A DNA stretch of 64,000 nt from Lysinibacillus sphaericus (GTDB lineage: Bacteria > Bacillota > Bacilli > Bacillales_A > Planococcaceae): the NCBI RefSeq assembly GCF_001629735.1, contig NZ_CP015224.1, forward strand, positions 4,154,001-4,218,000, written 5' to 3'. The notes under the pieces are model-generated. The model did no database searches. It saw only the letters and a program-made list of their open reading frames with translations, and had not been told where the DNA came from. Numbering within the stretch: the first letter of the stretch is position 1; each line of letters starts with the position of its first letter. The translations under genes were made by a program, and so were the position numbers. Below are positions 1 to 64,000 of this stretch, one piece after another.

Positions 1-248
1 CTGGATTATGTATCTATCATATTCCTCACTACGGTAAATATTATTATCCTCAATATGGTTTTTTACAAATACCTGACAATGAGAGGATAGAATCTGAGAC
101 TCGTTACAAATTAATTTTTGTATTAGACGCCAATGATAAGAATAATCTTGGTCCAAGAGAATGTGGTCCTGCATTTTGTATAATAGTAAAAAGGGAACAA
201 ATTAACGAGTTCGTTCAAAGTTTAAAATCAGAATTAAGTAGCTTTTAA
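1..248 (+). CDS. C-terminal fragment of an unrecognised protein
   Basis: An open frame runs in from the left edge (frame starting at base 3) and stops at TAA 246-248, giving about 81 C-terminal residues. The visible part is rich in Tyr, Pro and Gly at its start and ends in a charged helix-like tail (KREQINEFVQSLKSELSSF). I do not recognise a family, and the N-terminus lies outside the window. Codon use is ordinary for the region, so it is probably a real gene end rather than a chance frame. Confidence 0.5.
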   Translation, partial: GLCIYHIPHYGKYYYPQYGFLQIPDNERIESETRYKLIFVLDANDKNNLGPRECGPAFCIIVKREQINEFVQSLKSELSSF

Positions 249-338
249 GCTTTTAAGTTTATAAGAAATCACATGTTTTATTAAAGTAGAATTAAGCAAG
301 CTGTATTCGGAAATAAAAATAAAGCCAGGCGCTCAATG

Positions 339-483
339 TGAACTGCACCCCGTCAAGTAGACAGTGGTAATAATAAAAAATGTATTAAACGGCTTGTGTC
401 CTGAATTCTAAAGGACTCAAGCCGTTTAATCGTCCTTGACACCGATAGTAATTATAAGAATGAATATAATCATCAATCGCTAG
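339..483 (-). mobile_element. IS3-family insertion sequence remnant (3' end of orfB plus terminal repeat)
   Basis: Read on the minus strand, 483-385 encodes the last about 32 residues of an IS3-family DDE transposase. The tail pattern is IDDYIHSYNYYRCQ followed by RLNGLSPLEFRTQAV and a stop at 385-387. The preceding in-frame triplet (484-486) is a stop codon, so only this fragment is open. Just beyond the stop, 339-363 (starting TGAACTGCACCCC) looks like the IS terminal inverted repeat, with the TG end typical of IS3 elements. No other half of the element is visible, so it cannot move on its own. What lies between the IS remnant and the acetyltransferase (486-634) shows nothing else. Confidence 0.7.
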
Positions 484-634
484 TTATAACCCTTCAATGA
501 ATCGTACTTATGTAAATGAGAAATAACAAAAGAGATAAGTTTTACTTGAAACTATATAAAATTTAAAACGTAATAAATATATGGTTAATATAACCAATTA
601 TTGGTATTACCACTTTTTTTGGAGGATAAGAAAA

Positions 635-1189
635 ATGACAGTTAGTTATTGGACAGGGAAAAATCTTACATTACGAGCGATACAACCAGAAGATATCATT
701 ATATTTGATTTTTTAGATGATGAAATTCTTAGAAATATGGATTCGATTCATTTTCCTCGCTCAACTGATAAAATGACAGAATGGGTAGAAGAACAATTAT
801 CTGAAGATGATGATGAATTCCGTTTTGTTGCAGTAGATAGAAACAATAATATTGTTGGTATGATTGAAACTTTTGATTGTGATTTGAAAAATGGTATCTT
901 TGATTATTATTTAGCTGTATTCGAGCCTTACAGAGGTAAAGGGTATGCAAAAGAGATGATTCTCATGGTTCTTCGATTCTTCTTTTCGGAGCGCGCTTAT
1001 CAAAAAGTAAATACAACGGTTTACTCTTTCAATGAACCATCAATGTGTCTACATGAAAAATTAGGTTTCATGAAAGAGGGGCAACTTAGAAAAATCATTT
1101 TCACGAAAGGCGATTATTTCGATGGTATTTGTTATGGAATGACAAGAGAAGAATTTGAACAAAATCATGGATCTCTTATTAATCAATAA
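635..1189 (+). CDS. GNAT-family N-acetyltransferase (RimJ/RimL-like)
   Basis: This 184-residue protein is a probable acetyl-CoA-dependent N-acetyltransferase. The acetyl-CoA pyrophosphate loop is visible around residues 94-115 (YRGKGYAKEM, fitting R-x-x-G-x-A), and the C-terminal part carries the usual SFNEPSMCLHEKLGF motif, where an Asn and a Cys/Leu helix precede the GF turn. The start at ATG 635 is chosen because GGAGG lies at 621-625; an in-frame ATG at 581 has no ribosome site. The substrate is unknown: members of this group modify ribosomal protein termini, antibiotics or small amines. It stands alone between an IS remnant and a terminator at 1211-1245. Confidence 0.85.
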   Translation: MTVSYWTGKNLTLRAIQPEDIIIFDFLDDEILRNMDSIHFPRSTDKMTEWVEEQLSEDDDEFRFVAVDRNNNIVGMIETFDCDLKNGIFDYYLAVFEPYRGKGYAKEMILMVLRFFFSERAYQKVNTTVYSFNEPSMCLHEKLGFMKEGQLRKIIFTKGDYFDGICYGMTREEFEQNHGSLINQ

Positions 1190-1210
1190 ATATGCGATAT
1201 AAATGGAATT

Positions 1211-1245
1211 AGCTGATTTTCCTAATAGAGAAGGTTAGCTTTTTT
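1211..1245 (+). terminator. Rho-independent terminator after the acetyltransferase
   Basis: An imperfect stem of about 11 pairs with three G-T wobbles (AGCTGATTTTCCT against AGAAGGTTAGCT) is followed by TTTTTT. It sits 21 bases after the stop of the upstream gene. Confidence 0.6.
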
Positions 1246-1398
1246 GTATAAAATAAATCTTCCACAAATGTTAGTAAGCCTGTTGATAAAAAGGGGAAGT
1301 TGAAAGGTCCATGAAAGATTGGGTATATTTTGCGGAGGTAAATAGTTGATTATGTTTATTTATTATTAATTGCAAATAAGTTTAACCCCTTGGCTATT

Positions 1399-1580
1399 TT
1401 GGAATGAAAAAAGTACCTTAACCATATTGGCTAAGGTACTGTAAAGGTAAATGTAATATAAAAAGCCGCGTATGCCGTAGTTATTATAGAAAGTTTTAAA
1501 CCACCACTCCTCAAAGTGGGTGTTCGCAGAAGTTTTCCTGCTTATCCTCATGCACCGTAGTGTGAGGCCCGTCATTCCAA
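1399..1580. repeat. 182-bp element bounded by a perfect 9-bp inverted repeat, with several internal hairpins
   Basis: TTGGAATGA at 1399-1407 and TCATTCCAA at 1572-1580 are perfect inverted repeats enclosing a non-coding, hairpin-rich stretch. Inside are a hairpin with a CAC-TACG-GTG core (1546-1567), a small GCAG/CTGC hairpin (1526-1541), a hairpin with CCACT/AGTGG arms (1501-1522), and a perfect 9-bp stem AGTACCTTA/TAAGGTACT (1412-1440). On the minus strand the last stem is followed by a run of seven T. Either a small structured RNA read leftwards or a MITE-like repeat would explain this. Short open frames across it look like chance. The rest of 1246-1897 holds no gene I can support; a TATAAT on the minus strand (1628-1633) lacks a convincing -35 box. 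Confidence 0.5.
1405..1440 (-). terminator. Minus-strand rho-independent terminator inside the inverted-repeat element
   Basis: A perfect 9-bp stem (1412-1420 with 1432-1440), read leftwards, is followed directly by seven T. No protein gene lies upstream on this strand, which supports a non-coding transcript from the element. Confidence 0.6.
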
Positions 1581-1897
1581 CTCCAATAATAAAACTCCCT
1601 TTTACAGCTTAAAGGTTAAAACTTAATATTATACGAACAATGCAGCCTTTATGGATATAATAAAGCATGATCGACAAACATGCAAGTAAGATGATTGCTT
1701 GAAATAAGTCAATGGGCGGGTGTCCCAAATCATGCAATACGTAACGGCAAATGTATTTAGAAAGGTACTGGGCTTCATATTATTTTCACAAATACGAACA
1801 AAAAATACGAACAACCTTTGCTTATTATGGACGACTGTGTAAAGATAGGAGCATATAGAGGATTTATCTAGCAAAAAAGTAAAGGGAGGAAGCAGGA

Positions 1898-2236
1898 ATG
1901 GCAGCTTATCCAAATTGTCCGAAATGTAATTCTGAATACACATATGAGGATGGAACAAATTATGTATGTCCAGAATGTGCGAATGAGTGGAGCATGGACG
2001 CAACGGAACCCGAATCAGATACACTTATTGTCAAAGATGCAAATGGTAATTTGTTAGCTGATGGTGATTCAGTTACGGTTATTAAGGACCTAAAGGTAAA
2101 GGGAAGTTCATCTACTTTAAAAATAGGGACAAAGGTAAAAAGTATTCGCCTTGTAGAAGGGGATCATAATATTGACTGTAAAATTGATGGCTTTGGCGCT
2201 ATGAAGCTGAAGTCTGAATTTGTAAAAAAGGCATAG
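1898..2236 (+). CDS. yjdM: YjdM/PhnA-family zinc-ribbon protein
   Basis: This 112-residue protein has the two-part build of the YjdM (PhnA) family. An N-terminal zinc ribbon shows paired CPKC and CPEC knuckles (residues about 7-32). A beta-rich C-terminal domain follows, with the typical [14 protein letters not shown] and [19 protein letters not shown] segments. The family was named from the E. coli phosphonate region, but its biochemical role is not settled and it is not the phosphonoacetate hydrolase of the same name. The ribosome site GGGAGGAAG lies just before ATG 1898. It is monocistronic and ends at a strong terminator. Confidence 0.9.
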
Positions 2237-2245
2237 GGAAGTGTA

Positions 2246-2284
2246 AAGCGTCTAAACGTTAGTTTGAGTTTAGGCGCTTTTTTA
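2246..2284 (+). terminator. Terminator of yjdM, overlapping the end of the convergent gene
   Basis: The stem GCGTCTAAAC/GTTTAGGCGC is followed by TTTTTT. The minus-strand gene stops at 2259 inside the hairpin, so its last codons form part of the terminator. Confidence 0.85.
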
Positions 2285-2795
2285 TTCTAAAAATTTTGCG
2301 TAATAAAATGGCAAAGGCCGCACCCACTAAGGCAAAAATCGTATGGAGGAGAGCGATATAACTTGCTCCCATCACAAGTGCCCCAAATTCTGTCAAAGAG
2401 TAGGCGGTAATATAGAGCTCATTCGTAAGGTTGTCGATAATCGCCCATACCAATACAGGTACAGAGCTAATGATAAAAACAATCCAAATGTTTTTATAAA
2501 AAAGGTAAGACAGACAACCGAAAATGGCATATGAAATGACAAAGCCCATTTGGTTTCCAAGTAACGATGAGTTAATAGCAAACATGAATGAAAGTACAAT
2601 AAATATAATATGGAAAAAAGATAATGTTTTTTTCATGGGTATGTACTCTTTTTGAATTTGTACTGAGCTAAAGAGCTGCTGACAGTGCGGACATTTTGCC
2701 AAATGCTGCTCTACATATATTAATGTGGATGCTTGGAGCATTTGTTTCTTATATAACGGTAATAAATCTTCTATAATTGGGCATTCTTCTGACAA
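2259..2795 (-). CDS. Zinc-finger (anti-sigma-like) multi-pass membrane protein
   Basis: This 178-residue protein begins with a cytoplasmic HLAKCPHC segment (H-x3-C-x2-C), the zinc-binding signature of ZAS anti-sigma factors and zf-HC2 proteins. About four hydrophobic segments follow (roughly residues 60-165). A TTG start at 2795 is preferred: an ATG 18 bases upstream contains the ribosome site GGAGGG within its first codons, whereas that site is well spaced for the TTG. No sigma-factor gene lies next to it, so an anti-sigma role is only a family-level possibility. The C-terminus is encoded inside the yjdM terminator. Confidence 0.65.
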   Translation of the reverse strand: MSEECPIIEDLLPLYKKQMLQASTLIYVEQHLAKCPHCQQLFSSVQIQKEYIPMKKTLSFFHIIFIVLSFMFAINSSLLGNQMGFVISYAIFGCLSYLFYKNIWIVFIISSVPVLVWAIIDNLTNELYITAYSLTEFGALVMGASYIALLHTIFALVGAAFAILLRKIFRIKKRLNSN

Positions 2796-2898
2796 AACTC
2801 TCCCTCCATTCAATCACCTTTCATTATACGATTTTTTTAGAGGAAATAAAAAAAGCCTTCCTGAACTTTTCATTCGGAAAACTTGTACATGCACCTGA

Positions 2899-3537
2899 CT
2901 ATTTGGCTGTTAGTACTTCATTTGTTAATGCTTGTATATCAATATGAGTTTTTTCCTGTACGGCGTCTTTTAATATTTCAGTGCGGAAATATTGGACAGT
3001 TGCCTCAAGTGGAATGGCTAAAAGCTTCGATAAAGCATTTTGATACATATAGACGAATTCTTTGTCAGTATTGCCACGCTTTAATTCTGCAAAAGCTTCG
3101 TAAAATTGGTCCAGTTTATCTGCAAATTCAAGTAGACGCCCTTCTATCGTACTATCCTTGCCTTCTCTCATGCGCTCAAAGAAAATGCCTTGAAATTCTT
3201 CTGGAATCTCATTGCTAATAAACTTTTCCATCATTTTCTCTTCCACATGTGCTAGCATTTGTTTTAGCTCGGGACTAGCGTGTTTTACTGGAGTTTTAAT
3301 GTCGCCAATAAAAACTTCAGCAAAGTCATGATTAATTGTTTTTTCATATAAAGATTTCCAATCAATCTTTGCTCCATTCATTTCTTCTAATGTCGCAAAA
3401 AACATTGCATATTGTGATACTTTCCAAGAATGTGCTGCCACGTTATGTTCTTCAAATTTGAATCGCCCAGGGCACCGAATAATTCGTTCTAAATCATTGA
3501 GGCTTGTAAAAAATTGATGAATTCCTATAAAAATCAC
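2899..3537 (-). CDS. HD-domain hydrolase, YfbR-like 5'-nucleotidase
   Basis: This protein of about 212 residues has the HD-superfamily metal site: a first His in NVAAHSW, the HD pair in INHDFAEVFIGD, and a late Asp in LLEFADKLDQF. The layout matches E. coli YfbR, a 5'-deoxynucleotidase acting on nucleoside monophosphates, so a house-cleaning nucleotidase is the best guess. The start is odd. The GTG at 3537 abuts the ribosome site GGAG with almost no spacing, while the better-spaced codons just downstream are ATA and ATT. The conserved protein probably begins at GIHQFF. It is monocistronic. Confidence 0.75.
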   Translation of the reverse strand: MIFIGIHQFFTSLNDLERIIRCPGRFKFEEHNVAAHSWKVSQYAMFFATLEEMNGAKIDWKSLYEKTINHDFAEVFIGDIKTPVKHASPELKQMLAHVEEKMMEKFISNEIPEEFQGIFFERMREGKDSTIEGRLLEFADKLDQFYEAFAELKRGNTDKEFVYMYQNALSKLLAIPLEATVQYFRTEILKDAVQEKTHIDIQALTNEVLTAK

Positions 3538-3667
3538 TCCTTTTGTTCTTTAAGTGCATGTTACTATAAACGATACCCTCTTTGTGAGGTTTTCAAACAA
3601 TTTAACAATGATTCAATTTGTGTTTACAAAGGATTCACAATTACTGAATAAGCAGACAGAGGTTGAA

Positions 3668-3676
3668 TGCTATAAT
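3668..3676 (+). promoter_or_regulatory. Extended -10 promoter
   Basis: TGCTATAAT (extended -10, TG at 3668-3669) lies 33 bases upstream of ATG 3709. There is no good -35 box at 17 bases, as is usual for extended -10 promoters. An alternative ATG at 3688 would fall within a few bases of the expected transcription start. Confidence 0.55.
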
Positions 3677-3708
3677 GTAGGGGACTGATGAAAGGGGGAG
3701 TATACATC

Positions 3709-4149
3709 ATGTTTTCCATTTATACGCTTCTTCTTTATATACATATTTTAAGTGCCGTTCTTTCGATTGGGCCATTGTTCGTTGTACTAACGATTGTAAA
3801 AAAAATGCGTACAGCTTCAAGTGGTGAAATGCCACCATATATAGAATCTTTTAAAGGGGCTATTGCCATTGTCAAACATTCAGGACATGTACTTGTAGGA
3901 TCAGGTATTTTATTAATGTGGCATGCGGGTTATCATTGGAGTACTTCGTGGATTGTTCTCACTTTCCTTGTGATGTTTGCATCTATTATCTTTTTAGCCA
4001 GAGCGTTTAAGCCAACATTACGTACTTTTAATACACAAGCTTATAATCAGCAACAATTTGTTGCACTATTACAGCGCAAGGCGTGGATGTACATTTTGCT
4101 ACTGCTTATTATGTTATGGTTAATGGTGGCAAAGCCAATTATTTGGTAA
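3709..4149 (+). CDS. Four-pass membrane protein, DUF2269-like
   Basis: This 146-residue integral membrane protein has four predicted helices (roughly residues 5-27, 50-70, 77-97 and 125-145). A basic loop with KKMR follows helix one, and conserved-looking His residues lie in YIHILSAVLSIG and VKHSGHVLVG. The pattern resembles DUF2269 / CopD-type membrane proteins, with the His residues possibly binding heme or metal, but this is only a resemblance. ATG 3709 is chosen over 3688 because AGGGGGAG sits 8 bases upstream of it. Confidence 0.6.
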   Translation: MFSIYTLLLYIHILSAVLSIGPLFVVLTIVKKMRTASSGEMPPYIESFKGAIAIVKHSGHVLVGSGILLMWHAGYHWSTSWIVLTFLVMFASIIFLARAFKPTLRTFNTQAYNQQQFVALLQRKAWMYILLLLIMLWLMVAKPIIW

Positions 4150-4167
4150 AAAGTCTTTTATTATTGA

Positions 4168-4199
4168 AAAATCGCACCCCCAAGGAGTGCGATTTTTTT
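4168..4199. terminator. Bidirectional terminator
   Basis: Perfect arms ATCGCAC/GTGCGAT are flanked by A5 on the left and T7 on the right. It serves the plus-strand membrane gene and the minus-strand ABC permease, whose stop codon lies at 4198. Confidence 0.85.
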
Positions 4200-6039
4200 A
4201 GTTCACTAGACGTTTGAAATAGCTTTGTCGTATCCATAAATAACTGATGAGGAATAGCACAAAGAAACAACAAGAACTGGCAATGGAAACCTGTAAAAAT
4301 GCTGTAGAGACCATTGTACGCATAGCTAATAAAGTAGTGAGTAATAGAGAAATTGCTATAGTGAACGGAACAAATATAAGAATGCCCAGTTCCTTTGCAA
4401 TAACGGAGGCTAATTCTTTCTTAGACAGCCCCAGCTTACGAATGCCCATATATTTTTCTTTTTCCTGTAATAATGTTGTCTGTAAATAGAAGTAAAGTAT
4501 ACTCATGGCTGCACTTAAGAAAATTAAACTTAACATAGAGCCAATGAAGAACATAACGCTTTTTACAAACATTTCTGTATCATATAATTCGATTTTGGAT
4601 GTAACGTAACGTTCACCAGGTAAGGATGGTATGTCCTCGGTAATGGTATTTGCCAATTCTGTATGTGCTGTCCAATTATCTAATTCATAGATATAGGTTT
4701 TATAAACAGGGTAGTCAATCGACTGATAAATAGAATCTGGCACAATGAAGTATGTTTCCTGAAACCCTGTAGATAGTAGGTTCTTTTCGTTCATTTCAGC
4801 TAGTTTGAATGTTTTTATATAACGGTCACTAGCATTGTTGGTTATCGGAGCTATACCATGATTCCCAGCGACAGCAATAAATTCATTTTTATTCAGGCTA
4901 ATTTCCTTTTGCTGTAGCAGGTTGTAATCAGATAATGACATATAGCCAAGGCGTCGATTCTCATCTGATTTAAATTCAATAAAATACTTGTTAGCTTTTA
5001 CTGTTGCTAGCTTCTTTTCAAGATAGTCTAAATCTTCCTTTATTATGTTGTCATTAGCTTTTGGATCCGTAATATATTGAAAGCTATACGGATAATTTCC
5101 TTCACTATCTTTTTGAACATTATAATATGAGCTAAACAAAATGCTTGTACATAAAAATACGCCACTTAACAAAATGGTAATTAGAAATAGCATATTTGCA
5201 TGAGATTTCATTTTTGCATTTAAATTTGACGCTAAAAGCATATTTGTTTTGCGAAGATAAACAGGGGATTTCTCAAATATTTTCAAAAATAGACGTAAGC
5301 CTTGAGCAATGATTAAATAAATCGTACAAAGTATGCTAGCAAAAAATAATAAATAATAGAGAGCACCTAAAGACGCTACAATAGCATGCTCAATCTTTAG
5401 TAAATAAGCTAAAAGTGAGGTCATCATAATGCTAGCAGCTAATAAAATATAATGTGGTCGAATCGATTTTTCAATCACAGTATCACTTTTTAATAGCTGT
5501 ATGGAGGCTTCTTTATTAATAAATTTAGTGACGACTTTAGAAATTATCATAAATAAGATTAAAAACAAACCTATCGTTAAACCAATTGCTTGTAGAGGAA
5601 TATACATACTAAATGTTTCTGCTTTTAACACTACTTTAGCCGCCATTAAGAACAGGGGGGTCATGACAAGACCAAGAACGATTGCTGCTATAATCGCCAT
5701 TATTCCAATGAATAGGTTTTCACGGAATATTAGCTTTCGTACTTGTTTCATGGAAGCCCCTGTAATCATGAAAATGCCAAGAGTCTTTGTCTTTTTGCGT
5801 AAAAATGCCATGATTGAATAAGTAATATAAATAAATGAAAATAAATAAACAAGCATACTGGCAAGCATTAATGAAATGCCAAGTGTTGAGTCGGGATCTA
5901 GGTCTTTTAAGCTGGGATGAAAGACAATTACAGAAAATAAAAAGAATATAATGATGGAAAACATACTGCTCAGAAAATAAGATACATATGTCCATTTATC
6001 TCGTATAATGTTTTGGATAACAATATGGTTAAAGGTCAT
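4198..6039 (-). CDS. bceB: BceB-type ABC transporter permease
   Basis: This 613-residue FtsX-like permease follows the BceB/PsdB/VraG plan. One N-terminal helix is followed by groups of helices (about ten in all). A large extracytoplasmic domain of roughly 210 residues (about 305-520) lies between helices 7 and 8. In this family that domain binds peptide antibiotics or their lipid II-cycle targets, and the permease also forms the sensor complex with the kinase. ATG 6039 has AGGTGGGGG upstream and overlaps the end of the ATPase gene by 11 bases, which suggests translational coupling. The substrate (bacitracin, lantibiotic or other) cannot be read from sequence. Confidence 0.85.
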   Translation of the reverse strand: MTFNHIVIQNIIRDKWTYVSYFLSSMFSIIIFFLFSVIVFHPSLKDLDPDSTLGISLMLASMLVYLFSFIYITYSIMAFLRKKTKTLGIFMITGASMKQVRKLIFRENLFIGIMAIIAAIVLGLVMTPLFLMAAKVVLKAETFSMYIPLQAIGLTIGLFLILFMIISKVVTKFINKEASIQLLKSDTVIEKSIRPHYILLAASIMMTSLLAYLLKIEHAIVASLGALYYLLFFASILCTIYLIIAQGLRLFLKIFEKSPVYLRKTNMLLASNLNAKMKSHANMLFLITILLSGVFLCTSILFSSYYNVQKDSEGNYPYSFQYITDPKANDNIIKEDLDYLEKKLATVKANKYFIEFKSDENRRLGYMSLSDYNLLQQKEISLNKNEFIAVAGNHGIAPITNNASDRYIKTFKLAEMNEKNLLSTGFQETYFIVPDSIYQSIDYPVYKTYIYELDNWTAHTELANTITEDIPSLPGERYVTSKIELYDTEMFVKSVMFFIGSMLSLIFLSAAMSILYFYLQTTLLQEKEKYMGIRKLGLSKKELASVIAKELGILIFVPFTIAISLLLTTLLAMRTMVSTAFLQVSIASSCCFFVLFLISYLWIRQSYFKRLVN

Positions 6040-6790
6040 GTTGACCCCCACCTAAGAAAGCAAGAGTGTCCATAATTTCTTGATAAAACTGCTTACGATT
6101 GTTGCCTCGATGTATTTCATTATATAATTTGCCATCCTTGATAAATATAATACGATTAGCAAAGCTTGCTACGTAAGGATCATGTGTGACCATAAGAATG
6201 GCAGTTTGTAGTTCTTGATTGATGGAGGTGAATAAATCCATCACATCGTTGACAGCCTTTGAATCCAAATTACCTGTAGGCTCATCTGCTAACAATAAGC
6301 TCGGTTTATGGATAACAGCACGAGCAATAGCTACTCGTTGCTTTTGCCCACCTGAAATTTCATAAATGCGTTTCGATAATAGCTCCTCAATTCCAAGAAA
6401 TTGCGCTACATGCTTTAAACGGTGACGCATTTTGGCGCTAGGTAAGCTATCTAATGTCAGCGGTAATAAAATATTTTCCTTTACCGTTAAAGTATGAACA
6501 AGATTAAAATCCTGAAAAACAAAGCCTAATTCAGAACGTCTAAATTTTGCAAGTTCCTCATCATTTAAAACATAAGGATTTCTATTATTAATAACAATAT
6601 CTCCAGCAGTGGGGCGATCAATGGTAGATACACTATTTAAAAATGTCGTTTTGCCACTTCCGGAGGGCCCCATGACGGCTACGAACTCCTGCTGTTGTAA
6701 CTGGAAATCAATACCGTTTAATGCCTTGTAGGTAATCTCTCCGATATATTCTTTTTGCAAATTGGTCACTTGAAGAATGATGTTTCCCAA
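6029..6790 (-). CDS. bceA: BceA-type ABC transporter ATPase
   Basis: This 253-residue ATPase has Walker [10 protein letters not shown] (residues 41-49), a Q-loop (VFQDFN), signature SGGQKQR, Walker [14 protein letters not shown] and a switch His (VTHD). Family-level evidence plus the adjacent BceB-like permease and BceRS-like pair assign it to the peptide-antibiotic detoxification ABC group. Translation appears to start at TTG 6788-6790, ten bases after AAAGGAG. It is transcribed from its own likely BceR-type promoter in the 103-bp gap after the kinase gene. Confidence 0.9.
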
Positions 6791-6826
6791 CTTGGAACAA
6801 CTCCTTTAAATTGATTTGATAGCTTT

Positions 6827-6895
6827 AGTATAAAAAAGGAGCGATCAATAACCCATTTCGCTTGATGACGGGAATATGACAAAGTTGTCATATTC
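6827..6895 (-). promoter_or_regulatory. Putative BceR-type operator and promoter of bceAB
   Basis: A perfect palindrome of 11-bp arms (6872-6882 and 6885-6895) contains TGACA-N4-TGTCA, which fits the TNACA-N4-TGTNA boxes bound by BceR-like regulators. About 40 bases downstream on the minus strand is a -10 box TATACT (6827-6832) with no good -35, as expected for an activator-dependent promoter. The palindrome overlaps the kinase stop codon and lacks a T run, so it is unlikely to be a terminator. Confidence 0.7.
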
Positions 6896-7880
6896 ATTTT
6901 ATAAGACTGCTTGAGAAATTGATGGAAAACGTAGTGTGATCATGTGAGGATTGTAAGGTGAACGGATGGTTTAGTATAGTTAAAACCTTTTTCACTAAAA
7001 ATAATCCTATGCCTGTTGCTTCTCCATTTGTTCGTCCCTTTTTACCTGTATAAAACAAATCAAAGACACGTGCAATTTCGCTAGTAGGGATTGTCTCACC
7101 ACGGTTATCTATGTGCAAAGTGTCGTTGTCATAATCAATATGAATAGTGCTTTCTACTTCACTGTATTTGACAGCATTATTTAATACTTGATAAAGGACA
7201 ACCTTTAACCATTTACGATCGGAGTAAATCATTTGATTTTCTGTAAGCGTTAATTTTGGGAAAACTTCTTTTGTAATAAAATAATCCTTCAAATCATTAA
7301 TAACTTCTTTTACAAGCTCTTTTAAAACAATAGGCTCAATTTTTAAATCAGCTACTAAATTTGAACTTCGCTCATACGTTAATAGCTGATTGAGTGTAAA
7401 TGCCAGCTTATCACACTCCTTGCTGATTGTTTGCCATTGCTGTAATTCGTTCGAAGTTTTGAAGGACGCTGATTGTGTAATTAATTGAATGACAGATAAC
7501 GGTGTTTTCATTTGATGAGCAAAATGTGATAATACAAGGTGCTTTTCCTCTGCTTGCTCTATTAATTGTTGCTGTTGCGTTAAATATAGATATTGCATTT
7601 GTCTTAGTTTTTCACTATAGGCTTGTTCCATCGATGCTTGGGGCTCATATAGATGAAGGTCTTCCTTTGACAGATCAACTTTTTCTAAGTGTGTATATAG
7701 TCGTCTTCTTCGGTAATAACGGCCTACAAACCAAAGGATAAACAGAAAGCTAACGAGAAAAATAAAATAAAAATAATGCGATGTTAAATCATCTAATGCT
7801 TGAATCATCCAAGGTAAGAGAAGGAAGCTAATACAATAAAGAATAATAATACTCACATGATCTTTAAAAAACAGCTTCAT
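6894..7880 (-). CDS. bceS: BceS-type intramembrane-sensing histidine kinase
   Basis: This 328-residue kinase has two N-terminal membrane helices (about 10-30 and 36-54) joined by a linker of only a few residues, so it has no external sensor domain. The phosphoacceptor His is H122 in AHQMKTPLSV, the N-box is NNAVKYS and the G2 box is GIGLFLVKKV. Kinases of this type are driven by the BceAB transporter's flux rather than by direct ligand binding. Its ATG overlaps the regulator stop codon by four bases (ATGA), so the two are co-translated. Confidence 0.88.
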   Translation of the reverse strand: MKLFFKDHVSIIILYCISFLLLPWMIQALDDLTSHYFYFIFLVSFLFILWFVGRYYRRRRLYTHLEKVDLSKEDLHLYEPQASMEQAYSEKLRQMQYLYLTQQQQLIEQAEEKHLVLSHFAHQMKTPLSVIQLITQSASFKTSNELQQWQTISKECDKLAFTLNQLLTYERSSNLVADLKIEPIVLKELVKEVINDLKDYFITKEVFPKLTLTENQMIYSDRKWLKVVLYQVLNNAVKYSEVESTIHIDYDNDTLHIDNRGETIPTSEIARVFDLFYTGKKGRTNGEATGIGLFLVKKVLTILNHPFTLQSSHDHTTFSINFSSSLIK

Positions 7881-8566
7881 TTTCTCTCCTCCACAAGTTG
7901 ATAGCCTAGACCACGAATGGTTTTAATTTCAAGCTGTGAGTGGATAGCTTCCAATTTTCTTCGTAGTCGACCAATGTTTACAGATAAGGTGTTTTCTTCC
8001 ACAAAGGTTTCATCATCCCAAATAGCACTTAATAGTTTTTGACGAGCTACAACATTTGGGTAGGCTTCGAATAATAGCTTACTAAGCTGCATTTCTTTTA
8101 ATGTTAACAGGCTTTCATGGCTATTTGTTTGGAGACGGACAGTGTCTGGGTTTAATGTAGTATTGGCTATTATAATGGTAGACGTATCGAAGGAAGCATA
8201 CTCACCATATGTACGCCGAAGTAAACCATTAACCTTTGCCATAAAGACATCTAGCGAAAATGGCTTAGTAATAAAGTCATCAGCACCATTTTCGATACCG
8301 TATACTTGATCGATATCGTTGACTCTAGCAGAGACAATGATGATAGGACAAATGGAAAGCTGACGAATTTTACGTGACCAATAATATCCATCAAAGATGG
8401 GGAGATTTATATCCATAATGACTAAATGTGGTTGGATGTCATTAAATTCTTCTATGATGTGCTGAAATTGTTGCACTGCATGGCATTCAAACTGATATTT
8501 CGATAAATGTTCGACAATCAGTGAAGCTATATTGCTATCGTCCTCTACTATGTATATCTTGTACAT
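7877..8566 (-). CDS. bceR: BceR-type OmpR-family response regulator
   Basis: This 229-residue regulator has a receiver domain with the phosphorylated Asp in VIMDINLP, an acidic pair VEDD and the conserved Lys in FITKPF, followed by an OmpR/PhoB winged helix (LRRKLEAI, TIRGLGYQL). The ATG at 8566 follows GGGAAGGG; an upstream in-frame ATG at 8587 overlaps that site. It is the first gene of bceRS, with bceAB downstream, and the likely target box is the palindrome at 6872-6895. Confidence 0.88.
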   Translation of the reverse strand: MYKIYIVEDDSNIASLIVEHLSKYQFECHAVQQFQHIIEEFNDIQPHLVIMDINLPIFDGYYWSRKIRQLSICPIIIVSARVNDIDQVYGIENGADDFITKPFSLDVFMAKVNGLLRRTYGEYASFDTSTIIIANTTLNPDTVRLQTNSHESLLTLKEMQLSKLLFEAYPNVVARQKLLSAIWDDETFVEENTLSVNIGRLRRKLEAIHSQLEIKTIRGLGYQLVEERK

Positions 8567-8937
8567 TTTTATCGACCCTTCCCTCATTCTTTACTTTATA
8601 ATGTACCCTGATTCCATAAATCTTATAGAAGAATTGTACCCTGGAACATAAAAAAAGAGCTACCACAAACTTACTTGAAGCTATTTAAGGTTAAACTCCT
8701 TGTTAGACCTTTAGAATTATAAAGAATACTTTAAGAATGAACAGAAAGAACTAATTAAGATGTATGTTTTCTTTGAATTCAAGCGCTTTTCTCATTAAAG
8801 TAAAAAATGCCCAGCTGTTAAGTTTTCTTTAAGAAGTATGGCGTATGATGATTAAATAGATATATTAAATAAAGTTTAAGTTAAAACATAGATAAGATTT
8901 AACGAAAAAATCATCTCAATGGGAGAAATGATCTATT
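8567..8937. other. Non-coding gap between divergent bceR and the diguanylate cyclase
   Basis: It is AT-rich. On the minus strand a TATAAA lies near 8597 upstream of bceR. On the plus strand the sequence before 8938 has no -35/-10 pair I would call. No hairpin with a T run and no small ORF with a ribosome site was found. Confidence 0.4.
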
Positions 8938-9918
8938 GTGGGTAAATTCAAGTTAAAGTTATCATTTCTTATTGTTAGTATGACAATAATGGTTGTACTC
9001 GCGACGTCTAGTGTTAGTATTTGGAGTAGCTATCAAAGTTTTAATGAAATTTTGATGGAAAATCAACGTGTAATGCAAGATACATACGTAAAGGAATCTT
9101 CGGCAATGAAGGACGGCTATCTAGAGGGCTTGCTGAAGGAAGAGGCTACAAATGAAAAGGTTATTCCTTTTAGCCTGTTTTTAAAAAAGGTTATTGTCCC
9201 GATTATTTTAGTCATTGCTGTAGTATTAGTGCTCGCTATATGGCTAGTTTTAAAAATAGTACGTCCCCTAAATGAACTTTCAACGATGATAGAAGCTGGG
9301 GAAAACGGGCAGGAGAAGGAACAAATTGCTGATTGGTATTATGAAGCAAAGATACTGAAAAGAAGCGTACAAAATATGATGATTTGCGCAGAAAGTAAAA
9401 TTACTGATTTAACGGAGCAATTAAATGTTGACTCATTAACAGGTATTCCGAATCGCAGAATAATGGATCAAACTCTCCATGAATTAATTATTAATAAAGT
9501 TCCGCATGCGGTAATACTAATTGATTTAGATGATTTTAAAAGTATAAACGATACGTATGGTCATACCGTAGGGGATGAAGTATTAAAAGCCTTTGCTCAT
9601 CATATGCAGCTTAATATGGGGGAGCAAGGTATGTGCTTCAGATATGGTGGAGAAGAGTTTATGATTATTTTGCCTTCAAGGAGTATAGATGAAGCGGTAG
9701 AACTAGCAGAAAGCTTGCGGGTTAAACAAGCCTTACAGGAAACTGCGTGTGGTAGACCCGTTACGATGTCTGCCGGAATTACTGCCTTTACACCGAATGT
9801 ACAGAGCCCAAATCAATTGATAGAAATTGCAGATCATGCTCTGTATAAAGCTAAACAATCAGGAAGAAACTGTTTATGCGTAGTAAGGAATATGAGACAA
9901 ATGATTATTAAATCATGA
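8938..9918 (+). CDS. Membrane-bound diguanylate cyclase (GGEEF)
   Basis: This 326-residue protein makes c-di-GMP from two GTP. Helix one (about residues 8-28), a short external loop of about 55 residues, helix two (about 84-106) and a HAMP-like stretch precede a GGDEF domain. The signature is GGEEF (237-241) and the substrate-binding DLDDFKSINDTYGH segment is intact, so it should be active. No RxxD inhibitory site lies at the expected spacing before GGEEF. The external part is much shorter than the dCACHE domain usual for this architecture. Start GTG 8938 has GGGAG upstream with long (12-base) spacing. It is monocistronic with a strong terminator. Confidence 0.85.
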   Translation: MGKFKLKLSFLIVSMTIMVVLATSSVSIWSSYQSFNEILMENQRVMQDTYVKESSAMKDGYLEGLLKEEATNEKVIPFSLFLKKVIVPIILVIAVVLVLAIWLVLKIVRPLNELSTMIEAGENGQEKEQIADWYYEAKILKRSVQNMMICAESKITDLTEQLNVDSLTGIPNRRIMDQTLHELIINKVPHAVILIDLDDFKSINDTYGHTVGDEVLKAFAHHMQLNMGEQGMCFRYGGEEFMIILPSRSIDEAVELAESLRVKQALQETACGRPVTMSAGITAFTPNVQSPNQLIEIADHALYKAKQSGRNCLCVVRNMRQMIIKS

Positions 9919-9923
9919 GTAAA

Positions 9924-9958
9924 AGCATGCTAGCTTTCTACACTAGCATGCTCTTTTT
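9924..9958 (+). terminator. Terminator of the diguanylate cyclase
   Basis: Perfect 10-bp arms AGCATGCTAG/CTAGCATGCT are followed by CTTTTT, six bases after the stop codon. Confidence 0.85.
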
Positions 9959-9960
9959 CG

Positions 9961-11079
9961 TCACTCTTGTTCTGAAATGATTTGAAAAAGATTGGTTGTT
10001 TCCTGCATAGGCAAAGCATTCAAGACAATTGAGTATGTTGAAAAGAGTTATAAATCTTTATAGCCTCTGCACGGTTCCCAATATTAGAATAGTGCTTGAT
10101 TAATCCCTGGACAGCTTGATCAGAATACGGATTTAACTCTAGAGCTATAAGTAACGTTCGTTCTAGATTTTTGACAACCTATATTTGTTCACAATAATGG
10201 GCGAGTTCTTTCAGGAATTGAGTAAATAATTTATTCATCAAATTAACTTTGCTAGCTATCCATGGATAGGCCATCGTTGCCATAAATTCCCCACGATAAT
10301 TTTGAAGAAGTGCTTCAGCCCTTTTAATATCTAATTTTTCAATTTGTTCTTTTTTATTCAAAATAATCTCTAAATCAATAGCATCACATTCAATATTGTC
10401 TAGTGTTAAAATATAACTCCCGTTCGTATACGATTACCTCTAAAAAGCCATATGCTGAAAGAGAGGAGCGAAGATATGAAAGAGTGATATGCTATTGAAC
10501 CCTTGCTTTATTAAATTCAGTATAACCCCAAAATTATCAATAATAGTATCACGAGAAACAGGGGGATTAAGATGTGAAAACAGCAATGCAAACAATTCTT
10601 TCGTTTTAAATACGATGAAGAGGTTTTCCCTCATAGGAAACAACAAATTCTCCGAAGCATTTTATTTTTAACAACGGTGCTGAATGACATAATGTTGGTA
10701 AGGACGTTATTTTTGGGTGAAGTAGTTCCTCAATTCTATAAATAGTCGTTGCTAAGCGAGATGTTGAAGCAGGCTTTAACAGGTAATCAATTGATGGTAG
10801 CTCGAAGGCTTGCACAGCATAGTCTCGATAAGCAGTAACAAAAACAATATAGATGCTATGATTCCACGATGTTAATAATTCCGCAATCTCTAATCCATTC
10901 ATACTTGGCATTTCAATATCTAGAAATGCTACTTGAAAGTCTAAGTTCGGTCCCTCGATAAGGAGTTCTTTTACAGATGTAAAAGTTTCAATAACCTCAA
11001 TCCTATCAAATTCTTGCAAGTGTTTATTCATACTGACAAGTGCTAAAGGCTCATCGTCCACCAATATCGCCCGAATCAC
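9961..11079 (-). pseudogene. Decayed SAPR-family response regulator (receiver, winged helix, BTAD)
   Basis: The minus strand carries all parts of a receiver-SARP regulator of the COG3947 type, split over frames. From GTG 11079: an intact receiver (ILVDDEP, Asp in FLDIEMPSMNG, Lys in YLLKPAST) and the start of the DNA-binding domain (LLKIKCFGEFVVSYEGKPL), then a stop near 10606. The reading continues in another frame with FKTKELFALLFSHLNPP. A further shift gives WGYTEFNKARVQ, an in-frame TAG, then HITLSYLRSSLSAYGF. The BTAD follows (YRGEFMATMAYPW), then a TAG, then NLERTLLIALELNPYSDQAV, and after a last shift ALPMQETTNLFQIISEQE with the native stop at 9961. At least three frameshifts and two nonsense codons make it non-functional. 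Decay looks fairly recent because every domain is still readable. Confidence 0.85.
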
Positions 11080-11525
11080 AATAAAACAAGACCTTTCCAT
11101 TCCAGTCTAGAGGTTATTAGATTGAGATAACTAACCTTGTACAGATGTGTAGAGACTGGCTGCTGAGATAAATTGTCCAGATTGAAGGGCAGCAGACTAT
11201 TTAGATTCCTTGTATGTTACTTACGATTATCTTCTGGATTAATTTCCAATATTTATCTCTTCTATTGCCCTTAAATAGTAAATATCTAATATAAAAAATA
11301 CTAGTCTAAACAATGATTATTTTCCATCTAATTGGACAATTTGCTAAAAAAATAATCGAAATTGTATAATTTTCCGTTTTTATAGTAATAATTCCTAATA
11401 TCAGGCAGATAGCCCTGAGTTATTAATTTGCGAGCTTACTGTTGATTGCATACTAGATTATTTAACTCTAGCGTGCTAACGGCAGACTTGCAAAAAATAA
11501 TAAAATATTGGAGGTATTACTAAAC
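11080..11525 (+). other. Non-coding leader region of the 3D/LysM gene
   Basis: Apart from the decayed regulator's upstream side, the notable features are two hairpins in the likely 5' leader: TCAGG/CCTGA (11401-11418) and GCATACTAGA/TCTAGCGTGC (11448-11476). I looked for a ydaO-type c-di-AMP riboswitch, which is common before wall-hydrolase genes, and did not find its conserved core. Confidence 0.35.
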
Positions 11526-12281
11526 ATGAAGAAGAAAGCTTTAGCTTTAGCAGTAACTTTGACCGTTGGTTTGAGCCTATATGCCAGTCCTTCCTCTGCG
11601 AAAGACAATTCCGGCAATATATTGTGGGCACTCCCTCAAATTTATAATTTAACTGTTGGAGAATTTCAACAATTTACAGAAATGGACTCGTTATGGTTTT
11701 ATCCAGAGCAAGATTTAGTGAAGGATACATCAAATACAGAAAAAACATTGGAAGATGAATATGTCATAAAAGGTGGTGACACATTATTTTCAATCGCACG
11801 TAAAAACGATATAACAGTAGATGAACTAAAAGCATGGAATAACCTTGCTACAGATTTAATCTTTGCTGGTGAATCAATAGCTATAAAAGCTTCGGCTGCT
11901 AAACCGAAACCTAAAACATCCGAAGCAGTTACACCTAAGGCTGCTACAACAGCAAAAACAAAACCTGTGAGTGCTCCATCAAATGGTTCTGGAAGAACGT
12001 TAACAATGCGTGCTACTGCCTATACAGCATATTGTGAAGGTTGCTCAGGAATTACAGCGAATGGAACGGATATTCGATCCAATCCAAACTTAAAGGTAAT
12101 TGCAGTTGATCCTCGTGTCATTCCACTTGGTTCAAAGGTATGGGTTGAAGGCTATGGTGAAGCGATTGCGGCTGACACGGGTGGAGCTATTAAGGGAAAT
12201 AAAATTGATGTATTTATTCCTACCGAGGGACAGGCTCTTCAGTGGGGTGTCAAAACTGTAACCGTAAAAATTTTAGACTAA
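11526..12281 (+). CDS. Secreted LysM and 3D-domain cell-wall protein (YocH/YabE-like)
   Basis: This 251-residue exported protein has a signal peptide (residues 1-25, cleavage after PSSA). One clear LysM peptidoglycan-binding repeat (YVIKGGDTLFSIARKNDITVD, about 75-120) is followed by a Pro/Ala/Lys/Thr-rich linker and a C-terminal 3D domain (about 160-250). The 3D catalytic-type acidic residues are in VIAVDPRVIP, IAADTGG and NKIDVF. 3D domains share the MltA double-psi fold and act in muralytic or resuscitation-type proteins. The N-terminal segment before LysM may be a degraded first repeat. ATG 11526 is preferred over TTG 11508, which overlaps the GGAGG ribosome site. Confidence 0.85.
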   Translation: MKKKALALAVTLTVGLSLYASPSSAKDNSGNILWALPQIYNLTVGEFQQFTEMDSLWFYPEQDLVKDTSNTEKTLEDEYVIKGGDTLFSIARKNDITVDELKAWNNLATDLIFAGESIAIKASAAKPKPKTSEAVTPKAATTAKTKPVSAPSNGSGRTLTMRATAYTAYCEGCSGITANGTDIRSNPNLKVIAVDPRVIPLGSKVWVEGYGEAIAADTGGAIKGNKIDVFIPTEGQALQWGVKTVTVKILD

Positions 12282-12288
12282 ATAATGA

Positions 12289-12317
12289 AGGGATTTCTCA
12301 TTAGAGAAGTCCCTTTT
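12289..12317 (+). terminator. Terminator after the 3D-domain gene
   Basis: Stem GGGATTTCTC/GAGAAGTCCC (one wobble), loop ATTA, then TTTT. Confidence 0.75.
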
Positions 12318-12405
12318 GTGCATGTAACAACCTCGGTAAAATTTATAAGAAGTGCATAACTATTGATTAACTTGGAAACCATCAGAAATAAGAGGAGGTA
12401 TTTTT

Positions 12406-12957
12406 ATGAAAAAAACAAGCTTAATTAGCCTTTCTTTATTAGTTTTAGTGGGTGGTTGTGGTTTCTTTGATAAGAAAGAAGAAAAAGTACAAGTAAATGC
12501 GTCATCCCCCTTAACAGCTACTGCAAAAGTAATTGGTGCAAATAACGAAAGCTATGGGAATGCGTATTTTCAGGAAGAAGATAATGGTGTTATGATGACA
12601 CTGGCATTAACAGGACTACCCCCAGGTACACATGGAATTCATATTCATGAAGTAGGGAAGTGTGAGCCCCCTAAATTTGAATCGGCTGGTTCGCACTTTA
12701 ATCCGACCAAGAAAGAGCATGGTAAGTTAAATCCCAATGGTTATCATTTAGGGGATTTACCAAATCTAGAGGTTGGTGACGATGGCAATGTCGATTTAAA
12801 CTTCTTAGCAGAAGGGCTAACACTACAAAAAGATCAGCCAAATTCTTTGTTAGACAGTGATGGTAGTTCCATCGTTATTCATGAGTCAGCAGATGATTAT
12901 AAAACAGATCCAGCAGGTAATTCAGGGGCAAGAATTGCTTGTGGTGTCATTCAATAG
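12406..12957 (+). CDS. sodC: Lipoprotein Cu/Zn superoxide dismutase
   Basis: This 183-residue protein carries a lipoprotein signal (LVLVGGC, lipid-modified Cys18), so it acts on the outer face of the membrane, dismutating superoxide. All metal ligands of the SOD1 fold can be matched: HIH and SHFNP for copper/bridging, EHG and YHLGD for zinc, and a late copper His in VIHESADDY. The active-site Arg is present in SGARIACG, and two Cys for the disulfide can be seen. As I recall, B. subtilis YojM lacks part of the copper site, so this homologue looks more complete. ATG has GAGGAGGT upstream. Monocistronic. Confidence 0.9.
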
Positions 12958-12973
12958 AAGAAATATGTAAAAA

Positions 12974-13002
12974 ACTGTATCCACTATTGGATGCAGTTTT
13001 TT
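12974..13002 (+). terminator. Terminator of sodC
   Basis: Stem ACTGTATCCA/TGGATGCAGT with loop CTAT is followed by a T run, shortly after the stop. Confidence 0.8.
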
Positions 13003-13174
13003 GATTTCATCATTCATATACAGTTTTAATACATAAGGGGAGAGTCTTGAACTTAGAAATTAAAGGTTTTTTATAGATAAAAATAGGTTAATTAAATAAT
13101 AAACTGCTGATGAATATCAATGAAGTTTATAAAGGGGTGCATAAACATAAAATTCAGAATTTACTATAAACTAA

Positions 13175-13202
13175 TTGACATAATAATACTAAATTTGATA
13201 AT
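13175..13202 (+). promoter_or_regulatory. SigA-type promoter of the TRAP operon
   Basis: TTGACA (13175-13180), 16-base spacer, GATAAT (13197-13202), 45 bases before the binding-protein ATG. Confidence 0.75.
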
Positions 13203-13246
13203 TTTAAGTAGATTGCCTTTACTATTATACAGAGGGGGAAAATACT

Positions 13247-14239
13247 ATGAAAAAGACACAATTTAAATGGTTGCTATTATTAAGTGCGTTTGCACTAATG
13301 ATTTTAGCTGCATGTGGGTCAGATGGGGGAAGTGGCTCTAAGGATACGAACGAGAACGCTTCGGAGTCATCTGAAAAGCCCAAATTTTTAAGCTTATTAA
13401 CTGGTGGAACACAAGGTACTTACTATGCACTTGGCGGTACATTTGCTGATTTAATTACGACAGAAACGGATATCAAAACAACTGCTGAGGTGTCTCAGGC
13501 ATCTGCTGCTAATATGACTGCTTTGCAAGAAGGTAAAGGCGAAATTGCATTTGTTCAAACGGATATTGCTTACTATGCTACGGAAGGAAAGTTAATGTTC
13601 GATGGAAAGAAAATTGATACAATTTCAGCTTTAGGTGCTCTTTATCCTGAAACAGTACAATTAGTTACTACAGAAGCAACAGGCATTAAGACTTATGCGG
13701 ATTTAAAAGGGAAAAAAGTGTCTGTAGGGGCACCTGGTTCAGGTACTTATGCGAATGCCGAGCAATTACTGGAGATTCACGGCTTAACGATGGATGATAT
13801 CAAAGCTCAAAATTTAGATTTTGGGGAGTCAACAGATGGTCTTCAATCAGGCCAAATTGATGCGGCATTTATTACTGCAGGTACGCCAACAGGTGCAGTT
13901 GAAGCGTTAAATGCTACAACGAAAGTAAATATTGTTGGTGTAGATGCAGGTAAAGCAGATGAATTAATTGCTAAATATCCTTATTATGCAAAGGATACAG
14001 TAAAAGCAGGGACTTATGGAATTGCAGAAGATACAGAAACAGTTTCAGTTCTTGCTATGTTAGCCGTGAAAAAGGAACTACCAGAGGATGTTGTCTATGC
14101 TATGACAAAAGCTATCTATGATAATACTGATAAAATCTCTCATGATAAAGGTAGATTTATCAAAGCTGAAACAGGTTTAGATGGAATTAGTATTGACATT
14201 CATCCAGGCGCTCAAAAGTACTTTGATGAGAAAAAATAG
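13247..14239 (+). CDS. TAXI-family TRAP transporter solute-binding lipoprotein
   Basis: This 330-residue extracytoplasmic receptor starts with a lipoprotein signal (LAACGS, Cys23) and a Gly/Ser/Asp linker. The mature domain begins LSLLTGGTQGTYYALGG, the hallmark of TAXI binding proteins, followed by the family's DIAYYA and VSVGAPGSGT segments. TAXI-TRAP systems import small organic acids or amino acids driven by a sodium or proton gradient. The ligand here is not known; glutamate, 2-oxoglutarate and dicarboxylates are known for relatives. It is first in an operon with a DUF1850 protein and a fused permease. Confidence 0.92.
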   Translation: MKKTQFKWLLLLSAFALMILAACGSDGGSGSKDTNENASESSEKPKFLSLLTGGTQGTYYALGGTFADLITTETDIKTTAEVSQASAANMTALQEGKGEIAFVQTDIAYYATEGKLMFDGKKIDTISALGALYPETVQLVTTEATGIKTYADLKGKKVSVGAPGSGTYANAEQLLEIHGLTMDDIKAQNLDFGESTDGLQSGQIDAAFITAGTPTGAVEALNATTKVNIVGVDAGKADELIAKYPYYAKDTVKAGTYGIAEDTETVSVLAMLAVKKELPEDVVYAMTKAIYDNTDKISHDKGRFIKAETGLDGISIDIHPGAQKYFDEKK

Positions 14240-14266
14240 ACAAAACGATTACTAAAATATGAAGGG

Positions 14267-14298
14267 GGCTCGGATTGCGTAAAGCTTCGAGTCTTTTT
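14267..14298 (+). terminator. Intercistronic hairpin (partial terminator) after the binding protein
   Basis: A six-pair stem GGCTCG/CGAGTC with a 15-base loop is followed by TTTTT. Its place between the receptor and the permease genes suggests it lowers downstream expression relative to the receptor, a common arrangement for binding-protein operons. Confidence 0.5.
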
Positions 14299-14353
14299 CC
14301 TACTATACGGTGAAGTATAGGCGAGTAGCTTTTAAAGTGGGGAGAAGGATGAA

Positions 14354-14872
14354 ATGCAACAGGGGAAAGTTAGTATTACAGTAGTTTTAGTAATCTTCTG
14401 CTTAATTATTGTAGTTATTCTTCCATTTCAAAAGGTATTCAGCTTTACAGAAACGCGCATGGCAAATCCGAGAGTGCACTACATACCAATTACTGAAAGT
14501 GAAAAATTTCAAATTAGATATACCCACTCCATACATAATTCAGATGTATACGAATCCTATCAATATGTTAAGGGAAATCGTATTCAGATGTTAGAGATGG
14601 AATATGAAGATTTAGCAATAGGTATGCCAGGCTATGCCGAGGAGGGCCAAACGTTTATAGAAAGGGACGGCAAATACGTTCTTCAATTTGATGACCATCG
14701 TGAAATTGACAATTTTACCATTTTAATTGGCGATTTGGGTTTAGACCTGGTATTCAACTACGAAGACGTGGAATATGATTTAAAAAAAGATTTACAAAGG
14801 GGAAAATCCTATTTATTTGAAATCAGGCACCTATCACTATACGAACAGTGGAAAGGAGTAAGAATGAAATGA
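14354..14872 (+). CDS. DUF1850 accessory protein of the TRAP transporter
   Basis: This 172-residue protein has one N-terminal membrane segment (about 7-25) and a beta-rich external domain with the DUF1850 pattern RYTHSIHNSDVYESY. DUF1850 genes are regularly found between the TAXI receptor and the fused permease. Their function is not established; a small accessory role at the membrane is likely. Its TGA overlaps the ATG of the permease gene (ATGA), so the two are coupled. Confidence 0.85.
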   Translation: MQQGKVSITVVLVIFCLIIVVILPFQKVFSFTETRMANPRVHYIPITESEKFQIRYTHSIHNSDVYESYQYVKGNRIQMLEMEYEDLAIGMPGYAEEGQTFIERDGKYVLQFDDHREIDNFTILIGDLGLDLVFNYEDVEYDLKKDLQRGKSYLFEIRHLSLYEQWKGVRMK

Positions 14873-16908
14873 CAACACAGGAAAAAGCAAAGAAAGAAAG
14901 AGTAGAAGAATTCGAGCAAATTTCTGCTGAAGAGCAACAAGCTATATTAGAAAAATATGATATTGAATCCAACGTAAGAGCTGTAACAGGTATTATGAGG
15001 CATGTCATTTTCTATGGTCTTTTAGCATTCTCTTTGTTTCAACTTTATACAGCCATTTTCGGGCAATTCCCAGCACAAATTCAACGTACCATCCATTTAG
15101 GCTTTGGTTTGACACTTATTTTTCTACTATTTCCTGCTCGTAAAAAAGCACCAAAGTACAAAATTGCATGGTTTGATTATTTATTGGCTTTGCTTTCAGT
15201 GGGAGTAGGGTCGTACTGGTCTTTAAACTATACTGAGCTTGTGAATCGCAATGGCTCCATCACACAAATGGATTTTATTGTAGGTCTTATCGCTGTTGTA
15301 TTAGTGCTTGAAGCCGCTCGTCGTGCCGTTGGGATACCAATTACGATTATTGCAGCTTGTTTCTTAATTTATGCTTACTATGGTCCATATTTTCCGGCAT
15401 TTATGGCACATAGAGGACAGGATTTAGAGAGTATTGTAAACCTTATGTATTTTACAACAGATGGAATTTTTGGCACACCGATTAGTGTGTCAGCCACTTT
15501 TATATTTGTATTTTTACTCTTTGGAGCTTTTCTAGTAAAAACGGGGGTCGGTCAGTACTTTAATGATCTAGCCGTTTCATTGGCAGGTAAATTAATAGGA
15601 GGCCCAGCAAAAGTAGCAGTCTTTTCAAGTGCACTACAAGGTACTATTTCGGGAAGCTCTGTAGCCAATGTCGTAACATCAGGCTCCTATACGATTCCAA
15701 TGATGAAAAAACTAGGCTATCGTAAAGAATTTGCAGGTGCAGTTGAAGCGGCAGCGTCAACGGGTGGTCAGCTAATGCCACCAATTATGGGGGCAGCGGC
15801 TTTCCTAATGGTAGAGTTTATTGGTCGTGGCATTACCTATTGGGATATAGCGAAAGCGGCAGCTATTCCAGCACTTCTATATTTTACAGGTATTTGGATT
15901 ATGACGCACTTTGAAGCAAAACGAGTTGGTTTAAAAGGTCTTAGAGATGATCAAATGCCAAACCGAAAAGAAGTTTTTAAGAAAATTTATCTTTTATTAC
16001 CGATTATTGCGATTATCGTGCTAATGTTGACGGGGACACCTGTTATGCATGCAGCGTTGTACGGAATCATTATTTCGATTGGGGTTGCAATGTTTAATAA
16101 GGAGACACGGCTTAAACCGATGGATGTGATAGATGCATTGGTGGAAGGCGCTCGTACTGCGTTAGGTGTAGTGGCAGCAACAGCTTGTGCAGGAATTATT
16201 GTAGGGGTTGTTGTCAAAACAGGGCTTGGTTTAAGTCTAGCCAATAGTTTAGTAGCTTTGGCTGGTGGTAGTATTATTTTGACATTAATTTTCGTGATGA
16301 TTGCCTCCCTTATACTTGGTATGGGTGCACCAACTACCGCAAATTATGTGATTACATCCACAATTGCAGCTCCAGCCATTGTAGCATTATTATCACCTAA
16401 CACACCGCAAGAGTTAGTGCCAGTAGTTGTATTACTATCGGCTCACTTCTTTGTGTTCTACTTTGGAATTATTGCAGATATTACACCACCTGTAGCTTTA
16501 GCCGCCTTTGCAGCCTCAGGGATTTCAGGTGGGGATCCTATTAAAACAGGAGTTAATTCAGCCAAGCTTGCTATTGCGGCATTTATTATACCGTATATGA
16601 TTGTCTTTTCACCGTCTTTACTAATGATTGATACGACAGTACCACAGATAATATGGGTTGTATTTACTGCTATTACAGGAATGGTTGCCATCGGTTCGGG
16701 TGTTATTGGGTATTGGTACCGTAAACTGTATTGGTTTGAAAGAATAGTAGGGATAGCCACTGGTCTATTACTTATTTATCCAGAGAAATTCTCGGACTGG
16801 GTAGGTTTAGGCATCTTTGTTATCATGTTTGTAATTCAAGTATTATCAAATAAAAAAGGCAGTGATAATGATCATACGAATGGAAAAACAGGTGTGACAA
16901 TATCGTAA
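14869..16908 (+). CDS. TRAP transporter fused permease (DctQM type)
   Basis: This 679-residue polytopic protein combines the small (DctQ-like, about residues 40-150) and large (DctM-like, about 170-640) TRAP subunits in one chain, the form that pairs with TAXI receptors. The DctM signature regions SGSSVANVVTSGSYTIPMM and GGQLMPPIMGAAAF are clear. There are about 17 membrane helices and a charged N-terminus. The start at ATG 14869 overlaps the DUF1850 stop codon, with AAAGGAG ten bases upstream. It is last in the operon. Confidence 0.92.
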   Translation: MTTQEKAKKERVEEFEQISAEEQQAILEKYDIESNVRAVTGIMRHVIFYGLLAFSLFQLYTAIFGQFPAQIQRTIHLGFGLTLIFLLFPARKKAPKYKIAWFDYLLALLSVGVGSYWSLNYTELVNRNGSITQMDFIVGLIAVVLVLEAARRAVGIPITIIAACFLIYAYYGPYFPAFMAHRGQDLESIVNLMYFTTDGIFGTPISVSATFIFVFLLFGAFLVKTGVGQYFNDLAVSLAGKLIGGPAKVAVFSSALQGTISGSSVANVVTSGSYTIPMMKKLGYRKEFAGAVEAAASTGGQLMPPIMGAAAFLMVEFIGRGITYWDIAKAAAIPALLYFTGIWIMTHFEAKRVGLKGLRDDQMPNRKEVFKKIYLLLPIIAIIVLMLTGTPVMHAALYGIIISIGVAMFNKETRLKPMDVIDALVEGARTALGVVAATACAGIIVGVVVKTGLGLSLANSLVALAGGSIILTLIFVMIASLILGMGAPTTANYVITSTIAAPAIVALLSPNTPQELVPVVVLLSAHFFVFYFGIIADITPPVALAAFAASGISGGDPIKTGVNSAKLAIAAFIIPYMIVFSPSLLMIDTTVPQIIWVVFTAITGMVAIGSGVIGYWYRKLYWFERIVGIATGLLLIYPEKFSDWVGLGIFVIMFVIQVLSNKKGSDNDHTNGKTGVTIS

Positions 16909-17083
16909 ATTTTTGATTTTATACAATATACATCTGCTCTATTAATAGCTGGCTAACAAATTTCTGTCAGCTATTAATGAGCAAATTTTTGATTTTATTG
17001 TAATTTGTTGGAAATTATAATGTGTTGATTGTTCTAAAATAGAGATTGGTTTTATATTTTTAATGCATAATGAGTATAATTTA

Positions 17084-17113
17084 TTGCATTTTATCGAAAT
17101 CCTATTGTATAAT
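17084..17113 (+). promoter_or_regulatory. Promoter of the small acidic protein
   Basis: TTGCAT (17084-17089), 18-base spacer, TATAAT (17108-17113), about 44 bases before the ATG. Confidence 0.6.
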
Positions 17114-17156
17114 TCTTTTATCAGAAAATTCAATTAAATAAAAGAGGGGTGCTACA

Positions 17157-17300
17157 ATGGGTAAATTGTTAAATTCAAAATTTGAGACATACCTAATGGA
17201 TCAAGAATATGATCTAAAGGAAGAGGAAGAAAAAAATGAGGAGCCATTAGCGATGGTGCAATATGAGGAATATCCTGAAGGGTTTTTTACAAGTTTATAA
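17157..17300 (+). CDS. Small acidic protein of 47 residues, unknown function
   Basis: ATG 17157 follows AGAGGGG with 8-base spacing. The product begins MGKLLNSKFETYLMDQEYDL, then has an acidic patch (KEEEEKNEE), and ends with a Tyr/Glu/Phe-rich tail (QYEEYPEGFFTSL). It has no membrane segment and no Cys. A gene-specific promoter (17084-17113) upstream and a long hairpin (17314-17350) downstream support a real, independently transcribed gene. I do not recognise the family. The clusters of acidic and aromatic residues would suit a protein-protein interaction or anti-repressor type role, but that is speculation. Confidence 0.7.
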   Translation: MGKLLNSKFETYLMDQEYDLKEEEEKNEEPLAMVQYEEYPEGFFTSL

Positions 17301-17313
17301 TGAATACATGATG

Positions 17314-17350
17314 GGCTATGTTGAAAGAGATAACAACTTTTAACATAGCC
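17314..17350 (+). terminator. Long hairpin after the small acidic gene
   Basis: A 14-bp stem (GGCTATGTTGAAAG against CTTTTAACATAGCC, one wobble) with a 9-base loop is followed by TATTTATTTATG rather than a clean T run. Confidence 0.6.
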
Positions 17351-17491
17351 TATTTATTTATGTCTTAGGCAGTTTTAAATAGCATATAAATTTATTAAGC
17401 TTTTTCATATTAATGGGTCTTACTGCGTATATACTTTTATAAAAAGGATTCATGTATAATGTAAAGCAAAAATGCGTATAGAGGTGTCGTT

Positions 17492-18601
17492 ATGTCAAAA
17501 GCTATAACATTAGAAGAAACAATGTATCAATGGTTCGAGCATTTTCACAATTATCCAGAAGTGAGCTGGAAGGAGTTCGAGACAACAAAAAAATTAGCGT
17601 CAATATTAGAAGAATTAAATGTTTCTTATCGTCTGCTGGGGGATGTCCCGGGATTAATTGCAGAAATTGGAGCAGGTGAAGAAGTTGTTGCGGTGCGTGC
17701 TGATATTGATGCTTTGTGGCAAGAAGTGGATGGGGAATGGCAGGCGAATCATTCTTGTGGTCATGATGCTAATATGACCATGGTGCTTGGGGCATTATTA
17801 CTACTTAAAGATCAATCATTGCAACATCGTGTCCGTTTTATTTTCCAGCCTGCCGAGGAATTAGGGAATGGTGCATGTGCTGCTTTTGATCGAGGAGCGG
17901 TTGATGGGGTATCACATTTATTTGGTGTACATTTAAGACCTATTGAAGAACTACCTCTCGGTAAAGTTTCACCAGCTATTCATCATGGTGCTGCCTATTT
18001 TCTAGAAGGGGCTATTCAGGGGATTGATGCACATGGGGCGAGACCACATCAAGGTAAAAATGCCATTGATGTCATTATGGCTGTCCAACAAATGTTAAAC
18101 AGTATTCATCTATCGCCTTTTGAGCCACATTCTGCAAAGTTAACAAAAATTATTGCTGATGGAGGTAGTACAAATATCATTCCAGGAAATGCTAGTTTCT
18201 CGATGGACATTCGAGCACAGCATAATCACCAACTTGAATTACTTCGTAGCAAAATTGAGTCTGGTTTAAAAGCAATTCAGCAGCAGTTTGAAATAGATAT
18301 GGATTGGAAGTGGGTTGATTTCACACCAGGTGCGGAAGTTTCAGCAATTGCTGCAAAAATGGCGAAAGAGGCAATTGTTGAAACATTGGGCGAACAATAT
18401 TTAGCAGATGAAATAACGACCCCAGGTAGTGACGATTTCCATTTTTATACGGTAAAGAAGCCAGAATTAAAAGCGGCAATGATTGGCATTGGGGCAAACT
18501 TAACACCAGGATTACATCACCCTAAAATGACATTTGATCGTAGTGCCTTAATTGATGCTGCTAAAGTACTTGCTTGCGTATTAGAAAAAAAACCTGAATA
18601 A
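17492..18601 (+). CDS. amhX: M20-family amidohydrolase, AmhX-like (candidate N-succinyl-amino acid hydrolase)
   Basis: This 369-residue cytoplasmic metallohydrolase belongs to the M20 aminoacylase group. The metal-binding motif NHSCGHDAN (about 86-94), the FQPAEELGNGA catalytic Glu segment (about 117-127), and late HH of the metal site (GLHHPKMTFD) are present. The dimerisation-domain insert begins at about residue 170. It resembles B. subtilis AmhX. Its neighbourhood (racemase and GNAT of the N-succinyl type within 6 kb) suggests it removes a succinyl or acyl group from N-acyl-L-amino acids, completing a D-to-L conversion; that is inference. It has its own ribosome site (GAGGTG) and terminator. 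Confidence 0.8.
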   Translation: MSKAITLEETMYQWFEHFHNYPEVSWKEFETTKKLASILEELNVSYRLLGDVPGLIAEIGAGEEVVAVRADIDALWQEVDGEWQANHSCGHDANMTMVLGALLLLKDQSLQHRVRFIFQPAEELGNGACAAFDRGAVDGVSHLFGVHLRPIEELPLGKVSPAIHHGAAYFLEGAIQGIDAHGARPHQGKNAIDVIMAVQQMLNSIHLSPFEPHSAKLTKIIADGGSTNIIPGNASFSMDIRAQHNHQLELLRSKIESGLKAIQQQFEIDMDWKWVDFTPGAEVSAIAAKMAKEAIVETLGEQYLADEITTPGSDDFHFYTVKKPELKAAMIGIGANLTPGLHHPKMTFDRSALIDAAKVLACVLEKKPE

Positions 18602-18615
18602 AAAAATATTTTTTT

Positions 18616-18658
18616 AGCTATGTGAAAAATGCAATGATTTTTTCATATAGCTTTTTTT
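18616..18658 (+). terminator. Terminator of the amidohydrolase gene
   Basis: Arms AGCTATGTGAAAAA/TTTTTTCATATAGCT are followed by TTTTTT. Confidence 0.85.
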
Positions 18659-18720
18659 GCATGGGAATTCCCTGAAATGCATGGATATTCAAGGGTTTTT
18701 CGAGGCTTCTTATTGCTACT

Positions 18721-18734
18721 TGAAAGCGTTTTAT
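18721..18734 (+). promoter_or_regulatory. cre-like catabolite-control site upstream of nhaC
   Basis: TGAAAGCGTTTTAT matches the cre consensus TGWAARCGYTWNCW at 13 of 14 positions. It lies about 150 bp before the nhaC start, upstream of a TTGACT (18781-18786), so CcpA control of the antiporter gene is plausible. Confidence 0.5.
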
Positions 18735-18882
18735 TGCCCTAAAACAAAGAGATTTGCTAGAGAGGCATAATTTTTTTGCGTTGACTTTTAATTTTTTGAA
18801 TATTAAGCTAAAAAACGTAAAAAATTATTTGCGTCTTTGAAAAACCGAAAAGGGATTTGGTGCAAAAAAAGGGGATGGAAGA

Positions 18883-20331
18883 ATGAAAAAGGATATTAAT
18901 GCGGGCTGGGCACTACTAACTTTTGCAGTTATGATCATTACTATGTTGATTACAGTAGTTGTTTTAGAGCAAAGTCCTCACGTACCTCTTCTTGTTGGCA
19001 CAACTGTAGCAGCAATTGTTGCCAAAATGCATGGATACAAATGGTCTGAAATTGAAGAAATGATGTATAAGGGGATACGTTTGGCATTACCTGCCATTGT
19101 CATTATTATTTTAGTAGGTTTGACAATTGGAGCATGGATTGGCGGCGGAGTCGTAGCAACGATGATTTTCTATGGCTTAAAATTAATATCTCCAGCGTGG
19201 TTTTTAGTAACGATTATGCTGTTATGTTCAATCGTGTCACTAGCTATTGGTAGTTCGTGGTCGACAATGGCGACAATCGGTGTCGCAGGCATGGGTATTG
19301 GTTTAAGTATGGGTATTCCAGCGGCTATGATCGCCGGGGCAGTTATTTCAGGTTCTTACTTTGGTGATAAAATGTCACCATTATCAGATACAACGAATCT
19401 GGCAGCTGGTTTAACAGGTACTAATTTATTTGAACATATTAAGCATATGCTTTATACAACGATTCCAGCGTTAATTATTTCACTGGTTGTTTTCGGATTT
19501 TTGGGTAGAAAATTTGCAGATGTTTCGATGAAATCGGAAGAAATCTTAACAACGTTAAAAGTAATGGATGAAAGCTTTGTTATCTCTCCTTTACTCTTAC
19601 TTGTACCAGTGGGTGTTATTGTTTTAGTAGCTAAAAAAGTTCCAGCAATTCCAGCTTTAATTATTGGGATTGTTTCCGGCTTCTTACTACAGATTTTTGT
19701 ACAGGGTGGTTCAGCTGCAAGTGCTGTACAAGCATTACAAGCTGGATTTGAAATCTCGACAGGTAATCACATGGTAGATGAATTATTTAACCGTGGTGGT
19801 TTAGATTCTATGATGAATACGGTTTCAATGACCATTGTAGCGATGACATTCGGTGGGATTCTAGAGTATTCAGGCATGTTGAAAGCTCTGATGAATGTAA
19901 TTGTGAAGTTTGCTAAATCTACAGGTAGTCTTATTGCTTCGACAATTGCAGCGTGTGTCACAACGAATGCAACGTGCTCAGAGCAATACATTTCAATTGT
20001 AGTCCCTTCACGTATGTTTGCAGGTGTCTATCAGCAACGAGGCCTACATTCTAAAAATCTATCTCGTGCTTTAGAAGATGGGGGAACATTAACATCTGTT
20101 TTCTTCCCATGGAATACTTGTGGTGTGTTTATTTTAGCGACATTGGGTGTAGGCGCTATGGAGTATGCACCATATGCTATTCTTAATTTCATGGTACCTA
20201 TTATTTCCATTATTTATGGATACATTGGATTTGCTATTGTTAAATTAACACCAGAAGAAATAGCAGAAGCAGAGAAACGTAAAAAGGAACAAGAGATGGA
20301 AAACACTGATAATATGGTAATGGTTGATTAA
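18883..20331 (+). CDS. nhaC: NhaC-family sodium/proton (or amino-acid) antiporter
   Basis: This 482-residue membrane protein has about 12 helices and the NhaC family signature GSYFGDKMSPLSDTTNLA (about 160-180), repeated in degenerate form in the second half (TNATCSEQYISIVVPSRMF, DGGTLTSVFFPWNTCG). NhaC members exchange Na+ for H+, but the family also contains malate/lactate and basic amino-acid exchangers. Located between an amidohydrolase and an N-succinylamino acid racemase, transport of an amino acid or its acyl derivative is a real alternative to pH/sodium balance. A cre-like site lies upstream. Confidence 0.85.
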   Translation: MKKDINAGWALLTFAVMIITMLITVVVLEQSPHVPLLVGTTVAAIVAKMHGYKWSEIEEMMYKGIRLALPAIVIIILVGLTIGAWIGGGVVATMIFYGLKLISPAWFLVTIMLLCSIVSLAIGSSWSTMATIGVAGMGIGLSMGIPAAMIAGAVISGSYFGDKMSPLSDTTNLAAGLTGTNLFEHIKHMLYTTIPALIISLVVFGFLGRKFADVSMKSEEILTTLKVMDESFVISPLLLLVPVGVIVLVAKKVPAIPALIIGIVSGFLLQIFVQGGSAASAVQALQAGFEISTGNHMVDELFNRGGLDSMMNTVSMTIVAMTFGGILEYSGMLKALMNVIVKFAKSTGSLIASTIAACVTTNATCSEQYISIVVPSRMFAGVYQQRGLHSKNLSRALEDGGTLTSVFFPWNTCGVFILATLGVGAMEYAPYAILNFMVPIISIIYGYIGFAIVKLTPEEIAEAEKRKKEQEMENTDNMVMVD

Positions 20332-20387
20332 TCATAAGAATTCTCGTAGATGCTCAGCATTTACGAGAATTCCTTTTATATAGTTGG

Positions 20388-21629
20388 TTAATAGGTGGCG
20401 AAATTTAATTCATAAATGGTGCGAGGTCTACCTTGTTGATGTGTCATTTCTTCGCCAACGACCTTTGCATAACCTTGATCTACTAATTTTTTAATAATAC
20501 GCTCAGTTGTACGTCTAGTAACCTGTAGATATTCTGAAAGATTCTGCGATGTAAATTGTGCAGATTGCCTTTCATGACTAAAATTGATGATTTTAGAGAT
20601 ATTTAATGGACTTAAGTTTGTCAGTTTGGCCATTTGTAATACATAAGGATCATCTGTTTTTAAAGATAATTTACCTTCTGATTTTGGAAAGGGACCCAAT
20701 AGATTTTTATGTTCATCTAGTATATAAATTTCAAACGGTTTTGAAAATGTTAAGGCATGCTGGGCATTTTGGGTGGCTTCTAAAATAGAGTGTCCATACC
20801 CGAAGGCTAGTTTAAATGGTATTTCTATTTGTTTAATTAGCTCTTCTAAAGCTTCCTTTTCGAGTGCATTTTGTAAATGTCCAGCAGTTGTATAGAGCTC
20901 AAAGGTATGCGATGAAATTTGTTTATACGTTGAAAAGGTAGCCTTCGCAATTTGATTTAAAATAGCTGAATCGATGAAAGAATCAGTAGGAGTCTCAAAA
21001 AATCCAACTACGGCCTTAAATGATTCGGATTTTGTTAACAGCGATTTGGTTTTGGTTTCTTTGAGACATTGAATAATCGAATTCGTGGCATCTATCATGC
21101 GCATGGCAGGTATTTTCTGTGCTTGTAATGTATCAAAAACACTGTGGATACTTGTAATTACGAAATCTATAGTTTTGGTATTCCACAACGCAATGTGACG
21201 CTTTAATATATGTTCTGTTGGTTCTGTAATAGAAATATGTTGAATATGTGGCTTCGGACCCATATATTCAATTCCTGCTAGAACATTATCTACAAATGCT
21301 GGATTCATTACATCAATCGAAATTCTATTGATTGGTACAGCATGTTTAGCTACTAGTGATAATAGAGTTGTAGAGATAGTTGTTTCATCTTGTTTAATGT
21401 AATTCCAAGGTATTGGTAGTTCCGAGAGGAGAGATTGAGCATGTAAAAAGGGTAATGTTCCTCCGAATAAAAGAGCATCACAGGGTTTAATTTGCTTCAT
21501 TAAAGCTGGCGCCTCAGAGGGGTGACTGTAAAGATAAAATTCTAATTGAATATTGTCTATATTTTGTGCGATACTAATAATACGCTTCATAAATGCTTGA
21601 GAACAAATAATCGCTATTTTCGTAGACAT
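20388..21629 (-). CDS. Winged-helix transcriptional regulator with a large N-terminal sensor region
   Basis: This 413-residue protein ends with a winged helix-turn-helix (about residues 335-410; LSEYLQVTRRTTERIIKKLVDQGYAKVVG). The N-terminal 130 residues resemble a Rossmann-like sensor. A central segment around residues 270-295 (FGYGHSILEATQNAQHAL) recalls the nucleotide-cyclase-like GGDN/GGDEF fold, but lacks a catalytic signature. It is transcribed divergently from the racemase gene with only 80 bp between them, so it probably controls that gene. The likely operator is the tandem repeat at 21662-21683. I do not know the family name. ATG 21629 is chosen over 21635 for spacing to AAAGGA. Confidence 0.7.
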   Translation of the reverse strand: MSTKIAIICSQAFMKRIISIAQNIDNIQLEFYLYSHPSEAPALMKQIKPCDALLFGGTLPFLHAQSLLSELPIPWNYIKQDETTISTTLLSLVAKHAVPINRISIDVMNPAFVDNVLAGIEYMGPKPHIQHISITEPTEHILKRHIALWNTKTIDFVITSIHSVFDTLQAQKIPAMRMIDATNSIIQCLKETKTKSLLTKSESFKAVVGFFETPTDSFIDSAILNQIAKATFSTYKQISSHTFELYTTAGHLQNALEKEALEELIKQIEIPFKLAFGYGHSILEATQNAQHALTFSKPFEIYILDEHKNLLGPFPKSEGKLSLKTDDPYVLQMAKLTNLSPLNISKIINFSHERQSAQFTSQNLSEYLQVTRRTTERIIKKLVDQGYAKVVGEEMTHQQGRPRTIYELNFATY

Positions 21630-21661
21630 GGGCATCGTTCCTTTTCTATTTTTTTAAATAT

Positions 21662-21683
21662 TTAGCGACGTATTAGCGACATA
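21662..21683. promoter_or_regulatory. Tandem 11-bp direct repeat, probable operator
   Basis: Two back-to-back copies TTAGCGACGTA and TTAGCGACATA (10 of 11 identical) sit between the divergent regulator and racemase genes, partly over the region expected to hold the racemase promoter (TATATA at 21681-21686). An 11-bp period places both copies on the same DNA face, as for a dimeric or cooperative regulator. Confidence 0.65.
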
Positions 21684-21709
21684 TATAACAACGAAGGAGA
21701 CTGATTATT

Positions 21710-22822
21710 ATGAAAATCCAACAAGTAGAAATTTATGCTATACATTTACCGCTAATTGATCCGTTTATCATTAGTTATGCTACATATGATACAATGCCTT
21801 CTATTATTTTAAAAGTAACAACTGATACTGGTATTGTGGGGTATGGAGAAGCGGTTCCTGATGAACATGTTACAGGTGAAACTTGGGAAAGCACATATGC
21901 TGTGCTTCAACATCATCTTGCACCTGCTGTTATTGGTGAAGATCCGTTGGCCTTTGAAAAATTGCACGATAAAATGAATAAGGTTGTGAAAGATGTTCCG
22001 GCAGCAAAAGCAGCTATTGATATTGCTTGCTTTGATATAGCTGGAAAAGCATTGGGGGTTCCTGTGTATCAGCTTTTAGGTGGGCGTTATCATGAAAAAT
22101 TCCCTATCACACATGTGTTAAGTATTGGAACGCCCGAGGCAATGGCTGAAGAGGCTGCTAAGCGTGTAGAAATGGGGTACCGTTCATTTAAAATGAAGGT
22201 AGGTACAGAGGTAACCCGTGATGTTGCTCGTATTAAAGCAGTAAGAAAGCAAGTGGGTGAAGATATCGCCATCCGAGTAGATGTCAACCAAGGGTGGGGA
22301 AATGCTGCAACTACTTTACAGGGCTTACGTGCGATGAAGGAATTAAATATTGATTGGTTAGAGCAACCTGTTGATAGTGAAGATATCGATGGAATGGTAG
22401 AGATTAAGTCGAAATCTGATGTGCCTCTAATGATCGATGAGGGAATTCGTGGAGTACGTGAGATGCGTGAAATCATCGCCAAGCGTGCTGCAGATAAAGT
22501 AAATATAAAATTAATGAAATGTGGCGGCATCTATCCAGCCATGAAACTAGCAGTTATGGCAGAAATGGCAGGTATAGAATGTCAAGTTGGTTCCATGGTT
22601 GAATCCTCAGTTGGCTCTGCAGCAGGTTTCCATGTAGCATTTTCTAAGAAAATTATGACAAGTGTTGAATTGACAGGACCATTGAAGTTCTCGAAAGACG
22701 TGGGTAATCTTCGTTATGATGTTCCTTTTATCTGTTTAAATGAACAACCGGGGCTGGGTATTGACGTAGATGAAGCTGTTATGAAGGAATTATGCAAGTT
22801 TTCAACTGTTGTCACAGCCTAA
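21710..22822 (+). CDS. Enolase-superfamily N-succinylamino acid racemase (Arg/Lys type)
   Basis: This 370-residue muconate-lactonizing-type enzyme has the catalytic KMK pair (K161, K163), metal ligands D191, E218 and D243, and second catalytic K267. It lacks the DxD motif that dipeptide epimerases use to hold the substrate amino group (the sequence there is SVELTGPL), so it is unlikely to be an Ala-Glu epimerase. The whole sequence closely follows, as I recall it, the B. cereus N-succinyl-Arg/Lys racemase. Expected reaction: interconversion of N-succinyl-D- and L-amino acids. The adjacent GNAT gene starts 11 bp after its stop, with its ribosome site overlapping the stop codon. Confidence 0.8.
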   Translation: MKIQQVEIYAIHLPLIDPFIISYATYDTMPSIILKVTTDTGIVGYGEAVPDEHVTGETWESTYAVLQHHLAPAVIGEDPLAFEKLHDKMNKVVKDVPAAKAAIDIACFDIAGKALGVPVYQLLGGRYHEKFPITHVLSIGTPEAMAEEAAKRVEMGYRSFKMKVGTEVTRDVARIKAVRKQVGEDIAIRVDVNQGWGNAATTLQGLRAMKELNIDWLEQPVDSEDIDGMVEIKSKSDVPLMIDEGIRGVREMREIIAKRAADKVNIKLMKCGGIYPAMKLAVMAEMAGIECQVGSMVESSVGSAAGFHVAFSKKIMTSVELTGPLKFSKDVGNLRYDVPFICLNEQPGLGIDVDEAVMKELCKFSTVVTA

Positions 22823-22833
22823 GGAGGCGAAAT

Positions 22834-23514
22834 ATGGAAAAAATATATGAAGGTATGCTAGGGGAGACTCCATTCTTTGTCACAGAGTTAACAACTCAAC
22901 ATTTACAACAAATCGAGGACTTGCAGGTGGAGGTTTATGAAGCTTTAGCTGACAAGAGCATCTTGCAGCCTTTGAGCACCGAGGAATTCGAATATATTTT
23001 AAATGGTCAAGGTATGATGATAGGTGCTTACACAGGAGAGAAATTGATTGCCTTCCGTGCCCTATTAAATCCTCCTATTGATGAGGAGCATCTTGGGTAT
23101 GATTGTGGAATTCCTGAAAACGAATTTAATCGAGTTTTATATCAGGAGATTTCCAATGTGTCACCAAAATACCGTGGCTATGGTCTACAAAAAACATTAG
23201 CAACAGTAGTGATGAGTAACATCGATGTGGAAAAATACGATTACGTTTGTTCAACGGTTAAGCCATTTAATATTCCGAGCTTAAAGGATAAGTTCTCTCA
23301 AGACCTCGTTATTAAAGGATTAAAAATTAAATATGTAGATAAACTACGCTATATATTCTATAAGGATTTACGTCAAGAGCTCCCTTTATTGACAGAACAA
23401 CAAGTAATTAACATGGGAGATACAACGGCTCAACAGCAGCTTTTAAAGCAGGGCTTTATTGGTACGTCTATGTATGAGGAAAATAATGATTGGTTTGTAG
23501 TATACGAAAAATAA
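22834..23514 (+). CDS. GNAT-family transferase, candidate succinyl-CoA:D-amino acid N-succinyltransferase
   Basis: This 226-residue protein has the GNAT acyl-CoA loop SPKYRGYGLQKTL (about residues 110-122) followed by the FNIPSLKDKF motif of the C-terminal half. In Geobacillus-type D-to-L pathways, the N-succinylamino acid racemase is encoded beside a GNAT enzyme that succinylates D-amino acids, and this gene sits exactly there. Ribosome site AAGGAGG overlaps the racemase stop codon, which indicates one operon. The acyl donor and amino-acid specificity are inferred from context only. Confidence 0.75.
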   Translation: MEKIYEGMLGETPFFVTELTTQHLQQIEDLQVEVYEALADKSILQPLSTEEFEYILNGQGMMIGAYTGEKLIAFRALLNPPIDEEHLGYDCGIPENEFNRVLYQEISNVSPKYRGYGLQKTLATVVMSNIDVEKYDYVCSTVKPFNIPSLKDKFSQDLVIKGLKIKYVDKLRYIFYKDLRQELPLLTEQQVINMGDTTAQQQLLKQGFIGTSMYEENNDWFVVYEK

Positions 23515-23517
23515 CAT

Positions 23518-23563
23518 AAAAAGCCTTATCTTTCACATGTATTGGTGGAAGGTAAGGCTTTTT
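23518..23563. terminator. Bidirectional terminator between convergent genes
   Basis: A long stem (AAAAGCCTTATCTT with AAGGTAAGGCTTTT and inner CAC/GTG pairs) is flanked by A and T runs, serving the racemase-GNAT operon and the FhuF-like gene. Confidence 0.85.
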
Positions 23564-23573
23564 CGTCGTGCTA

Positions 23574-24284
23574 TTATTTCTTCATTGGACAAAATCCGCA
23601 TGCCATTAATCCCGGTATATCTTTCGAAAAACAACAAGATTTACGGACAGGAACATTTACTAAATTTGTTGGACTTAGACCACCTGTATATTGTGCCCAC
23701 CAAGATTTATTGGAGAAGTGCGCCCATGTTTTAGGGTCCTCCAATATCTCTATATCCTCCATAGCTTGATCAGCTAAGCCGGGATTTGAAAGTAAAATAT
23801 GATAATGCCATAGTAAATAGCCAAAGAAATTTTCCCATATAGTAAGAGGGGAGATTGAAGTCACTTTTCGAAGTTGTTGTACAATCACATGACCGTCGTA
23901 TAGGATTTTCTCAATGACCGTCTGACGTTCATCCTCTTCAACATAGCGCCAATCATTTGGATTAACAAACATAGCGACTGTAAAGCTGTTGAATTCCTTG
24001 GCAGCATCGAAGCGTAATTCAATTGGCTTGCCATCCCACACCTCGTCATAAGCGGCGAGCATATAAAGCTGCATAGCAAAAAACATCCCATAGCGACGTG
24101 CGAAGTGAGAAATTGCGGCAGTCTCCGTAGCGGCGTCTGTGATACCCATCATGAGATTTAAAAAATCGGGATGGTAAAAGTCTTTATGTATATCAGCTAA
24201 AGTAAATAACGTTCGTTTTGGTTCTGTTGTATAAATACTATAGGAATTAAATTGTTGAACTTGATCCATCGTTAAAGCTGGCAT
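23574..24284 (-). CDS. FhuF-like siderophore-iron reductase (IucA/IucC C-terminal type)
   Basis: This 236-residue protein ends with CCFSKDIPGLMACGFC, a CC-x10-C-x2-C cluster that matches the unusual [2Fe-2S] site of FhuF-type ferric-siderophore reductases. The preceding all-helical region (with YHILLSNPG) resembles the IucA/IucC-like C-terminal fold annotated in such proteins. It would release iron from imported siderophores in the cytoplasm. Its promoter (24320-24348) has only half of a Fur box, while a full Fur box lies 0.6 kb away at 24868. The partner transporter is not in the window. Confidence 0.75.
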   Translation of the reverse strand: MPALTMDQVQQFNSYSIYTTEPKRTLFTLADIHKDFYHPDFLNLMMGITDAATETAAISHFARRYGMFFAMQLYMLAAYDEVWDGKPIELRFDAAKEFNSFTVAMFVNPNDWRYVEEDERQTVIEKILYDGHVIVQQLRKVTSISPLTIWENFFGYLLWHYHILLSNPGLADQAMEDIEILEDPKTWAHFSNKSWWAQYTGGLSPTNLVNVPVRKSCCFSKDIPGLMACGFCPMKK

Positions 24285-24319
24285 GATGATCCCCTTTTCT
24301 TAAGAGCTTTCTTAATACA

Positions 24320-24348
24320 ATTATAAAGTAATCATTTTTGCTTCACAA
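24320..24348 (-). promoter_or_regulatory. Promoter of the FhuF-like gene
   Basis: On the minus strand TTGTGA (24343-24348), a 17-base spacer and TATAAT (24320-24325) are seen. The spacer includes AATGATTA, half of a Fur-type box. Confidence 0.55.
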
Positions 24349-24402
24349 ATGGAATGCCATATAGTAAAATACATTAAACATATAAGAAAGGTGGGTTTTA
24401 GA

Positions 24403-24834
24403 ATGTCATTGCCTAATGCGATTCCAAGACCACTGGTACGACTTAATCAATGGACGATTCTATTAAGTGTGTTTGTCACATGGATAACAGGAGCCATATG
24501 GGTTTTAGTCATTCCATTGGTTGCAAATTTAATGGGAGTATTCTGTAACTATAATCCTATTATTCGTTTTGGGAGGTTGTTTCTTAAAAAAGCTCCATCT
24601 ACCTATATACCAGAGGATGCGCAGCAACAAAAATTTAATGCCAGTATAGCTAGCTTTTGTTTATCTGGTGGCTTGTTAGGCTATCTATTAAATTGGCAGG
24701 TAGTAGGTCATATCTTTACGGCAATGGTAGCGGTAGCTTCTTCCGTTGCTATAGCTGGTTTCTGTATAGGCTGTTTTTTATATTTTCAACTGAAGCAATG
24801 GCAGTATCGCCGCTCGTTAAAAAAATCTTTTTAA
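24403..24834 (+). CDS. DUF4395 membrane protein
   Basis: This 143-residue protein begins MSLPNAIPRPLVRLNQW, the DUF4395 N-terminal pattern, has about four membrane helices in two pairs (about 15-50 and 80-130), and carries a FCIGCF motif near the end. DUF4395 proteins occur widely in Bacillales and are sometimes next to thioredoxin-like proteins; their function is unknown. ATG 24403 is preceded by GAAAGGTGGG; an earlier in-frame ATG (24349) has no ribosome site. Confidence 0.85.
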   Translation: MSLPNAIPRPLVRLNQWTILLSVFVTWITGAIWVLVIPLVANLMGVFCNYNPIIRFGRLFLKKAPSTYIPEDAQQQKFNASIASFCLSGGLLGYLLNWQVVGHIFTAMVAVASSVAIAGFCIGCFLYFQLKQWQYRRSLKKSF

Positions 24835-24853
24835 AAAAATTATTAGATTATTG

Positions 24854-24893
24854 TTGACAATTTAATTGATAATGATTATCATTATCGTATAAA
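24854..24893 (+). promoter_or_regulatory. Fur-controlled promoter with near-perfect Fur box
   Basis: GATAATGATTATCATTATC (24868-24886) differs from the classic 19-bp Fur box at one position. It overlaps a promoter that can be read two ways: TTGACA (24854) -17- TATCAT (24877), or TTGATA (24866) -16- TATAAA (24888). In both cases Fur binding would block RNA polymerase. No protein gene of normal size follows before the terminator at 25017-25056. Confidence 0.85.
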
Positions 24894-25056
24894 GATTATT
24901 CCTCCACTACAATACAGTGTAGAGAGGATGAACTTTAGCTACTTTTCTCCAGAAGTTTGCTAGTTCATGATTACGCTCCTAAAACCCCCCTCATTTTTTG
25001 GGAACGTGAAAATCTCAGACGACTCTTTCTATTATAGAATGGAGTCGTCTTTTTTT
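24890..25056 (+). ncRNA. Putative Fur-regulated C-rich small RNA
   Basis: The Fur-box promoter and the terminator define a transcript of about 155-165 nt. It contains a small CTACA/TGTAG hairpin (24905-24922), a longer hairpin (24930-24966) with CTCC in its loop, an open CCCCCCTC stretch (24985-24992), further pyrimidine tracts (TTCCTCC, GCTCC), and a strong terminal hairpin. C-rich single-stranded tracts able to pair with GGAGG ribosome sites are the hallmark of iron-sparing RNAs such as B. subtilis FsrA and S. aureus IsrR. An 11-codon ORF (24928-24963, MNFSYFSPEVC) behind AGAGG could also be translated. Function is inferred from layout, not from a known homologue. Confidence 0.7.
25017..25056 (+). 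terminator. Terminator of the putative small RNA
   Basis: Perfect 9-bp arms AGACGACTC/GAGTCGTCT, extended inward by TTTCTAT/ATAGAA pairing, are followed by TTTTTT. Confidence 0.88.
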
Positions 25057-25086
25057 ATCTTTTATTTTAATACAGCTACGGAGCTG

Positions 25087-26049
25087 TTAGGCAGAAGGCG
25101 TTTGTTGGACCGACCTTTTTTTTCCTAGAATCATTGTGTAATAACTGTGCAGTAGCATTCCGACAATAATGACGCCTAGACCTGCGAGAGCAATTGAGTT
25201 AGGGAATGGTATACCTAATAGTATTACTTCACCAATAATGACAAAAAGAATTTCTGTTGACTGTGTCGCTTCAACAGCAGCTAGTTTGCCCTGATGATCT
25301 CTCACATGATCTGTTGCAATGAAAAATAAAATAGTTGCAATGACGCCTGAACTAATACCAACAAGTAATGATTGGAATAACTGGCTTGTGGAGGGAAGGC
25401 CGACTGTGAACAGGGCATAAATAGCCATGATAATCCATGCTGGCATCGATGCGATTGTCATACCAAGAACGCGTTGGAAGGTATCAATACGCCCTCCACA
25501 GACGTGCATCATTTTACGATTGCCGAGTGGATAAGCAAATGCAGCGACGATGACAGGTAAAATTCCAAGCATTAAACTTTTAAACGAAACTGATTGTGCT
25601 TGAGGTATTTGGATTAGTAAAATACCTACTAATATGACGCAAGAGATTAGAAGTGAAATGAAGGGTATTTTTTGACGTACTTTTCTCTCTGCAATAACGG
25701 TCATAAAGAGTGGAGCTAATAATACACCAGCAACAATGGTAAATTGCCAAGTGCCAGAAACCAGCCAGCCTGGACCAAATGCTGCTGCATAAGTTAACGG
25801 TGCATAGAATAAAACAAATCCTACAAAGCTCCAAAGAAGCCAAGCTGTAGGTTGTGCTTTTATTTCGCTAGATAATTGTGAAAAGCCTTTGCGATAAAAC
25901 ACAATGATAAGTAAAAAGGGTAGCATAAAAAAATACCGTAATGATGCACTCCATAGCCAGCTACCTCCTTGCATTTCCATGGCATGATTTAAAATAAATG
26001 TTACAGCAAAGAAAAGGGAAGCTACTATGCCTATAGCAATTTCTTTCAT
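25087..26049 (-). CDS. EmrE-type multidrug/metabolite efflux transporter (DMT superfamily)
   Basis: This 320-residue protein has about ten membrane helices and the fold of the Bacillales multidrug resistance efflux family (PF13536-like) within the drug/metabolite transporter superfamily. Conserved features include a charged segment DHVRDHQGKLAAVEATQSTEI near the last third. The substrate is unknown. ATG 26049 is chosen because AGGTGAT precedes it; the upstream ATG at 26073 lacks a ribosome site. Confidence 0.75.
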   Translation of the reverse strand: MKEIAIGIVASLFFAVTFILNHAMEMQGGSWLWSASLRYFFMLPFLLIIVFYRKGFSQLSSEIKAQPTAWLLWSFVGFVLFYAPLTYAAAFGPGWLVSGTWQFTIVAGVLLAPLFMTVIAERKVRQKIPFISLLISCVILVGILLIQIPQAQSVSFKSLMLGILPVIVAAFAYPLGNRKMMHVCGGRIDTFQRVLGMTIASMPAWIIMAIYALFTVGLPSTSQLFQSLLVGISSGVIATILFFIATDHVRDHQGKLAAVEATQSTEILFVIIGEVILLGIPFPNSIALAGLGVIIVGMLLHSYYTMILGKKRSVQQTPSA

Positions 26050-26197
26050 AATGATCACCTCGATTTGACTCATAATTCAAATTATTTATGTAATTAGAAT
26101 ATTCAGTAATTAATAGTGAGAAAATGACGAAGAAAGGATAGTACCTTCCTCCGTTATCTTTCAATTCTGTTTAAAAACTTCTTGGGCACAAGGTAAA

Positions 26198-27427
26198 CTA
26201 TTTTGCCCGTTGTTCAAATAGCTGAACGATTTCAATGATGACTTGTGTTGCCTTTTCCATTGTTTCAGCGGATACATATTCAAATTTACCATGCATATTT
26301 TCGCCACCGGCAAAAATATTTGGTGTTGGTAAGCCCATATAAGATAATTGTGATCCGTCAGTACCACCACGTATAGGTAAGGTAATTGGTGTAATATCTA
26401 ATTTTTCCATTGCCTCACGAGCGATGTCCACGATTTCTTTTACAGGTTCTATTTTTTCACCCATATTATAGTATTGATCTTCAATAGTAATGCTTAAAGC
26501 ATCCTCACCAAATTGAGCTTGAATTTTGGCTGCAGCAGCTTGCATTAACTGTTTCTTCTCTTCGAACTTTTGACGATCATGGTCACGAACGATATATGAT
26601 AGCTCTGCATGCTCGATAGCCCCTTTAAAGCCCATTAAATGAATGAAACCTTCATAACCTTCAGTCTTTTCAGGAACCGCCTCTGTAGGCATTTCATTTT
26701 GGAAGGCAATAGCCATTGTAATCGCGTTGACCATTTTATTTTTTGCAGATCCAGGATGGACGCTTGTTCCTTTTGTTATCACTTTTACCCCAGCAGCATT
26801 GAAGCTTTCGTATTGTAGTTCACCTAATGGTCCGCCATCCATTGTATAGGCATAGTCTGCTCCAAATGCAGCCACATCAAATTTATGTGGGCCACGGCCG
26901 ATTTCCTCATCAGGTGTAAACGCCACACGTAATTTACCATGCTTAATACTTGGGTTTTGGATAAGGTACTCCATAGCTGTTATAATTTCTGCAATACCAG
27001 CCTTATCATCTGCTCCTAACAATGTTGTACCATCTGTCGTAATAAGTGTTTGACCAATGTAATTTTGAAGCTCAGGGAAATCAGCTGGTGACATTACTAA
27101 GTTTTCGTTTAGCTGAATATCTCCACCATCATAATTATCTAAGCGCTGCGGATTTACATTTGTTCCTGTAAAATCCGTAGTTGTGTCCACGTGTGCTAAA
27201 AAACCGATAGTTGGAACGTCTTTATCTGTATTTGCTTCTAGCGTCGCAAATAAATAGCCATTTTCATCTAATGTAATGTCTGTTAAGCCTATAGTAGCAA
27301 GTTCATCTTTCAAAACATGTAACAGATCAAATTGTTTTGGTGTAGAAGGTGTAGTTTCACTTGTGAAGTCTGATTGTGTATCAATTTTTGCATAACGTAT
27401 TAACCGCTCAATTACTTGTTCTTTCAT
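26198..27427 (-). CDS. pepT: Peptidase T (tripeptide aminopeptidase)
   Basis: This 409-residue M20B metallopeptidase, of normal length for PepT, releases N-terminal residues from tripeptides in the cytoplasm. Zinc ligands and catalytic residues are recognisable: [30 protein letters not shown] (catalytic Glu pair), YTMDGG and the late [12 protein letters not shown]. The dimerisation domain lies in between. It stands alone or is co-transcribed behind the lysoplasmalogenase gene, 29 bp upstream. Confidence 0.95.
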
Positions 27428-27456
27428 AAGTATGGCCCCCTAATGTGTATGTGTAA

Positions 27457-28107
27457 TTATTGTAACACTTTACTTCGGATTTCGGAATATTGAAGAATAC
27501 TTAAAGCTATTAGTAATTGGGCACTATAGTAAGTCAGCATAATTACTTCATGAGAAAGAGGTAGTGGCATTACAAATTTATTAATAGATAAATAGGAATC
27601 TGAGGCAATAAATAACAAAGCACCTATTGTTGCGAATTTAGAGCCAGTTTTAATTGCTGTCCATCCCATCGTTAAAATGACTGCGATATAGGCGATTACT
27701 GCGATAGCTAGAATCGTTTCACCAGTTTTGAAAACTGATCCTGCAATCCAAATGGCCATCCCTGCTCCGTAAAGTAATAAGATTATTTTGGCCCATCTGG
27801 GTATCGGTTGCTCGTTTGCAGATGAGAAGGCAAAAATATAAAAGATATGACCGATTAGAAAACTAGTTAGGCCAACTAAAAACCATTGCAGTGTATAGTC
27901 ACCAACCATACAAAATACTAGACCTATGATAATCAGCAGTTGATATTTTTTTATATGTGCTCGTTTTTGAATAGCCGCTAAAATAATCATCAACAACATA
28001 GGGATGACTTTAAAGATTAGTTGTAAACTTTCTGGAATATGGGAAAAAAGAAAAATATAATACAACCCAAATAAAATAATGAATGCCATGAATAATTTCT
28101 TAACCAA
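27457..28107 (-). CDS. YhhN/TMEM86-family membrane protein (lysoplasmalogenase-like)
   Basis: This 216-residue protein has seven to eight membrane helices and the two acidic family motifs, FCMVGDYTLQW (about residue 70) and LFIASDSYLSINKF (about 170). Characterised relatives hydrolyse the vinyl-ether bond of lysoplasmalogens. Most Bacillales lack plasmalogens, so the bacterial substrate may differ. Translation appears to begin at TTG 28107, ten bases after AAAGGAG. It precedes pepT with a 29-bp gap. Confidence 0.8.
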   Translation of the reverse strand: MVKKLFMAFIILFGLYYIFLFSHIPESLQLIFKVIPMLLMIILAAIQKRAHIKKYQLLIIIGLVFCMVGDYTLQWFLVGLTSFLIGHIFYIFAFSSANEQPIPRWAKIILLLYGAGMAIWIAGSVFKTGETILAIAVIAYIAVILTMGWTAIKTGSKFATIGALLFIASDSYLSINKFVMPLPLSHEVIMLTYYSAQLLIALSILQYSEIRSKVLQ

Positions 28108-28329
28108 TATATTCAGCTCCTTTTCTATTGAAATTCTTTCTTTCTGATAGAATTCCTTTATTTAACTATGCAGCAAATGTTTTGTGAGGCGAAGGGACTC
28201 CTTCTGCGAGGTTGAAATAATCTGAACATAATGACGCCGACATGTATTTTAATATACCCTATGTATGAAACTTTTTTAGTATGTAACCGTAAATAAGAAG
28301 ACAGAAAGCTTTAGGAGAGGATGAACCAA

Positions 28330-30009
28330 ATGACTAAGCTACTACTAGCTTCTGCAGTCATTGCAATAATCGCGAGTGTGTTAGTAACACCGCTTATTAC
28401 TAAGAAGCGAGAAGATGGAAAATCTAGAAAGGTGATTGGATACTTTTTTATTGGTGTCTTTGTGCTAGGGTTTTTAGCAACAGGACTCACTTTGTATGTA
28501 ACAAAAATTGACGTCAATTGGCTTGTTTTCTGGCCAGTTATTATTTTATTAACGTTAATTGGTGCAATGCTAGCAAGTGGCATTGAACGAAAAATAAAAG
28601 GTGTTTTATTTTTAGCAAGCTTAGGTGTTGCAGTCTATGTTCTATCAGCACCATTATGGAACGCGAATGAGAAATTTAAGTCTTCAGAGATGAAGGAAGA
28701 AGTGGAGCTAAAGCCGTTTGATGAGACACAGACACCTGCAAGTGTTCCACCAAAATTTGCTCGTAATAAAATGAAAAAGGCATTCGGGCAAGTACCGAAT
28801 ACAAGCTATTATGAATTAGGTCGTTTACAAATTCAAAAAGTAAAAGGTGAATATGTTTATATCGCTCCAGTTGAATTTTCTGGATTCTTTAAATGGATGA
28901 ATGGTGGTACAACACCTGGTTACTTTATTATGAGTGCTACAGATTCAGCAGATAATCCTAAATTTGTAAAAGAGGAAATGAAATATGTTCCTTCAGCCTA
29001 TTTAAATGCCAATTTAGAACGTCATATTCGTTTACAACATCCATTCCTTATATTCTACGGAGATGTACAACTTGAAGTAGATGATGAAGGGAAGCCTTAT
29101 TACATTCGCTCATATGGTGAATTTATTTCGGGGCGTAATGGCTTTGATGTAAAAGGTATTGTCTTGGTCGATGCACTTACAGGGAAGTCGGAAGTGGTTA
29201 AGCTTGATGCTATACCTGAGTTTATTGATGGTGCAGTTTCACCAGAGACTGTAAGCTTACAGAACAGTTATTTCGGTAATTATGTTCATGGTTTTTGGAA
29301 CAGTATGTTTGGTAAAAAAGATGTAAAAATTCCTTCGGACGAAGGGACAGAATCGAATGTCAGTCCTATTTTTGATGAAAAAGGCGATATGTATTACTTC
29401 ACAGATTTTACAAGTCCTAAAGAGGGCGTAGATTCTATGTTAGGTTATTCCTTAACGAATGCAAGAACAGGGGAAGCAACCTATTACACAGGTAATCTAG
29501 ATTCAAGCTATATGGACTCACAGGGGAATTTGCAAATTATCGAAAAGAAATTTATTGAGAAAAAATGGGCTGGTGAAATGCCAGTACTCTACAATTTTTA
29601 TGGAGAAGCTAGCTGGCTGACGGCGGTGCTTGATTCAAATGGATTTTTACAAAATTATTTCATCGTGTCAGCAGCCAATCCGGAAATTTCTGTTTACGCT
29701 ACTACTCCAAGAGAAGCGCTGAAGCTATATAAAACTGCTTTAAGTCGTGGAGGAAATACGGTAGATGGTAGTTCAAATGCAGAAGAGAAACAGGCTAGCG
29801 GAAAAGTTGTCCGAGTTTACAAGGAACGACTTGGTGATTTTACGACGATTTCTTTCTTATTAAGCAATGGTGAAAATTACTTAGTAAGTGCCGAAACAGA
29901 ACCTTTAGCTATTTATTTACAAGAAGGTGACGAGGTTATTATCAAATATGGTGAAACAGGGGAGCAATTCCTGCCAGTCCGTTCTTTAATTATTAAAGGC
30001 TTACAATAA
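28330..30009 (+). CDS. Large membrane-anchored protein of unknown function
   Basis: This 559-residue protein has three or four N-terminal membrane helices (about 5-25, 35-58, 65-85 and 92-110). A large soluble, probably extracytoplasmic region follows (about 125-559). That region is beta-rich, with repeated turns such as LDSSYMDSQGNLQI and AVLDSNGFLQNYF, and ends in a small OB-like segment (GKVVRVYKERLGDFTTISFLLSNGENYLVS). No catalytic motif is evident and I cannot name a family. ATG 28330 is chosen for spacing to GGAGAGG; ATG 28321 overlaps that site. Confidence 0.65.
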   Translation: MTKLLLASAVIAIIASVLVTPLITKKREDGKSRKVIGYFFIGVFVLGFLATGLTLYVTKIDVNWLVFWPVIILLTLIGAMLASGIERKIKGVLFLASLGVAVYVLSAPLWNANEKFKSSEMKEEVELKPFDETQTPASVPPKFARNKMKKAFGQVPNTSYYELGRLQIQKVKGEYVYIAPVEFSGFFKWMNGGTTPGYFIMSATDSADNPKFVKEEMKYVPSAYLNANLERHIRLQHPFLIFYGDVQLEVDDEGKPYYIRSYGEFISGRNGFDVKGIVLVDALTGKSEVVKLDAIPEFIDGAVSPETVSLQNSYFGNYVHGFWNSMFGKKDVKIPSDEGTESNVSPIFDEKGDMYYFTDFTSPKEGVDSMLGYSLTNARTGEATYYTGNLDSSYMDSQGNLQIIEKKFIEKKWAGEMPVLYNFYGEASWLTAVLDSNGFLQNYFIVSAANPEISVYATTPREALKLYKTALSRGGNTVDGSSNAEEKQASGKVVRVYKERLGDFTTISFLLSNGENYLVSAETEPLAIYLQEGDEVIIKYGETGEQFLPVRSLIIKGLQ

Positions 30010-30015
30010 AAAAGT

Positions 30016-30052
30016 AAAAGACGATCTTGTTCGTATTTCAAGGTCGTCTTTT
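30016..30052. terminator. Bidirectional terminator
   Basis: Arms AAAAGACGATCTTG/CAAGGTCGTCTTTT separate the large membrane protein from the convergent gene that ends at 30053. Confidence 0.85.
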
Positions 30053-30478
30053 TTATGTTTCTTCGTTTTGAATATAGCTAAGCATTTTTTCTCGATGGTT
30101 TATAAAGAGTGTTTTTGCATGATCGTTTAATGTGAAAGTATCTTGTATGTATCCTTTTAGCAATTTTTCCTCGTATGCAAAAGACTGGTTGCCCTCAGTT
30201 TCTAAAATATAGGATAGTAGAAGAGCGTGTAATACTAACACCTCTAAATTTTGCGTATTAGTAATAAATTTTAAATTGAGGATAGAGGTATGGGCAACAA
30301 ATTGATTGACATAATCTATCGCATATTTATAAACGGTTATATCTGTTTCACGTTCAAGTCGTTTTCGTAGTTGGGTGCAAGCAGCATTAAGCTCTTCAAT
30401 TTTTAAAAATAAACCTCTTACACTTCTCTTATGTTGTTGTTCTAAGGTACGAGCAAGATGTTTATTGATATAGGACAT
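30053..30478 (-). CDS. Hypothetical helical protein
   Basis: This 141-residue protein is predicted almost all helical, with a basic N-terminus (HKRSVRGLFLKIEELNAACTQLRKRLERE) and no membrane segment or Cys cluster. I do not recognise a family. AAGGAG 11 bases before the ATG and the well-placed terminator support a real gene. Confidence 0.6.
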   Translation of the reverse strand: MSYINKHLARTLEQQHKRSVRGLFLKIEELNAACTQLRKRLERETDITVYKYAIDYVNQFVAHTSILNLKFITNTQNLEVLVLHALLLSYILETEGNQSFAYEEKLLKGYIQDTFTLNDHAKTLFINHREKMLSYIQNEET

Positions 30479-30634
30479 TGCTTGTATAACTCCTTTCGTA
30501 AATACATAATCATTTATTAATATGAATGGAATTGTTGGAAAATGGAAGAGTCTTTTCGTTTAATTTAATATTGTACTTAATAGATATATCGAGACATAAT
30601 GACTAGAGTTAATACAAAGAGGTAACGAAATTAT

Positions 30635-30674
30635 GAAAAAAATGGGGTTATTATCATCCGATAGTAACCCCATT
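30635..30674 (-). terminator. Terminator of the nitroreductase gene
   Basis: Arms ATGGGGTTA/TAACCCCAT, followed on the minus strand by a run of T (plus-strand A run 30636-30641), just past the stop at 30689. Confidence 0.85.
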
Positions 30675-30688
30675 TCAGTGGAAGTGAT

Positions 30689-31420
30689 TTATTTCCAGTT
30701 AAATCCTTTAGTAGCTAAAAACTCTTTTATATGTGGACGACGTTGTTCGATTAAAAAATCAGCCATTTGCTTTGTCCAATTATCGATTTTTCTGTTAGAT
30801 GATCGACTATTATAATACGCTTCCATTGTCTCATTATACGCTGGTAAAAGTTCATCATACTTTTCTGAATTGTATTCATTTTCATGTAGTACAGCAGACA
30901 CAGGCAACCGTGGCTTTACCTCATTACGGCGAACAGGTATGCCGATTGTTAGACCGAACAACGGGAAAACGTGGTCTGGTAGATTAAATAATTCACTTAT
31001 TTCTGAAGGGTTATTACGGACTCCTCCAATATAGCAAATACCATATCCCATTGATTCTGCAGCAATAACAAAATTTTGCGCAAACAATGATACATCAGCA
31101 ACTCCAACAAGGACATTTTCTGCTGAATCAGCCACGATGTCTACTCCCTCTAATTTACCAGCCATTTGTAGGCGCTTGAAATCAACGCAAAAAACAAATG
31201 CTCCACCAGAAGTATCATACTGACGGGGATTTCCAGAGAGTAATCCCAATTTTTCTTTTTTATCTGCATCTGTTACCCATATAACACTATATGCTTGTAC
31301 AAAATGTGACGTTGCAGCCATTTGGGCTGTTGCGATTAATTCTTCAATAATTTCTTTTGAGATTGGATTTCCATCATAGATTCTTACTGAAGAATGGTTT
31401 CGTAATAATTCTTTAACCAT
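30689..31420 (-). CDS. NfsA/NfrA-type FMN-dependent NAD(P)H nitroreductase
   Basis: This 243-residue flavoprotein shows the NfsA pattern: HSSVRIYDGNPIS (FMN-binding Arg) near the N-terminus, MAATSHFVQAYSVIWV, and ESMGYGICYIGGVRNNP in the middle. Members reduce nitroaromatics, quinones, flavins or azo compounds with NAD(P)H and are often oxidative-stress induced. ATG 31420 lies nine bases after AAAGGAG, which excludes the longer GTG start at 31441. Confidence 0.88.
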   Translation of the reverse strand: MVKELLRNHSSVRIYDGNPISKEIIEELIATAQMAATSHFVQAYSVIWVTDADKKEKLGLLSGNPRQYDTSGGAFVFCVDFKRLQMAGKLEGVDIVADSAENVLVGVADVSLFAQNFVIAAESMGYGICYIGGVRNNPSEISELFNLPDHVFPLFGLTIGIPVRRNEVKPRLPVSAVLHENEYNSEKYDELLPAYNETMEAYYNSRSSNRKIDNWTKQMADFLIEQRRPHIKEFLATKGFNWK

Positions 31421-31784
31421 TTGTCTACTCTCCTTTGTCACTTATATATTAAGAGCATAGCACGCTTTCTAATCAAAATCGATGAAGAGGGGCATATAAC
31501 TATATTTAAATAGTTTGAAATGTAGAATTTATCTCGGAAAGTTAAATATTTCTTTTAATATAGATTAAATATTCTAAATAGTATAAAATTATATAATCGG
31601 CTGTTTATTTGGTTGTGCTACCAAAAATTAGAATATCCTTATGCTGAAGAGGAGTGGGGGTAGCTCTTTTGATTAAGGATAAAGCCTCCTGCAGATTTGT
31701 TTGAAGCAGAGGTAATTTTGATGACAGAGATAATGAAACCAAATACTAGTTGAACAAAAATAAAGTGGGATGGAGGAATAAGGA
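31421..31784. other. Non-coding gap between divergent nitroreductase and CoA-transferase genes
   Basis: Very AT-rich. TATAAT at about 31593 could be a -10 for the CoA-transferase, without a good -35. I see no T-run hairpin, cre-like or riboswitch-like core, and no ORF with a ribosome site. Confidence 0.35.
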
Positions 31785-33305
31785 ATGGAAGAAAAGTTAG
31801 CGAAAAAGCTTCGCCATGAGCAATTACAGGGCAAGGTTGTAACAGCAGAAGAAGCAGCATCTTGGATTAAGGATGGTATGGTATTAGGGATGAGCGGTTT
31901 CACTCGTGCTGGGGATGTAAAAGTCGTACCTCTTGCGCTTGTAGAGAAAGCAAAAAAAGAGAGCTTCCAGGTAGATATATATACAGGCGCATCTCTTGGC
32001 CCTGAGGTAGACCAATACCTAGCGGAAGCTGGCGTTATTCGCAAACGAGGACCTTTCCAGGCAGATGCTGGTATTCGTAATAAAATTAATAGTGGTGATA
32101 TCACATTTGTGGATGCGCATTTATCTCATAATGCGGAGTTAGTTCGTCAAGGCATTATAGGACCTATTGATTTTGCAATTATTGAAGCGGCTGCTATTAC
32201 AGAAGATGGCTTATTAATTCCTACAACTTCAGTTGGTAACTCTCCGATTTTTGTGCAAGAGGCAGATCAAATCATCATAGAATTAAACGTAGCACAGCTA
32301 GATGCATTAGAGGGCGTACATGATATTTTCGTTCCTGCACAACAAGGGAAACGTGACCCAATTCCTTTACAAAATGTGTCTGATCGTCTTGGTACAATTG
32401 GTATTCCATTAGACTTGAATAAAGTAAAAGGTATTGTAGTTTCTGACATTTTAGATGCCCCATCAACAATTGTTCCTGCTGACGAGGAAACAGATATTAT
32501 GGCTAATCACCTGTTAAACTTCCTGCGTGAAGAGATTAAAGTGGGCCGTTTAACAACAAGCTTGCGTCCAATTCAATCTGGGGTTGGATCAGTGGCGAAT
32601 GCGGTATTACTTGGATTTAAAGATTCTGAGTTTGAGAACTTAGAAGTATTCTCAGAAGTACTTCAGGATGCAGTATTTGAATTAATCGATGCAGGAAAAG
32701 TGAATTTTGCTTCTGCTACTTCCATTACCCTCTCTGAACAAGTAGGAAACCGTGTTTATGGGAACTTTGAAAAGTATGCGGATAAATTAGTATTGCGTCC
32801 GCAAGAAATTTCAAACCAGCCAGAAATCATTCGTCGACTCGGTTTGATTTCAGTGAATACAGCATTAGAAGTTGATATCTACGGAAATGTTAATTCTACG
32901 CATGTTTCTGGTACTAAAATGATGAATGGTATAGGGGGGTCTGGTGACTTTGCTCGCAATGCGCGTTTGGGAATTTTTGTCACTAAATCCTATGCAAAGG
33001 GTGGCAATATTTCGAGCATTGTCCCAATGGTATCGCATGTGGATCATACAGAGCATGATGTTGATGTTATCGTAACAGAGCAGGGAGTAGCTGATTTACG
33101 AGGGCTTGCTCCAAAGGAACGTGTGGGACTAATTATTGATCATTGTGCACACCCTGATTATCGTGAGCAGCTATGGCAATACTTTAATGACGCTAATGAG
33201 ACAACTGGTGGACATCATACACCGCATGATCTTGAAAAAGCGCTGTCATGGCATGTCAATTACGCAAAAAGTGGAACAATGAAAGACCCAGCTTTATCAA
33301 AATAG
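31785..33305 (+). CDS. Acetyl-CoA hydrolase/succinate:CoA-transferase family protein
   Basis: This 506-residue protein belongs to the Cat1/AarC class of CoA-transferases, which move CoA between acetyl-CoA and succinate (or hydrolyse acetyl-CoA). The N-terminal half has GMVLGMSGFTRAGDVK, and the C-terminal half holds the Glu-bearing NLEVFSEVLQDA region expected to form the acyl-glutamyl intermediate, plus the family segments HVSGTKMMNGIGGSGDFARNA and VTEQGVADLRG. It likely works in acetate/succinate metabolism, beside a convergent dicarboxylate carrier. GGAGG precedes ATG 31785. Confidence 0.88.
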   Translation: MEEKLAKKLRHEQLQGKVVTAEEAASWIKDGMVLGMSGFTRAGDVKVVPLALVEKAKKESFQVDIYTGASLGPEVDQYLAEAGVIRKRGPFQADAGIRNKINSGDITFVDAHLSHNAELVRQGIIGPIDFAIIEAAAITEDGLLIPTTSVGNSPIFVQEADQIIIELNVAQLDALEGVHDIFVPAQQGKRDPIPLQNVSDRLGTIGIPLDLNKVKGIVVSDILDAPSTIVPADEETDIMANHLLNFLREEIKVGRLTTSLRPIQSGVGSVANAVLLGFKDSEFENLEVFSEVLQDAVFELIDAGKVNFASATSITLSEQVGNRVYGNFEKYADKLVLRPQEISNQPEIIRRLGLISVNTALEVDIYGNVNSTHVSGTKMMNGIGGSGDFARNARLGIFVTKSYAKGGNISSIVPMVSHVDHTEHDVDVIVTEQGVADLRGLAPKERVGLIIDHCAHPDYREQLWQYFNDANETTGGHHTPHDLEKALSWHVNYAKSGTMKDPALSK

Positions 33306-33316
33306 AGTTCTAATAC

Positions 33317-33355
33317 AAAAGGCCTTGAAGGACAGATGCTCCCTCAAGGCCTTTT
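33317..33355 (+). terminator. Terminator of the CoA-transferase gene
   Basis: Perfect arms AAAAGGCCTTGA/TCAAGGCCTTTT lie 12 bases after the stop. Confidence 0.85.
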
Positions 33356-33387
33356 AGTTAATAAATCTATCTAAGACGATTAAAGCT

Positions 33388-34869
33388 TTACAATAGGCCA
33401 ATCCATTTCCAATAAGTTGCAGAGAACAGCAGAATTAGGAGGAAGCCGAGAATCGTTAATGGAATACCTGATTTCAGGAAATCCTTTGTTGTAAATGCTC
33501 CTGTACCGTAGGCAAGCATATTTTGTGGTGCGCTAATTGGCAATAGGAAACCAAAGCTAATAACAAATTGTTGGACGATAACAAAACCAACCTGATCTAC
33601 ATTAGCAGTTAATGTGGAAGCTAACACGATAAACACAGGTATAAGTGCAGAGGCTAGGCTTGTTGCACTGGCAAAACCTAAATGAATAAGAATATTAAAT
33701 AATGTTACGATAGCAATGGTAGCAAGAATTGGCATTGTATCTAGACCGAGTGAACCAAAAACTTTATCTGATAACCATGATGCACCTTTTGTATTCAGTA
33801 AAATAGTTCCGAGCATAATACCAACTGCAAAGACAATGATTGTTCCCCAAGGAATATGAGGTTCAACTTCCTTCCACGAATAAACGCCGATTTTAGGCAT
33901 TAGTAGAACAGCAATGGCGATAATTGTAACCGTTGTTGTATCAAATGGATGGAGCTTGCCTTCCGTAGCCCAGAAAAATAGTAAAATTAATGATGTAATG
34001 ATCAATCGAATTTCAGGTGCTTTTAATGGTCCAAGCTCAGCAAGCTGTTTCTTGATGACTTCTTTACCACCATCAATATTGCTCGTCTCAGGCTTAATAA
34101 GCGTAATCATAATGAAAAATAAGGCTACTGACATAATAATCGAGAATGGGGCAGCGTAAAGTAACCAAGCACCCCATGAAATATTTACATTAAATTGCTC
34201 TTGGATGAAATTTAAAGCAACCATATTTTGCGCTGCCGCAGTTTTAATCCCGATATTCCAAATGGAAACGGCTTGTACAGAAGTAATAACAAGCAAAGCA
34301 GCAAGTCGACTATCACGCGGTAAACCAAATGCTGCGACCATTCCAAGAAGTATAGGGACTACTGCGCCAGCACGTGCAGTAGCTGAAGGAACAAAAAATG
34401 CAAGGGCAATGGAAACTAATATAGCACCGAAAACAATAGCTTTTGTTTTTGTTCCTACAAGTGAAAGAATCCAGAGAGCAAGTCGTTTATGCAAATTGGT
34501 AATTTGCATAGCTGCTGCTAGAAAAAGAGCAGCTGCTACTAGGGCGACAGCAGAATTACTAAAACCACTTAATGATAGTTTTAAGGCGCTAGCGGTACCT
34601 AGTTGTGCTGTGGGATCATCCATGGAGGGTGCAAGACCTAGTAAAACGGTGACGAGTGCAATAATCATTGCAGAGCTAACAGGATATGAAACGGCCTCAG
34701 TTACCCAAAGGATGACCGCGAAAGCTAAGATGGCTAAAGCGCGCTGCCCAGCTACAGGTAACTCACCGTTATTAGGTAAAAAAATAATAATAATTAATAA
34801 AGCAAAAGCCAACCCAATCCATAAAGGCTTTAGATTACGCTTCGTTGCTGCTTGTTTAGGTGAAGACAT
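33388..34869 (-). CDS. DASS-family dicarboxylate/2-oxoglutarate-malate carrier
   Basis: This 493-residue membrane protein has about 12 helices. Both hairpin motifs of the DASS (SLC13-like) fold are visible, in the SAT form: FFVPSATARAGAVVPIL (about 158-175) and GFASATSLASALIPVF (about 395-410). The SAT variant is typical of the plant DiT1 / B. subtilis YflS branch, which moves malate and 2-oxoglutarate. It is convergent with a succinate-type CoA-transferase, which fits C4-dicarboxylate use. Confidence 0.88.
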   Translation of the reverse strand: MSSPKQAATKRNLKPLWIGLAFALLIIIIFLPNNGELPVAGQRALAILAFAVILWVTEAVSYPVSSAMIIALVTVLLGLAPSMDDPTAQLGTASALKLSLSGFSNSAVALVAAALFLAAAMQITNLHKRLALWILSLVGTKTKAIVFGAILVSIALAFFVPSATARAGAVVPILLGMVAAFGLPRDSRLAALLVITSVQAVSIWNIGIKTAAAQNMVALNFIQEQFNVNISWGAWLLYAAPFSIIMSVALFFIMITLIKPETSNIDGGKEVIKKQLAELGPLKAPEIRLIITSLILLFFWATEGKLHPFDTTTVTIIAIAVLLMPKIGVYSWKEVEPHIPWGTIIVFAVGIMLGTILLNTKGASWLSDKVFGSLGLDTMPILATIAIVTLFNILIHLGFASATSLASALIPVFIVLASTLTANVDQVGFVIVQQFVISFGFLLPISAPQNMLAYGTGAFTTKDFLKSGIPLTILGFLLILLFSATYWKWIGLL

Positions 34870-35069
34870 ATTTTCTCATCCCTTCTACGTCTACGTAAAA
34901 ATGACGGTTATTATCCTTAACATCGGTCAACAAAATGTTTTTTTAAGATAAGAATTCATCCATTTATTATATAGAATGAAAGGAAGAAAAATATGTCAGT
35001 TTACAGCTTTAATAGTAATTAAAGAGAAAATTTGTGGTCATAAAAAATACAAATCTCTCTCGGGAAATA

Positions 35070-35702
35070 CTATTTCTTTTTCTTGAAGGCAGAAGTAACT
35101 TTAGGCTCTGTTCCATTGGTTAAACGTTTAATATTTTCAAAGTGCAAAATAATAGCAATACCAAAAAGTAGAATGGCAATAATGGTTGGGCCTAATCCAG
35201 GAATCCATAAATAAGTAGCGGTACAAAAAACGAGGTAAAACTCTAATACACCAACAATTAAATAGTTCGTTGCGAAAGATAAAATAACAAATAGAATAAG
35301 TGCAAATAAACCAATCTTCCAATCAACCGCAAGTAAAATTCCAATGATGGAGGCAGTTCCTTTTCCACCGTTGAAGCCCATATAAAAAGGGAAATTATGC
35401 CCCAAAATAACCCCTGCAGCTATCAAGTAGGTGAGGAGCCATATTTGTTCTGCTGTTAAATGTGTTGCATCTGCTAAATAAAAATGTGCACCGACGATGG
35501 CTACGACGCCTTTTCCAATATCGATAAGAGCTACTAAAACGCCATATTTCCAGCCGAGTGAAAGCGTAGCATTAGAGGCACCAGCATTGCCATGGCCAGC
35601 TTTTTTTAAATCAACCCCGGATAAAAATTGTGCCACTTTAGAGCCGTGAATACAGCCAATCAAATAGCCAACAACTAGAAAAAAGATCACGGCTTTTACC
35701 AT
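35070..35702 (-). CDS. PlsY-like glycerol-3-phosphate acyltransferase paralogue
   Basis: This 210-residue membrane protein (about five to six helices) has the three PlsY motifs: GHGNAGASN (normally GSGNxGATN), GHNFPFYMGFNGGKG, and HFENIKRLTNGTEPK. PlsY transfers acyl groups from acyl-phosphate to glycerol-3-phosphate at the start of phospholipid synthesis. The changed first motif suggests a secondary paralogue rather than the housekeeping enzyme. Monocistronic, with a GGAG ribosome site. Confidence 0.85.
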   Translation of the reverse strand: MVKAVIFFLVVGYLIGCIHGSKVAQFLSGVDLKKAGHGNAGASNATLSLGWKYGVLVALIDIGKGVVAIVGAHFYLADATHLTAEQIWLLTYLIAAGVILGHNFPFYMGFNGGKGTASIIGILLAVDWKIGLFALILFVILSFATNYLIVGVLEFYLVFCTATYLWIPGLGPTIIAILLFGIAIILHFENIKRLTNGTEPKVTSAFKKKK

Positions 35703-35798
35703 AAAAATACTCCTTTCAAATTTTTTTCTAAAATAGTGTATGCGTTCATATTACGTAAAAGAGCAGACAGAAGTTTCGGAAAAAATAAAATTTAGATG

Positions 35799-35827
35799 TT
35801 GACAGAAAAAAACTCTATGCTTATACT
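35799..35827 (+). promoter_or_regulatory. SigA promoter of the SAM riboswitch-metY unit
   Basis: TTGACA (35799-35804), 17-base spacer, TATACT (35822-35827), about 30 bases before the aptamer. Confidence 0.85.
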
Positions 35828-35857
35828 TTGTAACAACGATGGAAATTGAATCTCATA

Positions 35858-35973
35858 CTCTTATCAAGAGCGGCGGAGGGATAGGCCCTATGATGCCCGG
35901 CAACCAGTAGGTGATGAACTTACTAAGGTGCTAATTCCTACAGATTCTTACTTGGATCTGGCAGATAAGGGGA
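35858..35973 (+). ncRNA. SAM-I (S-box) riboswitch
   Basis: The conserved S-box core is unmistakable: CTCTTATCAAGAGCGGCGG, then GGGATAGGCCCTATGATGCC with CGGCAACC, then AAGGTGCTAATTCCTAC, closed by AGATAAGGGG pairing back to CTCTTATC (P1). S-adenosylmethionine binding stabilises P1 and lets the downstream terminator form, switching metY off when SAM is high. Confidence 0.97.
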
Positions 35974-35990
35974 GGAAAACTTGCAACCGC

Positions 35991-36020
35991 AACCCTCTTC
36001 TTAGCTGAAGAGGGTTTTTG
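35991..36020 (+). terminator. Riboswitch-controlled terminator
   Basis: AACCCTCTTC/GAAGAGGGTT with loop TTAGCT and T run. The 5' arm can also pair in part with the 3' side of P1 (AAGGGGAGG), which would form the antiterminator when SAM is absent. Confidence 0.9.
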
Positions 36021-36088
36021 TTTTCTACAGAAAAATCCTCCTCATCTCCGGTACCATCGTAAAAAAAATAACCAAATGGAGGTACACA

Positions 36089-37393
36089 ATGACAAATTTT
36101 AAACCAGAAACACTGCTGTTACATGGTGGTCAAGAGCCAGACCCTGTGACAGGTTCTAGAACAGTTCCTGTCTACCGTTCAACTGCTTTCGTTTTTAAAG
36201 ACACTGCTCATGCGCAACGTCTTTTTGCCTTAGAGGAAGCTGGAAACATTTACACACGAATTACGAATCCGACAGTGGATGTTTTTGAAAAGCGTGTGGC
36301 TTTACTAGAAGGTGGAACAGCAGCAGTAGCACTTTCATCTGGTGCAGCAGCTATTGCATTTTCTATTTTAAATTTAGCTAGAGCAGGTGATGAAATTGTA
36401 GCTGCTAGTTCTTTATATGGTGGTACGTATAATTTATTCGCTAATACATTACCAAACTATGGTATTAAAACGATTTTTGTAGATGAAACAAACCCAGAAA
36501 ATTTTAAGGCTGCCATTACCGATAAAACAAAAGCTGTCTTCGCTGAAATTTACGGTAACCCAAGCTTAAAGGTTTTAGATATTGAAGCAGTAGCTAAGAT
36601 AGCACATGACCACAGCTTGCCATTAATTATTGATAGTACATTTGCTTCTCCTTATGGTTCCACACCTATTGATTATGGTGCAGATGTGGTAGTTCACTCA
36701 GCAACTAAATGGATAGGTGGTCATGGTACAACTTTAGGTGGTGTTGTTGTAGACGCTGGTAAGTTTGATTGGACTAGTGGTCGATTCCCAGGCTTTACAG
36801 AGCCGGACGCTTCTTACCATGGTTTACGCTATGGAATCGATACAGCCTCTGCAGCTTTTGCTACAAAGCTACGTGTACAGTTGTTACGTGATTTTGGCCC
36901 AACATTAAGTGCAGATGCAGCTTTCAATCTATTACAAGGTTTAGAGACGCTTCATTTGCGTATCCCTAAACATAATGAAAATGCTTTAGCTGTAGCTGAA
37001 TATTTACGCAACCACCCATCTGTGGAGTATGTAAATTATAATGGCCTTGAAGATTTTCCAACACATGAGTTGGCGAAAAAATATTTAAAAAATGGCTTCG
37101 GTTCAGTGCTTACCTTTGGCATTAAAGGTGGACGTGAAGCAGGACGAAAGCTTATTGATCATGTAAAGCTGTTTTCACATGTGGCAAATGTAGGTGATGC
37201 TAAGTCGCTAATTATCCATCCAGCATCTACTACGCACCAACAATTATCAGCAGATGAACTAATTCAAGCTGGTGTAACCGAATCGCTCATTCGCCTATCA
37301 ATCGGTTTAGAGGCAGTGGAGGACATCATTGCAGATTTAGAGCAGGCTATTACTCAGGCAACAGCAGTAGCTGAACAAACAATAGAAGCTTAA
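36089..37393 (+). CDS. metY: O-acetylhomoserine sulfhydrylase (aminocarboxypropyltransferase)
   Basis: This 434-residue PLP enzyme of the Cys/Met metabolism family makes homocysteine from O-acetylhomoserine and sulfide. The PLP-binding Lys is in SATKWIGGHG (about residue 210), YTRITNPT and SLYGGTYNLF are the cofactor-phosphate and substrate motifs, and the C-terminal SLIIHPASTTHQQL motif is intact. Length is typical of MetY (longer than MetB/MetC). GGAGG precedes ATG 36089. Expression is under the SAM riboswitch just upstream. Confidence 0.95.
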   Translation: MTNFKPETLLLHGGQEPDPVTGSRTVPVYRSTAFVFKDTAHAQRLFALEEAGNIYTRITNPTVDVFEKRVALLEGGTAAVALSSGAAAIAFSILNLARAGDEIVAASSLYGGTYNLFANTLPNYGIKTIFVDETNPENFKAAITDKTKAVFAEIYGNPSLKVLDIEAVAKIAHDHSLPLIIDSTFASPYGSTPIDYGADVVVHSATKWIGGHGTTLGGVVVDAGKFDWTSGRFPGFTEPDASYHGLRYGIDTASAAFATKLRVQLLRDFGPTLSADAAFNLLQGLETLHLRIPKHNENALAVAEYLRNHPSVEYVNYNGLEDFPTHELAKKYLKNGFGSVLTFGIKGGREAGRKLIDHVKLFSHVANVGDAKSLIIHPASTTHQQLSADELIQAGVTESLIRLSIGLEAVEDIIADLEQAITQATAVAEQTIEA

Positions 37394-37406
37394 TTTAGAA
37401 TAGAGC

Positions 37407-37484
37407 GGTGAATGTTGTAGCGTTTACGTATTTTCTCATTCGAATAGCCTCATTTGGTATATGTTAAACGTTGCTACATCCACC
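37407..37484 (+). repeat. Long imperfect inverted repeat after metY
   Basis: GGTGAATGTTGTAGCGTTTA (37407-37426) can pair with TAAACGTTGCTACATCCACC (37465-37484) with two small bulges and a 38-base loop. There is no clear T run, so it may be a processing or protective structure rather than a standard terminator. Confidence 0.5.
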
Positions 37485-37550
37485 AATTATTGCACCCGTT
37501 CATTGTCAGAACCTTTCAAAAAATAATACCAAGTATTTTTATATGCATTA

Positions 37551-37579
37551 TTGACTTTGTTAAAACCTTGTTATATACT
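37551..37579 (+). promoter_or_regulatory. Strong promoter of the Panacea-like gene
   Basis: TTGACT (37551-37556), 17-base spacer, TATACT (37574-37579). It is followed by a leader of about 140 bases that contains an AGAGTAG/CTACTCT hairpin (about 37662-37689). Confidence 0.7.
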
Positions 37580-37722
37580 TGGAAATAAGTTAAGTGTACG
37601 GAAAAACCTCTTGGAAAAGGTAACTGTTTTCATAAGTGCTCCCCCACTTTTGAATAGATAGGAGAGTAGTTACATAGCCAGTGGCTACTCTTCAAAAAAC
37701 TAATGATAAAGGAGTGTTTAAA

Positions 37723-38109
37723 ATGGGTAATGTCTATAGTGCGCAAAACATTGCATCTTATTTAATTTATGAACTAAATGAAGGCCATGTATTTGTCAAC
37801 AACCAATCCATTCAACACATCCTTACATTAGTAGAACGTAAATGGCAACAAATTTTTGGTCATTCAGCGTATCAGGAACAGGTATGCACAGATGATAATG
37901 GCTTTATGGTTAAGGAAGTTTATGAGATATATGAGAAGTATGGTGTGAGCCACATCCAGCTTCCAGCAACAGAATTTTATTTGAAATATGGTACATTTCA
38001 ATTAGTGGAACGTACGTATGCAATACCAAATTTTACAGAAGAAGAAATTTGTATTGTTCAACAAGCTTTAAAACAATATCGTTATCAATTGCTTTCAAAA
38101 GCGAGCTAA
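37723..38109 (+). CDS. Panacea/SocA-like (DUF4065-type) small protein
   Basis: This 128-residue protein begins YSAQNIASYLIYELNEG and has GFMVKEVYEIYEKYGVSHIQ in the middle. This follows the Panacea (SocA/DUF4065) pattern of a first helix with IAxYLI and a later ExY-x-x-Y-x-x-Y-G segment. Panacea proteins are antitoxins with a chaperone-like role, or occur as prophage-associated regulators. No toxin-like gene is adjacent here, so it may be an orphan. ATG 37723 has AAAGGAG eight bases upstream; a GTG at 37681 lies in the leader hairpin. The family assignment is by eye. Confidence 0.55.
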   Translation: MGNVYSAQNIASYLIYELNEGHVFVNNQSIQHILTLVERKWQQIFGHSAYQEQVCTDDNGFMVKEVYEIYEKYGVSHIQLPATEFYLKYGTFQLVERTYAIPNFTEEEICIVQQALKQYRYQLLSKAS

Positions 38110-38128
38110 AAAATCCCTCATATATTTA

Positions 38129-38167
38129 AGCTCATTCTCTGCTGCTACAGGGAATGAGCTTTTTTTA
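38129..38167 (+). terminator. Terminator of the Panacea-like gene
   Basis: AGCTCATTCTC with the GGGAATGAGCT arm is followed by seven T. Confidence 0.85.
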
Positions 38168-38306
38168 TAGGGTTTGATTATTTAGCTGGTTTATGGGTGT
38201 CTGAACATACATATATAATAGAAGAAAGACATCATAATTTGAATGCAAAGAGTCAATATTTGTTCAAATCTTATCGAAAAACTTAAAAAACGTATAGTAA
38301 AGGGAA

Positions 38307-38320
38307 TGAAAACGATTTCC
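38307..38320 (+). promoter_or_regulatory. Weak cre-like site upstream of hom
   Basis: TGAAAACGATTTCC matches 12 of 14 positions of the cre consensus, about 260 bp before hom. Weak evidence on its own. Confidence 0.25.
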
Positions 38321-38392
38321 TTTGCACGTCTAGGGAAAACAAATGTCCTTCCTAGAAAGATTTTTCTTGTGTAAAGTATATATATACGTTAC

Positions 38393-38407
38393 AATTTTCT
38401 TTAAGTT
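38393..38407 (+). promoter_or_regulatory. CodY-like box upstream of hom
   Basis: AATTTTCTTTAAGTT matches the CodY motif AATTTTCWGAAAATT at 12 of 15 positions. It lies near a TATATATA (possible -10) and would be a plausible place for branched-chain amino-acid/GTP control of homoserine synthesis. Confidence 0.4.
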
Positions 38408-38464
38408 AAATTTCGAATTATTTGAATTTGTATTTGTTCTAACATGTACTGAATAACAAAATTT

Positions 38465-38523
38465 ACCCCGAAAATAAGGGGTGGCTAAGGCCTGCGGTTG
38501 GTGTCAATCAATTTGACACAACC
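38465..38523 (+). promoter_or_regulatory. Structured leader of hom (two hairpins)
   Basis: Two stems lie in the 5' leader: ACCCC/GGGGT (38465-38482) and GGTTGGTGTCAA/TTGACACAACC (38496-38523), with GGCTAAGGCC between them. No T run follows either. It does not match a T-box, lysine or SAM element that I know. It may control translation or be a new leader for the threonine/methionine branch. Confidence 0.45.
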
Positions 38524-38580
38524 CCATGGAGAGATTGGCTTGATGAAACTGCGGAATGTAAGTTGGAGGGAATAATAAGA

Positions 38581-39567
38581 ATGGCAACTATAAAGGCAGC
38601 GATTTTAGGATTTGGAACGGTAGGTCAAGGGATCTATCATATATTAAAGGAAAAGCGAGAAGACCTTAAAAATAAATTAGGTATTGAGTTGGAAGTAGCG
38701 AAGATTTTAGTAACAGATGCTAGTCGCGAACGTGTCCCAGGCACAGCACATTTAATGACTACAAGCATGGATGATGTTTTGGCTGAACCAGGTATGCAAG
38801 TAATATTCGAAGCAATTGTGAACGAAGAGCCTGCGTATAGCTATTTAAAGCGAGCAGTAGAGCATAAATGCCATGTTATTACTGCCAACAAAGTCATGTT
38901 TGCAAAGCGTGGATTAGAGTTACAAGAGCTTGCAAAAGCAAATGGTGTTTTTGTAGGTTTTGAGGCTACAACTGCTGGAGGAGTACCTGTTATTAAAACG
39001 ATGAAAAATATATTACTTGTTAATGACGTAAGTCGTATACAAGGTGTTTTAAATGGTACGTGTAATTATATTTTAACCAAAATGCGAGCGGAGGGCTGGT
39101 CATTTGAAACAGCTTTAAAAGAAGCACAAAGTTTAGGTTATGCAGAGGCAGATCCGTATAATGATATTTCTGGTCAAGATGCCTTTAAAAAGTTAATGAT
39201 TTTAAGTGCCTTGGCATTTGGAGAACAACCTGATTGGGCGGATGTAGAAGTGATTGGCATAGATAGTATATCAGCTTCGCAAGTTCATGAAGCATGTGAA
39301 AAGGGTCTACGTTACCGTCATGTAGCTGAGGTAGAAAAACTAGCTAGTGGGAAAATTGTAGCAAAGGTTGGTCCACAACTGGTTGATAAAGAACATCCAC
39401 TTTATCCAGTCGATGATGTGTTCAATGCAGTTGCACTAGAAACTAATTATATTGGCACTTTAACCCTAGTAGGTCCTGGTGCTGGAATGTACCCAACAGC
39501 AAGTGTGATGGTAGAAGATTATGCTGAAATCATCGGGAAAAGGGCAGGGTTTGTTGTAACGATTTAA
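38581..39567 (+). CDS. hom: Homoserine dehydrogenase, short form without ACT domain
   Basis: This 328-residue enzyme reduces aspartate semialdehyde to homoserine with NAD(P)H. The nucleotide fold is at the N-terminus (AILGFGTVGQGIYH), the family signature AEADPYNDISGQDAFKKL is present, and NGTCNYIL marks the active-site region. The chain ends straight after the catalytic domain (GPGAGMYPTASVMVEDYAEI). The C-terminal ACT domain of the about 430-residue B. subtilis enzyme is missing, so threonine feedback control may be absent. ATG 38581 follows GGAGGG; the TTG at 38563 overlaps that site. No thrC or thrB follows. Confidence 0.92.
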   Translation: MATIKAAILGFGTVGQGIYHILKEKREDLKNKLGIELEVAKILVTDASRERVPGTAHLMTTSMDDVLAEPGMQVIFEAIVNEEPAYSYLKRAVEHKCHVITANKVMFAKRGLELQELAKANGVFVGFEATTAGGVPVIKTMKNILLVNDVSRIQGVLNGTCNYILTKMRAEGWSFETALKEAQSLGYAEADPYNDISGQDAFKKLMILSALAFGEQPDWADVEVIGIDSISASQVHEACEKGLRYRHVAEVEKLASGKIVAKVGPQLVDKEHPLYPVDDVFNAVALETNYIGTLTLVGPGAGMYPTASVMVEDYAEIIGKRAGFVVTI

Positions 39568-39590
39568 TAATTACTGTTTTATAAAGTTAA

Positions 39591-39634
39591 CCCGCCATTC
39601 AACAATATTCTATTGTTTGAATGGTGGGCTTTTT
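39591..39634 (+). terminator. Terminator of hom
   Basis: CCCGCCATTCAA with inner AATA/TATT pairs and the TTGAATGGTGGG arm, followed by CTTTTT. The convergent gene stops inside it at 39633. Confidence 0.85.
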
Positions 39635-39863
39635 AATCCTCGTCTTTTACGTCAATATCCTCTGGTATGGGAGTAGATCTCCATATTTCGATTTCCTCTT
39701 TAATACGCTCCAATTGATTAAAATACGTACTAAATTGCCCACTATTTATGAGAATCATATTTCCATCGAAAACGGAACGGATGCGTCCCTCATAGACTAG
39801 GCGTAATATCTGTTCTTTAGACATACCTAGTTCAATAGCTGTTTCTTCAATTGTTTTGTACAT
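39633..39863 (-). CDS. Small excisionase-type helix-turn-helix protein
   Basis: This 76-residue protein opens with a MerR/excisionase-like helix-turn-helix (TIEETAIELGMSKEQILRLVYEGRIRS), followed by a short wing (VFDGNMILIN) and a charged helix. In Bacillales such small chromosomal proteins are usually local regulators of unknown target; no integrase is nearby. GGAG precedes the ATG. Confidence 0.8.
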   Translation of the reverse strand: MYKTIEETAIELGMSKEQILRLVYEGRIRSVFDGNMILINSGQFSTYFNQLERIKEEIEIWRSTPIPEDIDVKDED

Positions 39864-40010
39864 ACAATCGCTCCTTTAACTGTATTTATTATAACGTTCA
39901 TTTAACCGAATGCATACTTGGTGAATGAAAATAGTAAAAATGTTAATTGTTTGATTTTGGATAAATATGTATGATAAGTATGGAAGAAGGAATAAGGCGG
40001 AGGGGTCTAC

Positions 40011-40889
40011 ATGTTAAATCCATTGTTTGTATTGTTAGCAGCTATTTTATGGGGAATGACAGGAACTGCCCAAACATTTTTAGATAATAATGTATCTCCG
40101 ATTGCAGTCGCCACTATTCGTTCTGCCATTGGTGGTGGGCTCCTCTTAGCTATTACAATTATTTTCCGTAAAATTAATTTCCTAAATTGGTCATGGAAAT
40201 GGACGATTTTAGCTGCGGCAAGTATTGCTCTTTTCCAAGGTCTTTTCTTTTCATCTATTCGTCTAACAGGTGTAGCGGTTGGAACTGTTGCGACCATTGG
40301 AAGTGCACCAGTATTTTCAGGCATTATTGAATGGTTGATATGGAAAAATCGACCGTCTGGTATTTGGGGCCTAGCTACATTGATGGCAATCATCGGCTGT
40401 TTTTTATTATTTATTAATAATGGAGAAGAAACTGTACAAGCGAGTGGCTTTGGTTTAGCGCTTTGTGCAGGGTTATCTTTTGCGTTTTATACAAATATTA
40501 GCAAGAAATTAATGGCGCAGGAAGATGCGTTACCAGCAGTTGCTATGACATTTTCCCTTTGTACTTTATTTTTATTCCCTTTTTCACTCTCTAATGGGTT
40601 TACCTGGTTAGAAAATATGCAAAATCTATGGACGATATTATTTATGGGAATTATGTGTACAAGTGTAGCTTATTTATTGTTCTTGAACGGTTTGCAAAAA
40701 ATAAATTCATCAACAGCTGTCACTCTATCGTTAGCTGAGCCATTGACAGCCGCAATTCTTGGCGTTTTTCTAGTTGGGGAACAATTCAGTGGATTGTCCT
40801 GGTTAGGTGTAGCAATGCTATTAGGCGGCATTGTTGTATTGACAATAGGTGGGAGGCAAAGCAGGCTTCATAATAAGCTGAAACCTTAA
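40011..40889 (+). CDS. EamA-family (DMT) transporter
   Basis: This 292-residue protein has ten membrane helices arranged as two EamA repeats: LLAAILWGMTGTAQTF at the start, and the second repeat starting near FGLALCAGLSFAFYT (about 148). SLAEPLTAAILGVFLVGE is the typical late motif. Likely an exporter of amino acids or related metabolites; the substrate is not known. Ribosome site GGAGGGG. A second EamA gene lies at 62953 in the window. Confidence 0.88.
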   Translation: MLNPLFVLLAAILWGMTGTAQTFLDNNVSPIAVATIRSAIGGGLLLAITIIFRKINFLNWSWKWTILAAASIALFQGLFFSSIRLTGVAVGTVATIGSAPVFSGIIEWLIWKNRPSGIWGLATLMAIIGCFLLFINNGEETVQASGFGLALCAGLSFAFYTNISKKLMAQEDALPAVAMTFSLCTLFLFPFSLSNGFTWLENMQNLWTILFMGIMCTSVAYLLFLNGLQKINSSTAVTLSLAEPLTAAILGVFLVGEQFSGLSWLGVAMLLGGIVVLTIGGRQSRLHNKLKP

Positions 40890-40962
40890 GAAATTCTTCA
40901 TTTTTTTACTAGCTGGTTTTTAAGATTTGAAAGGTACACTTATATTTGAGAGCGAGGTGTCT

Positions 40963-41658
40963 ATCATGACGAAACTAACAGTTCTTGTTACAGACGACGA
41001 TCAAGATATTCGTGATGGTATAGAAATTTATTTGAAAAATGAAGGCTACAATGTTATTAAAGCTGCAGACGGCTTAGAAGCATTAGACAAGCTAGAAAAC
41101 AATGAAGTACATTTAATCATTTTAGATATAATGATGCCCAATATGGATGGGATTACTGCGACATTTAAAATTAGAGCAGAGCGCAATATTCCTATTATTA
41201 TGCTTAGTGCAAAGGCAGAGGATGGCGATAAAATTCATGGACTATCGGTAGGCGCGGATGATTATGTAACAAAGCCATTCCATCCATTAGAATTATTAGC
41301 GCGGGTGAAATCACAGCTTAGACGCTATGTACAACTAGGAACGTATAGTGAAGGTGCAACAAAAGTAGAAATTGACGGACTTATTCTTGATGAAGATGCT
41401 AAAGAGATCATTTTAGAAGGAGAACCAGTTCGACTAACACCAATAGAATATAAAATTACGGAATTATTAATGAAAAATGCAGGGCGTGTTTTTTCGATTC
41501 GTGAAATTTATGAACGAGTTTGGAATGAGGAAGCCTACAATGCTGAAAACATTGTAGCCGTACATATTCGAAAAATTCGTGAAAAAATTGAAGCGGACCC
41601 AAAAAACCCACGCTATCTAAAGGTGGTATGGGGCGTTGGCTATAAAATGGAAAAATAA
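40963..41658 (+). CDS. OmpR-family response regulator
   Basis: This 231-residue regulator has a receiver (TDDDQDI acidic pocket, phospho-Asp in IILDIMMP, YVTKPF Lys) and a PhoB-type winged helix (LTPIEYKITELLM, VAVHIRKIREKIE). Its partner is the kinase gene at 41807, with a small membrane ORF in between that overlaps its 3' end. ATG 40963 follows GCGAGGTG; a TTG at 40927 lacks a ribosome site. The regulon is unknown. Confidence 0.92.
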   Translation: MMTKLTVLVTDDDQDIRDGIEIYLKNEGYNVIKAADGLEALDKLENNEVHLIILDIMMPNMDGITATFKIRAERNIPIIMLSAKAEDGDKIHGLSVGADDYVTKPFHPLELLARVKSQLRRYVQLGTYSEGATKVEIDGLILDEDAKEIILEGEPVRLTPIEYKITELLMKNAGRVFSIREIYERVWNEEAYNAENIVAVHIRKIREKIEADPKNPRYLKVVWGVGYKMEK

Positions 41659-41791
41659 AATAGAGAAGTATATGACTATTGCAGGGTTCATTGCAGGTGT
41701 TGTTGGACTTATTTATTTTGGCGTTTATGCTTATCAAATCGTCGATTCTCGCTCCTCAGAGGTTTTACAATTATTAGAAAGAATTTTTTAG
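41636..41791 (+). CDS. Small single-span membrane protein between regulator and kinase genes
   Basis: A frame distinct from both neighbours runs from TTG 41636 (51 residues) or ATG 41672 (39 residues) to TAG 41791. The short form reads MTIAGFIAGVVGLIYFGVYA, then QIVDSRSSEVLQLLERIF: one strong membrane helix and an amphipathic tail. The longer form adds a basic stretch (KWKNKIEKY) fitting a cytoplasmic N-terminus. TTG 41636 has AAAGGTGG nine bases upstream, inside the regulator gene. The stop is followed at once by the kinase ribosome site GAGGAG. The hydrophobic content and tight packing suggest a real gene, perhaps a small modulator of the kinase (MgrB-like in concept only). Confidence 0.6.
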   Translation: MAIKWKNKIEKYMTIAGFIAGVVGLIYFGVYAYQIVDSRSSEVLQLLERIF

Positions 41792-41806
41792 AGGAGTGTT
41801 AGAGTC

Positions 41807-44011
41807 ATGATGAAAAAATGGAAATCTCTACTAGTGTTAATGAGTCTCATTTGGACTATTTTCGGCATCTTTACTTTTTGGCATGTAGGTTATCAGTATA
41901 TTGGTAAGTCCTATTTTGAATCAGAAAATTTCCAACATGAAATCGATAATTTTACTTCAGAACTTGGGCCGTTAGTAATAAATTTACCGAGGGCAGAAGA
42001 CTTGAAAGGGAAAATAGAGATTACGCAGGCGGAAATTGAAGAGCATCGTAATTATTATGGTACATTAGGACAGCAAATCGATAATATTAAACAACAATAC
42101 GAACAGCGAATTCAGGAAGCAATAGATGCCAATGCGGGAGAATTACAAATAAAGTTAGAAACTGAACGCGATAATAAAATTAAGGACATTACAGCCAATT
42201 TCGAAAACGATGAACATGTGCGAAAAAAGATTCTTGCTGGAGAAGAAGCACTTATCGATAAATATATAAAGGCAGCACAGGATGAAGCGAAAACCTTTAA
42301 AAAGTCTTATGATTACTGGTCTTATGAGTTGACGAATTCTGAAACAGGAAAAACATACCGTGCAGGGGATGTTTCAGAAAGTAGCGCCTACAAAATAAAG
42401 TATTCTGAGCGAAATCCTTTATATGTAGGGAACATTAGTAATAATGTAAGAGATATTTTTTACCGTACAGAAACTTATGTGAACGTCGATAATCTTTATG
42501 AAACAGCAGAGTATACAGGAGTCTTAACCATCTCTAAAAAAGCAGTTCAATCATTAGGGGTTATGCAGGATTATAATCGTTTTCATCGTAATCAATATAC
42601 CTATTTCTTTATATGGCTCACTAGTATAATAACGGCAATTTTCGCTTGGAGAGGTCGTAAGGGTGTACTGCAAACTGTCAGAGGTATGAAGGAAAAAGAT
42701 ATTTTAAATAAGATGAAATTTGATTTTCAAGTTGCCTTATTGTTAATCACTGGGTTTATGTATCTTATTTCTTCTCAAATTGTTTTCGAATCGATTGAAT
42801 ACACTTACGATTACAATTTTCAATATAATTATGTACGCTCTATCCTAGATTTCGCCTTTAAATTAGGTGTGTTAATTGTTATAGGAATTGCTTTCTTTAT
42901 TCAATTAATTTGGCTTTATACAAGAATAGATACGATAAAAAAGTTAGAGCAAAATGTGAAATCCAGTTATTTATGGTCACTCGGGGATTCACTTACGGAT
43001 TTATTTATTAATCGCTCTATAGCGTTGCACGCACTGTTCATGTTAGCGGCGGCCTTCTTTGGAGGAGGAAGCCTTGTCGCTTCTATGTTAAGGGGAGGAG
43101 CTTTCCCAGTCCTTGTTCTAGGCATATGTATGTTCGTAGGGTTTCCAACCTTGATTGTATTCTTATCAAGAATGGGTTATTTAAACCGTATTATGAAGGA
43201 TACGAAAGATATGGCCAATGGGCGACTGAATCGTGACGTGAAGGTGAAAGGTAAGTCCCCGCTCGCTAGTCATGCGGAAAATCTTAATCATTTACGAGAA
43301 GGCGTTCGGACATCCATGCATGAGCAGGCTAAAAGTGAACGTTTAAAAACAGAGCTTATTACAAATGTGAGTCATGATTTACGAACACCGTTAACTTCCA
43401 TTATTACTTATACAGATCTTTTGAAAAAATCTAATCTTTCAGAGGAAGAACGTCAACAATACATTCATATTCTTGATAAAAAATCTGAACGTTTAAAAGT
43501 ATTGATTGAAGATCTTTTTGAAGTATCGAAAATGGCAAGTGGTAATATTGAGCTGCAACGAAGTCGTGTAGATTTGACACAACTCATTCAGCAGGCAGTA
43601 GGGGAGCATAAGGAAGATTTAATTCAGTCGCGTTTAGATTTACGAATGGCGATGCCGCATGAGCCTATTTATGCCTATGTAGATGGTCAAAAATGGTGGA
43701 GACTCATTGATAATTTAATTGTTAATGTATTGAAATATGCATTAGAGGGCACACGCGTCTATGTGACGTTAAAACGAACAGCAGATGGCGATGCTGAATT
43801 AACAGTGAAAAATGTAGCGAAGTATGAAATTAATGAAGATGCTGAGGAATTATTTGAGCGTTTTAAACGTGCAGATGCTTCACGTCATACAGAGGGGTCT
43901 GGACTTGGATTAGCCATTGCACAATCTATTGTTGATTTGCATGGAGCTCGAATGACAATTGATGTGGATGGCGATTTATTTAAAGTGACAGTTCGAATTT
44001 CAGCGGTATAG
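41807..44011 (+). CDS. Large sensor histidine kinase with coiled external domain and multiple membrane helices
   Basis: This 734-residue kinase has helix one at about 8-28, then an external region to about 265. That region includes a long charged coiled-coil stretch (about 68-160). A block of five or more helices (about 265-460) follows, then a HAMP-like linker (GRLNRDVKVKGKSPLA), HisKA with phospho-His H523 in NVSHDLRTPLTS, and HATPase_c (DNLIVNVLKYA, GSGLGLAIAQSIV). The architecture resembles large Bacillales kinases of unknown ligand; the coiled external part suggests envelope or mechanical sensing, which is speculative. The gene ends at a strong terminator. Confidence 0.9.
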   Translation: MMKKWKSLLVLMSLIWTIFGIFTFWHVGYQYIGKSYFESENFQHEIDNFTSELGPLVINLPRAEDLKGKIEITQAEIEEHRNYYGTLGQQIDNIKQQYEQRIQEAIDANAGELQIKLETERDNKIKDITANFENDEHVRKKILAGEEALIDKYIKAAQDEAKTFKKSYDYWSYELTNSETGKTYRAGDVSESSAYKIKYSERNPLYVGNISNNVRDIFYRTETYVNVDNLYETAEYTGVLTISKKAVQSLGVMQDYNRFHRNQYTYFFIWLTSIITAIFAWRGRKGVLQTVRGMKEKDILNKMKFDFQVALLLITGFMYLISSQIVFESIEYTYDYNFQYNYVRSILDFAFKLGVLIVIGIAFFIQLIWLYTRIDTIKKLEQNVKSSYLWSLGDSLTDLFINRSIALHALFMLAAAFFGGGSLVASMLRGGAFPVLVLGICMFVGFPTLIVFLSRMGYLNRIMKDTKDMANGRLNRDVKVKGKSPLASHAENLNHLREGVRTSMHEQAKSERLKTELITNVSHDLRTPLTSIITYTDLLKKSNLSEEERQQYIHILDKKSERLKVLIEDLFEVSKMASGNIELQRSRVDLTQLIQQAVGEHKEDLIQSRLDLRMAMPHEPIYAYVDGQKWWRLIDNLIVNVLKYALEGTRVYVTLKRTADGDAELTVKNVAKYEINEDAEELFERFKRADASRHTEGSGLGLAIAQSIVDLHGARMTIDVDGDLFKVTVRISAV

Positions 44012-44017
44012 GGAGGA

Positions 44018-44049
44018 GATGGTGGCAGAGGATGGCCACCATCTTTTTT
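44018..44049 (+). terminator. Terminator of the two-component operon
   Basis: GATGGTGGC/GGCCACCATC arms and TTTTTT, seven bases after the kinase stop. Confidence 0.85.
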
Positions 44050-44060
44050 CCATTACACCA

Positions 44061-45209
44061 TTACAGGCCTAAATTCTTGGCGATAATTACTTTCATGACT
44101 TCATTGGTGCCTGCATAGATGGACATAACAGGGATGTCTCTATACCTTCGTGCAATCTTATATTCCTCCATATAACCATAGCCCCCATGAAGCTGCATAC
44201 ATTGTGTGGCTATCTCACGGGCATTTTCAGTTATCCAGTATTTCGCCATGGAAACTTTTGTTACTACATCTTTTCCTGCGAGATGCTCTTCAATCAACGT
44301 TTCCAAAAATGATTTACCGAGCTCCATTTTAGTTGCCATTTCAGCTATTTTAAATTGTGTATTTTGAAAATCTCCAATTGACTTACCAAATGCTTGGCGT
44401 GATTTTACATAGTCGAGTGTTAAGGCAAGCATATCCTCAATTGCTGTTTGTGCAGCAATCGCTACAGCTAAGCGCTCTTGTTGAAGTTTTTCCATCATAT
44501 AAACAAAGCCCTTGCCTTCTTCACCAAGTAAGTTGTGTGCTGGCACTCGGCAATCTTCAAAGAATAGCTCAGCTGTATCTTGAGCATGCATGCCGACCTT
44601 TTCCAGCTTCCGCCCTTTTGTAAAGCCTGGTGTACCATCTTCAATGACAAGCAGACTTATACCTTGGTGTTTTTTTTCAGCGGACGGATTTGTTTTAACG
44701 GCGACAACCACTAAGTTGGTATGAATTCCGTTTGTAATAAAAGTCTTTTGGCCATTAACAATATAATGGTCACCATCGCGAATAGCAGTTGTTTGAATAT
44801 TTGCTAGGTCTGAACCTGTACCTGGCTCAGTCATGGCGATTGCTGTAATATAGTGGCCTGAAATACATTTTGGCAGCCACCGAGATTTTTGCTCGTGTGT
44901 ACCGTAGGACTCAATATAAGGTACAACAATATCATTATGCAGACCAATCCCAATAAGACTTGAACCTATACGCTCAAGCTCTTCTTGAATAATAACACCG
45001 AAACTAAAATCAAGTCCTAGTCCACCATATTGCTCTTCGACTTGGGGGCACAGATAGCCCATATCACCAAGCCTCCGCCAAAATGTAAGCGGAATGAGAT
45101 GATCTTTTTCCCATTGTGCATAATGTGGTTCAGCTTCTTCTGCTAAAAACTTACGAAAGGTTTTACGAAATAACTCATGCTCTGTTGTTTCAAATTTATA
45201 ACGTGTCAT
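44061..45209 (-). CDS. Acyl-CoA dehydrogenase
   Basis: This 382-residue flavoprotein has both family signatures: AMTEPGTGSDLANIQT (FAD/acyl site) and QLHGGYGYMEEYKIARRYRD near the end. The catalytic base Glu is in IYAGTNEVMK. It would introduce the first double bond in beta-oxidation of a fatty or branched acyl-CoA; chain specificity cannot be told. ATG 45209 follows AAGGGGTG. No beta-oxidation gene is next to it, but a second acyl-CoA dehydrogenase is at 54230. Confidence 0.9.
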   Translation of the reverse strand: MTRYKFETTEHELFRKTFRKFLAEEAEPHYAQWEKDHLIPLTFWRRLGDMGYLCPQVEEQYGGLGLDFSFGVIIQEELERIGSSLIGIGLHNDIVVPYIESYGTHEQKSRWLPKCISGHYITAIAMTEPGTGSDLANIQTTAIRDGDHYIVNGQKTFITNGIHTNLVVVAVKTNPSAEKKHQGISLLVIEDGTPGFTKGRKLEKVGMHAQDTAELFFEDCRVPAHNLLGEEGKGFVYMMEKLQQERLAVAIAAQTAIEDMLALTLDYVKSRQAFGKSIGDFQNTQFKIAEMATKMELGKSFLETLIEEHLAGKDVVTKVSMAKYWITENAREIATQCMQLHGGYGYMEEYKIARRYRDIPVMSIYAGTNEVMKVIIAKNLGL

Positions 45210-45514
45210 TTGAATTAGCACCCCTTTTTGCTCGTAAATACGTAAATTTCTTCTATCAACTATTATGTTACTGGAAGATTTGTGAAAATAATAGTAGCAC
45301 TTTATACTAAAATGACGAAATTGTCATTTATGTCCAGTGAAATGTCACGTTAAACAAGAGAATGATAGGAAATAATAAGCTATGCTTACCATGTGGCGGT
45401 TAAAGCAGTTAGTCCCTCTTTTTTTAGAAGATTATTCAAGTACTTCATGCAATATGACTGTTACTTATAAATGATATAATCAACTAAATATATAGGAAGG
45501 TAGAGGACGAAGAT
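45210..45514. other. Non-coding gap
   Basis: Divergent gap between the acyl-CoA dehydrogenase and the phosphoesterase genes. A TATAAT at 45475-45480 is a likely -10 for the phosphoesterase; nothing else stands out. Confidence 0.35.
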
Positions 45515-46594
45515 ATGCCAAAAGTAATCGGTGGTATACTTTTAATTAGTATTTATAGTGCGTTGACTTTCTATTTGGGGTGGGGAGTAAAGCAGTGGCT
45601 AGTGGCTATGGGGTGGTTCCGTTACCCAATCATATTTTGGTTAGTATTGTACCTTATCGCTCTCAGTATAATTATCGGAAGATTGCATGAGTCCTTACGG
45701 TTCTTTTCAGTTGTTGGTAATTACTGGATGTTTGTTTTTGAATATGGCTTATTGCTATGCTTAGTAGCACAATTGATTTTTTGGCTAACACCCTTTAAAA
45801 ATGTACAAATAATTGGTAGTATAGCAGTTGCTGTATTATTTATGCTAAGTATTATCGGCTCTTATTTAGCCTATTCTCCAGTCGTTCGTCATTTAGAAAT
45901 AACAGTTGAAAAGAAGGGTAGTGAACTGAAGTCATTGAGAGCTGTTGTGGCATCTGATTTCCATTTAGGTGTTTTATCACATAAAAAGCATTTACAAAGC
46001 TTTGTCAACTTATCGAATGAGGCGCAACCAGATATTGTGTTGCTAGCTGGAGATATTGTGGATGATGATCCAAAATGGTTTGTTCAAGGGGAAATGGCAG
46101 ATGTCATGAAACAATTAACATCTACATATGGAACCTATGGTATATTGGGTAATCATGAATACTATGGTAAAAAAATTCCTGAGTTTATAAAAGAAATGGA
46201 AAATGCAAATGTAAAAATACTACTTGATGAAACAATTCGTATAGAGGATGCGTTTATATTAACAGGGCAAGAGGACAAGACGAATAAAAATAGAAAGTCA
46301 CTAGAAGAATTAAAGTCTTCCGATAGCTTACCGTGGCTCGTAATGAATCATACGCCTGACGATTTGTTAACACCTTCTAAACTGGGGGTGGATTTACATA
46401 TATCAGGTCATACGCATAAAGGTCAATTATGGCCAAATCAGTATATTACCGCTCGAGTATTTGAACTGGATTATGGTTATAAGTTGAAAGACCAAATGCA
46501 TACACTTGTTTCATCAGGCTATGGCTTCTGGGGTCCGCCTATGCGAATTGGTAGTAGGTCAGAGCTTTGGATAGTGGATATGAAATTTCGTTAA
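45515..46594 (+). CDS. Membrane-anchored metallophosphoesterase (YkoQ-like)
   Basis: This 359-residue protein has four N-terminal membrane helices (about 5-25, 38-55, 70-92 and 100-120) and a calcineurin-type phosphoesterase domain. All metal motifs are present: SDFHLG (D-x-H), LLAGDIVDD (GD), LGNHEYYG (NHE), VMNHTP and SGHTHKGQLW (GHTH). Relatives include B. subtilis YkoQ and the lipid-II-flippase-region and UDP-diacylglucosamine hydrolase-like proteins; the substrate is unknown. It lies just upstream of uppP. Confidence 0.88.
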   Translation: MPKVIGGILLISIYSALTFYLGWGVKQWLVAMGWFRYPIIFWLVLYLIALSIIIGRLHESLRFFSVVGNYWMFVFEYGLLLCLVAQLIFWLTPFKNVQIIGSIAVAVLFMLSIIGSYLAYSPVVRHLEITVEKKGSELKSLRAVVASDFHLGVLSHKKHLQSFVNLSNEAQPDIVLLAGDIVDDDPKWFVQGEMADVMKQLTSTYGTYGILGNHEYYGKKIPEFIKEMENANVKILLDETIRIEDAFILTGQEDKTNKNRKSLEELKSSDSLPWLVMNHTPDDLLTPSKLGVDLHISGHTHKGQLWPNQYITARVFELDYGYKLKDQMHTLVSSGYGFWGPPMRIGSRSELWIVDMKFR

Positions 46595-46697
46595 TGGCTA
46601 GGGCTGTGGATGACTTATAGGTGAAATAGCAGTAGTATATGAAAATAGAGTAATTTATAATAAGTGAGTATTTGATTAATAAAGGTAAGGTGACAAG

Positions 46698-47531
46698 GTG
46701 GAAATTATAGAGTTATTAAAAGCGTTGATTTTAGGCTTTGTTGAAGGTATGACGGAGTTTGCCCCGGTATCCTCAACTGGCCATATGATTATTGTTGACG
46801 ATATGTGGTTAAAAACAGAGGAGTTTTTAGGGAAATATCCTGCCAACACATTTAAAATTGTCGTACAATTAGGCTCCATTCTAGCTGTTATCGTGGTGAT
46901 GTGGAAGCGTATGTTAAGCTTAGTTGGATTATACAAAATTGATGGTCAGTCTCAGTCCATAAATAGACGTTTTAACCTATTGCATGTTATTGTCGGTATG
47001 CTACCAGCAGTTGTTTTAGGGTTTGCCTTTAAGGATTTTATTGACGATCATCTTTTTAAAGTAGAGCACGTTGTTTATGCACTAGTAGCAGGGGCAATTC
47101 TGATGATTGCAGCGGATAAATTGGCACCAAGAAAACCAAAAGTAGATTCTTTAGATAAGATTTCATATGGTTTAGCCTTTAAAGTTGGGCTAGTTCAATG
47201 TCTATCTTTGTGGCCAGGATTTTCTCGTTCAGGTGCGACCATTTCTGGTGGCGTATTATTCGGTATGAGTCACCGTGTTGCAGCCGATTTTACATTCATT
47301 ATGGCGGTACCTATCATGGCGGGAGCTAGTTTAGTATCTGTTTTGAAAAACTGGGATACATTATCGATGGATTATTTTGGATTCTATGCTGTCGGTTTTA
47401 TTAGTTCATTTATCTTTGCGTTATTATCAATCAAGTTTTTCTTAGCGCTTATTTCAAAAGTGAAATTAATGCCTTTCGCAATATATCGTTTAGTTTTAGC
47501 GGCAGTTCTTTGCGTAATTATTTTTATGTAA
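46698..47531 (+). CDS. uppP: Undecaprenyl-diphosphatase
   Basis: This 277-residue membrane enzyme (BacA family) converts undecaprenyl diphosphate to the monophosphate carrier used for peptidoglycan export. Its product pool is the step blocked by bacitracin. Both active-site motifs are clear: EGMTEFAPVSSTGH (about 16-29) and PGFSRSGATISGG (about 174-186). Translation starts at GTG 46698. The gene complements the bce module in the same window, but is 40 kb away and not co-regulated in any visible way. Confidence 0.95.
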   Translation: MEIIELLKALILGFVEGMTEFAPVSSTGHMIIVDDMWLKTEEFLGKYPANTFKIVVQLGSILAVIVVMWKRMLSLVGLYKIDGQSQSINRRFNLLHVIVGMLPAVVLGFAFKDFIDDHLFKVEHVVYALVAGAILMIAADKLAPRKPKVDSLDKISYGLAFKVGLVQCLSLWPGFSRSGATISGGVLFGMSHRVAADFTFIMAVPIMAGASLVSVLKNWDTLSMDYFGFYAVGFISSFIFALLSIKFFLALISKVKLMPFAIYRLVLAAVLCVIIFM

Positions 47532-47533
47532 AC

Positions 47534-47573
47534 AAAAAGTCACTCTTCTTTCACAAGAAGCAGTGGCTTTTTT
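47534..47573 (+). terminator. Terminator of uppP
   Basis: AAAAGTCACT-TTCTT with AAGAA-AGTGGCTTTT arms, then TTTTTT. Confidence 0.8.
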
Positions 47574-47822
47574 GCCTTAATTTTATTGGTTTTTCAATCC
47601 ATCTTTCACTTAAATTGAATGAAAGTGGGTAAAAAGTATCTTTTTTGATGTAAATTGAGTATTGAATTTAATAAATACAGACAACATTTACCTGTATATT
47701 GTTCATTTAGTAGTTTTGAGATTATAATTGATACATAAACTATCTATCGATTTGTTATTTTTTAATAGCATGTAGGATAATAGACTTAGTTCGGTATATG
47801 ATTATAATATGAGGTGGAGAAA

Positions 47823-49115
47823 ATGTTTCAAATTGTAAGTAGATCTAAGAAAAATACAATTGAAATAAGTAATGAAGCTAATATAGGTATTTTTATTAAA
47901 GATGCTGATCGTTTATTGCAATTGAATCTTGTGGAATTAAGTGTATATGATCTTCAATTAATTAATAGTTTGAAGCCATATGTTGAAAGAAACGTTGTGG
48001 AAGTTGTAGCAGCATTTTATCATGCTATTGAAAGTGTGCCAGCATTACGTGAAGTCATTCAAAGTCATAGCTCCAGTGAACGTCTACGTCAAACATTACG
48101 CCATCATATTATTGAAATGTTTGAGGGGAGAATCGATGAAGCCTTCCTTGAAAAACGTAGACGTGTGGCAAAAATGCATGTGAAGATCAACTTATATCCG
48201 AAGTGGTATTTAGCAGCCTTTCAAATTCTAGAAAAATCTCTACGTAAGATCATTTTTGAACTTCACTTATCTAAAGGTGAGGAAGAAAAACTATGTGATG
48301 CAATCAGTAAAATATGTAATTTTGAACAGCAAATTGTTTTAGAGGAATACGATAACTATGCAAATACATTGATTGAGGAACAACGCAATAATGTTCGCGA
48401 ACATGTAAAGGATGTAATAGGGGGAATCTCTACTCACTTAGAGGTTCAATCACAAAATACATCTGATACAGTAACAGAGCTCGTTAATAGTGCCCAAAAG
48501 GTGAACGATTCATTGAAAGATAGCATTCATGAGGCAGAATCGATGCAAAAGGTTTCAAGTGAAGGCTATGCAAAGATTGTTTCAATCAATGAACAAACAG
48601 GGAAAATTCATCATAAGACGTATGAAATGGCAAGTATGGTTGAACAGCTAGACGAATCTTCTTCAAAGATTAATGCAGTAGTTGAAATGGTTAAAAGTAT
48701 ATCTGGTCAAACAAACTTATTGGCATTAAACTCGGCAATTGAAGCGGCACGTGCTGGAGAGCATGGCAATGGTTTTGCCGTTGTTGCCAATGAAGTACGT
48801 AAGCTTGCGGATCAAACGAAAAGTTCAGTTGAGCAAATTGCTGAATTAATTCAGATGTCTAATGGAATTACAGCACAGGTAGTTCAAGCTATACAGGACA
48901 TACAGGAGCTCGTGAATAATAGTATTGAACGGAATGCCGAGTCCCTAAAAGCATTCGACGCAATATCAACCTCCGTGGAAGATTCCATAACCAATTTCCA
49001 AAACGTAGGAAAGCAAATATCAGATTTAGCAAATATTATAGAGACAATTGGTGCATCCTCTGAGGAATTAGAGAGAGTTGCCAATCGTTTGAATACGACC
49101 ATCAGAGAATTTTAA
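47823..49115 (+). CDS. hemAT: HemAT-type globin-coupled chemoreceptor
   Basis: This 430-residue soluble transducer has an N-terminal globin sensor (about 1-180) and a C-terminal chemotaxis signalling domain. The proximal heme His lies in AKMHVKINLYPKWYLAAFQ (about residue 119), and the Tyr that gates O2 binding is in AAFYHAIE (about 66). The conserved hairpin tip of the MCP domain is NLLALNSAIEAARAGEHGNGF. It senses oxygen and signals to CheA for aerotaxis. No membrane segment. ATG 47823 is chosen for spacing to GAGGTGG; a GTG at 47814 overlaps it. Confidence 0.93.
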   Translation: MFQIVSRSKKNTIEISNEANIGIFIKDADRLLQLNLVELSVYDLQLINSLKPYVERNVVEVVAAFYHAIESVPALREVIQSHSSSERLRQTLRHHIIEMFEGRIDEAFLEKRRRVAKMHVKINLYPKWYLAAFQILEKSLRKIIFELHLSKGEEEKLCDAISKICNFEQQIVLEEYDNYANTLIEEQRNNVREHVKDVIGGISTHLEVQSQNTSDTVTELVNSAQKVNDSLKDSIHEAESMQKVSSEGYAKIVSINEQTGKIHHKTYEMASMVEQLDESSSKINAVVEMVKSISGQTNLLALNSAIEAARAGEHGNGFAVVANEVRKLADQTKSSVEQIAELIQMSNGITAQVVQAIQDIQELVNNSIERNAESLKAFDAISTSVEDSITNFQNVGKQISDLANIIETIGASSEELERVANRLNTTIREF

Positions 49116-49338
49116 ATGAGATGTAGCTAAGCTATGCATACAGGTTATGCATAGTTTCTTTATGCATTCAAAGTGGATAAAATAATCGATTTCACGGATA
49201 AATAAAGTCTTCAGGTTGATGAAAAGGAAATTTATCGATTCTAATGGAAGGCTGCAAACTAGAAACCTCTAGAAAATGCTTCCCATAAGTGTTACGCTAT
49301 AGGCGAATTAGGGAAATGAGTAGTGAGGTGTTTGGAAC

Positions 49339-50301
49339 ATGAAAAAGAAATTATTTATTACACGTAAGTTTCCTACACATATTGTTGAGCCATTAAAAGA
49401 GTTTTATGAAGTTTCTCAGTGGGAAGAGGAGGAGATTGTCATCCCGCGTGATAAACTACTTGCTTCTGTCGCAGATTGTGAAGTACTGTGGGTAACAATT
49501 GCAGATCAAGTGGATGAGGAGTTACTTTCACATGCACCAAACCTAAAGCTAGTAACAAATTTAGCAGTTGGTTTTAACAATATTAATGTGAAGGCTTTAC
49601 GACAAAGAGGTATTATGGCGACAAATACGCCTGGTGTCTTAACGAATACAACGGCAGATTTAGTATTTGGCTTACTGCTTGCAACTGCTCGTAGAATTCC
49701 AGAAAGTGAAAGATATTTACGCGAGGGAAAATGGAAAAGTTGGTACCCGATGCAACTCGTTGGTAAAGATGTATCAGGAGCGACAGTTGGAATAATTGGG
49801 ATGGGTCGAATTGGTCAGGCTGTTGCTAGACGAGCAAAAGGTTTTGATATGAAAATTTTATATAATAATCGAAGACGTCGACATGAGGCGGAAGAAATGT
49901 ACGGCTTTCGGTATGTATCATTGGAAGACCTCTTAAAACAATCTGATTTTGTTGTAATTATGACACCCTATAATAGTGATACAGAGGGTCTCATTGGAGC
50001 AAAAGAATTAGCTTTAATGAAAGAGGATGCTGTCTTAATAAATGCTTCACGCGGTGGAATTATTGATGAGGCGGCTCTATACGATGTCTTGAAAAGTGGC
50101 AAGTTATGGGCAGCAGGGCTAGATGTCTTTGAACAAGAGCCGGTTGCTATGGATCATCCTTTATTAACGCTCCCAAATGTTGTGGCACTTCCACATATCG
50201 GAAGTGCGTCCTTGGAAACAAGGACTGCTATGCTCATGTTAAATGTCAAAGCATTAGCTGCTTATGGACAGGGCAAGGCTATTTCGAATCGAATTGATTA
50301 A
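49339..50301 (+). CDS. D-isomer 2-hydroxyacid dehydrogenase (glyoxylate/hydroxypyruvate reductase type)
   Basis: This 320-residue NAD(P)-dependent enzyme reduces 2-ketoacids such as glyoxylate or hydroxypyruvate. The Rossmann motif is GIIGMGRIGQAVARRA (about 150-165), catalytic Arg/Glu/His are in NASRGGIIDE, DVFEQEP and LPHIGSA. The NNRRRR stretch after the second strand favours NADPH over NADH. Ribosome site GAGGTG. Single gene. Confidence 0.92.
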   Translation: MKKKLFITRKFPTHIVEPLKEFYEVSQWEEEEIVIPRDKLLASVADCEVLWVTIADQVDEELLSHAPNLKLVTNLAVGFNNINVKALRQRGIMATNTPGVLTNTTADLVFGLLLATARRIPESERYLREGKWKSWYPMQLVGKDVSGATVGIIGMGRIGQAVARRAKGFDMKILYNNRRRRHEAEEMYGFRYVSLEDLLKQSDFVVIMTPYNSDTEGLIGAKELALMKEDAVLINASRGGIIDEAALYDVLKSGKLWAAGLDVFEQEPVAMDHPLLTLPNVVALPHIGSASLETRTAMLMLNVKALAAYGQGKAISNRID

Positions 50302-50306
50302 AAAAT

Positions 50307-50338
50307 GGAGCATATCACTGATAGATATGCTCCTTCTT
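50307..50338. terminator. Bidirectional terminator
   Basis: Perfect arms GGAGCATATC/GATATGCTCC, flanked by A5 and TTCTTTTT, between convergent genes. Confidence 0.85.
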
Positions 50339-50339
50339 T

Positions 50340-51140
50340 TTATCTATTGAATAAATCGAATAAACCACCAATACCGCCTTCACCTTTTGACTGGCCACCA
50401 CCGCCTTGGGAAATGGGTGCCGCTGCAAAGACGCGACTTGCTAAACGGCTGAATGGTAATGATTGTACCCAGACAGTTCCTGGCCCACGTAATGTAGCGA
50501 AGAAAATTCCTTCACCACCAAATAGTGCCGTTTTTACGCCGCCTACAAGTTCAATATCATAATCTACATTTGAAGTCATTGCAACTAAACATCCTGTATC
50601 TACACGTAAAACTTCCCCAGGTTGCAATGTTTTTTCATGAATGGCTCCTCCTGCATGTACAAAAGCCATACCATCGCCTTCAAGTTTTTGCATTATGAAA
50701 CCTTCTCCACCGAAGAAGCCTACACCGATTTTTTTCTGGAATTCTACGCCCACAGAAACACCTTTAGCTGCTGCTAAGAAAGCATCTTTTTGACAAATAA
50801 TTTTCCCGTTTAATTGACTTAAATCCATAGGAATAATCTTACCTGGGTACGGGGAAGCGAAATAAACATGCTTCTTACCTGAGCCGACATTTGTGAATGT
50901 CGTCATGAATAAGCTTTCTCCTGTTACTAAACGTTTACCAGCCCCTAATAATTTCCCCATAAGACCACTTTGTGAGCCGCCTTTTGAACCATCGCCAAAA
51001 ATAGTTTCCATATGAATGGAATCATCCATCATCATTAAAGCGCCTGCTTCCGCCACAACTGTTTCTTGTGGATCAAGCTCAACTTGCACATATTGCATGT
51101 CGTCACCAAATAACTTGTAGTCAATTTCATGATTATTCAT
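50340..51140 (-). CDS. TIGR00266/AIM24-family protein
   Basis: This 266-residue all-beta protein belongs to the AIM24 (TIGR00266) family, recognised by AEAGALMMMDDSIHMET, FATLRGPGTVWVQSLP and Gly-rich segments, and ends in a Gly-rich low-complexity tail followed by GLFDLFNR. Related proteins fold like the tryptophan RNA-binding attenuator superfamily. The bacterial function is unknown; a membrane-associated or stress role is often suggested. Confidence 0.9.
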   Translation of the reverse strand: MNNHEIDYKLFGDDMQYVQVELDPQETVVAEAGALMMMDDSIHMETIFGDGSKGGSQSGLMGKLLGAGKRLVTGESLFMTTFTNVGSGKKHVYFASPYPGKIIPMDLSQLNGKIICQKDAFLAAAKGVSVGVEFQKKIGVGFFGGEGFIMQKLEGDGMAFVHAGGAIHEKTLQPGEVLRVDTGCLVAMTSNVDYDIELVGGVKTALFGGEGIFFATLRGPGTVWVQSLPFSRLASRVFAAAPISQGGGGQSKGEGGIGGLFDLFNR

Positions 51141-51295
51141 AAAGGGATTCCTCCAAAAGTAAATTTAATGATATTCTATACGATTATAAAACACTTTGGT
51201 TTCAATGAAAAATTAAATAATTTAGAAAAAAAGGGAATTAAATAGAAAATGTCGAATATAAGAAACTAGAATGTGTATTATTTATTTTCATTTAA

Positions 51296-51386
51296 CTAAG
51301 GGTGTTATGAATATACTTAGCTTTAACCGTATCCTCTTTTTATTAGAGGGGAAGGCAGTTAAGTGAAAATAAAGCCTCTGGCAGTT
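51296..51386 (+). promoter_or_regulatory. Leader with alternative pairings and a repeated GGCAGTT before the lysine operon
   Basis: CTAAG/CTTAG (51296-51320) is followed by CCTCT (51333-51337), AGAGG (51345-51349) and a second CCTCT (51375-51379), so AGAGG can pair with either side. GGC/GCC (51354, 51374) extends the second choice. GGCAGTT occurs twice (51354-51360 and 51380-51386). No lysine-riboswitch core or sigma-54 promoter is present. The whole gap 51141-51542 holds no other feature. Confidence 0.35.
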
Positions 51387-51542
51387 GTCGCTGATAATCA
51401 TAGTATGACAGGGTATATCACATCTTGAAAATTCGGAATATTGAAGTATTTTATTCTACTAATATTCATAGATTCTGTACCTGAGGAATGCAACTGGTTA
51501 CAATAGCCGAGGCATCATAGAGTATTTCAGGGGGTGTATGTA

Positions 51543-53021
51543 GTGGAGATTAAAAACTATATTGGTGGTAAATGGAGCACACATTCACATTTACAAAGTA
51601 TAGCAGTGACGAACCCTGCAAATGGTGAGCAACTTGCTACCATACCACTATCTACTTCTAATGAGGTAGATGAGGCTGTAGTAGCTGCAAAGCAAGCACA
51701 AAAGAGCTGGGCACTTGTGCCTGCGCCAAAACGTGCAGAATTTTTATATGCCATCGGTCAAAAAATGAAAGAAAAAAAGGAATATTTGGCGACCGTTTTA
51801 ACAAAAGAGATGGGGAAGGTAATTGAAGAAGCAAGAGGAGAAGTGCAAGAAGGAATTGACATGGCCTACTATATGGCAGGTGAAGGTCGTAGGTTGTTTG
51901 GTGAAACGACACCTTCTGAACTGACTAATAAATTTGCGATGAGTGTAAGGGCGCCAATTGGGGTTGTAGCGCTTATCACACCATGGAACTTCCCTGTTGC
52001 AATCGCGACATGGAAATCATTCCCTGCTATTGTGGCTGGAAATACATTTATTTGGAAACCATCAAATGAGACGCCTATGATGGCTTATGAAATGGGTAAA
52101 ATTTTTGAAGAAGTAGGTTTACCTGATGGTGTAGCAAATATTGTTTTTGGTACAGGGCCGACAGTAGGGACTGCACTTATTGAACACCCTGACGTAAAGG
52201 TCATTTCCTTTACTGGGTCAACGACAACAGGTAGTAAAGTAGCGGAGCTTGGCGGTAAGCATTTGAAAAAGATTTCTTTAGAGATGGGTGGAAAAAATGC
52301 TGTCATTGTTATGGATGACGCAGATCTTCAACTGGCTACAGAGGGCATACTCTGGAGTGCCTTTGGTACTGCTGGACAAAGATGTACAGCATGTAGTCGG
52401 GTGATTGTGCATAAAGATGTAAAAGAGCAGTTAGAAAAGCGTCTCTTAGATGAAATGCAAAAGCTCACAATTGGGGATGGGCTAGACGAGGGAGTTAAAA
52501 TTGGGCCGGTGATTAATAAAGCAGCATTGGAAAAGATTAATCACTATGTACAAATAGGCAAGCAGGAAGGTGCCACGTTACTAGCTGGAGGCAGAATTTT
52601 AAATGAGCCACCATATGACAATGGGTTTTATTACGAGCCTACACTGTTTACGAACGTAAAGCCTGACATGATTATTGCTCAAGAAGAGATTTTTGGTCCT
52701 GTCGTTTCTCTAATTGAGGTAGCAAGCTTAGAGGAAGCAATTGAGGTAAATAATGGCGTGAAATTTGGCTTATCAAGCTCAATTTTCTCACAAAATGTTA
52801 ATACTATTTTCCGCGCACAGCGTGATTTAGACACGGGTATTGTCTATATAAATGCAGGCACGACAGGTGCTGAAATCCATTTACCATTTGGCGGTACAAA
52901 GGGGACTGGAAATGGACACCGAGATTCAGGTGTTGCGGCCTTAGATGTATATACGGAGTGGAAGAGCATTTACGTAGACTACAGCGGTAAATTACAAAGA
53001 GCACAAATCGATACAGAGTAA
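51543..53021 (+). CDS. Aldehyde dehydrogenase (probable aminoadipate-semialdehyde dehydrogenase)
   Basis: This 492-residue NAD(P)-dependent enzyme has catalytic Cys in GTAGQRCTACSR (about 285) and catalytic Glu in LEMGGKNA (about 251), with the SFTGSTTTGS cofactor loop. Similar operons in Geobacillus pair an ALDH with lysine 6-dehydrogenase, so the likely substrate is allysine (open form of piperideine-6-carboxylate), giving 2-aminoadipate. GTG 51543 lies eight bases after AGGGGG. It is the first gene of an operon with lysDH and an acyl-CoA dehydrogenase, 26 bp apart. Confidence 0.85.
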   Translation: MEIKNYIGGKWSTHSHLQSIAVTNPANGEQLATIPLSTSNEVDEAVVAAKQAQKSWALVPAPKRAEFLYAIGQKMKEKKEYLATVLTKEMGKVIEEARGEVQEGIDMAYYMAGEGRRLFGETTPSELTNKFAMSVRAPIGVVALITPWNFPVAIATWKSFPAIVAGNTFIWKPSNETPMMAYEMGKIFEEVGLPDGVANIVFGTGPTVGTALIEHPDVKVISFTGSTTTGSKVAELGGKHLKKISLEMGGKNAVIVMDDADLQLATEGILWSAFGTAGQRCTACSRVIVHKDVKEQLEKRLLDEMQKLTIGDGLDEGVKIGPVINKAALEKINHYVQIGKQEGATLLAGGRILNEPPYDNGFYYEPTLFTNVKPDMIIAQEEIFGPVVSLIEVASLEEAIEVNNGVKFGLSSSIFSQNVNTIFRAQRDLDTGIVYINAGTTGAEIHLPFGGTKGTGNGHRDSGVAALDVYTEWKSIYVDYSGKLQRAQIDTE

Positions 53022-53047
53022 CAGATCAACGAAAGGGGATGTTCTTG

Positions 53048-54220
53048 ATGAAAGTTGTTGTATTAGGTGCAGGTTTAATGGGTAAAGAGGTAGCTCGTGA
53101 TTTAATAAAGAATGATAAAGTCGAACATGTATTTTTAGGTGATATCGATGTAAAAGTGGCACAGGATTTTGTGGATACTTTAAATACTGATAGAGTCGAA
53201 GTTGTAGAGCTTCATGCAGAGCAAGATGATTCGTTAATGAAGGTCATCTCTAAAGGTGATGTTGTGATTAATGCATTATTTTATTCCTTCAATGAGCGTG
53301 TTGCAAGAGCAGCCATTGAAGCGGGTGTACACTCTGTAGATTTAGGTGGCCATATAGGTGGTGTTACCGAAAATATATTAGATCTTCATGAGCAAGCAAA
53401 AGCAAAAGGGGTCACAATTATCCCTGACTTAGGTGTTGCTCCAGGTATGATCAATATTCTAGCGGGCTATGGTGCCTCTAAATTAGATGATGTTGAGTCT
53501 ATCAAACTATTTGTGGGGGGCATTCCAACTGAACCAAAGCCTCCGCTCTATTATACACGTGTATTTTCTTTAGATGGTGTTTTTGATCATTATACTGAGC
53601 CTTCAAAAACGATTCAAAAGGGCAAATTACAAGAAGTCCCTTCCCTTTCAGGTGTTGAACCTATTTATTTTGATGATTTTGGTGTGCTTGAGGCATTTTA
53701 TACATCTGGAGGCATCTCCACATTATATAAAACATTCCCAAATGTCCGCACATTGGAGTATAAAACAATTCGTTATAAGGGGCATGCTGAGAAGTTTAAG
53801 CTATTAGCAGATTTAGGCTTCCTTGATTCAGCGAATAAGGTAGAGGTTGATAACCAAGAGGTGCCTGTTCGTTCTGTAGTGCGTGAGGCTCTTAAAAAGA
53901 AACTGGAGCTGGGAACCAAACCAGATGCGGTTCTATTACGTGTCATTGTGGCAGGTGAAAAAGCGCAACAGCAAGTGACATATGAATATGAAATGGTTGT
54001 ACGTAAGGATATGACCATCAATGAAACAGCGATGGCTCGTGCTACAGCTAATACTATTTCGGTTGTAGCTCAGATGATAGGTGCGGGTGTTATTAAAGAG
54101 CACGGTGTATTCCCACCTGAATCTGTAGTGCCTGGTGATACGTATATTGAAGAAATGGCCAAACGTGGTGTAGTAATAAAAGAGACGTCTCATAAGTCTG
54201 CTATGATTGTGAAATGGTAG
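53048..54220 (+). CDS. lysDH: L-lysine 6-dehydrogenase (saccharopine-dehydrogenase-like)
   Basis: This 390-residue NAD-dependent enzyme has the Rossmann N-terminus VVLGAGLMGKEVARDL and the long conserved middle IPDLGVAPGMINILAGYGASKLD. The sequence follows, as I recall it, Geobacillus stearothermophilus lysine 6-dehydrogenase almost throughout. That enzyme oxidatively deaminates the epsilon-amino group of L-lysine to allysine. True saccharopine dehydrogenases lack this operon setting. ATG 53048 is ten bases after AAGGGG; the neighbouring ALDH and acyl-CoA dehydrogenase complete a plausible lysine route. Confidence 0.85.
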   Translation: MKVVVLGAGLMGKEVARDLIKNDKVEHVFLGDIDVKVAQDFVDTLNTDRVEVVELHAEQDDSLMKVISKGDVVINALFYSFNERVARAAIEAGVHSVDLGGHIGGVTENILDLHEQAKAKGVTIIPDLGVAPGMINILAGYGASKLDDVESIKLFVGGIPTEPKPPLYYTRVFSLDGVFDHYTEPSKTIQKGKLQEVPSLSGVEPIYFDDFGVLEAFYTSGGISTLYKTFPNVRTLEYKTIRYKGHAEKFKLLADLGFLDSANKVEVDNQEVPVRSVVREALKKKLELGTKPDAVLLRVIVAGEKAQQQVTYEYEMVVRKDMTINETAMARATANTISVVAQMIGAGVIKEHGVFPPESVVPGDTYIEEMAKRGVVIKETSHKSAMIVKW

Positions 54221-54229
54221 GTGCTGAAC

Positions 54230-55423
54230 ATGAATTTTGACATGTCCACTGAGCATGAAATGCTACGAAAAACGGTAAGGCAGTTTGTTGATGAAGAAAT
54301 TATACCCTGTATAGCAAAGTGGGATGCCGAAGGTGGCTTTGATGCTAAAATTTGGTCGAGGCTTGCGGAGCTTGGGCTAATGGGGGTTTGTGTGCCAGAG
54401 CAGTATGGCGGAAGTGGAATGGATTATAACTCCCTTGCTATTGTGTGCGAGGAGCTGGAGCGGGGAGATACAGCATTCCGAACGGCGGTATCCGTTCACA
54501 TTGGCCTAAATAGCATGACATTAATGCAATGGGGTACTGAAGACCAAAAGCAGCGCTATCTTGTTCCACAGGCAAAAGGAGTAAGAATCGGTGCATTTGG
54601 TCTTACTGAACCGGGTGCTGGATCTGATGTAGCAGCTATGTCGACTACAGCTGTCCGTGATGGAGACCATTATGTCATTAATGGACAAAAAACATGGATT
54701 TCTTTATGTGATATAGCGGATCACTTTATCGTTTTTGCTTATACAGATAAGTCGAAGAAACATCATGGTATTAGCGCATTCATTGTAGAACGTTCAATGG
54801 CAGGCTTTACATCAAAGGCCATTAAAGGGAAGTATGGGATTCGTGCTGGCAATACAGGTGAGCTTTTCTTTGAAGATTTACGTGTACCAGCAGAAAATCG
54901 ACTCGGTGAAGAGGGAGAAGGCTTTAAAATAGCCATGTCTGCCCTAGACAATGGACGTTTCACCGTAGCTGCAGGAGCTGTAGGCTTAATCCAAGCGTGT
55001 TTAGAGGCAAGTGTTAAATATTGTCATGAACGAGAGACCTTCGGTAAGCCTATAGGAGAGCATCAGCTTGTTGGACAAATGCTAGCTAATATGGATGCCG
55101 GTTACCAGATGAGCCGTTTATTGGTCTATCGTGTGGGTGAATTGAAGAATAAAGGTGTTCGTAATACTAGAGAAACATCCTTAGCGAAATGGCAGGCGTG
55201 TGATTTTGCCAATAAGGCTGCTGATGATGCGGTACAAATTCATGGTGCATATGGCTATTCAGATGAATATCCAGTTGCGCGCTATTTGCGGAATTCGAAA
55301 GCACCTGTTATTTATGAAGGTACGCGAGAAATTCATACCATTATGCAAGCAGATTATGTATTAGGCAGACGCCAAGATAAGCAATTAGCCAAAATGCTAC
55401 CAAAATGGCCGTTTGAAGAATAA
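54230..55423 (+). CDS. Acyl-CoA dehydrogenase of the lysine operon
   Basis: This 397-residue flavoprotein has GAFGLTEPGAGSDVAAM, a QIHGAYGYSDEYPVARYLRN segment and catalytic Glu in IYEGTREIHTIM. Its place behind lysDH suggests it acts late in lysine breakdown, for example on glutaryl-CoA, but the usual decarboxylating glutaryl-CoA dehydrogenase has other sequence features and this is only inference. ATG 54230 lies ten bases after the lysDH stop with a weak AGGTG site, so coupling is likely. Confidence 0.85.
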   Translation: MNFDMSTEHEMLRKTVRQFVDEEIIPCIAKWDAEGGFDAKIWSRLAELGLMGVCVPEQYGGSGMDYNSLAIVCEELERGDTAFRTAVSVHIGLNSMTLMQWGTEDQKQRYLVPQAKGVRIGAFGLTEPGAGSDVAAMSTTAVRDGDHYVINGQKTWISLCDIADHFIVFAYTDKSKKHHGISAFIVERSMAGFTSKAIKGKYGIRAGNTGELFFEDLRVPAENRLGEEGEGFKIAMSALDNGRFTVAAGAVGLIQACLEASVKYCHERETFGKPIGEHQLVGQMLANMDAGYQMSRLLVYRVGELKNKGVRNTRETSLAKWQACDFANKAADDAVQIHGAYGYSDEYPVARYLRNSKAPVIYEGTREIHTIMQADYVLGRRQDKQLAKMLPKWPFEE

Positions 55424-55455
55424 ACGAGGGGGAAATTATTCCCTTTCGTTTTTTT
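55424..55455 (+). terminator. Terminator of the lysine operon
   Basis: ACGAGGGGGAA/TTCCCTTTCGT arms followed by seven T, directly after the stop. Confidence 0.8.
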
Positions 55456-55496
55456 AGTGTAGGGTGTAATCCATCTTTAAAAAAATTTCAGAACAA

Positions 55497-55524
55497 TGTA
55501 ACTTTCCGTCTTTTTCCTAGTCTA
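55497..55524 (+). promoter_or_regulatory. ECF sigma factor-like promoter of the beta-propeller gene
   Basis: TGTAAC (55497-55502), 16-base spacer, AGTCTA (55519-55524) resembles SigX/SigW-type extracytoplasmic-function promoters (TGWAAC, then CGTCTA-like). The AAC core is intact; the -10 differs at one base. The gene encodes a secreted protein, which fits envelope-stress control. Confidence 0.4.
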
Positions 55525-55559
55525 ATGGATAAACAAGTATATGAAGGAGAGGTAAAATA

Positions 55560-57650
55560 ATGAAAAATAAATGGCTGGCATTCATTTTGATAGCTGTTAT
55601 AGCGATTGTGCCTGGTATTTTCACATGGGCAGTAAATACAGAGGTAACTGCTAAGGCTGCTAGTGTGGGGATGGCTACCCAAAGTTGGCAAGCATCATTT
55701 TCTGTAAGCTTAAAGAAGAATAAACTTACTGACAATGTGTATGTAACGACAGAAAAAGGGAAAAAAGTCCCTGCAACGATTGCATTGTTAGAGGATCAAA
55801 AAACATTAGTTGTAAAGGGACTTGTACCAGGCAGTTATCAATTACATGTAAAAAAAGAAGCCTTTGCACAGGGAGGACTGAATGTAACTGCACAGGTTAT
55901 TCCATTTACAATTATTGAGACGTTAACTGCCGTTCAATCAGAAAAAGAATTAGAACAATATTTCAATAACTTGCTAAAGGCCCCAAGAGGTGGAATTGCA
56001 GAAGAGGAGATGTCAAGTGCTAAAAGCGAAGACAAAGCAACAACCAGTAACGAGTCTACTACTAATAATCAAGTGGAAGGTGTAGAAGAGGGCGATATTG
56101 TTGTTGTAAAAGATGGCTTTATTTTTACTGCAAAAGACCAAAGCATTACAGTTGTTAACGCTAAAGACCCCCAGCATTTGAAACAGGCTGCAAATATTAA
56201 GCTGAAGGAGTCGCAATATATTTCAAAGCTTGCGCTATATGATAATTTATTAATAGCGATAGGGGACCAATATATTGAAAAAGCAGGCACAGGAATGGTC
56301 ACAGCTTCATTTTATGATATTTCCAATCCAAACAACCCAAGACATATACGCGATGTGGGGCAAGAAGGATATTTACGGGATATCCGCATTACCAAGGACA
56401 CACTCTATTTAATTGGTAATATGTATCCAAACTATTGGGTATTACAACAAGAGCAAAAAGCAGATCTAAAACCAAAAACATATGATAGTTTGACGGGAGA
56501 AGTGTTCAAAAGCTTACCTTTAGAAAAAATATCAATTTTGCCTAATACAATGGATGGTACCTATAGTTTAATAACAGCTGTTGATTTAAAAAATGGTGCT
56601 ACAACAACGGCTAATACAAAAGGATACTTGGGCGGCAGTAGTGGACTTTATATGTCAGAGAATGCGCTATATTTAACGACGCCCATTTATGACGGGAATA
56701 ACGCTATTCCATTAGAAAAACGCGCGATGGATATGATATGGATGCCAAGAGCAGCTGACACGCAAATTTTTAAATGGAATGTAGATGGAACAACATTGAA
56801 TTTCACTGGTAGTACTGAAGTAAAGGGGACTGTATTAAATCAATATTCAATGGATGAGTATAAGGGCAATTTACGAATCTTTACGACAGAAGGAAATATA
56901 TGGGATGAGAAAAGCACCTCCTATAACCACCTCTTTATTTTGGATGAACAGTTAAAAACACTAGGTACAGTGAAAGATATGGCACCTGGGGAGAAAATTT
57001 ATTCTGCTCGATTTATGGGTAATAAGGCATATGTGGTGACATTTAAGGAAGTCGATCCATTGTTTGTCATTGATGTAGCAAATCCGAAAAAACCAGCAAT
57101 CCTTGGAGAGTTAAAGATTCCAGGCTTTAGTAATTACTTGCATCCATTAGATGACACACATTTAATTGGTATTGGCTATGATACAGAGCAACGCTATGAT
57201 TCGTTTACGAAGCGTAATTTTACGGTGACAACTAATATGAAAATGTCATTGTTTGACGTATCAGACTTCAAAAACCCGAAAGAACAATCTACCGTGAAAA
57301 TTGGCGGAAAGGGTTCCTATTCTGAAGTTCAATATAATCCAAAAGCGCTATTCCGAAATAAGGAATACAACTACTTTGGCTTCCCAGTTGTCCAATACGA
57401 AGCGGGTAAAGGGGATAATATTCTTTATAAGGGTCAGGGTGCTCAAATTTATGAAATTACAGCAAATAAAGGAATTGTTCTAAAAGGAAATATTATGAGT
57501 GCTACAAACGGTGAGCCATATGAAAATTGGGAGCAGGTTGTACAAAGAGTTGTTTATATAGAGGACGCTCTTTATACAGTAGCGCGCAATGAAGTGAAAA
57601 GCTATCAGTTAAAAGACTTTAAACCTCTGGATACATTAATCCTTAAATAA
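55560..57650 (+). CDS. Secreted beta-propeller domain protein
   Basis: This 696-residue exported protein has an N-terminal signal/anchor (about 5-25) and a small Ig-like (SbsA-type) domain (about 48-125). A Ser/Thr/Glu-rich linker (about 140-168) follows, then the C-terminal beta-propeller (about 170-690) of the PF09826 family, with repeated blades such as ISVNAKDP, YDISNPNNPRH, IDVANPKKPAIL and FDVSDFKNPKE. The family has been linked to cell-surface binding; the ligand is not known. GGAGAGG precedes ATG 55560. It may be expressed from an ECF-like promoter. Confidence 0.88.
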   Translation: MKNKWLAFILIAVIAIVPGIFTWAVNTEVTAKAASVGMATQSWQASFSVSLKKNKLTDNVYVTTEKGKKVPATIALLEDQKTLVVKGLVPGSYQLHVKKEAFAQGGLNVTAQVIPFTIIETLTAVQSEKELEQYFNNLLKAPRGGIAEEEMSSAKSEDKATTSNESTTNNQVEGVEEGDIVVVKDGFIFTAKDQSITVVNAKDPQHLKQAANIKLKESQYISKLALYDNLLIAIGDQYIEKAGTGMVTASFYDISNPNNPRHIRDVGQEGYLRDIRITKDTLYLIGNMYPNYWVLQQEQKADLKPKTYDSLTGEVFKSLPLEKISILPNTMDGTYSLITAVDLKNGATTTANTKGYLGGSSGLYMSENALYLTTPIYDGNNAIPLEKRAMDMIWMPRAADTQIFKWNVDGTTLNFTGSTEVKGTVLNQYSMDEYKGNLRIFTTEGNIWDEKSTSYNHLFILDEQLKTLGTVKDMAPGEKIYSARFMGNKAYVVTFKEVDPLFVIDVANPKKPAILGELKIPGFSNYLHPLDDTHLIGIGYDTEQRYDSFTKRNFTVTTNMKMSLFDVSDFKNPKEQSTVKIGGKGSYSEVQYNPKALFRNKEYNYFGFPVVQYEAGKGDNILYKGQGAQIYEITANKGIVLKGNIMSATNGEPYENWEQVVQRVVYIEDALYTVARNEVKSYQLKDFKPLDTLILK

Positions 57651-57653
57651 CAG

Positions 57654-57692
57654 AAAAAGTCCAATGAATTCAACTTGAATTCATTGGACTTT
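57654..57692. terminator. Bidirectional terminator
   Basis: Long perfect arms AAAGTCCAATGAATTC/GAATTCATTGGACTTT, flanked by A and T runs, between the beta-propeller gene and pdaC. Confidence 0.9.
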
Positions 57693-57713
57693 CTTTAAAA
57701 TGCATATAGTTTT

Positions 57714-59120
57714 TTACTTTTGACGATAGGGCAAAATCTCAGAAACCGTTACAAATTCATAGCCTTGACCTTGTAAATAGGCAAGGACAGCATCAAGCCC
57801 ATCTGCAGTAGATTGATGGATATCATGCATTAGTACTATTGCATTGTTGTGTAAATTATTTTTTACATTTGGCAATAATTGTTGTGCATTACGATGCTTC
57901 CAGTCTAATGTATCAATTGTCCAAAGCACGACGGGAACAGGAATCTCAGCGTCAATTGTGTCATTAGTCGCTCCATACGGCGGTCTGAAAACCGTGGCAC
58001 CGTGATTAATGGCCTTCTCTATTTCAGCGGTAGTCGTATTATATTCTTTCATCACTTGTTCTTGCGTAAGCTTCGTTAGTACTGGGTGGTTCCATGAATG
58101 ATTTCCTATTTCATGGCCACGTGCAAGTACATCTCTTGCAATATCAGGATAATATTGTACACGACTACCAAGCATAAAGAAGGTTGCTTTTGCGTGATAT
58201 TTATCGAGAATGTTTAATATTTGCTCCGTCACCTTTGGGTGTGGACCATCATCAAAAGTCAGCGCAATTCTTTTTTTATTTGGATCACCAGTCGGTGGTG
58301 GATTAGTTGGTTTTACATTTTCCATAGCAATTTGAAACTCAGAGGCTAACAATGGGTTAATGAGCGAGAGGGGTAGTTTCACTATTGGGGCACCTGCCGA
58401 TCCGCTAGCAATCTCGTATTCATCGAAATAGAATTGTAACGCATCGTCTGCAATTGCAAAGCGAGTGAAATTAGACCATTTTGGCTCAGTTGCTTTTAAT
58501 AGTTCATCTTTTAAAAGCTCATCCTTTATTTGAAGGTTCTTCTGTAAATCTTTTCGCACACTTGCGGCTAACGTAGATAAATTATTCTCGTCATTTTGTA
58601 ATAATGTTTGAATAGTAATTTGCTCGCCAGTTTCATTATTAATGAAGAATGTTTTCGTTGTGACCTCATGGTTAGCTCCACCTACGTAAAGCATTTTTGT
58701 TAGCACAAATGAATAGTAATGCTCTCGATATGGAAATGTTTCAAGACTAATATTTAATTCACCCATAACTTCTTTATCTTTTTTCATAGAGGCTAGATAG
58801 TTTTCTTTTGAATCCGTTATGTATTGTAATACGGCATCATTAAAAACTTCGTTATCTGTTTGTGGGTAATGAATGGCAAAAGGTGTACGTTTATCATTAG
58901 AAACGTCTGTTACAATTCGTATCCCTGGAAACGCAGAACTTTCCGTTGATATATTACTATTAACCGATTCTGTGTTGCTTTCTTTTGAAGCACTAATTTT
59001 TTGAAACTTAAATTCATCCTTTGATAGGATAATAACAAGTATAATAGTTGTTAAAGCTACAATGAGGCCAAGTAATAAAAAATCTATTATTGGGCCGCGT
59101 TTTTTTCTGCGTTCCTGCAT
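57714..59120 (-). CDS. pdaC: PdaC-type peptidoglycan N-acetylmuramic acid deacetylase
   Basis: This 468-residue protein matches B. subtilis PdaC in length and build. An N-terminal membrane anchor (about 13-35) is followed by a DUF4163/DUF3298-type domain (about 70-260), then a NodB deacetylase domain (about 280-460). Catalytic motifs are all present: LTFDDGPHP (Asp, metal Asp), GNHSWNHP (metal His), RPPYGA, IDTLDW and VLMHDIH. It deacetylates wall glycan and raises lysozyme resistance. The DUF3298 part resembles RsiV, so lysozyme binding is a known family theme. ATG 59120 has GAGGGGAG upstream; an earlier ATG at 59177 has no ribosome site. Confidence 0.88.
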   Translation of the reverse strand: MQERRKKRGPIIDFLLLGLIVALTTIILVIILSKDEFKFQKISASKESNTESVNSNISTESSAFPGIRIVTDVSNDKRTPFAIHYPQTDNEVFNDAVLQYITDSKENYLASMKKDKEVMGELNISLETFPYREHYYSFVLTKMLYVGGANHEVTTKTFFINNETGEQITIQTLLQNDENNLSTLAASVRKDLQKNLQIKDELLKDELLKATEPKWSNFTRFAIADDALQFYFDEYEIASGSAGAPIVKLPLSLINPLLASEFQIAMENVKPTNPPPTGDPNKKRIALTFDDGPHPKVTEQILNILDKYHAKATFFMLGSRVQYYPDIARDVLARGHEIGNHSWNHPVLTKLTQEQVMKEYNTTTAEIEKAINHGATVFRPPYGATNDTIDAEIPVPVVLWTIDTLDWKHRNAQQLLPNVKNNLHNNAIVLMHDIHQSTADGLDAVLAYLQGQGYEFVTVSEILPYRQK

Positions 59121-59446
59121 GGTGTTGGATACGCTCCCCTCATTTTTATTTTCTATACAATCAGACGTGCCAATCATGAAAAAAGTTATACAAATCTATA
59201 AACTTTTATTGTGAATTTATAGAAATTAACGCTAGCCATTTTTCCTTCTTGAAGTAGTATGATGAACGTGGTTATACTACTGTATTAGTGGATATAGAAC
59301 CCTTACCAAAATAGAACAACCGAAGATCAATAAGTAAAATTAAATTTTAAAAAAAGCCAAATTTTTTGCTGAAATTTTCAGTTGTGTTTTTAATGGCAGT
59401 TCGATACTATTGGCAAGGAACCTTTTGAAGGAGGCAGATAGCTGTA
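59121..59446. other. Non-coding gap between divergent pdaC and the ThrE-like operon
   Basis: A weak promoter pair TTGTGT -17- TACTAT can be read just upstream of the ThrE-like gene (about 59392-59414). No hairpin with a T run, small ORF or riboswitch core was seen. Confidence 0.35.
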
Positions 59447-60199
59447 ATGGTCTTACAAGAAGCGGATAATGAACTTACGATTGACTGTTTGTTGCTTGCA
59501 GGGCGTATTATGATTGAAAGTGGTGCAGAAACATACCGTGTGGAGGATACGATGCTGAGGATGGCACATTCTCAAAATATGCCAAATGCTCAATGTTATG
59601 CCACACCGACTGGAATCATTTTTTCGTTAGGCAAGACACAGCCAACGAGAATTTCATCAATTTCCAGTAGGGTTACAGATTTACAAAAAATAGCCTTGGT
59701 AAATTCAGTATCTCGGAGACTCACATCTCACATGATAACATTAGAAGAAGCTTATGACGAGCTAAAGTCGATACAAAAAACAAATTATTTTTTACCAACC
59801 TATTTACAAGTTATTGCCGCCGCTTTTGCAAGTGGTTGTTTCCTTATTATGTTTAAGGGAGGGTGGTCCGATTTTCCTATCGCTGTTGTAGCAGGAGGGT
59901 TAGGCTTCCTAGTGCTTGTAATAATGAATCATTTAACTAAAGTTAAATTTTTCTCTGAATTTACAGCATCACTCGTTCTCGGCTTTGTTGCCTTCTTTGC
60001 GGTAAAGTATGGTTACGGGACCGAGCTAGATAAAATTATAATTAGTTCTGTTATGCCGCTCGTACCAGGAATTTTGATTACGAATGCAGTTCGTGATTTA
60101 ATGGCAGGTCATTTTATGTCAGGGATGGCAAAAGGAGCAGAAGCCTTTTTAACTGCCTTTGCCATAGGGGCAGCTATTGCCGTCACCCTAGGATTTTAG
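59447..60199 (+). CDS. ThrE/YjjP-type threonine/serine exporter, large subunit
   Basis: This 250-residue protein corresponds to the N-terminal half of ThrE (DUF1212, YjjP-like): a cytoplasmic hydrolase-like segment with IESGAETYRVEDTM (about 22-35), then five membrane helices (about 115-248). In Bacillales, ThrE-like exporters are split into this subunit and a small partner, encoded just downstream. Export of threonine/serine or dipeptides is the family role. Ribosome site AAGGAGG. Confidence 0.88.
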   Translation: MVLQEADNELTIDCLLLAGRIMIESGAETYRVEDTMLRMAHSQNMPNAQCYATPTGIIFSLGKTQPTRISSISSRVTDLQKIALVNSVSRRLTSHMITLEEAYDELKSIQKTNYFLPTYLQVIAAAFASGCFLIMFKGGWSDFPIAVVAGGLGFLVLVIMNHLTKVKFFSEFTASLVLGFVAFFAVKYGYGTELDKIIISSVMPLVPGILITNAVRDLMAGHFMSGMAKGAEAFLTAFAIGAAIAVTLGF

Positions 60200-60211
60200 G
60201 AGGCCACTAGC

Positions 60212-60688
60212 ATGCACATAATGGACATTATCATACAATTAGTTGTTAGTTTTTTTGCTACGGCTGGAATTGCCATCATTTTTAATGTACCTAGGAAGAC
60301 GCTACTTCATTGCGGTCTCGTTGGGGTAATTGGCTGGATTATTTATTATATTTTAACGGAGCAAGGAATGGATGTTGTTAAAGCCTCTTTCTTTGGTTCA
60401 TTCGTCATTGCCATCGTGGCTCATCTATATGCGCGGCGCTTTAAAATACCGATGATTATTTTTATTGTTGGTGGAATTATTCCGTTAGTGCCAGGAGGCA
60501 TGGCTTATAATGCCATGAGAAATGTTGTAGAGGATGATTATTTACAAGGCTTACAGTATGGTTTAAAGGCATTTTTAATAACAGGGGCTATTGTGATTGG
60601 GCTGGTCTTTGCAGAAGTAATTATTCAACTCATTTTCCGTTCGGTCCGTTCAAGTAAAGTGAAATTCCAAAAGGTCTATAAAAGGTAA
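60212..60688 (+). CDS. ThrE/YjjB-type threonine/serine exporter, small subunit
   Basis: This 158-residue membrane protein matches the C-terminal half of ThrE (DUF3815, YjjB-like): five helices and the family motif IIPLVPGGMAYNAM (about 90-103). It is encoded 12 bp after its partner, with AGGAGG in that gap, so both form one complex. A terminator follows. Confidence 0.88.
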   Translation: MHIMDIIIQLVVSFFATAGIAIIFNVPRKTLLHCGLVGVIGWIIYYILTEQGMDVVKASFFGSFVIAIVAHLYARRFKIPMIIFIVGGIIPLVPGGMAYNAMRNVVEDDYLQGLQYGLKAFLITGAIVIGLVFAEVIIQLIFRSVRSSKVKFQKVYKR

Positions 60689-60695
60689 AAATAAT

Positions 60696-60735
60696 AGGAG
60701 GCTGCGTATATGCTATGATACGCAACCTCCTTTTT
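60696..60735. terminator. Terminator between ThrE-like operon and c-di-GMP gene
   Basis: AGGAGGCTGCGTA/TACGCAACCTCCT arms followed by TTTTT. Good for the plus strand. Confidence 0.85.
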
Positions 60736-60741
60736 ATAATA

Positions 60742-62766
60742 TCATTTTTTTATAAGCAATGCTTCGATTTCATCCGGTGTTACAGGCTTACTAATATAGT
60801 AGCCTTGAATAGCATCACAACCATAAGTAATTAATAAATCAGCCTGTTCAGCTGTTTCTACACCTTCAGCTACAACTTTAAGTTCCATAGATTTACCAAG
60901 CTGTACCATACCGTTCATAAGCTTTTGGCTCTTTTCGGATTTTAGCAGAGAATTCGTAAATGTTTGATCGATTTTCACTGTATCTATTGGTAAAATTTGC
61001 ATATACCTAAATGATCCATAGCCCGTACCGAAATCATCTAAAATGAAAGATATGCCTTCGTTTTCTAGTTTGCGCATTTGCTGAGCAATAGATGTTGCAG
61101 CTTCTGCCTCTAAAGCAAATTTTTCAGTGATTTCAATTTGCAGAAGGTTGGCTGGACATCCTGTTTTAGCTATCATTTCAAGAATGGACTTAGCCATATT
61201 TTTATCACGGAACTCACGTACAGAAGAGTTGATGGATACTTTTAATTCATGGCCAGCTTTTTTCCAAATTAACGCCTGCTCACAAGCTCTCTCTAGCATA
61301 AAGGAACCGATATTATTAATTAGTCCTGTCTCTTCTGCGATAGGAATTAATTCATCTGGTGAAACCACGCCAATCACTTCATCTTCCCAACGTACAAGTG
61401 CCTCAACAGCTGTAATTTTCCCAGAATAAACATCGATTTGTGGCTGGTAAAGAACCTTTAGATTTTTTTGATCGAGTGCTTGTAATAATCGTTTTTCAAT
61501 TAATGCTTTACGATTTAAAGCTTTATGTGTCGCTGTTGATAGTGACACAATTTTATCTCCACCAGCTTCACGCACAGTAGAAATAGTAGCAATAGACGCT
61601 TTCATAAGCTGCGAAAATGTTGTTTGATCCTCTGGATATCTTGTGATACCACCACTAATAGAGATGGGTACTGCGATATTACCACTATAAATAGGGTGCT
61701 GTTGTAAGTATGATAAAAAGCCTTGAATAAACCATTCACTTAAAGGAGTGATAACCACAAAATCATTTTCATTGATACGAGCCATCGTGCTATCCTGGAA
61801 ATACATCTTTATACGATTTGTAAATTCAATAATTAAGCTTTGATCGATTTGTTGGTCGTGCAGTTCTTTTAAAGTATAAAATTTATCAATACTTAAATAG
61901 ACAAATGAAAAGTGTCTGTCATCCTCAATCATATTGCTAATGACCTTTTCAAGTCGGTGGGCATTCATGAGCCCAGTTTCTGTATCGATATAAGCTATTT
62001 TCTCAAGCTGGTGTTGGATAGTTTTTGATTTAGTAATATCCTTTTCAATTAAGAAAAATTGCTGTTCACCTGTTTCTAGATTAAAAGTTGGGATAGCCGT
62101 TAGTAATACCCAATAGGATTGCCCCGCTTTTGTGATTTTTTCAACTTCACCTTGCCATGTGTGACCATTGTTTAAATTACGCCAGATAGTATTTGTCACT
62201 TTTTCACTAGTATCATTATCTGGGAACAGCTGCCAAAAAGTTTTGCCGATAACACGCTTGGGTGTCCATTGACTTGTTTTTAGAAACTCATTATTACATT
62301 CTAAGATAAAACCATCATGATCGAGTGTTACAGTCATAAATGTAGCATCCAATCCTTGTTTAAGGTCTACAAATGTACTGCAATGAGAGACAGCATTAGT
62401 CATTAATTCTGGCGGCATAAAAACCATGAGAATCAAACGTTCTCCTTGTTCTGTATAAGGTTTAGCAAGTAGTGCTGTCGACATTTCTGTTTTTGAAGCG
62501 GTGTGAATTTGAATTTTCTCTATAAACGTGCTGTCCTCGTTTTGTAGGATAGCTTGAAAAGTTTCTACTGGAAGCTGACGTAGTAGATTTTCGTGTATAG
62601 ATGGAGTAGTATTTCCTGTAATATCGTTAGTTGATAAACCAATCAGATGTTCAGCGCTCTTTCCCCAGATAGTGGCTTGTCCATCTTGATTTAGAATTAT
62701 TGCAGGAAAAGGAAGTGAATTTAAATAATGTTCATCAATCGTAAATGATTTATGCATATGACTCAT
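60742..62766 (-). CDS. PAS-GGDEF-EAL c-di-GMP phosphodiesterase
   Basis: This 674-residue cytoplasmic protein has two PAS-type sensor domains (about 20-120 and 130-250), a degenerate GGDEF domain (about 260-420; NENDF in place of GGDEF) and an EAL domain (about 430-670). EAL residues are complete: VEALVRW, a metal Asn in SINSS, EITEKF, LDDFGTGYGS, VKID, VAEGVET and IQGYYISKP. It should hydrolyse c-di-GMP, possibly with the GGDEF as GTP sensor. It opposes the cyclase at 8938 in function. ATG 62766 follows AAGGAG. Confidence 0.88.
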   Translation of the reverse strand: MSHMHKSFTIDEHYLNSLPFPAIILNQDGQATIWGKSAEHLIGLSTNDITGNTTPSIHENLLRQLPVETFQAILQNEDSTFIEKIQIHTASKTEMSTALLAKPYTEQGERLILMVFMPPELMTNAVSHCSTFVDLKQGLDATFMTVTLDHDGFILECNNEFLKTSQWTPKRVIGKTFWQLFPDNDTSEKVTNTIWRNLNNGHTWQGEVEKITKAGQSYWVLLTAIPTFNLETGEQQFFLIEKDITKSKTIQHQLEKIAYIDTETGLMNAHRLEKVISNMIEDDRHFSFVYLSIDKFYTLKELHDQQIDQSLIIEFTNRIKMYFQDSTMARINENDFVVITPLSEWFIQGFLSYLQQHPIYSGNIAVPISISGGITRYPEDQTTFSQLMKASIATISTVREAGGDKIVSLSTATHKALNRKALIEKRLLQALDQKNLKVLYQPQIDVYSGKITAVEALVRWEDEVIGVVSPDELIPIAEETGLINNIGSFMLERACEQALIWKKAGHELKVSINSSVREFRDKNMAKSILEMIAKTGCPANLLQIEITEKFALEAEAATSIAQQMRKLENEGISFILDDFGTGYGSFRYMQILPIDTVKIDQTFTNSLLKSEKSQKLMNGMVQLGKSMELKVVAEGVETAEQADLLITYGCDAIQGYYISKPVTPDEIEALLIKK

Positions 62767-62952
62767 GAGTTTTCGATCTCCTTGGGTAATCAATATATAC
62801 TAATATTATAGATAATTATATGGAATTAGTCATTATGAATATATTTGTAAATATTTGATAATGAAAAGAATTAGGACTTTTCTAGTGATATTCAAGAAAA
62901 GATTTGAAGAAAAATAACATTTTTTAGTACGTATATAGGAAGCAGGATTTGT

Positions 62953-63846
62953 ATGCAACGTTTAAAAGGAATACTATTTATCGTCTCAGGTGCTATGTTA
63001 TGGGGTGCGACTGGTCCCTTGATGGAGTGGTTACTAAACCATACATCATTGACAGTTTCCTTTATGTTAACAATCCGTTTATCGGTTGCAGGTATGATAC
63101 TACTTACATATTTATTGTTAACTGGAAAAAACATTTTTGGTATTTGGCAGCACAAACTATGGGGTAGACAGCTCATTGTTTTTGGTATTGTAGGTATGCT
63201 AGGTGTTCAATTTGCATTTGTAGCAGCAATTCATGAAAGTAATGCTGTGCTAGCGACCTTGCTACAGTTTCTAGCGCCAATATTTGTTGTGGCATATGTC
63301 TCTCTTAGTTTAAAGAAATGGCCACCAAAATATCAAGTAATAGGAATTATTGGTACCCTTATGGGGTTATTTCTACTACTAACGAACGCTTCATTTAATA
63401 GTTTGCTTATTAGTCCAAAAGCATTGCTATGGGGTGTAGCAGTAGGCTTAACCTTTGCCTTTTACACATTATATCCTGCACGTTTAATGAGAGAGTGGAA
63501 TGTCCTGTTAGTTGTTGGTTGGGGGATGCTAATAGGTGGTCTTACATTAGGCATTGTGAGCCGAGTATGGCTGTCCGACCAATGGACCGTTTTTACTAAT
63601 TTTAAGACGCTTCTGTTGATGTTTGCTTTAATATTTTTTGGAACAGTCGCTTTCATATTGTTTTTAAGTAGTATGAAATATATAACAGCTGTGGAAACGA
63701 GTATCCTCTCTAGCATTGAACCATTGACGGCTATGATTATATCAGTTATTGTCTTCGGTACTTCTCTAGGATTTTGGCAATTAATAGGGGTATTCGTTAT
63801 GCTTGTATGTGTAACATGGCTTTCAATCGCAGGTGAGAAAGCATAA
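62953..63846 (+). CDS. EamA-family (DMT) transporter
   Basis: This 297-residue protein has ten helices in two EamA repeats (SGAMLWGATGPLMEWLL at the start, ALLWGVAVGLTFAFYTLYPA in the middle, ILSSIEPLTAMIISVIVFG late). The substrate is unknown. It is unrelated in operon terms to the EamA gene at 40011. Ribosome site AGGAAGCAGG precedes the ATG with ten-base spacing. Confidence 0.88.
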   Translation: MQRLKGILFIVSGAMLWGATGPLMEWLLNHTSLTVSFMLTIRLSVAGMILLTYLLLTGKNIFGIWQHKLWGRQLIVFGIVGMLGVQFAFVAAIHESNAVLATLLQFLAPIFVVAYVSLSLKKWPPKYQVIGIIGTLMGLFLLLTNASFNSLLISPKALLWGVAVGLTFAFYTLYPARLMREWNVLLVVGWGMLIGGLTLGIVSRVWLSDQWTVFTNFKTLLLMFALIFFGTVAFILFLSSMKYITAVETSILSSIEPLTAMIISVIVFGTSLGFWQLIGVFVMLVCVTWLSIAGEKA

Positions 63847-63912
63847 ATATACTATTGTGTAGGAATTTTTAACTAGCTATGAAATTTTATCTTAGGACAA
63901 GGGGGAAAGAAT

Positions 63913-64000
63913 GTGAAAGAAGTTTTTTCCTATGTAAGACCTTATAAATGGACTGCTATCTTTGCTTTATGTTTAATGTTGTTAGAGTTATTTGTGGAGC
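63913..64000 (+). CDS. N-terminus of an ABC exporter (truncated by window end)
   Basis: GTG 63913, with GGGGGAAA upstream, opens a frame reading MKEVFSYVRPYKWTAIFALC, a typical beginning of a multidrug/lipid-type ABC transmembrane domain with an amphipathic elbow helix and first membrane helix. An ATG two bases upstream is out of frame and hits a stop at once. Only 29 residues are visible. Confidence 0.65.
   Translation, partial: MKEVFSYVRPYKWTAIFALCLMLLELFVE

Follow-up and report, generated by a model that had tools for sequence, protein, structure and literature searches.

A candidate Fur-repressed small RNA with conserved C-rich loops in Lysinibacillus and related genera and its predicted iron-sparing targets

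Introduction

Between a DUF4395 gene that ends at position 24834 and a gene for an EmrE-type transporter (25087-26073, opposite direction) in a Lysinibacillus genome lies a short stretch headed by a Fur box, which raises the question of whether this bacterium makes an iron-sparing small RNA (sRNA) and, if so, which mRNAs such an RNA would address and whether it belongs to a family already described. A first-pass annotation of the window, that is, the whole 64-kb stretch of DNA analysed, had proposed here a Fur-repressed, C-rich RNA that pairs with ribosome sites, the counterpart in this genus of FsrA and IsrR and perhaps a dual-function RNA. Among the papers listed in searches of the literature open in PubMed Central, none dealt with such an RNA in Lysinibacillus or its family.

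A predicted Fur-controlled transcription unit

The features of the locus are collected in Table 1. Its promoter agrees with the consensus at 11 of 12 positions and was the best of nine candidates in a promoter scan of the region; similar promoters are present upstream of the homologues described below, except for two promoter-less copies (L047 and L050). The Fur box agrees with what we take to be the Fur consensus at all 19 positions and overlaps the promoter, and it is the sole place in the window within three mismatches of that consensus (shuffle mean, 0.08); being palindromic, it is reported for either strand. No normal gene overlaps 24889-25056, and the gene-free stretch ends, as had been noticed, in a strong terminator, whose stem and T7 were overlooked by a simple terminator scan and are visible in the fold. 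An origin as the leader of the downstream gene is ruled out, since that gene is oriented oppositely. In silico, the unit amounts to an independent short transcript with its own terminator and without a conserved protein frame, under a putative Fur operator that lies over the RNA promoter and is conserved, as would be expected of a Fur-repressed iron-sparing sRNA. Elsewhere in the window, a SAM riboswitch (S-box leader) is found at 35858-35971 (90.2 bits).

Table 1. Features of the locus, in coordinates of the window
Feature	Coordinates	Strand	Remarks
Sigma-A-type promoter	24854..24882	+	-35 TTGACA (24854-24859), 17-nt spacer, -10 TATCAT (24877-24882)
Fur box GATAATGATTATCATTATC	24868..24886	+	19/19 to consensus; covers the -10 element
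Predicted small RNA	24889..25056	+	about 168 nt; 5' end deduced from the position of the -10 element, 3' end from that of the T-tract
Hairpin 1 (5' hairpin)	24901..24927	+	differs among genera; missing from the compact form in G032
Hairpin 2	24928..24968	+	four-base loop CUCC (CTCC at 24947-24950)
11-codon ORF MNFSYFSPEVC	24928..24963	+	judged not to be a gene
Motif 1 CTTTTCTCCA	24942..24951	+	no variation in 43/43 aligned homologues; complementary without mismatch to UGGAGAAAAG of the acnA leader
Hairpin 3	24971..25009	+	stem sequence genus-dependent; C-run in the loop
Motif 2 ACCCCCCTCA	24984..24993	+	in the hairpin 3 loop; core CCCCCT invariant, remainder nearly so
Intrinsic terminator	25017..25056	+	15-pair stem with bulge (25017-25050) and T7 (25050-25056)

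Fold and conserved loops

The calculated folding energy of the RNA (24889-25058) is -52.8 kcal/mol, whereas shuffles average -29.3 (z = -6.4), and none of 200 shuffles folded as well. The hairpin with CTCC in its loop, seen already at first pass, is reproduced by the fold as hairpin 2. The C-run, previously described as an open segment, is instead a hairpin loop, because the fold places CCCCCCTCATT (written as RNA, CCCCCCUCAUU) in the eleven-base loop of hairpin 3 (24985-24995).

Two loop motifs, CUUUUCUCCA and the C-run, usually ACCCCCCUCA, are held while the stems around them change. Among 43 distinct aligned homologues there is no exception to CUUUUCUCCA and none to the CCCCCU of the C-run, the C-run having been demanded of the rows of this alignment and motif 1 not; five of the 59 fetched loci (L039, L040, L047, L050 and L056) were dropped for want of the expected C-run or promoter. 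Loci obtained by pattern search contain both motifs by construction, and invariance is therefore cited solely from the 43-row alignment. CUCC sits inside a hairpin of six or more pairs in 53 of the 55 distinct sequences examined, and in every one of the 55 the C-run is closed by seven or more pairs; a test made sequence by sequence against flanks shuffled base by base gave median z-scores of -2.5 (hairpin 2) and -2.8 (hairpin 3). On a stricter count of free loops, 4 of the 55 fail at hairpin 2 and 24 at hairpin 3, pairing in the latter taking up one or two of the outer C. Judged from sequence, changing stems that enclose constant motifs have the appearance of presented pairing loops. RNAalifold returned only five pairs on the alignment (A1), because hairpins 1 and 3 vary in length among genera; with so few consensus pairs, the family model built for the searches below (R1) is mostly a sequence model, and divergent forms are missed.

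Distribution

Homologues occur in all 32 genomes of the same genus that were searched. In a DNA search of 101 genomes, these 32 gave full or near-full matches and other genera partial ones; 64 of the 101 were matched, part of them through promoter and Fur box alone. R1, built from 43 homologues, found matches in 98 of the 200 family members searched, representing 13 of 19 genera, and 10 of 398 Bacilli genomes, all within that same family. In a 14th genus (G032) the RNA takes a compact form that has both motif hairpins and follows a Fur box of 17/19 (R1 E-value, 0.011). Homologues are thus present in 14 of the 19 sampled genera of the family, and the RNA is not restricted to one genus. It should be noted that absence of the RNA means absence by R1 with strict filters, plus the exact motif pattern for eight genomes of five genera, and that both miss divergent forms.

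A motif-pattern search of named genomes yielded 66 places in 63 stretches, 57 of them in the family, namely in Lysinibacillus, Viridibacillus, Caryophanon, Kurthia, Rummeliibacillus, Paenisporosarcina, Psychrobacillus, Metasolibacillus, Metalysinibacillus, Chryseomicrobium, Tetzosporium and Bacillus ndiopicus. A Fur box of at least 14/19 stands upstream at 52 of the 57 in-family places versus none of the nine outside, which come from unrelated organisms or loosely named MAGs and score at most 12/19. The five in-family places below 14/19 comprise three second tandem copies (Caryophanon), a promoter-less copy (L. sphaericus OT4b.31) and one at the edge of its stretch. When the pattern was searched in 12 genomes and all 43 resulting places were examined, a Fur box of at least 14/19 occurred only in G032 and G041.

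Relation to known iron-sparing RNAs

Rfam gave nothing above threshold at the locus; there were seven matches far below gathering scores, and membership of an Rfam family is rejected on these scores (best E = 0.64), in keeping with the earlier statement that no homologue was described. FsrA of Bacillus subtilis (RF02273) resembles the Lysinibacillus RNA in its regulation by Fur, its C-rich pairing regions and its targets, which include sdhC and citB/aconitase according to the parts of PMC8216469 drawn on here, but it has 83 model positions against about 168 nt. RF02273 matched neither the own genome nor the other 36 searched genomes of the family; in 61 genomes it found one match (G073, outside the family), the B. 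subtilis control being positive. The FsrA example from G073 is without CUUUUCUCCA. Scans of the window with Rfam gave no FsrA. Homology to FsrA is rejected, RF02273 being silent in the own genome and R1 having no FsrA match.

IsrR of Staphylococcus aureus is likewise Fur-repressed, of similar length (174 nt) and composed of three stem-loops and a terminator, with C-rich regions that lie partly in loops and pair with Shine-Dalgarno regions (PMC9410917, in the parts consulted). It has two Fur boxes, whereas one was found here, and it lies between arlR and pgpB, so that synteny with the Lysinibacillus RNA, between DUF4395 and EmrE-type transporter genes, does not hold. The comparison was made through an IsrR orthologue inferred in G068 (in L334) from gene neighbours, Fur-like boxes and C-runs, situated between a PAP2 gene and a response-regulator gene that we take to be arlR. 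R1 gave no match at E ≤ 10 in L334, and homology to IsrR is rejected on this comparison, the inferred orthologue having C-runs but no CUUUUCUCC. RyhB and PrrF follow the same Fur-repressed iron-sparing logic and are duplicated in some species, as is the RNA in some genomes here, but they are proteobacterial and Hfq-dependent (PMC9410917, same parts), and the Lysinibacillus RNA has no Rfam match. By the tests made, the RNA appears to work like FsrA and IsrR and yet to be a member of neither family.

Candidate target sites in the Lysinibacillus genome

Aconitase and sdhC were picked beforehand as known FsrA targets. Both sdhC and citB are among these (PMC8216469), and aconitase mRNA is a target of all the iron-sparing RNAs discussed in PMC9410917, as far as the parts of the two papers used here go. 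Target prediction on aconitase and succinate dehydrogenase, proposed at first pass, gave perfect complements upstream of both acnA and sdhC. The acnA leader carries TTGGAGAAAAG 40 nt before its AGGGGG ribosome site, and TGGAGAAAAG (RNA form UGGAGAAAAG) is the exact complement of motif 1 and lies at the predicted 5' end of the acnA mRNA. This end is placed at about TTGGAG by TTTACT-17-TATCAT, read from the sequence in front of the gene. Motif 2 is complementary to ribosome sites: that of sdhC, AGGGGGGT (RNA form AGGGGGGU), is the exact complement of ACCCCCCT within it, and UGAGGGG at the ilvD ribosome site is a perfect complement of the C-run loop. Complementarity to the ribosome sites of iron enzymes is found for acnA, sdhC and ilvD, with the genus exceptions set out below.

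Among 1086 sampled genes, acnA alone has TGGAGAAAAG within 100 nt upstream of its start. The sample is unbiased and spans a quarter of the own genome, namely 59 stretches in addition to the window, with gene starts assigned by a simple script; sdhC was fetched on purpose and stands outside the set. Over the own genome, TGGAGAAAAG occurs at 41 places, 30 of which were viewed, versus 15 for a control read backwards. Ranked by duplex energy with the motif 1 loop, acnA comes 7th of 1086; with the C-loop, ilvD comes 3rd and acnA 166th, and sdhC would equal the 14th. The top of the C-loop ranking is mixed, led by trpB and a MerR-type regulator, and its first 40 genes, for the naming of which ten proteins were scanned with NCBIfam and six with Pfam, hold three library-named iron-sulfur proteins (ilvD, a Fer4_20 dihydropyrimidine-dehydrogenase-like subunit and sda_beta). 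The own-genome target ranking is not cleanly enriched. Cofolding of the RNA core with the acnA leader, computed without a control, is 5.9 kcal/mol better than the two apart.

Comparison across genera

The leaders of acnA, sdhC and ilvD were compared across 19 genera, 14 with the RNA and five without. Mean pairing energy to the loops was -19.3 with the RNA versus -14.3 without it for acnA (one-sided p = 0.005), -17.7 versus -15.3 for sdhC (p = 0.008) and -11.7 (13 genera) versus -7.2 for ilvD (p = 0.046), p-values that overstate independence, because as few as one or two changes on a tree of AcnA suffice for the presence label and the genera are therefore not independent. The ribosomal anti-SD sequence, taken as a control on the same leaders, showed no gain with the RNA (p = 0.99, 0.77 and 0.76 for acnA, sdhC and ilvD, respectively). 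The energy comparison leaves out L421 (sdhC of G055, where the upstream stretch is not a leader) and the second ilvD matches L454 and L455, and for acnA it leaves out G115, G112, G047 and G035.

At sdhC, GGGGGG is present in 12 of the 14 RNA-positive genera and GGGGG in the other two (g5 and g11); GGGAGGG or GAGGAGGG stands there in three of the five RNA-negative ones. In g5, the C-run has five C in both fetched genomes, and the sdhC site of G053, the one whose sdhC was fetched, has five G (UUUGAGGGGGU; DNA form TTTGAGGGGGT). There are exceptions. Genus g4 has no detected RNA and yet keeps AGGGGGGT at sdhC, and g13, also without detected RNA, keeps TGGAGAAAAG in acnA. Among RNA-positive genera, the sdhC site of g11 scores -12.8 to the consensus loop, worse than all five negative genera, the acnA site of g2 (-14.4) falls within the range of the negative ones, and the ilvD complementarity is missing in g2, g5, g7 and g10. 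With these exceptions and so few changes on the tree, the cross-genus result is support, not proof.

The acnA leader also contains a hairpin, GAAAAG...CUUUUC (read by eye; for example, in L178, L222 and L233), which overlaps the motif 1 site at the predicted 5' end, is present in some genera without detected RNA as well and could explain part of the conservation of the site. The target matches might be coincidental, reflecting G-rich ribosome sites and a cis-acting acnA hairpin conserved independently, with the RNA acting on other targets. The reach of the hairpin beyond RNA-positive genera, the exceptions g4, g11 and g13 and the one or two changes on the AcnA tree would all suit such an explanation, which is nevertheless unlikely: the UGGA of the acnA element does not belong to the hairpin and is present in 14 of 14 RNA-positive genera and, among the five negative ones, in g13 only, the anti-SD control shows no gain, and C5 is matched by G5 in G053.

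Proposed function

The conservation of the RNA, its absence from Rfam and the matching sites at acnA, sdhC and ilvD support the proposal of a counterpart to FsrA and IsrR, a Fur-repressed C-rich RNA that pairs with ribosome sites, and the conserved promoter, Fur box, hairpins and loops accord with it. With a probability of roughly 0.8, the locus is that of a Fur-repressed, trans-acting antisense iron-sparing sRNA of a new C-loop family. The promoter, Fur box, structure, conservation and complementarity on which this reading is based are all features of sequence, and from them we infer Fur binding, expression, pairing in the cell and an effect on the targets. When iron is sufficient, Fur would sit on its box over the -10 element and block transcription. 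When iron is low, the RNA would be made and its two loops would base-pair with the messages for iron-using enzymes. The C-run loop ACCCCCCUCA would mask the ribosome sites of sdhC, ilvD and acnA (AGGGGG in the last), and the CUUUUCUCCA loop would pair with UGGAGAAAAG at the predicted 5' end of the acnA mRNA. Less aconitase, succinate dehydrogenase and dihydroxy-acid dehydratase would be translated, and iron would be spared.

A Fur-regulated RNA could also bind a protein or sponge another RNA without pairing to the mRNAs of iron enzymes. Long constant loop motifs would suit a protein ligand too, and RosA in B. subtilis is a sponge for C-rich sRNAs (PMC8216469, in the parts cited above), but the motifs here are C-rich, not G-rich as in RosA, target complementarity tracks the presence of the RNA whereas anti-SD pairing does not, and the full motif 1 complement stands upstream of acnA only among the sampled genes, which makes this explanation quite improbable.

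Least probable of all, and very much so, is a Fur-regulated microprotein (MNFSYFSPEVC) encoded by the RNA, either as its only role or next to a regulatory one. In its favour, an ATG follows AGAGG, and 34 of 64 distinct family sequences keep the frame up to its stop. Against it, no ATG, GTG or TTG stands at the position in 28, the start codon varies among the other 36 (26 ATG, 7 TTG and 3 GTG), two more sequences overrun the stop, AGAGG abuts the ATG with zero spacing, and the frame falls within hairpin 2, for the conservation of which structure and loop account. The 11-codon ORF noticed at first pass exists, but the suggestion of a dual function is not supported; a small protein as the product is rejected, the frame not being conserved.

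If the locus does encode an antisense iron-sparing sRNA, many genera of one bacterial family would gain the iron-sparing RNA that they have so far lacked, and Gram-positive bacteria would have one more solution, apparently unrelated to FsrA and IsrR, which fits the idea of repeated origin. Deeply conserved but with gaps, and occurring in duplicate, in tandem and in compact two-hairpin forms, it would make a good system for studying the co-evolution of sRNAs and their targets, and the site at the acnA 5' end would offer a specific, testable mechanism.

Companion RNA, copies and variants

A second Fur-box promoter in the own genome leads into a candidate RNA of about 105 nt (G000:C1, from the promoter at 1093053 to 1092913, minus strand; L280), in which TTTCTTTTCTCCA is unpaired and CCCCCTC lies in a hairpin loop, followed by a terminator and then by fumC. 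The latter codes for a class II fumarate hydratase (TIGR00979) and starts 187 nt from the companion promoter. At the companion locus of 20 further same-genus genomes, promoter and C-run are present in all 20, exact motif 1 in 11 and a fumC start within 500 nt in 18.

A more specific form of the antisense reading, offered tentatively and with rather more doubt than confidence, is that of a two-seed RNA, in which CUUUUCUCCA on UGGAGAAAAG at the predicted acnA +1 would break the conserved 5'-terminal hairpin and the shorter fumC RNA would co-act. The target of the second seed would be the very start of the acnA mRNA instead of a ribosome site, the acnA +1 would fall within two bases of UUGGAGAAAAG, and loss of 5'-end protection would be coupled with the blocking of the ribosome site by the C-run loop. 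Fe-S enzymes would be silenced, with the gene for a class II fumarase placed behind the same kind of Fur promoter.

Several genomes hold more than one copy of the longer RNA. Tandem RNA genes, separated by about 240 nt and with a promoter in front of each, are present in L041 (G046) and in the Caryophanon records L107, L124 and L139, and the second tandem copies in these three Caryophanon records have weaker Fur boxes (12-13 of 19). A second full-length copy elsewhere in the genome (L044, L045, L046 and L051-L055) occurs in 8 of 29 same-genus genomes among the matches listed. The copies in L047 (G006) and L050 (G014) are without promoter and Fur box and are probably decaying duplicates. In genus g11, L039 and L040 (G041 and G059) represent a divergent form behind a 19/19 Fur box, with C6 in the first hairpin loop, CUCC in a free segment and C5 in a later hairpin loop, a layout closer to that of IsrR. 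Finally, L056 (G044) has a Fur box ahead of a putative transcript that contains a GTTCCCCCCAG segment, TTTTCTCC and CCCC in a hairpin loop and may be another paralogue.
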